From a virus, in IMG/VR virus record IMGVR_UViG_3300037508_000325, positions 1 to 21,097 of that record: a stretch of 21,097 nucleotides of DNA; one strand, 5' to 3'. Positions 1 to 21,097 of this stretch are shown here, piece by piece; position 1 is the first letter of the stretch, and the number at the start of each line of letters is the position of its first letter. The notes beneath the pieces were generated by a model. The model did no database searches, was not told the DNA's origin, and was given only the letters and a program-made list of their open reading frames with translations. A program made the position numbers and the translations under genes.

Positions 1-729
1 CCATATTTTTCTGTAGTTGCCACGGTGATAAAAATGATGAAGTATCGTTACGCTTGGGGAATAAATATCCCAGCCTCTTGTCCAAGCCCTCATGGCAAAA
101 CATATTTCTTCTCCAAAGAATGATATCTCTGGATCATATGGAACTTCTTCTACTATGCTTCCAAGTGTAAAAACAAAACCAGCAAGAATTGTACTAGAGA
201 CTTCTGGGTAAAACTTTTTTTTGTCAGACAGTTCAACTCTTTTTGCTGTCCATTCGTTTCTTTTGTTTAAACTTGGCACCTGTTTGGTTGCATAGGGTGG
301 CTTGTCTTTATCTTTTGTGATATAACTAATAACATTATTACTTTCAACATAGAATCCTGGTGGAAAATGAGATAATATTATGTTCTTATTCTTAGCAATT
401 TCTTGAGCCTTTTGTAATTGATTGATGCACATTACATCCCAGTTTTTTTCAAAGATTGTATGAGAGTCAATCTGAAGATAATAGTCTTGCCCAGAATAAA
501 GAGTCATTGCTTTTGCCCTTGCAAAGCCTGCACCCTTTGCTTCTCTTGGATGCATAATAATCGTGTTAGCATTTTTTAACCAAGATAAATCTGGAACTTC
601 CTTATCAAAGTCTTGTATCACTAAGCCAAAATGTATTTCATTTGGTCTTGAAGCATTGTCAATAGCAGACTTAATAGTTCTAACTAACTCAGGATCACGA
701 TAACTTGCTATTGAAACAAAGATGCTCAT
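1..729 (-). CDS. GlcNAc-type glycosyltransferase, C-terminus cut by window edge
   Basis: This open frame starts with ATG at 729 and runs off the left edge, giving 243 residues without a stop. The N-terminus MSIFVSIASYRDPEL, the stretch EAKGAGFARAKA (about residues 63-74) and the DYYLQIDSHTIF block (about 82-93, with a D-x-H metal/sugar-nucleotide motif at 88-90) match the GlcNAc glycosyltransferase family related to Skp1 GlcNAc-transferase (Pfam GlcNAc). Such enzymes move a sugar from a nucleotide sugar to an acceptor. In phages they are thought to decorate DNA, virion proteins or host envelope; the acceptor here is unknown. The start overlaps the stop of the upstream gene as ATGA, which indicates translational coupling. 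The family call is from recognised motifs and the role is inference. Confidence 0.8.
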   Translation of the reverse strand, partial: MSIFVSIASYRDPELVRTIKSAIDNASRPNEIHFGLVIQDFDKEVPDLSWLKNANTIIMHPREAKGAGFARAKAMTLYSGQDYYLQIDSHTIFEKNWDVMCINQLQKAQEIAKNKNIILSHFPPGFYVESNNVISYITKDKDKPPYATKQVPSLNKRNEWTAKRVELSDKKKFYPEVSSTILAGFVFTLGSIVEEVPYDPEISFFGEEICFAMRAWTRGWDIYSPSVTILHHFYHRGNYRKIW

Positions 730-1205
730 CTTTCCTCGTGAGTGACCCAGTAGTATTTACATGTAGCACAGCATGGATGATTATAAAGACTGTGTTTTGC
801 ATATCCAAACTTTGCATAATGCAGAGGATCTTTATCAAATAAGTTTGCTTTATGAGTAGTAGTTAACCTCATAACTTTGATTGTGTCATCCCAAAAAGAA
901 GGCTTGACCTCTCCCCATTGATTCCAGCACACATCTTTTAGTCTATTAAGGTTGGCTTCGTTGTTTTCTGTACGAATACCCCGCAATTGTGCTTCACGAA
1001 TCATTGCCTGAACATATTGCCATAAGCCACGCTCATAGCCTTTCCACATGAGAACGGCAGGATGATTGCGCCATCCCCCTGTAGGAGATTTGCCAGACAA
1101 CACATTAAGAATCTGATAACACTCTAGTATTTGTTTATTAAGTCGCTTGTTGTCAAGCCAACGTGCTGTTGTTACAGCATTTGTAGATGGTAAGAATGTT
1201 TGCAT
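726..1205 (-). CDS. Pyrimidine dimer DNA glycosylase-like protein
   Basis: This 159-residue protein begins MQTFLPSTNAVTTARWLD, followed by NKRLNKQ and GWRNHPAVLMWKGYE (about 43-57). It resembles the Pyr_excise family, which includes T4 endonuclease V (DenV), the enzyme that cuts UV-induced cyclobutane dimers. The later HKANLF-DKDPLHYAKF segment and the YYW near the C-terminus also fit the bacterial and phage members of this family. A UV repair enzyme would suit a phage of sunlit surface water. The ATG overlaps the preceding stop by one base (TAATG). The catalytic residues of DenV cannot be aligned with certainty by eye, so enzyme activity is inferred. Confidence 0.75.
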   Translation of the reverse strand: MQTFLPSTNAVTTARWLDNKRLNKQILECYQILNVLSGKSPTGGWRNHPAVLMWKGYERGLWQYVQAMIREAQLRGIRTENNEANLNRLKDVCWNQWGEVKPSFWDDTIKVMRLTTTHKANLFDKDPLHYAKFGYAKHSLYNHPCCATCKYYWVTHEER

Positions 1206-1435
1206 TATTTTAATGGCTCCCTAGTTACTAGCACAATTGCACCTTCCATTTCTAACGCTTTTTTGACCATGGCTACATATTTAACTGCACTAAGTTTTTC
1301 ATCGTGTGTCATATTTATAAATGATCTCTCATTTAATTTTATCGTAAGAAACGATTCATTGTCAATAAGATCAACACCAAAATTTTTGGGTGCAGATATA
1401 GAATGAAAAGCCCTACGCATATTATTTGTATACAC
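1205..1435 (-). CDS. Hypothetical small protein (76 aa)
   Basis: I do not recognise this protein. I chose the GTG at 1435 because GGAG lies five bases upstream, overlapping the last codons of the WhiB gene (stop at 1438). A longer reading from TTG at 1474 would overlap WhiB by 37 bases and lacks a good ribosome site; an ATG at 1420 is a weaker alternative. The protein is a mixed alpha/beta type, with SFLTIKLNERSF in the middle, a helical stretch EKLSAVKYVAMVKKALE, and a C-terminal strand AIVLVTRE. It sits between WhiB and the DNA glycosylase-like gene in one tight transcription unit. It could be a small regulatory protein, but nothing proves that. Confidence 0.6.
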   Translation of the reverse strand: MYTNNMRRAFHSISAPKNFGVDLIDNESFLTIKLNERSFINMTHDEKLSAVKYVAMVKKALEMEGAIVLVTREPLK

Positions 1436-1437
1436 AA

Positions 1438-1719
1438 CTACTCCATTGTTAGTGCTTGCCAAGTATAAGACCAATCTTTTTTAGTCTTATGATTATTGAA
1501 CTCTTTAGATATTTCTCCGCCTTCTAAATAAATACCGCCCCAAACGCCCCACTCTTTACCAGATACCCCTACTGCAAAGCAGGTTTTTGATACTGGACAT
1601 GTCCTACAAAGAGCATCTACAAATTCTCTTGATTCTAAATTCTCTTCATAGTTATCAAAAAATATATTTGTGTCAGATCCAAGGCATTCAGCATTATCTT
1701 TCCATAAATGCTGTTTCAT
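1438..1719 (-). CDS. WhiB-like Fe-S transcriptional regulator
   Basis: This 93-residue protein has the four WhiB cysteines: C12, then C38-x2-C41-x5-C47 (LCRTCPVSKTC), followed by GVWGG at 58-62. In the Wbl family these residues bind a [4Fe-4S] cluster, and the protein usually acts with the principal sigma factor. WhiB proteins are confined to Actinobacteria and their phages, which makes this the best host marker in the window. Phage WhiB of mycobacteriophage TM4 represses host whiB2 and promotes superinfection exclusion; a similar role here is inference. The start follows the stop of the previous gene by three bases, with AAGGGA upstream. The C-terminal basic tail is short and poorly conserved, and target promoters are unknown. 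Confidence 0.92.
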   Translation of the reverse strand: MKQHLWKDNAECLGSDTNIFFDNYEENLESREFVDALCRTCPVSKTCFAVGVSGKEWGVWGGIYLEGGEISKEFNNHKTKKDWSYTWQALTME

Positions 1720-1722
1720 GGC

Positions 1723-1932
1723 TCATCCCTTATACTTGTTCGGAATGTCCCATCCATTGCGAGTAACTGTGTAAATGCGCTGAACATACCAGACTCCATT
1801 TACCCTAACCCCATTGACGGCAGTGCGACCTGCTTCAGAACGTTTACGATCTGCTACATCCCAACCAACCCAATAAAGGTTGTTGTTGCGAGTAACGATC
1901 TTTTCCATTCTTTCTAAACTATTTACAATCAT
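1723..1932 (-). CDS. Hypothetical small basic protein (69 aa)
   Basis: I do not recognise a family. The start is firm: AGGAG sits seven bases before ATG at 1932. The sequence is basic and aromatic, with NNNLYWVGWDVADRKRSE near the N-terminus and WYVQRIYTVTRNGW near the C-terminus, which suggests a compact beta-rich fold. It may bind nucleic acid, but no motif shows this. It lies between the SLOG-like gene and WhiB with gaps of only a few bases, so all three are probably translated from one mRNA. Confidence 0.65.
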   Translation of the reverse strand: MIVNSLERMEKIVTRNNNLYWVGWDVADRKRSEAGRTAVNGVRVNGVWYVQRIYTVTRNGWDIPNKYKG

Positions 1933-1940
1933 TATTTCTC

Positions 1941-2291
1941 CTAATACCTAAAGATTCCTACTTCAATATTTTTTAGTTCTGCTTCAGCAACTAACTTAGA
2001 TACAGCCTGCTTTGGCTTACTTAAAAATGCAAAGTAGTTTACGTGCTCCATGTTTTCACTAACCCAAGAAGGTGGTACTTTGTAGTTCTTTATCTTCATT
2101 CCACGAGCCTTCATTCCACGCTCTGAGAGATTACAAAATTCTAAAACCATAGAATTGATTTTTGCTGGACCAGCAGAGTAAATACAAAACTCTGTATCAT
2201 CCTTGCTCATGCCAGATAGGGCAACACCCATAGCACGAATGAATACGTTGTAATCACTAAAGTCATTCGTTCCCTGAACTACCACTATCAT
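1941..2291 (-). CDS. Putative SLOG/YspA-like Rossmannoid protein
   Basis: The 116-residue protein starts with a strand and turn, MIVVVQGTNDFSDYNVF, then a helix, then EFCIYSAGPAKINSMVLEFC (about 35-54), then KIKNYKVPPSWV (about 66-77). This order resembles the cpYpsA/YspA branch of the SLOG superfamily, where a short N-terminal strand with G-x-x-D and a second strand ending in a Gly-rich turn bind a nucleotide-like ligand. The usual GGA-x-GxD motif is replaced by SAGPAKIN, so ligand binding is uncertain. The ATG follows GGGGGA by a normal distance and the gene overlaps the preceding one by 29 bases. The family assignment is inference; it could be an unrelated Rossmann-like fold. Confidence 0.5.
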   Translation of the reverse strand: MIVVVQGTNDFSDYNVFIRAMGVALSGMSKDDTEFCIYSAGPAKINSMVLEFCNLSERGMKARGMKIKNYKVPPSWVSENMEHVNYFAFLSKPKQAVSKLVAEAELKNIEVGIFRY

Positions 2292-2682
2292 TGTTTTTCC
2301 CCCTACCTAAATTATCCAATATAAAGAGCATTTTGTCAAGTTCTTTCTTTGGCATATTTTCTATGTCTACAGGCACAGCCGTCTCTTCAATAATGTTTCC
2401 ATTTTTTGTTTTGGCGGTATAAAAAATACTATCTTTTACCCAATAAGCATTATCATCTAATACAATAATCTTAATCATATGCTTCTCAGTGTGTTTTCTA
2501 GACTGTGACATTACTGGCAGTCTTTCAAACAACTTCTTAGGAATATAGTCTTTTATGATTTCATGTATAGAACTCTGACTATATCTCATTTTTGCTAAAG
2601 ATCTTTTTTTATGTGCCCTATTAAATTTTAATACAATAAAAACAAATGCCAATGCTAAAACTGTAGCAAAAACATTTTCCAT
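2263..2682 (-). CDS. Single-pass membrane protein, unknown function
   Basis: This 139-residue protein opens with a hydrophobic helix (about residues 3-19, VFATVLALAFVFIVLKF) followed at once by a basic stretch NRAHKKRSLAK, so the bulk is expected in the cytoplasm. The middle has MIKIIVLDDNAYWVKDSIFYTAKTKNG (written here in part as a beta-rich segment, about 69-95) and the end is hydrophilic with Asn, Ser and Gly. I know of no function. GTAGGA precedes the ATG at 2682, close behind the stop of the 56-residue gene. Possible roles include host membrane modification or superinfection exclusion, but this is only suggested by the anchor. Confidence 0.65.
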   Translation of the reverse strand: MENVFATVLALAFVFIVLKFNRAHKKRSLAKMRYSQSSIHEIIKDYIPKKLFERLPVMSQSRKHTEKHMIKIIVLDDNAYWVKDSIFYTAKTKNGNIIEETAVPVDIENMPKKELDKMLFILDNLGRGKNNDSGSSGNE

Positions 2683-2691
2683 TATGTCCTA

Positions 2692-2862
2692 CTATTCAGA
2701 TTTTAATTTTGTTGTTTTGATTGCTGGAACTGGTGCAGCCTGATTAATAACTAATTTGTTTAACTTCAATTGAAGTTGTAAAACTTGAAATTCTAAATCA
2801 GATGCCTTTTGTTTATAGAAGTTAACTAATTGTTTAACTTCATCAATACCCAAGTCTTCCAT
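2692..2862 (-). CDS. Small coiled-coil protein (56 aa)
   Basis: This short frame reads MEDLGIDEVKQLVNFYK and continues through a leucine-rich helix (LEFQVLQLQLKLNKLVI, about 23-39) to a Pro/Ala and Lys tail ending in KLKSE. The heptad-like leucines predict a coiled coil and probably oligomers. The ATG at 2862 lies three bases after the stop of the 136-residue gene, whose last codons AGG GGG TAG supply a purine-rich ribosome site. The ORF, its ribosome site and its fit between two genes without overlap support reality. Function is unknown; chaperone or scaffold-like roles are possible. Confidence 0.65.
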   Translation of the reverse strand: MEDLGIDEVKQLVNFYKQKASDLEFQVLQLQLKLNKLVINQAAPVPAIKTTKLKSE

Positions 2863-2865
2863 TCC

Positions 2866-3276
2866 CTACCCCCTTTTTGTACTAAATGCAGAACCTTCCC
2901 AGGTCTTTTCCGCTTTGCGCTTTTCACGCTCTACGATTGCACGAGACCAAGAAAATCCTGCGTCTCCGCCCCAAGCCTCCCACATAATCCTACCATTTGA
3001 AGGATTACTATTATTATAGAAGTCTTTTCCCTTTTTGTCAACTTCATGACGAGAAAAGAAAGAAAACATTCTTTTTACAGTAGAAAGTGACATTGATCTA
3101 CCAGCAACAATATCTGTAGCACGACCCCAACCAACTGGAGTCCCCGCACCCTTTGCCTTGCCTTCTTCTTTCCAACGAAGAGCACGTCGTGCTGCTGCCT
3201 TCATGCCAGATGTAGGCGTGTATGTTTCTGATTTATGAACATCCGATGGCTGAACTACTTTTGTTCTACTTTCCAT
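2866..3276 (-). CDS. Conserved phage protein of the ARRAL/FFSRHEVDK type
   Basis: This 136-residue protein carries a domain that I recognise from many tailed phages: AAARRALRWKEEG, then GTPVGWGRATDIVAGRSMS, then VKRMFSFFSRHEVDKKGK, and finally RIMWEAWGGDAGFSWSR. In those phages the domain often lies near head-maturation protease or portal genes, or is fused to them; its biochemical role is not established. I chose ATG 3276 because GGGGAG lies seven bases upstream; the longer frame from TTG 3300 has no such site. The start overlaps the end of the 45-residue gene by 11 bases. A structural or morphogenesis role is inference from the neighbourhood of the 470-residue protein. Confidence 0.75.
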   Translation of the reverse strand: MESRTKVVQPSDVHKSETYTPTSGMKAAARRALRWKEEGKAKGAGTPVGWGRATDIVAGRSMSLSTVKRMFSFFSRHEVDKKGKDFYNNSNPSNGRIMWEAWGGDAGFSWSRAIVEREKRKAEKTWEGSAFSTKRG

Positions 3277-3403
3277 CTTTTTTCTCCCCATATTTTCCAA
3301 GAACTGCTTTTAAAGTTCCATCTTTACGAAGTCTAACAATCATTCCGTCTTTAATTTGCACGGTATTGAAACCATCATGTCTTTTAAATTTTCCAGATGA
3401 CAT
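3266..3403 (-). CDS. Small basic protein (45 aa)
   Basis: The frame starts with ATG at 3403, overlapping the stop of the 470-residue gene as TAATG, and ends inside the start region of the 136-residue gene. It reads MSSGKFKRHDGFNTVQIKDG and continues with MIVRLRKDGTLKAVLGKYGEKKDGK as a short beta-rich, Lys-rich chain. There is no separate strong ribosome site, so it is probably translated by coupling. Two-sided overlap with real genes and the lack of any other gene in the gap support it. The function is unknown. Confidence 0.6.
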   Translation of the reverse strand: MSSGKFKRHDGFNTVQIKDGMIVRLRKDGTLKAVLGKYGEKKDGK

Positions 3404-4815
3404 TATCTTTTAAACGGATTAAAATCAAAAGCAGATCCGCCCCATCCATTGTTATCTTTTTCTATTTTTTGTGAATCAGAAAATAAACTTCTAACCCTAA
3501 CAGGCTTATCAACCTCTTTAGCAAATTCTTCAAACATAGACTTCTTTGTTGATCTTGGATGTCCTTTTGGAAATAGATCTAAGTCAAATGGTTTTCTTGG
3601 GAACTTTCCACGCAGACCAGCCATAAAGGCATTGACTCTTCCCATAGCCCATTGTTCTGCACTTGCAACACTTCCACGAACAGAAGATGGGTTAGTTCTA
3701 TATGCACCAATCCCACGATTATAGACCTGTCTTAAAGCTCCAACTGTAATTTTTTTGTCGCCTTCTTTATTTTTATTATAAGCATCTGCCAACTCTTGTA
3801 ATCTTGCTGACGAAACTTTTTCCATTTCATCGTCCATATTATACATTTTTTCATTATCTATTGGTTCTGAAGAAACTCTTAAAGAACTAAATGGTTTAAC
3901 AACTCTTCTATCAGTTCTTGTTCTTTTTCCGCTTTCGTTGGTAGCATATACCCTTACAACTGCCACTGGATTATCAGAAGACGCTTCAACGCTTTCATTT
4001 GTTCCAGGAAGTTTTACTGTGCCAGATCTTTCTACTCTTTCTACAACACCATGGGCTGACTCTGTTTTATCTGGTGGCTTTGGAACTGCAAATGTAACAT
4101 GATCTCCAACAGAAACATTTTCTGCCTTACCTAATTCTTGATTTACCATTCTTCTACGTGCTTCTTCAATCTCTTTATCTTCTTCTTTCATTTGTCTTTC
4201 AGAATTTGCATCTTGATATGGTGCATTTGCAAGAGTGCCTTTTGATACTGGAACACAATTAGGAACCATTCTTCCATCTTTTTCTTTCATTCCTCGTTGC
4301 TCATAGCCAACCCAACAAGCCTTAGTCATGTTGTCCCACTTATCTTCATCTTGATTTTCTGAATGATAAGATTTCATTGTTTCTTCTGCGTCCATTTGAT
4401 GCTCCTCAATATCTATTTTTTGTGCATCTGCATACATCATACCAATGCTATATGCAGTTGGCTCCCATTCGCCATCTTCTTCTTCATAAATTCTTACAGA
4501 CATAGCAGGATTCTCTGGTGGCATGGAAACAAGAGCATACTCAGATCCAGGAGTTCCAAGAGTTCCACCCTCAGTCATTATATGTTCAATCATTCCATGA
4601 ACAAGACCTTCTGTTGTAGTTCCCATAACAAAGTCACCCTCTTTAAGAGTGTGCATGTTCTTGCCTATATTGCCCTCAGACTGGTTTATGGCGTAGATCT
4701 GTGCTGCTGCCTGTGTACGAGTCTCGTGACAGCCCATAACCTCATTGGTGCCCACCTTTAAAGCAGGGTAACCAGAACAACCGTATGAACCTTTAGCACC
4801 TACACGATATGGCAT
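3403..4815 (-). CDS. Multidomain phage protein, probably structural/morphogenesis
   Basis: The 470-residue protein has a conserved N-terminal module (MPYRVGAKGSYGCSGYPALK, then GCHETRTQAAAQIYAIN) that I know from phage proteins and from proteins next to head protease genes. Two short beta-rich segments follow: about 53-115 (LKEGDFVMGTTTEG...YALVSM) and about 236-300 (VSVGDHVTFAVP...VAVVRVYAT), which look like repeated small barrel units. Near 160-192 is a WVGYEQRGMKEKDGRMVPNC motif. The C-terminal part (about 355-430, ITVGALRQVYNRGIGAY, WAMGRVNAF) resembles a phage domain of unknown function that I would compare with DUF5824. The ATG at 4815 has no Shine-Dalgarno site; TATAAT ends seven bases upstream, so the mRNA may be leaderless. 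Confidence 0.75.
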   Translation of the reverse strand: MPYRVGAKGSYGCSGYPALKVGTNEVMGCHETRTQAAAQIYAINQSEGNIGKNMHTLKEGDFVMGTTTEGLVHGMIEHIMTEGGTLGTPGSEYALVSMPPENPAMSVRIYEEEDGEWEPTAYSIGMMYADAQKIDIEEHQMDAEETMKSYHSENQDEDKWDNMTKACWVGYEQRGMKEKDGRMVPNCVPVSKGTLANAPYQDANSERQMKEEDKEIEEARRRMVNQELGKAENVSVGDHVTFAVPKPPDKTESAHGVVERVERSGTVKLPGTNESVEASSDNPVAVVRVYATNESGKRTRTDRRVVKPFSSLRVSSEPIDNEKMYNMDDEMEKVSSARLQELADAYNKNKEGDKKITVGALRQVYNRGIGAYRTNPSSVRGSVASAEQWAMGRVNAFMAGLRGKFPRKPFDLDLFPKGHPRSTKKSMFEEFAKEVDKPVRVRSLFSDSQKIEKDNNGWGGSAFDFNPFKR

Positions 4816-4834
4816 ACTCTGATTATATCAGAGT
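4816..4834 (-). repeat. Perfect 8-bp palindrome around a -10 box, directly before the 470-aa gene
   Basis: Minus strand ACTCTGAT-ATA-ATCAGAGT, with a three-base loop, ends one base before the ATG at 4815. It includes the TGA stop of the upstream 127-residue gene and a TGATATAAT extended -10 box. It may be an operator dyad on the promoter, or an mRNA hairpin in readthrough transcripts. There is no following T run, so it is not an intrinsic terminator. Confidence 0.7.
4822..4830 (-). promoter_or_regulatory. Extended -10 promoter, leaderless start for the 470-aa gene
   Basis: Minus strand TGATATAAT, with TATAAT at 4827-4822, followed by six bases and ATG. The predicted transcription start is the A of the ATG. 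No TTGACA-like box is seen at 17 bases, but the TG of an extended -10 is present. Confidence 0.6.
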
Positions 4835-5211
4835 TCTTGGCTTTTAAGCAGCCTCTTTATTTCCTCTATAGACCATTGATCCTCTTTAGAAAGTTTATAT
4901 ATCTCTTCTGAATCAAATGCTTTTGATGCAAGTCTAACAATAGGGGTATCAGACATAAGATCTATATCAAGAAATCCCTTTTCCCATAGCCCCATAAGTT
5001 TATTATTAACATCATTAAGATGTTCATGATATAGTTCTGGCATTATTTCTTGAATCTTGGGGGTAAATGTGTATAAAAACTCCCCAGTAGTTTTATCTAA
5101 GCCAGATACCTGCAAACCACCATTTAAAAGTAAATAGTCAATTGCTGTTTGCTCATCAGGAATTCTGTCTTTATTTTCTGGATCAAATATCATTTTAAAT
5201 ATTTTCCTCAT
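4828..5211 (-). CDS. Hypothetical protein (127 aa)
   Basis: I do not recognise the family. The protein starts MRKIFKMIFDPENKDRIPDE, then TAIDYLLLNGGLQVSGLD, and has a charged C-terminal helix pair (SKEDQWSIEEIKRLLKSQEL). Its size and alpha-rich look would fit a winged-helix or adaptor protein, but no motif decides this. The ATG at 5211 lies inside the end of the thioredoxin gene (17-base overlap) behind a distant GAGGAG; an internal ATG at residue 7 is a possible alternative. It is the last gene of the SNase-thioredoxin unit. Confidence 0.65.
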   Translation of the reverse strand: MRKIFKMIFDPENKDRIPDEQTAIDYLLLNGGLQVSGLDKTTGEFLYTFTPKIQEIMPELYHEHLNDVNNKLMGLWEKGFLDIDLMSDTPIVRLASKAFDSEEIYKLSKEDQWSIEEIKRLLKSQEL

Positions 5212-5461
5212 AGCTAATAAACTCCTCTAGTTGCTCTCTTGTTTGTGAACCAATTATTCTTTTTACTTCTATACCGTTTTCAAATAAAATAAAGGTTGGA
5301 ACAGACTGAACTGTAAATGTTTTTGTTAAATCAGGATTATCATCTACATCTATAATTTGAAAACCAGCAGTGGTCTGTTCATGATTTAATTCTTCAACAA
5401 TTGGGCGTGTCTTTCTACAAGGCTGACACCAGTCAGCGGTAAAGTAGTAAACTGTTTTCAT
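5195..5461 (-). CDS. Thioredoxin-like protein
   Basis: This 88-residue protein has the redox site W11-C12-Q-P-C15 after the strand KTVYYFTAD, the core strand FQIIDVDDN, and the cis-proline P55 in QSVPTFILF, followed by IGSQTREQLEEFI. The thioredoxin fold is complete but short, lacking the first strand and helix of E. coli thioredoxin. It would reduce disulfides in the cytoplasm using a host or phage reductase. In T7 the host thioredoxin is the polymerase processivity factor, and phage thioredoxins also feed ribonucleotide reductase; neither partner is visible here. It overlaps the nuclease gene by four bases (ATGA). Confidence 0.93.
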   Translation of the reverse strand: MKTVYYFTADWCQPCRKTRPIVEELNHEQTTAGFQIIDVDDNPDLTKTFTVQSVPTFILFENGIEVKRIIGSQTREQLEEFISYEENI

Positions 5462-5865
5462 TTTCCAGATTTTTTTCTTTGTGCTGCTAATGCCGAAAAG
5501 TCTTTAATCTTGGTTTCTCCCATATATCCCCAAGCATATCCATCATTAATCATCATGTCATTAAGAGATACTGTGTCTCCATTTATATAGACCCACCCCA
5601 AAATGCGACCATACTTTTCAGAAGAGTCCATCTTTTCAGTTTTAATTACAACAGACTTGGCATCTTTCAGTTGTTTCTTTAAATATTCTTTTGACTCAAT
5701 ACCTAAACTTTTTTCAAAGTTATCTCTAGTACGAGACTCTGGGGTATCTATTCCAGCCATACGAACACGCTGCTCAAAAAGAATATTAAAACCAAGATCA
5801 ATTACAACGTCAATGGTGTCCCCATCAACAACTTTTTTAACATCTCTTACATAATACTGGTACAT
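5458..5865 (-). CDS. Staphylococcal-nuclease-like (thermonuclease) protein
   Basis: The 135-residue protein carries the SNase motif VVDGDTIDVVIDLG (12-25) and VRMAGIDTPES (34-44), then EKYGRILGWVYI (83-94). By coincidence of length, R35, D40, E43 and R87 fall on the classical SNase catalytic numbers, so the active site looks complete. SNases cut DNA and RNA with calcium. There is no signal peptide, so it would act in the cytoplasm, for example on host DNA. ATG 5865 overlaps the previous stop as TAATG, with GGGGAG a little upstream. Confidence 0.93.
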   Translation of the reverse strand: MYQYYVRDVKKVVDGDTIDVVIDLGFNILFEQRVRMAGIDTPESRTRDNFEKSLGIESKEYLKKQLKDAKSVVIKTEKMDSSEKYGRILGWVYINGDTVSLNDMMINDGYAWGYMGETKIKDFSALAAQRKKSGK

Positions 5866-6125
5866 TAATTGCTGCTCCCCATTAATCTGTTTTCTATTAA
5901 ACGATCACGCTCATCTACAACCTCTAACATAAAAGCCATCATCTTAGTATAAGCATCTGGATTATTCATAATCTTTTCATAGTGATGCCCACAGAACATC
6001 AGGTCGCCAGTAGATCCTTTTACCTGAACATATGCTTGTGCGTTGCAAGTATCGCACCTATCTAAAGCATTTAGAATGTACTCTTTTCCTTTTGCTTTTG
6101 GATGTTCTTGAATAATGTTTGTCAT
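5865..6125 (-). CDS. DUF7455-like small zinc-binding protein
   Basis: The core LDRCDTCNAQAYVQVKGSTG-DLMFCGHHYEKI resembles a small actinobacterial and phage family (which I would compare with DUF7455) with C-x2-C and CGHH as likely zinc ligands. The rest is a helical C-terminus with MMAFMLEVVDERDRL. I chose ATG 6125 (86 residues) and not the upstream ATG 6140, because TATAAT at 6137-6132 ends exactly six bases before it and the upstream ATG lies within that box. This implies a leaderless mRNA. In cells, homologues lie beside sigma-factor genes, but their role is unknown. Confidence 0.75.
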   Translation of the reverse strand: MTNIIQEHPKAKGKEYILNALDRCDTCNAQAYVQVKGSTGDLMFCGHHYEKIMNNPDAYTKMMAFMLEVVDERDRLIENRLMGSSN

Positions 6126-6131
6126 AGTTTG

Positions 6132-6137
6132 ATTATA
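6132..6137 (-). promoter_or_regulatory. -10 box, leaderless start at 6125
   Basis: Minus strand TATAAT, six bases, ATG. The box overlaps the end of the FmdB-type gene by location just after its stop. No good -35 box and no extended -10 TG at the right place were seen, so this is a weaker promoter call. Confidence 0.5.
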
Positions 6138-6140
6138 CAT

Positions 6141-6314
6141 CTACTTTCTGTTATCCGTTGAATAAAATCCAGAACCATTAAACACTACGCCCACAGAATT
6201 CCAGACTCTTGTCATGGACTCTCCACAACAAACTGGTTCTCTGTCTTCTCCAAACCCTCTCTCAAACTCAATTTGAGCAAAGCATTTGCTACACCTGTAG
6301 TCGTATTTAGGCAT
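6141..6314 (-). CDS. FmdB-type zinc ribbon protein
   Basis: This 57-residue frame begins MPKYDYRCSKCFAQIEFERG and continues with PVCCGESMTRVWNS and ends with FNGSGFYSTDNRK. It is a typical FmdB-family zinc ribbon: C8-x2-C11 and the C29-C30 pair hold zinc, and the GSGFYxTD tail is diagnostic. FmdB proteins are suspected transcription regulators but lack direct proof. The ATG at 6314 is preceded by TTGACA, 17 bases, TATACT, six bases, so transcription very likely starts on the ATG itself. The gap to the downstream gene is 15 bases. Confidence 0.88.
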   Translation of the reverse strand: MPKYDYRCSKCFAQIEFERGFGEDREPVCCGESMTRVWNSVGVVFNGSGFYSTDNRK

Positions 6315-6320
6315 AAATTA

Positions 6321-6349
6321 AGTATACCCTAAGCAATTCTATTTGTCAA
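6321..6349 (-). promoter_or_regulatory. Consensus sigma-70-type promoter, leaderless, for FmdB-type gene
   Basis: Minus strand TTGACA (6349-6344), a 17-base spacer, and TATACT (6326-6321), followed by six bases and ATG at 6314. The -35 and spacer lie inside the end of the HNH gene. This is one of the two best leaderless promoters in the window. Confidence 0.85.
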
Positions 6350-6604
6350 TCTAGCATGTGTACGAACCCTATGACAGTTCGCACATACCACTTCACACTT
6401 TTTAATTTCTTTCATAATTGCCTTCCAAGAAAATCCATCATGAATCATTCTAGAAACATTGTATTTTTTATCTCTTATGTGATCAAAATCTAATACTATG
6501 TGATTTTTTTCTCCGCAGTCTACACATCCACTTGCCATCTTTATTTCAGCAAGTTTCTTTTTATACTGCTGTTTATTATATGTTGCTAGTTCTTTTTCAG
6601 TCAT
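6329..6604 (-). CDS. HNH endonuclease
   Basis: From ATG 6604 the protein has 91 residues with C27-x2-C30 (SGCVDCGEKN), LDFDHI (38-43, with the metal and general-base residues D41-H42), and CEVVCANCHRVRT (70-81). This is the zinc-stabilised HNH fold of small phage nucleases. They either work near terminase in packaging or act as mobile free-standing homing endonucleases; the gene is far from the terminase here, so mobility is the simpler guess. The longer frame from 6643 runs into the RNA element and is not needed. TATAAT ends ten bases before this ATG, leaving a leader of two or three bases. Confidence 0.88.
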   Translation of the reverse strand: MTEKELATYNKQQYKKKLAEIKMASGCVDCGEKNHIVLDFDHIRDKKYNVSRMIHDGFSWKAIMKEIKKCEVVCANCHRVRTHARLTNRIA

Positions 6605-6613
6605 AGCACTTAC

Positions 6614-6622
6614 ATTATAGCA
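6614..6622 (-). promoter_or_regulatory. Extended -10 promoter for HNH gene
   Basis: Minus strand TGCTATAAT; TATAAT at 6619-6614 is nine bases from the ATG at 6604. It lies just downstream of the structured RNA candidate. Confidence 0.55.
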
Positions 6623-6635
6623 AAGATTGTTTAAG

Positions 6636-6710
6636 CCCCGCATAGGAATTCAAGCACGAAGGCCGAATTTAAGGAAAAGGTAACTAATCCATCCCAAGGC
6701 CTATGCGGGG
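6636..6710 (-). ncRNA. Candidate structured small RNA with own promoter
   Basis: A perfect 11-bp stem (CCCCGCATAGG at 6710-6700 and CCTATGCGGGG at 6646-6636, minus strand) closes 53 bases. Inside, GGGATGG...CCTTTTCC can form one hairpin and AATTC...GAATT a second, stacked against the closing stem, so a three-way junction is possible. TATAAT at 6722-6717 would start transcription at or within a base or two of the first stem base. There is no ORF here, no tRNA T-arm and no U run after the stem. The stretch fills the gap between Hsp20 and HNH genes. I do not recognise the RNA class. Confidence 0.55.
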
Positions 6711-6716
6711 ACTTCT

Positions 6717-6722
6717 ATTATA
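6717..6722 (-). promoter_or_regulatory. -10 box of the candidate ncRNA
   Basis: Minus strand TATAAT, five bases after the Hsp20 stop codon. Six bases separate it from the first base of the 11-bp stem. No clear -35 box was seen. Confidence 0.5.
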
Positions 6723-6727
6723 CTAGA

Positions 6728-7159
6728 TTACTTTTTAGCAACCTTGATAGCAATTTCCTTTGGTTTCTTTTCCTCTGGAACAATGCGGTCAATGTCAATA
6801 TGAAGCATTCCATCTTTCATCTCTGCTCCAGTTACTTCCATATATTCTCCAAGAGCAAATGTGCGGGTAAACTTGCGTGTTGCAATACCCTTATGAATTG
6901 CTTCACCCTCAGCTTCAGTTGTAATTTCACCTTTAACAACAAGAGTTCCCTCTTCTACAGTTACTTTTACATCATCTTTTGTAAAGCCAGCAACGGCCAC
7001 TGAAAGTTTATAAGTGTCTTCGTCTACCTTAATTAAATCATAAGGTGGATAGGATTGACGCATTGCTGTATTGTGTACATGATTAAAACGGTTCAACTCT
7101 CTGTTGAAACCAATAAAAAAAGGATCCTTAAAAAGATCCAGTGTATACGAACTTACCAT
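6728..7159 (-). CDS. Hsp20 / alpha-crystallin small heat-shock protein
   Basis: The 143-residue protein contains an alpha-crystallin domain from about 37 to 130: YPPYDLIKVDEDTYKLSVAV, then GTLVVKGEI, GIATRKFTRTFALGEYM and MKDGMLHIDIDRIVPEE, with the C-terminal KKPKEIAIKV containing an IxI-type anchor. Small heat-shock proteins bind unfolding proteins without ATP and form large oligomers. They occur in many aquatic phages, perhaps to protect virion or enzyme folding. The start has a textbook AAGGAG site. The gene has its own promoter and a leader with a 5' hairpin, so it is controlled separately from its neighbours. Confidence 0.95.
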   Translation of the reverse strand: MVSSYTLDLFKDPFFIGFNRELNRFNHVHNTAMRQSYPPYDLIKVDEDTYKLSVAVAGFTKDDVKVTVEEGTLVVKGEITTEAEGEAIHKGIATRKFTRTFALGEYMEVTGAEMKDGMLHIDIDRIVPEEKKPKEIAIKVAKK

Positions 7160-7189
7160 TTTTATCTCCTTTTAAGCGAGTTAGTATTT

Positions 7190-7210
7190 GTACCCCCATT
7201 CGGCGGGTAC
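7190..7210 (-). promoter_or_regulatory. Leader hairpin of Hsp20 mRNA
   Basis: Minus strand GTACCC and GGGTAC (6 bp) are separated by nine bases. With transcription starting near 7211, the hairpin would be at the extreme 5' end of the mRNA. An alternative pairing of TTAGTA with TACTAA nearby is mutually exclusive in part. The ribosome site (about 7172-7167) is outside the stem. Confidence 0.5.
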
Positions 7211-7217
7211 TAAAATA

Positions 7218-7247
7218 ATTATATCATATCTCTAGCCAAATACGCAA
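7218..7247 (-). promoter_or_regulatory. Promoter of Hsp20 gene
   Basis: Minus strand TTGCGT (7247-7242), an 18-base spacer, and TGATATAAT with TATAAT at 7223-7218 (extended -10). It overlaps the last codons and stop of the endonuclease VII-like gene. Predicted start is near 7211. Confidence 0.65.
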
Positions 7248-7584
7248 TAGCCCTATTAAGTCTATCTATGCTATCTTGAAATACCCCAAGACCTCTATTA
7301 CAATTATGGCATAGATGTCCTCTAAAACTATCTGTAATATGATCATGATCTACTACCCAAACACTAGCATTTCCACCAGTACCTTTTAATTCCTCTTCAT
7401 TTTTTAAACAAATAGGACAGATATATCCTGATGGTGGATATCCGTATTGTTCTTTTAATTCTTCCCTTTTTTTTGCTAACTTTTTTGCACAATTTTTACA
7501 TTCAGGCCTAAGATATTTACCACCACTTGATGGAGAAAAGTCTGAATCAGATAGTTCTATTTTACATTTGCTACATATTTTCAT
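7219..7584 (-). CDS. Recombination endonuclease VII-like protein
   Basis: The 121-residue protein joins an N-terminal zinc knuckle (C4-x2-C7 and C29-x2-C32) to a domain typical of T4 endonuclease VII: YICPIC (C56, C59), [20 protein letters not shown] (about 77-96) and [20 protein letters not shown]4 endonuclease VII resolves branched DNA before packaging and belongs to the His-Me finger (HNH) group. Here D79-H80-D81-H82 and N96 fit the catalytic site. The ATG at 7584 has no ribosome site because tRNA-Gly ends two bases upstream. Translation may depend on tRNA processing. A RuvC-like resolvase is also encoded, so either this one or RuvC may be redundant or act on other substrates. Confidence 0.88.
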
Positions 7585-7586
7585 TG

Positions 7587-7657
7587 AGCGGATAGCGAGA
7601 ATTGAACTCGCACATTAACCTTGGCAAGGTTACGCACTACCACTATGCAATATCCGC
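7587..7657 (-). tRNA. tRNA-Gly (anticodon GCC)
   Basis: The 71-base cloverleaf has a 7-bp acceptor stem GCGGATA/TATCCGC, a D arm with GTGGTA, an anticodon arm TAACC-TTGCCAA-GGTTA, and a T arm GCGAG-TTCAATT-CTCGC, with discriminator T. The anticodon GCC reads GGC and GGU glycine codons. CCA is not encoded. No convincing promoter is seen upstream, so it is probably transcribed from the subtilase gene 19 bases before it. Confidence 0.95.
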
Positions 7658-7676
7658 CTTAGCCTATAAAAACAGA

Positions 7677-8516
7677 CTAATTATTTACATCTACAAACAA
7701 AGTAGTTGTAAATGATTCTAGCGATGCAGACTTAGCAACAGACTTTAGATGATTATAAGTATCAGAGAAGTTACCCTTATAATTCTTAGCCCAATATGCA
7801 GCAAGCGCTGATGTAGCAGCAGAAGTGCCCATTGATCCATTGATTGTGCCTAATGCAAAGAAATCTACTTCAGCAGACCTATTTGCATACCGCTCAACAT
7901 TGCCACGAACCCCCACAGAACTAACTGCGATTGCTTCCGCAACACAAGATGGATAATCAATCTTTGAATAGTCATAACGATTGCCAGTTGCAAACAATGA
8001 ACCTACGCCCATATTTTGTAGATTAACAATTGCGTTACGAAGTGCTGGATTAACTGGACAATAATGACCACGAGATGCAAAACGAGTTTCTCCAACTGCT
8101 GCAGATACTGCAACAATATTGAACTTAGTCTTATTTTTTGCTACCCACTCCAAAGCCTGACGAACAGTGCTATTTACATTTGCAGCATTCCTCATGATTC
8201 TTCCACGATTATCTGGATAAATACGAATGAATACGATGTTCATATTAGGATTTACCTGTTGTGCAATTTGTACCATTTGAGTACCGTGTTCAAATCCACC
8301 AGATGCAGGCATATGTGCAGACCCTGGACCTTCCATATATGACTGCTTATTTGGGCATCGCTTTTCTTCCATGAGACAAACTTCATGCAGAACGTTTACC
8401 TGCGTTGTATCAATTGCTGTGTCAATAATTGCAATTGCTAGTTTTTCATTTGCTGATACTGCTGGTAAAAATGCTGCGATAAACAGCATTGTTAATAATC
8501 CCACTACTTTTTTCAT
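7677..8516 (-). CDS. Secreted subtilisin-like serine protease (S8 family)
   Basis: The 279-residue protein begins with a signal peptide (MKKVVGLLTMLFIAAFLPAVSA, predicted cut near residue 22). The S8 catalytic triad is visible as D32 (AIAIIDTAID), H77 (FEHGTQM) and S232 (GSMGTSAATS), with oxyanion Asn N179 (LFATGNR). Four to five cysteines (C47, C54, C153, C192) suggest disulfides outside the cell. It has no obvious propeptide or extra domain, so it is shorter than most secreted subtilases. A phage-encoded exported protease could cut host surface proteins or help lysis. AAGGAG precedes the ATG. The gene follows the 67-residue gene by eight bases. Confidence 0.93.
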   Translation of the reverse strand: MKKVVGLLTMLFIAAFLPAVSANEKLAIAIIDTAIDTTQVNVLHEVCLMEEKRCPNKQSYMEGPGSAHMPASGGFEHGTQMVQIAQQVNPNMNIVFIRIYPDNRGRIMRNAANVNSTVRQALEWVAKNKTKFNIVAVSAAVGETRFASRGHYCPVNPALRNAIVNLQNMGVGSLFATGNRYDYSKIDYPSCVAEAIAVSSVGVRGNVERYANRSAEVDFFALGTINGSMGTSAATSALAAYWAKNYKGNFSDTYNHLKSVAKSASLESFTTTLFVDVNN

Positions 8517-8524
8517 TGCTCTCC

Positions 8525-8728
8525 TTATATCATTAGTCTAACTACGTGTTGGCATGGGTCGCCTCCTGCTTCCCATTCTTCTAACTCTTCTTCACTCATG
8601 TATTGATAGCCACCATCATGAGTATCACAAAAAGGTTCTGTTACCCAGCCTCTTTCAATACCATTTTGCAGCCAAATACCAAACTCCTGATCTTCTGGAG
8701 TTAAATCTTCGTCATGCGTATGATTCAT
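8525..8728 (-). CDS. Hypothetical acidic protein (67 aa)
   Basis: This protein is rich in Asp and Glu: MNHTHDEDLTPEDQEFGIWL, then WVTEPFCDTHDGG, EEELEEWEAGGDPCQHVVRL. The GGDPCxxVVRL end resembles short proteins I have seen in actinobacteriophages, with no known function. The ATG at 8728 is preceded by TTGACA, 17 bases, TATAAT and six bases, without any ribosome site, so the mRNA is predicted to be leaderless. The next gene is the exported protease eight bases on, so this promoter probably also drives that protease and tRNA-Gly. Confidence 0.75.
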   Translation of the reverse strand: MNHTHDEDLTPEDQEFGIWLQNGIERGWVTEPFCDTHDGGYQYMSEEELEEWEAGGDPCQHVVRLMI

Positions 8729-8734
8729 ATATTT

Positions 8735-8763
8735 ATTATATACCTAAATGCTTAGAATGTCAA
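8735..8763 (-). promoter_or_regulatory. Full-consensus promoter, leaderless, for the 67-aa gene
   Basis: Minus strand TTGACA (8763-8758), 17 bases, TATAAT (8740-8735), six bases and ATG at 8728. Both boxes are perfect. It overlaps the end of the Ntn hydrolase gene and is the strongest promoter seen. Confidence 0.9.
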
Positions 8764-9277
8764 TAGGACCTTTGCAAGATGGGGAGTGATTAATAGCAGC
8801 CTGAACTGATGCTACCGCTCTCTTTCGTGTATCTTTTGTTTTTTGTGTAGCATAAAGTGATCCTAGTGCAATATCTCCACCAGAACCCATTGTTAAATAT
8901 TCTTGTTCATATTGTGTTAATGACATATCGCCAGAACTATGCTCGTACATTTTTCCACGAACACAAATTATCATACCAAAATCAGCAGTTGATGTTGTAT
9001 CTACCCACCACTCTTCATAAAATTTTCTAAGAGATTTAAGAAATCTACTATACATAAATTTATCAACGCTTCCACGACCTTCAAATTGTGGGGGTACAAA
9101 TAAATGCCTTATTCTATCTCCATCCATAGATCCAGCATATCCAAATAGATATCCTTCTTTTTTCCAAATCTTTGGGCTTGATCCAACACCAATAGAATTA
9201 TCATCTGAAATACCACGATCCCCAGCCATCCAGATTTTATTGTCTATTGTATCTCTTACAGCAACTATACAGGTCAT
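8744..9277 (-). CDS. Proteasome/HslV-like Ntn hydrolase
   Basis: The 177-residue protein starts MTCIVAVRD; removal of Met would expose T2 as the N-terminal nucleophile. IWMAGDRG gives D20, and SSPKIWK gives K36, matching the T1/D17/K33 set of proteasome beta subunits and HslV. Further family marks are FGYAGSMDGDRIR (about 50-62), LTMGSGGDIALGSLYAT (about 128-144) and the end SPSCKGPIDILSI. It has no propeptide, unlike actinobacterial PrcB. No ATPase partner is visible in this window. It could form a self-compartmentalising peptidase for virion or host proteins. A strong promoter and GGGGG ribosome site precede it. Confidence 0.85.
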   Translation of the reverse strand: MTCIVAVRDTIDNKIWMAGDRGISDDNSIGVGSSPKIWKKEGYLFGYAGSMDGDRIRHLFVPPQFEGRGSVDKFMYSRFLKSLRKFYEEWWVDTTSTADFGMIICVRGKMYEHSSGDMSLTQYEQEYLTMGSGGDIALGSLYATQKTKDTRKRAVASVQAAINHSPSCKGPIDILSI

Positions 9278-9306
9278 TTCTACCCCCAGACTATGGTTAT
9301 TGTTTT

Positions 9307-9335
9307 AGTATACCAGGAAGATTTTAATACGTCAA
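9307..9335 (-). promoter_or_regulatory. Sigma-70-type promoter for Ntn hydrolase gene
   Basis: Minus strand TTGACG (9335-9330), 17 bases, TATACT (9312-9307). The predicted start near 9300 leaves a leader of about 23 bases with GGGGG before the ATG at 9277. It lies just after the endolysin stop. Confidence 0.85.
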
Positions 9336-9342
9336 ATAGTCT

Positions 9343-9924
9343 TTATTTAATATTTTGACCACATGTAGGGCAAGTTTTTGCCTGAGATACCGCCTCAGAT
9401 TGGGCAGATTCAGCTTTAGCAGCCCCTTTAAATTTAGGACGACCAAAACCTACTATAGAAATCATAACCCCAGCCTTATTTTTCTTATAGGCACGAAGCT
9501 GTTTACAGACTTCTCCGCCATTTCTTTGGCTTCCTTTTTTATTTGAAGATGTATTTCCTTCAATGCACCAAACAGTTCCGTCTTCGTTGTCTTTAATAAC
9601 AATACCTACGTGACTGATCCGATCTACACCATCTCCTGGAAAATCAAAATACGCAATATCTCCTGGTTCTGGATCACAAATTTGTGCATCATACCAACGA
9701 CCAGCCTTTTTAAATGCTGCTGCGCCAGATGGAGTGTAAACAGTATTAGGAATCTTTACTCCAGATTCTGACCCGCACCAGTTGACGAAACTTCCGCACC
9801 ATGGTTGGAAATTGGCTTTCATAAAAGCACCGTACTTGGTTTCGTTATCTTTTGGTCCTTCAATGGTTCCAATTTCTTCTTTTGCTATTTCAATTAACTT
9901 TGCTGCTGTTCCCATGTCTGCCAT
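9343..9924 (-). CDS. CHAP-domain endolysin
   Basis: The 193-residue protein has a CHAP domain at about 8-150. PWCGSFVNWC gives the catalytic C43, DRISHVGIVI gives H105, and WCIEGNTS gives E122 and N124. CHAP enzymes cut peptide bonds or amide bonds in peptidoglycan; here it is the probable lysis enzyme. The C-terminus has a linker rich in Ala, Lys and Gln and then CPTCGQNIK, a half zinc knuckle that may bind the cell wall or pair with another chain. There is no signal peptide, so export needs a holin; a two-helix membrane protein is encoded just upstream. AAGGAT precedes the ATG. Confidence 0.9.
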   Translation of the reverse strand: MADMGTAAKLIEIAKEEIGTIEGPKDNETKYGAFMKANFQPWCGSFVNWCGSESGVKIPNTVYTPSGAAAFKKAGRWYDAQICDPEPGDIAYFDFPGDGVDRISHVGIVIKDNEDGTVWCIEGNTSSNKKGSQRNGGEVCKQLRAYKKNKAGVMISIVGFGRPKFKGAAKAESAQSEAVSQAKTCPTCGQNIK

Positions 9925-9926
9925 AA

Positions 9927-10337
9927 TTAATCCTTATCCCAATCTTCATCTACTGGTAGTTCATCTGGCATCTGACTATTAGGTTTAGTAGATACTACTT
10001 CTTCTACTTCGTCTACCGTTTTTTCAACAACCTCTGAAAGATCAGAAACCTGGCTTACATTGTTATTGTTTTCTTCAATAGCATTAATCATTTCTTGTGC
10101 ACCGCTACGACCAATCAGCAAACCTGCGAGGGTACCAGTAATAAATGTCGCAACACTACCAAGAACATTAAAGAACATCTTATCATTCTCAGATTGTGCT
10201 GTTACTGGTTGTGAAACAAAAACTAAGGCATATAAAATACCCATAGTTGTAAATAATAAAATTGTTCCTAAAATTATTCCTAAAATAAATTTTAATCTTG
10301 CATCTAAGTCAGATGGGGTTAATCTTGGTCTACTCAT
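9927..10337 (-). CDS. Holin-like membrane protein
   Basis: The 136-residue protein has two hydrophobic helices (about 17-42, FILGIILGTILLFTTMGILY, and about 57-77, FNVLGSVATFITGTLAGLLI) and a long acidic C-terminal tail (EVVEKTVDEVEEVV and the DEDWDKD end). It ends two bases before the endolysin start. Two helices and the neighbour argue for a holin or holin partner; the long tail is larger than in most class II holins. GGAAGAG is upstream of the ATG, and the gene overlaps the lipoprotein gene by eight bases. Function is inferred only from topology and position. Confidence 0.65.
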   Translation of the reverse strand: MSRPRLTPSDLDARLKFILGIILGTILLFTTMGILYALVFVSQPVTAQSENDKMFFNVLGSVATFITGTLAGLLIGRSGAQEMINAIEENNNNVSQVSDLSEVVEKTVDEVEEVVSTKPNSQMPDELPVDEDWDKD

Positions 10338-10557
10338 TGTTTGTCTCTTCCTCTATTACGCTCTCATTTGATGTTCCATTTACAATATCTTTTCCTACTA
10401 AGTCTTCAGGGCAAGCACCATTTACCTGACAAATCGGTGGCTTGCATTCGGGAGTATCCCAATTTGCTGGATCTTGGCAGGGATAGCGGTAGTGACCATC
10501 ATAGCCACAGCCTACAAGCAAGACTCCAAGAAAAGCAGTTAGGATTATTTTTACCAT
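10330..10557 (-). CDS. Putative lipoprotein
   Basis: From ATG 10557 the 75-residue protein reads MVKIILTAFLGVLLVGCGYD: a lysine, a hydrophobic stretch and a lipobox LVGC with C17 as the lipid-modified residue. The mature part is small, with four more cysteines in the CQDP-PECKPP-CQVNGAC region, probably two disulfides, then an acidic Asn-rich tail. It may be an envelope-targeted lysis or exclusion protein. I chose 10557 because TATAAT lies seven bases upstream; the ATG at 10566 is inside that box. The gap to the upstream membrane protein is short, so transcription from both promoters is possible. Confidence 0.75.
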   Translation of the reverse strand: MVKIILTAFLGVLLVGCGYDGHYRYPCQDPANWDTPECKPPICQVNGACPEDLVGKDIVNGTSNESVIEEETNNE

Positions 10558-10564
10558 AACTACC

Positions 10565-10573
10565 ATTATAGCA
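10565..10573 (-). promoter_or_regulatory. Extended -10 promoter, near-leaderless, for lipoprotein gene
   Basis: Minus strand TGCTATAAT, with TATAAT at 10570-10565, seven bases before ATG 10557. No consensus -35 is seen. Confidence 0.6.
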
Positions 10574-10574
10574 G

Positions 10575-10979
10575 TTATTCGTCTTTTTCCTCACGAAGAG
10601 GTATTGTCACAAGCCACAAGATAGTGGCCGCTATCGTGGCAATTCCTACGATTTGTTGAGCGGTACCAGTAAGAGTAAGCCATGCAATAAAGAATCCTAG
10701 CAGTGTCCATACCTGAGCAATGCTTTCTTTTATGGCCTTACCAAACCATGCAACAAAGCCTTTAACAAGCCTATAGGCCAATCCTAGAGCCTTTTTGAGT
10801 AAGCCTATAGCCTTTACTAAGACTGGCTTTGCCTTATTAAGTAAAGGCTTAGCCTTCTCAAGTAAAGGTTTAAGGTTTGGCATTTTTATTTTAGGTACCG
10901 CTGGTATTTTTACCTGTGGAACTTTTATTTTGCCAATAAGGGCCTTTGCCTGGTTAATTAACTTATCTATCATTATCAT
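10575..10979 (-). CDS. Lys-rich membrane protein with Lys-Pro repeats
   Basis: This 134-residue protein has a basic N-terminal half with imperfect repeats (KVPQVKIPAVPKIKMP, then LLEKAKPLLNKAKPVLVKA) and two hydrophobic helices near the C-terminus (about 88-105 and 108-127), ending REEKDE. It might sit on the inner membrane face with the basic arm towards DNA or phospholipid, or be a lysis-cassette partner. I know no family. The ATG at 10979 has AAGGAGG seven bases upstream, formed by the last codons of the upstream gene. TATAAT overlaps this spacer and ends six bases before a second ATG (10973), so a leaderless start two codons in is also possible. Confidence 0.7.
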   Translation of the reverse strand: MIMIDKLINQAKALIGKIKVPQVKIPAVPKIKMPNLKPLLEKAKPLLNKAKPVLVKAIGLLKKALGLAYRLVKGFVAWFGKAIKESIAQVWTLLGFFIAWLTLTGTAQQIVGIATIAATILWLVTIPLREEKDE

Positions 10980-10980
10980 A

Positions 10981-13050
10981 TTATAACCTCCTTGTTGACA
11001 TAACAGAACTAATAATATTGGATACCAGAATTACTGGGATAATAACTTCTTGAGCCTTTTCCCTCTGGTCATCAGTCATATCTTTGCCCCATTCTGAGGG
11101 ACTAAATACTCTATCAAAATCTATATCTGTAAATACACTCAACGGATCTGCTAAAAATGCTTCTGCCTGTACTTCTGTTACTGCATCTGCTAATGTAAAT
11201 GGCATTGAGGCTTCTCCTGCATCCCCTGCTCTTTCTGAAAACTCAACAAATGCTGATGCAAGTGCTGGATTGTCCGCCATCTGCTCTGCTATCTTTGCAA
11301 CTTCTGCTGGAGCAATACCAAGGTCTGAAGCAATCTCGTCTTTAGCCTCAACAGTTAAAGCCTTGAGAGTCTGGCTAACTGCAGCAACCTGCTCTGGTGA
11401 TAGTTTAACTAATTTGTTATCTTTGCTTGTAAGGTTTGCAATAACTCCAGATAAATCTTCTGTAGTTCCTGTTCCTTTTTGAGGTACAAGGGCTGCTAAA
11501 ACTTCATCCTCAATACCTGGTTTTTCTTCAGGTATAGGCTCTGGTTCTACTGTTGGTTCTGGACCAGGTGTAGATTCTGGGGTTGGTTCAGGTGTAGGTT
11601 CTATCGTGGGTTCAGGTGTTGATTCTTCCGTTGGTTCTGGGGTAGGTTCTACTGTTGGCTCTGGCTCAGTTGTAGGCTCTGTAGTGGGCTCTGGGTCTGG
11701 CGTAACCTCTGGGGTAGGCTCTGGTGTAGGATCTACTGTTGGCTCAGGACTTGGTTCAGGGGTAGGTTCAATTGTTGGTTCTGGAGAAGGCTCTGGGGTA
11801 GGCTGATTGGCTGCAGCATTGGCTGCTGCTTGTGCAATAGCAGCATTAAGTTCTCTTTGTGCTTGCTCATAATAATAATCCCATGCATCTTCAATAGCAT
11901 TATTAAGATCAACTATTGATTCATTATATTCATCTTCTGCATCTTCTTTATTTTGTAATGCAGTTGCTGTACTTGTTACAGCAGTATTATGATTATTAGT
12001 TTTAGTTGTGAGTGTTTGATTATAAGTATTTAATGTTGAGATCTCTTGGTTATAAACATTTAATTTATCACTATAAACCGACTGAGCTGCTGCTTGTGCA
12101 GCGTATGCAGTATTGTATGCATCAATTTGTTCTTCAGTTGCTGAGGTTCCATGTGAGAATGTATTTAAATTACAACTAAAGTTTTGCCCCCATACCCTTG
12201 GATTTCCAGCATAGTCGCAACCTGCTCCAGTCCATCCTCCAGGAATTGCCCATCCAAGATGATAAGATCCTGGACCTCCGCCGTTATACCACCATATTTC
12301 TACATCTAAAGTCTTGTCTACACTAACATCATATACGGGAGAATAATTGCTCCATGTTGTTCCTTGCTCTACCCAGTTATTTACAGCAAGGGCCCCGTCT
12401 ACATACATCCTAAATCCATCATCAGTATAACCTGCAAAATATGTTTGAGTAAACCATGAAGGTACTGTAATGCGCCCATTAAAATTAACTATAAAGTTTT
12501 CATATCTATTGCCACAAACTGGCAGTTGCATTGAATTTGAGTTCCATGTTCCAGTACATATAACAGATCCAGGCACTGCCGTGTTACCCTCTCTTAACAA
12601 GGTATAAACAGTATATTCAAGTCCTGCTCCACCCTGTACATATTCTTGTGCTGTTGACAGATTTATGTTTGCTATATCAAGAGCATCTTGTGCATTATTT
12701 TTATTAGTTAGGGCTGTGGCTACTACAAGAGTTTGGTCATCTACCGAAAATTGAGCAGATGTTTTTTCTGTTAAGGCTGTGGCTTCTGCTTCTAGAGCAT
12801 CATCATAGGAATCTTGAGAATCAAGCATAGACTCTTCTGAATCTTTTGCATATTCAAACTTGTTTTCTGCAATATCTATAAGTAATTGTAGTTCATTTTT
12901 GTATTGAAGATTACTTATTTTTTCATTTAGTTCTTGTATTTCTTGGGCTGCAAGGGTGAGTTGATCTGGACTACTTTGGGCAGGAGTGAAGAATATCCAC
13001 CCAAAAGCAAGAATTGTTGTAAGAATAAGTCGGAATATATTGTTTTTTAT
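10981..13050 (-). CDS. Large exported surface protein: coiled coils, PA14-like domain, Thr-Pro-Glu stalk
   Basis: Read from ATA 13050 (689 residues): [20 protein letters not shown] is a good signal peptide or anchor, followed by a coiled coil (about 28-140), a PA14/GLEYA-like beta domain (about 145-300) with [15 protein letters not shown] and [17 protein letters not shown], a second Ala/Asn-rich coiled coil (about 305-415), a Thr-Pro-Glu-rich stalk (about 416-509), a helical domain and a hydrophobic end (about 667-680) with MSTRRL. PA14 domains often bind carbohydrate. No ATG or GTG fits. TTG 13083 lies before the predicted transcription start; AAGGAG lies seven bases before ATA 13050. It could be a phage adhesin or a host-surface protein made during infection. 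Confidence 0.75.
11527..11805 (-). repeat. Degenerate Thr-Pro-Glu-Pro coding repeat
   Basis: The stretch codes for PEPT, PEPS, EPTPEP and similar units in the stalk of the surface protein. Repeat DNA is similar but not identical from unit to unit, which fits slippage followed by drift. Complement strand ORFs here are only shadows. Confidence 0.85.
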
Positions 13051-13087
13051 TTTTAAACTCCTTGCATATATAATGTATAACAAGTTT

Positions 13088-13096
13088 ATTATATCA
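13088..13096 (-). promoter_or_regulatory. Extended -10 promoter of the large surface gene
   Basis: Minus strand TGATATAAT (TATAAT at 13093-13088) lies between the terminator and the gene. The predicted start near 13081 gives a leader of about 31 bases containing AAGGAG (13063-13058). No good -35 is visible. Confidence 0.6.
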
Positions 13097-13104
13097 TTTT
13101 ATTG

Positions 13105-13137
13105 CAAAAGAAAAGGCACAGGTATTAGCCTGTGCCC
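13105..13137 (-). terminator. Intrinsic terminator after the Ig-like surface gene
   Basis: Minus strand stem GGCACAGG/CCTGTGCC (8 bp, six-base loop) followed by TTTTCTTTT. It lies about 20 bases after the stop at 13156 and is the only clear rho-independent terminator in the window. Confidence 0.92.
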
Positions 13138-13155
13138 AATCTTTTAAGTTTTAAA

Positions 13156-14328
13156 TTACTTAATTAATGTAACCTTTGCAGAAGGATTCTTGTTATTCCA
13201 CTTTTTAGCGAGGGAATTGAAGGCCTTCTTTATAACAGCAATTGCAGCAGCATTATCTGCCTTAACCTTTGCAAGTTCTGCAGCATGTGCAGCAGTAGCA
13301 TCAGCAAGAGCCTTGTCTGCAGCAACCTTAGCGGTTACAGCATCAGCCTTAAGAGTTGCAATCTCTGCCTTAAGAGTAATTGCCTCTGTATCAGAAGCCA
13401 ACTTGGCAGCAGCAGCATCGGCAGTTGCTTTTGCTAGTGCATCTGCAAGAGCCTTATCTGAAGCAGCCTTTGCGGTTGCAGCAGCAGCCTTTTCAGCAGC
13501 AAGATCTGCCTGTGTCTTTGCTAGTTCTGCAACGAGATCACGAACTGTAATCTCTGCGAATGGAGCAAGAGTACGTACTGGCAATCCGACTACATCAGCA
13601 GCAGCAGCATCTCCAGAAGTTGTTGGAGCAAACATAATTAAGGAACGTGTACCAGTTGTTGGAAGAGTAGCCTTAAAGGTTGCTGTTCCAAAGTCTGATA
13701 ATGCCGAACCAGTTGTTGCTGTTGAAGAATCTAGAGTTGCTGTTGCAGCAAATACTGTAGCAGTAATTGACTTAGCAGAAACTTTATTTCCAAAAGCATC
13801 AGTTGCTGTAACTACGATATCTTGCTTGGTACCAGCAGCACCAGTTGCAGGAGCGCTTACTGAAAGATTATTAATCAAACCAGCAGTTCCTTGTACATAA
13901 TATGTTAGTGTGGTTCCTTGGTTTGTTACAACCACAGTTCCGATTGCTGTCGTTTTAGTATATACATAAAACGTTGCAGTTGTGCCTGTTCCAGTTGCGA
14001 TAGACAGAGTTGAAGACCCTGATGCTGATGTTACTGGAGCAGCAGAAGTATGTAGAGCAGACACAATTGTACAGTTTGTGCAGACAGCAGAAACCACTGT
14101 TCCTGTGTCAACTGTTGCAATAAACTTAAGTGCGTCTGTAGCATCTACTGTGTTATCAGCAGGCACTGGCAATGCAGCAGGTGTAGCAATAGCGGAGTTA
14201 GTGCTATTAGCACTTCCGTTTAGTGATACAGCAACTGTCATTACAGCAGCACTTGCAGGTGTTGCGATAAGAGTACCCATAGTCATGGCTGCAACCACGG
14301 CTAGAGCAATTTTCTTAAATGAATTCAT
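13156..14328 (-). CDS. Exported Ig-like, Ala-rich coiled-coil surface protein
   Basis: The 390-residue protein has a signal peptide (MNSFKKIALAVVAAMTMGTL, AxA cut near residue 27), Thr/Ser/Ala-rich beta domains, an Ig-like domain (about 152-235) with IVVTATDAFGNKVSAKSITA of Big_1 type, a long Ala-rich coiled coil (about 262-362), and a conserved basic C-terminus (FNSLAKKWNNKNPSAKV). This layout, and especially the end, resembles surface proteins of freshwater actinobacteria in my memory. GC-rich, Ala-rich codons stand out from the AT-rich neighbours, which hints at gain from a host. AAGGAG precedes the ATG; a strong terminator follows. It could be a tail fibre-like decoy, a mask of the host surface, or a virion protein. 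Confidence 0.8.
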   Translation of the reverse strand: MNSFKKIALAVVAAMTMGTLIATPASAAVMTVAVSLNGSANSTNSAIATPAALPVPADNTVDATDALKFIATVDTGTVVSAVCTNCTIVSALHTSAAPVTSASGSSTLSIATGTGTTATFYVYTKTTAIGTVVVTNQGTTLTYYVQGTAGLINNLSVSAPATGAAGTKQDIVVTATDAFGNKVSAKSITATVFAATATLDSSTATTGSALSDFGTATFKATLPTTGTRSLIMFAPTTSGDAAAADVVGLPVRTLAPFAEITVRDLVAELAKTQADLAAEKAAAATAKAASDKALADALAKATADAAAAKLASDTEAITLKAEIATLKADAVTAKVAADKALADATAAHAAELAKVKADNAAAIAVIKKAFNSLAKKWNNKNPSAKVTLIK

Positions 14329-14344
14329 TTTTCTCCTTGTTTAT

Positions 14345-16126
14345 TTAAATTAGTTTATATTCATTTAGAAACTCCTGAATATCTTCAGGAATCTCCTTGT
14401 TATCCAATTCTACCATAGCCTTCTGCTTATCCGCAAGTCGGCTGGCAGAACTCCAAGTATGAACCTCAATTTCTAGATTAGAATCCTTACTTGTATGGGA
14501 TATTGCTCCAAATACCGCCCCACAAACGGCATCTGCCAAGTCCTTAGATTTCTTGCGTGGATGATCAACTCTATTATTTTTCATAATTTTAAGTTCACTC
14601 ATCTCCTCAAGCAATAAAGGAATCATGGGCATTGCAATTCTCTCTTCATATATCATCATCGCTAGGTCTTCATAGTGTTTTTTAGCAACAGAAACAGTGT
14701 CTGTTTTTATGCCTACCGCTTTTAATTCCTGTTGAATATCAAAGGACTGCCAGCGGTCAAAGGTGACCATACCAATGTTAAAACCTTCTCTTCGTAAATT
14801 CTGTATCCACTTCTTAACCTCAGATAAGTCTACGGGACCCTCTACCTTTGGTTCCCACCAAGCAACGGCATCTACAATAACAATTGGCGCTACCTGTTCA
14901 TAATCTTTAATAACCTGAATATTGACCCATCGCTCAACATGTGCAATAGCAACAGCACATTTGTCATGCTTTTGTGCAAGGTCAGCATGAATATAATATA
15001 TTTTTTCTGGATCTGGCTTAAATCCAGCATCAAATCTTCTATGATTATCAACAGGATTTCTTAATGTCATACATCTTTCTAGTTTTTCTTTTTGCTTAAA
15101 GAATGAATCAGATGAATATGTGGGGGTACATAAAAATCTCATCATTGCATCACCTATATCAGTTAAAAATGCAATCTTAAAATCATCAATTTTTCTAGTA
15201 GGGTTTACCTCCCATGTAGGTCTTTTAAGTGCAAACATTCTAGGGTATTTATATGATTTAATATGGTCTTCTTCCCATACTATTTCAAATTCATTGTCTG
15301 GTCCTTCTGGTAGTTCTTCATTAATAACAAACTTATATCTACGTTCTACTACATCTTTTTCCATGATTACATCTTCATACCGTTTTGAAATGAAGTCGCC
15401 GTTGTAGCGAGGGAATGAAAGAAGAACTACTTTGCCAAGATCTGGAAAACGAGAATCTACTGTACCTCTAAATGCTTTATATATATTGTCAGCAGTTTTA
15501 CCTTGATCATTTCCTGTTCCTACTTCTGTAACAAAGCCAGAAATTTCATCAAGTACCGCCATAAATAAGTTAAGACCCTCATGTGATTCACGCTCAGAAT
15601 GACCTGAGTAAACGGTGATAGATTTATCAAAACCAATAGAGTTTACCTTTGGATCATACTTTCCAGCAAACCATGGAGACTTTTCAATCTTAGTTTTAAA
15701 ACCTTTAAAGAAAACATTTTTAGCCTGCTCAGCGTTAATAGCAACGTTGATAATATCTATAGCATCACCACTTGGTTTTCCATAATATCTTGCAGGATCT
15801 TTAAGACAGAGTAGTTTATAAACAACATAGGCACATGCAACAGTAGAGACAAAGTCTTTTCCACTGCCCTTGCCTAGTTGTAAGATAATTTCATTTTTGG
15901 TATATTTAGAAAAATGCCTATTTCCTTCTTCAGGACCCATCAAGATATGCAAATCTTCTTTACGATAGATCTGACTCATTGCCTCAACAATGTCATACTG
16001 GATAGGAGACAATGGTGGTTGATTTAAAAAGTCTGGAGACTCAACAAATGTTTTTACGTCTACAGGATTTTCATCAAATTGATTATCTTGAAGGGCTTCA
16101 AAGAAATCATTGAACTTGGTGGACAA
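14345..16126 (-). CDS. terL: Terminase large subunit
   Basis: The 593-residue protein has an N-terminal packaging ATPase with Walker A LGKGSGKD (84-91) and Walker B LFMAVLDE (187-194), and a C-terminal RNase H-like nuclease with acidic residues D382 (YYIHADLAQ), D457 (VTFDRWQS) and D532 (SKDLADAV). It cuts concatemers and drives DNA into the prohead. The start is read as TTG at 16126, in a 20-base overlap with the small subunit, with GGGGAAG upstream; no ATG or GTG fits nearby. The portal gene that normally follows is not here; two exported surface genes follow instead. Confidence 0.96.
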   Translation of the reverse strand: MSTKFNDFFEALQDNQFDENPVDVKTFVESPDFLNQPPLSPIQYDIVEAMSQIYRKEDLHILMGPEEGNRHFSKYTKNEIILQLGKGSGKDFVSTVACAYVVYKLLCLKDPARYYGKPSGDAIDIINVAINAEQAKNVFFKGFKTKIEKSPWFAGKYDPKVNSIGFDKSITVYSGHSERESHEGLNLFMAVLDEISGFVTEVGTGNDQGKTADNIYKAFRGTVDSRFPDLGKVVLLSFPRYNGDFISKRYEDVIMEKDVVERRYKFVINEELPEGPDNEFEIVWEEDHIKSYKYPRMFALKRPTWEVNPTRKIDDFKIAFLTDIGDAMMRFLCTPTYSSDSFFKQKEKLERCMTLRNPVDNHRRFDAGFKPDPEKIYYIHADLAQKHDKCAVAIAHVERWVNIQVIKDYEQVAPIVIVDAVAWWEPKVEGPVDLSEVKKWIQNLRREGFNIGMVTFDRWQSFDIQQELKAVGIKTDTVSVAKKHYEDLAMMIYEERIAMPMIPLLLEEMSELKIMKNNRVDHPRKKSKDLADAVCGAVFGAISHTSKDSNLEIEVHTWSSASRLADKQKAMVELDNKEIPEDIQEFLNEYKLI

Positions 16127-16646
16127 CTGTAATCACTTCCCCATGTTTGGCAATTGCAGACAGTCTTTGCATAATTAAGTCACGAACTTCTGGGTGCTCA
16201 GAGGCAATATCACGAAGAATTCCAACAAGAACCTCTTGTCTTTTTTCAATCTCAACTATTTCTTCTGCCAACTCTTTATTTTCTAGCAAGCCAGCCTTTT
16301 GCAGCATATCGATTCGTCTTCCCTCAATATCCATTACAAGTTTGATCGCAGCAGTTTTAGCATTAAGATTTGCTGTAGTGCTTGCATCATCAATAACTTC
16401 ATAGGCTTGCTGGATTAATCTTGTGTAGTGTGCATCTGCTGCAACTAATGCATCTTTTGCACGAGCACGAATAGCATCATTTGCAGATGCCATAGTCTTC
16501 CACTCGTTCAAGTGTGCTACTACACGAGTTCTTGGAAGAGCAAGATTCTTAGATATTTTAGTTGGATCATTACCCTTAAGGTATTCTTCAACAACTTTAT
16601 TTACCTCATCAAGATGTTTAACTAATTCAATTTCAGTGTCTGACAT
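16107..16646 (-). CDS. terS: Terminase small subunit
   Basis: This 179-residue protein has a short N-terminal helix-turn-helix-like region (about 20-50, NDPTKISKNLALPRTRVVAHLNE) and long helices (KALRDAL-type, LNAKTAAIKLVMDIEGRRID, EIVEIEKRQEVLVGIL) that suit the oligomer ring of small terminases. It is placed directly before the large subunit, with translational overlap, and follows the DUF3310 gene by a 14-base overlap. GAGGG precedes the ATG. Recognition of phage DNA ends is expected. Confidence rests mainly on position and overall shape. Confidence 0.82.
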   Translation of the reverse strand: MSDTEIELVKHLDEVNKVVEEYLKGNDPTKISKNLALPRTRVVAHLNEWKTMASANDAIRARAKDALVAADAHYTRLIQQAYEVIDDASTTANLNAKTAAIKLVMDIEGRRIDMLQKAGLLENKELAEEIVEIEKRQEVLVGILRDIASEHPEVRDLIMQRLSAIAKHGEVITVVHQVQ

Positions 16647-16881
16647 ATTTTCCCTCTAGTCTATTAATTTCATCCTGAATATAAAATATTGCTTTCTTTA
16701 AATCTTCAATGTGTCTGGCTTCATCTTTAATACCCGCTCTCCAAAGATATTTAATGGCATTGCCAATATTAAAGTTTCGGTGTCTTGTAATTTGTATGGC
16801 TTCTACGCCGCTTGGATCAGACGTGTAGTGAATAGGATGATTTACCTGATCAACCGTAATATGAAACTTGTCTTCGCTCAT
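16633..16881 (-). CDS. DUF3310 protein
   Basis: The 82-residue protein has VNHPIHYTSDPSGVEAIQI (13-31), then FNIGNAIKYLWRAGIKDE and EDLKKAIFYIQDEINRL. This pattern is diagnostic for the DUF3310 family found in many phages near nucleotide metabolism genes, sometimes called a putative nucleotide kinase, without firm biochemical proof. Its ATG overlaps the stop of the HTH gene (ATGA), and it overlaps the small terminase gene by 14 bases. Confidence 0.92.
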   Translation of the reverse strand: MSEDKFHITVDQVNHPIHYTSDPSGVEAIQITRHRNFNIGNAIKYLWRAGIKDEARHIEDLKKAIFYIQDEINRLEGKYVRH

Positions 16882-17033
16882 CGTCTACTCTTTCTTAATC
16901 CAAATTTAGCAAGGTATACATAAATAGTCTCCACGCTTACCCCACACTCTTTAGCAATATCCTCTGGACTCTTCTTGTCCATGTGATATCTTTTTTTAAG
17001 CCATAATTCATTTTGATACATTTTACCACTCAT
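16878..17033 (-). CDS. Small helix-turn-helix protein (51 aa)
   Basis: The frame reads MSGKMYQNELWLKKRYHMDK and continues SPEDIAKECGVSVETIYVYL AKFGLRKSRR. The second part is a clear helix-turn-helix of homeodomain-like or resolvase type: IAKECGVSVETIYVYLAKF. It could be a small transcription regulator, or an accessory to terminase or recombination. AAGGAG is five bases before the ATG at 17033, and the ends overlap both neighbours by ATGA. The excellent ribosome site and HTH make this a firm gene despite its size. Confidence 0.82.
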   Translation of the reverse strand: MSGKMYQNELWLKKRYHMDKKSPEDIAKECGVSVETIYVYLAKFGLRKSRR

Positions 17034-17614
17034 GGCTTCTCCTTGTCAAATCCCACAGCCTTGTCCCAGTTATTAATAGCCCAATGACCTATGCCAGCAG
17101 CGTCAGCCACATCATAATCATCTATATTTTTATCATAGGTTACTTCTAATAGTTTAATAGTTCTGCGTTTTCTAAAGTCACGCTCATAAGATTTATACCA
17201 AGACAATGATTTACCAGGATTAATAGATCTTAACTGTAGTTGTTCTTCTTTAGTTAGTTTCTTATTGCCTAGGTAGTTTTGCCATGTTATTGGGGATACC
17301 CTGCCAATTGTAGAAATACCAGCCAAACCAGCACCGCCAAGAATTGCTCCTTGTACCAGCGCAAGATCTGCTGCAGTTTTTGGGGAATTCATAAAAACGG
17401 TATGCTCAATAACAATAGCATTCATCATATTATAATGATCAAACAATGCCTTAGTCTTAGCAGTAGCATCTATCACCTTTTGATATATATTAGAACCCTC
17501 AAAGTTTATTTTTCCAAATCCAGTTATGGTTTTGTTTGTATAAAATGCAAAGGCAAGGCTATTAGTACTAGCATCAATAGCACAAATATTTTCTGGTTGA
17601 CTAGTCTTGCTCAT
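17030..17614 (-). CDS. RuvC-like Holliday junction resolvase
   Basis: From ATG 17614 the protein has 194 residues. RNase H-fold acidic residues are D14 (ICAIDASTNSLAF), E70 (NAIVIEHTVF) and D168/D171 (DDYDVADAAGIGHW), as in RuvC and phage RuvC-like resolvases. It should cut four-way junctions left by recombination or replication. TTG 17620 is a longer start, but AAGGAA is better spaced for the ATG. The gene overlaps the zinc protein by 14 bases and lies with RecA-like and exonuclease genes. Confidence 0.9.
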   Translation of the reverse strand: MSKTSQPENICAIDASTNSLAFAFYTNKTITGFGKINFEGSNIYQKVIDATAKTKALFDHYNMMNAIVIEHTVFMNSPKTAADLALVQGAILGGAGLAGISTIGRVSPITWQNYLGNKKLTKEEQLQLRSINPGKSLSWYKSYERDFRKRRTIKLLEVTYDKNIDDYDVADAAGIGHWAINNWDKAVGFDKEKP

Positions 17615-17891
17615 AATCAATTATTCCTTTAAGTTCTTTTATCATTTTTTCTACTGCCTTTTGGCTTACATTACAATTAGAACAGAATCCAGAATCGTTA
17701 TATATTGATAGTTGTACTCCACAACCACCAAGACATCTACGAACCTTGCCTATTCTTTTTTGCCTGCGAGAAACATTATACCTTTCGGCAATCTTATCTT
17801 TTGTAGCAGAGTCTCTGCACTCTGGGCTACAATAGATTTGATAAGTTACCTTTGGTTGAAAGCGCTTATCGCATCTTTCACACAGTTTCAC
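17601..17891 (-). CDS. Double zinc-knuckle protein (96 aa)
   Basis: Eight cysteines form two putative zinc sites: C4-x2-C7 with C21-x3-C25, then C53-x3-C57 with C70-x2-C73. The segment between (AERYNVSRRQKRIGKVRR) is basic and may contact nucleic acid. The end is helical (KAVEKMIKELKGII). I know of similar proteins in actinobacteriophages without a proved role. The start is GTG with GGAGG six to seven bases upstream, overlapping the exonuclease gene by 14 bases. Confidence 0.8.
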   Translation of the reverse strand: MKLCERCDKRFQPKVTYQIYCSPECRDSATKDKIAERYNVSRRQKRIGKVRRCLGGCGVQLSIYNDSGFCSNCNVSQKAVEKMIKELKGIIDYEQD

Positions 17892-18711
17892 TCAGCCCCT
17901 CCATAGATTTTATTTTAATAACTCCTGGCTCTGCAGTAAAGCATACAGTTTTCACTGGACAACCTTTGCATATCTTAGAGTTAGACCTGTAATTCTTTTG
18001 TGGCAAAGTCTTATCTTTCCACGCTTGACGAACAACACGCATCCACTCAAATGTATTTTCAATCCATTGTCTGTAATTATCAGTTACCTCTATAGGAAAT
18101 ACTAGAAGTTCATGGTTATTCTTGTTTTCATAAATCAAAACACCCTTAGCCTTTTTTAATATTTTCATATATATTAATAACTGCATAACGTGTCCAGTTT
18201 TTGGCTCACCCTTAATTCTAAAATGCTCAAAGGCGTCATACTGCATTGTTTTAATTTCAGCAATAATCTCTTCTTCTTCCCAATTAAGAATGGCATCTCC
18301 CCATCCAAATATTGGTGGATCAGAGTAAGTAACTTTAAACTCTGTAGTTTCTACTTCTTTTCCAGTGTCTTCAAGAACTTTCTCATCAATAAACTTTTTC
18401 GCTACTCCAGAATCCATCATTGCCTGTTGAATTCTGTCATGAGAAAACGTTCCAGCAGTCATGTTTGCTACACCGTATGGCGTATTGTTATCTTCAAATA
18501 TGTTTCCCTCAAAAGCCAAGTACCAATATCTTGGGCACTCTCCATGACTCCAAACCAAAGTAGATGGAGCAAAGGTTTTCTTTTGAGTATGCTTTGGACC
18601 ACGCTTTGCGGTGTATCCAGAGTTAATCTTTTCTATCAAGGCCTTTGTGTTAATTATCTGTGGTCTATCTTCAGGCCTTATCATTATATTTCTTAGCAAG
18701 TTTTTAGTCAT
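17878..18711 (-). CDS. PD-(D/E)XK exonuclease, Cas4/RecB-like with Fe-S cysteines
   Basis: The 277-residue protein has a RecB/Cas4 nuclease core: H91 (TFSHDRIQ), D139 (FGWGDAIL), E152-I-K154 (IIAEIKTM) and Q177-x3-Y181 (MQLLIYMK). One early cysteine C59 (ECPRYWYL) and three late ones C248-x2-C251-x5-C257 (ICKGCPVKTVC) have the spacing of Cas4 and AddB [4Fe-4S] clusters. It would degrade DNA ends to give single strands for recombination, in line with the RecA-like and RuvC-like genes next to it. No cas1/cas2 or CRISPR is visible. AAAGGA precedes the ATG. Confidence 0.9.
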   Translation of the reverse strand: MTKNLLRNIMIRPEDRPQIINTKALIEKINSGYTAKRGPKHTQKKTFAPSTLVWSHGECPRYWYLAFEGNIFEDNNTPYGVANMTAGTFSHDRIQQAMMDSGVAKKFIDEKVLEDTGKEVETTEFKVTYSDPPIFGWGDAILNWEEEEIIAEIKTMQYDAFEHFRIKGEPKTGHVMQLLIYMKILKKAKGVLIYENKNNHELLVFPIEVTDNYRQWIENTFEWMRVVRQAWKDKTLPQKNYRSNSKICKGCPVKTVCFTAEPGVIKIKSMEGLSETV

Positions 18712-18727
18712 ATCATCCTTTTTATCT

Positions 18728-18736
18728 ATTATATCA
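18728..18736 (-). promoter_or_regulatory. Extended -10 promoter before the exonuclease gene
   Basis: Minus strand TGATATAAT (TATAAT at 18733-18728), in the 26-base gap after the 104-residue gene. The predicted start near 18721 leaves a ten-base leader with AAAGGA. No clear -35. Confidence 0.55.
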
Positions 18737-18737
18737 G

Positions 18738-19052
18738 TTAACGCATTATGTATTTGAGCGCTGAAACTAAGTCGTTGATTGACTCTGCTGCAGTGTAATA
18801 AATATTTTTCTTGCCTCTGTCTGTCTTGTCAACATTTGTCATCCAAGTAGCCCTGAATGCCATTTTTGCTGCAATAGCCTGAAGCCTAACAATTTCAAGA
18901 CTTGCCACCTGCGGTGGGATATCTGGCTTTATGATTAACTTAGCAATCATTGTTAAAGCGGTAGTTAATTCTTCATCATCCATATAAGTGGCTATCTCAG
19001 ATAACCCATTAATCATTTGTAGTGTTGTTTGTCCATTTTCAGATTCCTTCAT
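18738..19052 (-). CDS. Hypothetical helical protein (104 aa)
   Basis: I do not recognise this protein. It is all-alpha in appearance: LQMINGLSEIATYMDDEEL, then TALTMIAKLIIKP, VASLEIVRLQAIAAKMAFRA, and AAESINDLVSALKYIMR. A conserved RATWMTN segment precedes a basic DKTDRGKKN loop. GGGAGG precedes the ATG, which overlaps the nuclease-like gene by 14 bases. Its place between two nucleases suggests a DNA-metabolism helper; this is inference. Confidence 0.7.
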   Translation of the reverse strand: MKESENGQTTLQMINGLSEIATYMDDEELTTALTMIAKLIIKPDIPPQVASLEIVRLQAIAAKMAFRATWMTNVDKTDRGKKNIYYTAAESINDLVSALKYIMR

Positions 19053-19344
19053 TTTTAGCCTCCCATGTTAGTTGATCTAGTAGTTCAAATTCTATAACTG
19101 CAAGCCTAGTCTTTTTATTACCTTCTCCTAATATAACTACTATGGCTGGAGATTTATCAGTACCCGCTTTTATTGAATCAGTAACAGCCTTTGCCCAAAC
19201 ATCTTGATTCAAAGTAAAGGACTTAGATGTTTCTTTAAAATCAATAACAAAATTTCTCCAGGTTGCATCGCCCTTCTGATTATTACGACCAGAATTCTTG
19301 TGCTGCTTTGCACCTATCCTCTTGCTTTCACTCTTCTCGCTCAT
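19039..19344 (-). CDS. Putative PD-(D/E)XK endonuclease (Hjc-like size)
   Basis: The 101-residue protein begins with a basic region (SKRIGAKQHKNSGRNN) and then GDATWRNFVIDFKETSKSF (25-43). The D26-x8-D35-x-K37 spacing fits the PD-(D/E)XK nuclease motif, and IVVILGEG plus TRLAVIEFELL are later core strands. It is small, as for Hjc-type resolvases or RusA-sized nicking enzymes. Activity is inferred from this motif only; an adaptor that lost activity is possible. AAGGA is close to the ATG at 19344. It overlaps both neighbours. Confidence 0.6.
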   Translation of the reverse strand: MSEKSESKRIGAKQHKNSGRNNQKGDATWRNFVIDFKETSKSFTLNQDVWAKAVTDSIKAGTDKSPAIVVILGEGNKKTRLAVIEFELLDQLTWEAKNEGI

Positions 19345-19507
19345 AATCCTTCTTTGTTTTAATTAATGATGCCCTAGAAACGTGTTTCTTACTACACATC
19401 CATGTAAGATCTGTAGTCTCAAGCCAAAGTCTTAAAGATGTAACTTCTTCTTTACAGGTGTGACAAGGAAACTTTCCTTCAAAAACTTTAAATTTGGCAT
19501 CAGACAT
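19328..19507 (-). CDS. Small Cys-rich protein (59 aa)
   Basis: This frame starts with ATG 19507 inside the end of the RecA-like gene (8-base overlap) and reads MSDAKFKVFEGKFPCHTCKE, then VTSLRLWLETTDLTWMCSKKHVS. The C15-x2-C18 pair and C38-x3-H42 could bind one zinc. It overlaps the next gene by 17 bases. The start has no clear ribosome site, so coupling is likely. The intact frame, the zinc motif and the fit in a 150-base gap support it. Function unknown. Confidence 0.7.
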   Translation of the reverse strand: MSDAKFKVFEGKFPCHTCKEEVTSLRLWLETTDLTWMCSKKHVSRASLIKTKKDYEREE

Positions 19508-20516
19508 TTGCTAGTTTTGCCTTTAATGCTTCCTGTAAATCTAAATCTTCTTTGACTCTAGTAATAAGTCCATCACGACCTTGAACCTTTGTGCCATCAT
19601 CTAGTTGATACCAGGCTCCAGTTCTGTTTATATGCCCAGCCAATTCAGCAGTGTCAACAAGATCACCAATAAAATCGATGCCAACGCTGTCACCCCTAAA
19701 ATAGAAATCATACTCTCCGCTTTGAAAAGAGGGTGAAGTTTTAGAGAATTGTAAATCCCACCTAATCTTACGACCAATTTTTTCTTCAATGATTTTATCT
19801 CCGACATGTATTTTTCCTTTTATGGCTTGATTATCTGATTCAGAAGAAAACAATTTAATAATTGTAGACGAATAAAATTTTGTAGCCTGACCGCCAGTTG
19901 GCTGTTGGCTTGTATACATAGCATTAATATTATTACGAGATTGACTAATTAAAACAAAAAGTGTTGGCTTTACCTTGTTGTTTGCATAGTTAATCATTTT
20001 CCAAGCATGGCTAAAGTCTCTGGACTCTGCACCAATCTGTTTTGTATTCTCTAACTGCTTTAATTCAGTAGAATCTTTTTCAAAATATATTGCTGGTAGT
20101 AGAGATGTTACTGAGTCAACAACGATAATATCAACTCCAGCCTCCATTAAATTTACTCCAACATCTACCATTTCATTAATAGTTCTTGCTTGTGAAACTA
20201 TTAGTTTAGAAGTATCTACTCCTAATTTTTCTGCCCAAACTCCATCATATGACATTTCTGCATCAATCCAAGCACAGACCTTGCCTTCTTTTTGTGCCAT
20301 ACCAATCATTTGCAAGCACAAAGAAGACTTGGCACTAGACTTGCTTCCCCAGATTAAAACCTGTCTACCATATGGCAAACCACCATTTAGTGCTTTGTTT
20401 AAACCATAACTAGGGGTAGCAGCATACTCTGTCTTTGGTATTTCATCTCCAACAAGAATGCTCTTCCTTAGTTTAGGATTTAACTGTGATAGAACTTCTT
20501 CTATTGTTAATGTCAT
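19500..20516 (-). CDS. RecA-like recombinase
   Basis: The 338-residue protein has the RecA core: PSYGLNKALNGGLPYGRQVL, a P-loop GSKSSAKS (57-64), the strand VCAWIDAEMSYD, Walker B VDIIVVDSVTSL (128-139), the FVLISQSRNNI region and the L2-like stretch QPTGGQATKFYSS. It would form filaments on single-stranded DNA and drive strand exchange in phage replication and repair. The P-loop has Ala (A62) where Gly is expected before Lys. The N-terminal helix is short and the C-terminus differs from bacterial RecA, so it belongs to a phage branch (UvsX/RecA-like). The start overlaps the MazG stop by one base (TAATG). Confidence 0.92.
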   Translation of the reverse strand: MTLTIEEVLSQLNPKLRKSILVGDEIPKTEYAATPSYGLNKALNGGLPYGRQVLIWGSKSSAKSSLCLQMIGMAQKEGKVCAWIDAEMSYDGVWAEKLGVDTSKLIVSQARTINEMVDVGVNLMEAGVDIIVVDSVTSLLPAIYFEKDSTELKQLENTKQIGAESRDFSHAWKMINYANNKVKPTLFVLISQSRNNINAMYTSQQPTGGQATKFYSSTIIKLFSSESDNQAIKGKIHVGDKIIEEKIGRKIRWDLQFSKTSPSFQSGEYDFYFRGDSVGIDFIGDLVDTAELAGHINRTGAWYQLDDGTKVQGRDGLITRVKEDLDLQEALKAKLANV

Positions 20517-20833
20517 TAGAATCTTACCCCATGCTTCTTTGGTCTATGTGTATTTCTTTCCATCTTTTCTTTGATAGCATAATCAAGGGATTTCTTTACA
20601 TACCCTGCTTCTGCAATACCAGCGTATAAATCAAGGGTACGAATAATAATATCTGCAAACTCATCTGATATCTGATCTGGATCCATATCTTTACGAAGTG
20701 CCTCCATAGCCTCTGATACTTCAGAGACAATCATCATCATTTGTTTTGCTACAAAGATAGGGTCTACAGTTTTATCCCAGAAACCTTTTTCTACTGCATT
20801 CTTATGTATCTCTTCTGCTAATTCATCAAACAT
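20516..20833 (-). CDS. MazG-like nucleotide pyrophosphohydrolase
   Basis: The 105-residue all-alpha protein has E38-x2-E41 (SEVSEAMEALRK) and E58-x2-D61 (DEFADIIIRTLDL), the four acidic metal ligands of the MazG/all-alpha NTP-PPase fold. It ends with Lys-rich RPKKHGVRF. Such enzymes hydrolyse NTPs or dNTPs to monophosphates; phage MazG has been linked to nucleotide pool or ppGpp control, with debate. GGAGG precedes the ATG, which overlaps the upstream gene by eight bases. Confidence 0.92.
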   Translation of the reverse strand: MFDELAEEIHKNAVEKGFWDKTVDPIFVAKQMMMIVSEVSEAMEALRKDMDPDQISDEFADIIIRTLDLYAGIAEAGYVKKSLDYAIKEKMERNTHRPKKHGVRF

Positions 20834-21097
20834 TTTTTACATCCTCCATTATTACTGTACCGTCTTTTGTTTTGCCAAACTCAAATCTATATACACTGCC
20901 TGCCTCAACATTCATGTATGCTTTTGGAAAAGCCGTTGGAAATACTGTAACTGCGTGTAGTTCTCTGGCAGCATCAGCCAGCGTTAAGGATGCCATCTTC
21001 TTGCCAGTCTTAGTAGTTCTTGGCTTAAAAGAAACAACAAACATCTCATCATCCTTGTAAGGCAACATCTTATAATTTAAAAACTTAATCAATGGAT
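20826..21097 (-). CDS. OB-fold protein, probable DnaE C-terminal end, cut by window edge
   Basis: The visible 90 residues are open to the right edge. VSFKPRTTKTGKKMASLTL, then ARELHAVTVFPTAF, then AGSVYRFEFGKTKDGTVIME form an OB-fold of the kind at the C-terminus of DNA polymerase III alpha (DnaE). A TTG at 21092 could start a short protein, but no ribosome site can be checked and the frame continues, so a C-terminal fragment of a polymerase is the better reading. An independent OB-fold single-strand binder is the alternative. Confidence 0.65.
   Translation of the reverse strand, partial: PLIKFLNYKMLPYKDDEMFVVSFKPRTTKTGKKMASLTLADAARELHAVTVFPTAFPKAYMNVEAGSVYRFEFGKTKDGTVIMEDVKNV

Follow-up and report, generated by a model that had tools for sequence, protein, structure and literature searches.

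GOLLD and ROOL RNAs are several hundred nucleotides long and adopt ornate folds. They form oligomers (PMC12286853). The manA and wcaG motifs are RNA elements of aquatic phages that lie in the 5′ UTRs of the genes they regulate, and manA adjoins chaperone genes of the Hsp20 type (ibpA) (Weinberg 2010, PMC2864571). The small RNAs of phages of uncultured bacteria are poorly catalogued. Here we describe a phage locus at which comparison of relatives supports a predicted element as a gene for a folded non-coding RNA.

Results

The window analysed here is the complete IMG/VR record IMGVR_UViG_3300037508_000325 (21,097 bases), with its main genes on the minus strand. An initial annotation placed a structured small RNA candidate between an Hsp20 and an HNH gene. 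The upstream neighbour (6728–7159, minus strand) matches Pfam HSP20 with E = 1.6e-20, and the downstream one (6329–6604, minus strand) is an open reading frame for a 91-aa HNH endonuclease-like protein, whose identity to annotated HNH endonucleases from Streptomyces phages reaches 56%. Along the minus strand, the end of Hsp20 at 6728 is followed by a TATAAT box at 6722–6717, the arm CCCCGCAUAGG at 6710–6700, 53 nt, the arm CCUAUGCGGGG at 6646–6636, a second TATAAT at 6619–6614 and the HNH start codon at 6604. A Pfam scan of the 91-aa protein gave no HNH match; over 6329–6643 (minus strand) it gave Cytochrom_C552 barely above the cut-off, probably a false match due to Cys/His motifs. The reading frame can be extended back to an ATG at 6643 within the stem of the RNA, and the relatives begin at MTEKEL, the ATG at 6604. 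The second TATAAT, located 9 nt 5′ of this ATG and with a similar box here in most relatives, is probably a separate, leaderless HNH promoter. At a Zn-ribbon gene, TTGACA-17-TATACT (6349–6315, minus strand) stands six nt 5′ of the ATG, a probable leaderless promoter like that at HNH; from these two examples, leaderless promoters seem to be used by the phage group. On the same strand, tRNA-Gly(gcc) (7586–7657) is directly followed by an endonuclease VII-type gene (7219–7584).

The RNA element occupies 6633–6714 of the minus strand including an optional outer extension (core 6636–6710), as delimited by the alignment of relatives and by a covariance-model match at 6630–6716 of 89.3 bits, the window belonging to the training set of the model. 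The perfect 11-bp inverted repeat, the 53-nt interior and the two further hairpins are present as initially described, and the repeat is unique in the 21-kb window among pairs at most 120 nt apart. Its arms (6700–6710 and 6636–6646) form helix P1, which opens into a three-way junction. Three outer base pairs, AAG (6714–6712) with CUU (6635–6633), can be added past a bulged U6711, and are also possible in relatives. Hairpin P2 (6674–6694) has a 9-nt loop (6688–6680) ending in UAGUUAC, and this loop sequence, UAGUUAC(C), is invariant. Hairpin P3 (6653–6664), obtained by folding, pairs GGC with GCU around a 6-nt loop and is followed by a conserved GUGC; in the window it is lengthened by AAUUC/GAAUU (6669–6665 with 6651–6647). 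The minimum free energy of the minus-strand fold is −27.6 kcal/mol (z = −2.15). Such a fold of one sequence alone is modest evidence, and the case depends on the relatives.

The gap was also said to lack an open reading frame, a tRNA signature and a U run. No tRNA or real open reading frame was found to overlap it; ARAGORN finds only the tRNA-Gly, elsewhere in the window, and no repeated unit was seen within the element. The length of the interior ranges from 47 to 75 nt in relatives with steps that are not multiples of three, which excludes a coding explanation. As to the U run, the statement holds for the window but not for several relatives, in which U-rich tails follow P1 on its 3′ side (GGGGGCUUUUU in relative L211, GGGGGAUUUUU in L177 and L186).

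Queries with Hsp20 and HNH retrieved 80 loci each, many with the element between both genes, and further loci were fetched by a short DNA pattern regardless of neighbours; in total, at least 125 distinct elements from IMG/VR were tabulated. A search of viral contigs for the exact stem found no match, since the arms vary. The covariance model R1, built from 46 element versions and yielding rough E-values, scored the members among the pattern-fetched loci at 60–108 bits, save one weak member at 36.6 bits. The P1 arms change among CCCCGCAUAGG/CCUAUGCGGGG, CCCCACACAGG/CCUGUGUGGGG, CCCUACACGAG/CUCGUGUAGGG and GCCUCACGUAGG/CCUACGUGAGGC, while CUURG, GRUGG, UAGUUACC and GUGC are nearly constant. Covariation in relatives had been named beforehand as the test of the RNA, and compensatory changes were indeed found: in 109 distinct sequences P1 shows 98–100% standard pairing, with two-sided changes in seven of ten counted pairs. 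P2 has two-sided changes in two of five pairs, one of them a compensatory change from A-U to G-C (97:7); P3 varies and covaries little, and its support comes mainly from conservation. In alignment A1, 98.6% of the cells are paired, compared with 33–58% once the partners are slid, and 9 of the 17 counted pairs have changed on both sides; in none of 500 shuffles was the count of two-sided cells, the paired percentage or the covariation score as high as observed. We further applied a custom-built tree-aware null (not R-scape), in which substitutions were reshuffled along a FastTree tree in 60 simulations. Against this null, P1 pairs took the top four scores among all column pairs, and two of them exceeded every simulated value (E < 1/60). 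In the 109 sequences P1 holds 28 G·U cells and no A·C cell, which assigns the RNA to the minus strand and favours it over a DNA palindrome. A pseudoknot of the junction CUURG with GCYUG was also considered: the respective columns are correlated, but their combinations are not those of standard pairing (E about 17). The alignments thus display the conserved fold with compensatory changes that characterizes a stand-alone structured small RNA gene.

The TATAAT at 6722–6717 (minus strand) matches the −10 consensus, and standard −10 spacing predicts a start at about 6710, the first base of the stem, in agreement with the initial annotation. A TATAAT-like hexamer (at most one mismatch) lies 2–16 nt 5′ of P1 in 101 of 109 relatives, versus 15.5% of random positions; among the 24 elements without Hsp20 upstream, 14 possess an extended −10 (TGnTATAAT). 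No good −35 box was found for the RNA gene, and the site is absent from a consensus promoter scan of the window. As judged by consensus match, a putative promoter of its own thus stands at a fixed place, as in a stand-alone sRNA gene. The earlier proposal of a compact structured phage RNA with its own −10 box is supported by the P1 covariation together with a −10 box kept far above chance; the roles it suggested, in regulation, as a decoy or as an RNA-binding partner, are candidates.

Among the 125 tabulated elements, 101 have Hsp20 as the upstream neighbour and 104 have HNH as the downstream one. The upstream/downstream neighbours are Hsp20/HNH in 91, other/HNH in 11 and Hsp20/DUF5824-type ‘MPY’ gene in 5, with Dps-like neighbours in 8, besides others. 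Downstream gene types differ among phages (HNH, DUF5824-type MPY gene, Dps, glycosyltransferase), and some relatives carry the element without Hsp20 and without HNH. Orientation differs as well: L177, L255, L186, L269, L274 and L546 have an opposite-strand gene upstream, and L211 and L200 have a convergent gene downstream. These varied, opposite-strand and convergent neighbours therefore argue for a stand-alone RNA gene, and against an HNH leader or a plain Hsp20 3′ UTR. The RNA lies upstream of HNH in almost every one of its 80 closest relatives; in most other Hsp20 relatives, RNA and HNH are jointly missing at the Hsp20 locus.

At the Hsp20 locus of several relatives without the RNA (L022:4430-4520, L016, L019, L027, L034, L035), another element comes right after TATAAT: GACCUGAGCAUGUC-CAUAAA-CUGCUCA, followed by AAAGGAG. 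It is a probable H-type pseudoknot, for which Rfam at E ≤ 5 gives a chance match only, and a longer version with a GGGCAG..CUGCCC hairpin occurs in L072, L014 and L037. This pseudoknot may be another RNA element that is as yet undescribed. Upstream of the RNA in L131, L149–L152, L127, L214 and L258 lies a conserved 5′ hairpin, GUCGGGGGAGACAGCGAC, with UAAAUAMCUGG after it; this hairpin also precedes the pseudoknot element in L039 and L050, as if 5′ modules were mixed and matched between the two RNA elements.

The RNA is present in 27 of 47 records and in single copy in all 27 carriers, extra matches per genome being the reverse strand of the same site. About 20 records of the same phage group, some of which end before the locus, are without it, and the RNA is thus considered accessory. 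Rfam 15 (4227 families), applied to the window and divergent relatives, gave only tRNA and tmRNA above the gathering threshold, both elsewhere than the element; at a relaxed E ≤ 5–10 it gave only chance matches far below threshold. BLASTN of the element against INPHARED phages returned chance matches only, and the Streptomyces phages Tribute and Yaboi gave no credible R1 match. At E ≤ 0.001, R1 had no match in 251 bacterial genomes, all from the order to which an actinobacterial MAG with a 1.4-Mb genome belongs, a weak negative given the lack of a positive control. A pattern scan of bacterial genomes gave 119 matches, mostly by chance, and R1 scored none of the pattern-fetched bacterial contigs credibly (best 22 bits; the last 39 loci, L356–L394, lay outside the scoring). 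Among the papers covered, a literature search found no described RNA of such kind. The family belongs to no Rfam family, is apparently undescribed and, as far as these sequence searches reach, appears so far to be phage-only. The terminase (14345–16126, minus strand) is about 53% identical to those of Stanwilliamsviridae (Streptomyces phages), so the host is likely actinobacterial. Stanwilliamsviridae Streptomyces phages are rich in tRNAs and have a Ro-like gene as well as a tmRNA; a tmRNA is present in L162, too.

A partner gene was sought by presence and absence. Among the partial genomes compared, no protein gene of the RNA carrier G001 occurs in all four genomes with the RNA while being absent from the four without it, and nothing among the G001 and G002 proteins is strictly linked to the RNA. 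HNH and SNase genes are found in all four RNA-bearing genomes, but a homologue also occurs in one RNA-less genome. No conserved antisense site was found in the four RNA-bearing phage genomes, which are likewise partial. A long antisense role is disfavoured.

Discussion

We consider it slightly more likely than not that the locus is a stand-alone phage gene, with its own promoter, for a structured RNA of about 75–90 nt that acts in trans via a bound factor. Minus-strand transcription from a dedicated −10 promoter, often of the extended type, would yield this small RNA, both ends of which would be held, and presumably stabilized, in the P1 helix. P1 may also contribute to transcription termination, assisted in some relatives by a short U-rich tail. 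The helix is predicted to open into the three-way junction bearing two small hairpins, on which the UAGUUAC loop of P2 and the CUURG strand of the junction look like a contact surface, because they hardly vary whereas the helices have drifted through compensatory changes. A drifting scaffold with such constant loop and junction bases suggests a fixed partner. On this reading, the RNA would bind a factor found in every infection, as a scaffold, decoy or modulator. Candidates are, on the host side, a protein or RNP such as RNA polymerase, an RNase or a ribosome factor and, on the phage side, a core protein. A partner of either kind is the most economical assumption, because no Ro, no linked gene and no conserved phage antisense site was found in the genomes compared; a host RNA may also be the target. 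Only tentatively do we extend this to a previously undescribed, phage-specific RNA class that would associate with one universal machine of the host (RNA polymerase, ribosome or RNA decay factor) as an RNP and reprogram this machine in the course of infection via the invariant UAGUUAC loop on the three-way junction. With Hsp20 upstream in 101 of 125 elements, a linkage to Hsp20 transcription is possible.

A constant loop within a variable helix also resembles a seed, and the short size and own promoter would suit a base-pairing sRNA, whose invariant P2 loop UAGUUACC would pair with phage or host RNA and alter its translation or stability. We regard this as doubtful, given that the four RNA-bearing phage genomes contain, outside the gene itself, only scattered 11–12-mers in unrelated places, that GGUAACUA is only somewhat rarer in RNA-less genomes, and that the invariance covers stem and junction bases (CUURG, GG/CC, GUGC) beyond the requirement of a seed. 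The position directly behind a promoter and usually 5′ of a same-strand gene, at a site where related phages have other RNA-like elements before a Shine-Dalgarno sequence, would fit a cis-acting leader of the downstream (HNH) transcript, such as a riboswitch, attenuator or put-like antiterminator. Leaders of this kind always lie 5′ of a same-strand gene of related function, however, whereas here the downstream gene ranges from HNH and DUF5824-type MPY to Dps and glycosyltransferase and, in L211 and L200, runs in the opposite direction; moreover, a separate TATAAT usually precedes the HNH ATG by about 10 nt, and no Shine-Dalgarno sequence is sequestered, making a leader unlikely. Still less probable is a 3′ element of the Hsp20 operon, that is, a terminator or stabilizing 3′ UTR hairpin perhaps processed to an sRNA. 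Hsp20 does end immediately upstream in most elements and P1 is joined to U-rich tails in some members, but the RNA also stands behind other and opposite-strand genes, is absent from many Hsp20 relatives, carries −10 boxes at its 5′ end and keeps an invariant interior that a terminator does not need.

The regular order of RNA and HNH (104 of 125), with the RNA upstream of nearly all of the 80 closest HNH relatives, raises the question of whether the RNA serves the adjacent nuclease as a HEARO/omega-RNA-like guide or partner, or is its type III antitoxin. This is highly improbable, as the 91-aa HNH is far below the size of IscB/IsrB and has its own promoter, a HEARO match in Rfam and tandem repeats are both absent, and several lineages have the RNA without HNH. 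We give the least credence to an element acting as DNA, be it a MITE or terminal inverted repeat, a protein-binding palindrome or an HNH target site. The perfect 11-bp inverted repeat and the joint gain and loss of RNA and HNH at the Hsp20 locus would agree with it. MITE and REP elements come in several copies with conserved terminal repeats; the present element is single-copy in 27 of 27 carriers, its arms vary around an invariant interior, the opposite of a MITE, it exists without HNH, and G-U cells without A-C cells favour RNA.

For a stand-alone, trans-acting RNA gene, an invariant loop in a drifting scaffold means that the conserved partner could be fished out, and the binding of this phage RNA is directly testable. 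More than 100 variants from environmental phages that are relatives of a Streptomyces-phage family provide comparative support, and with its covariance model ready, the family can serve as an annotation marker for a gap currently left blank in such genomes.

Unlike manA and wcaG, the element is located 3′ of Hsp20 behind a −10 box of its own, and the Rfam model does not match it. It is small like YrlA Y RNA, with an end-to-end stem and a possible bulge, and related Streptomyces phages have a Ro gene; but it is not tRNA-like and has no Rfam match, and a Ro gene (TROVE, PF05731) was found in none of 16 RNA-bearing records (61–117 kb), with Streptomyces phage Tribute as the positive control, and the Y RNA/Ro reading was rejected. 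The architecture of the element, in which the terminal helix leads into a three-way junction bearing two hairpins, recalls phi29 pRNA, yet neither sequence nor Rfam match supports this; by inspection, the P2 loop UAGUUAC and the P3 loop (CUUCGU, CAUCGU) are not complementary, so no ring is predicted. Promoter, structured RNA and nuclease gene follow one another as in HEARO/IsrB-IscB omega RNA and type III (ToxIN) systems. The former, however, combine a large RuvC+HNH protein with a long Rfam-matching RNA, and the latter place tandem repeats before a toxin RNase, whereas here a tiny free-standing HNH accompanies an RNA without repeats or Rfam match, which also occurs without the nuclease in several lineages. 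While only about 80 nt long and matching no Rfam model, the phage element resembles GOLLD and ROOL, which are likewise structured non-coding RNAs in or near phages, were described mostly from metagenomes and once had no known function.
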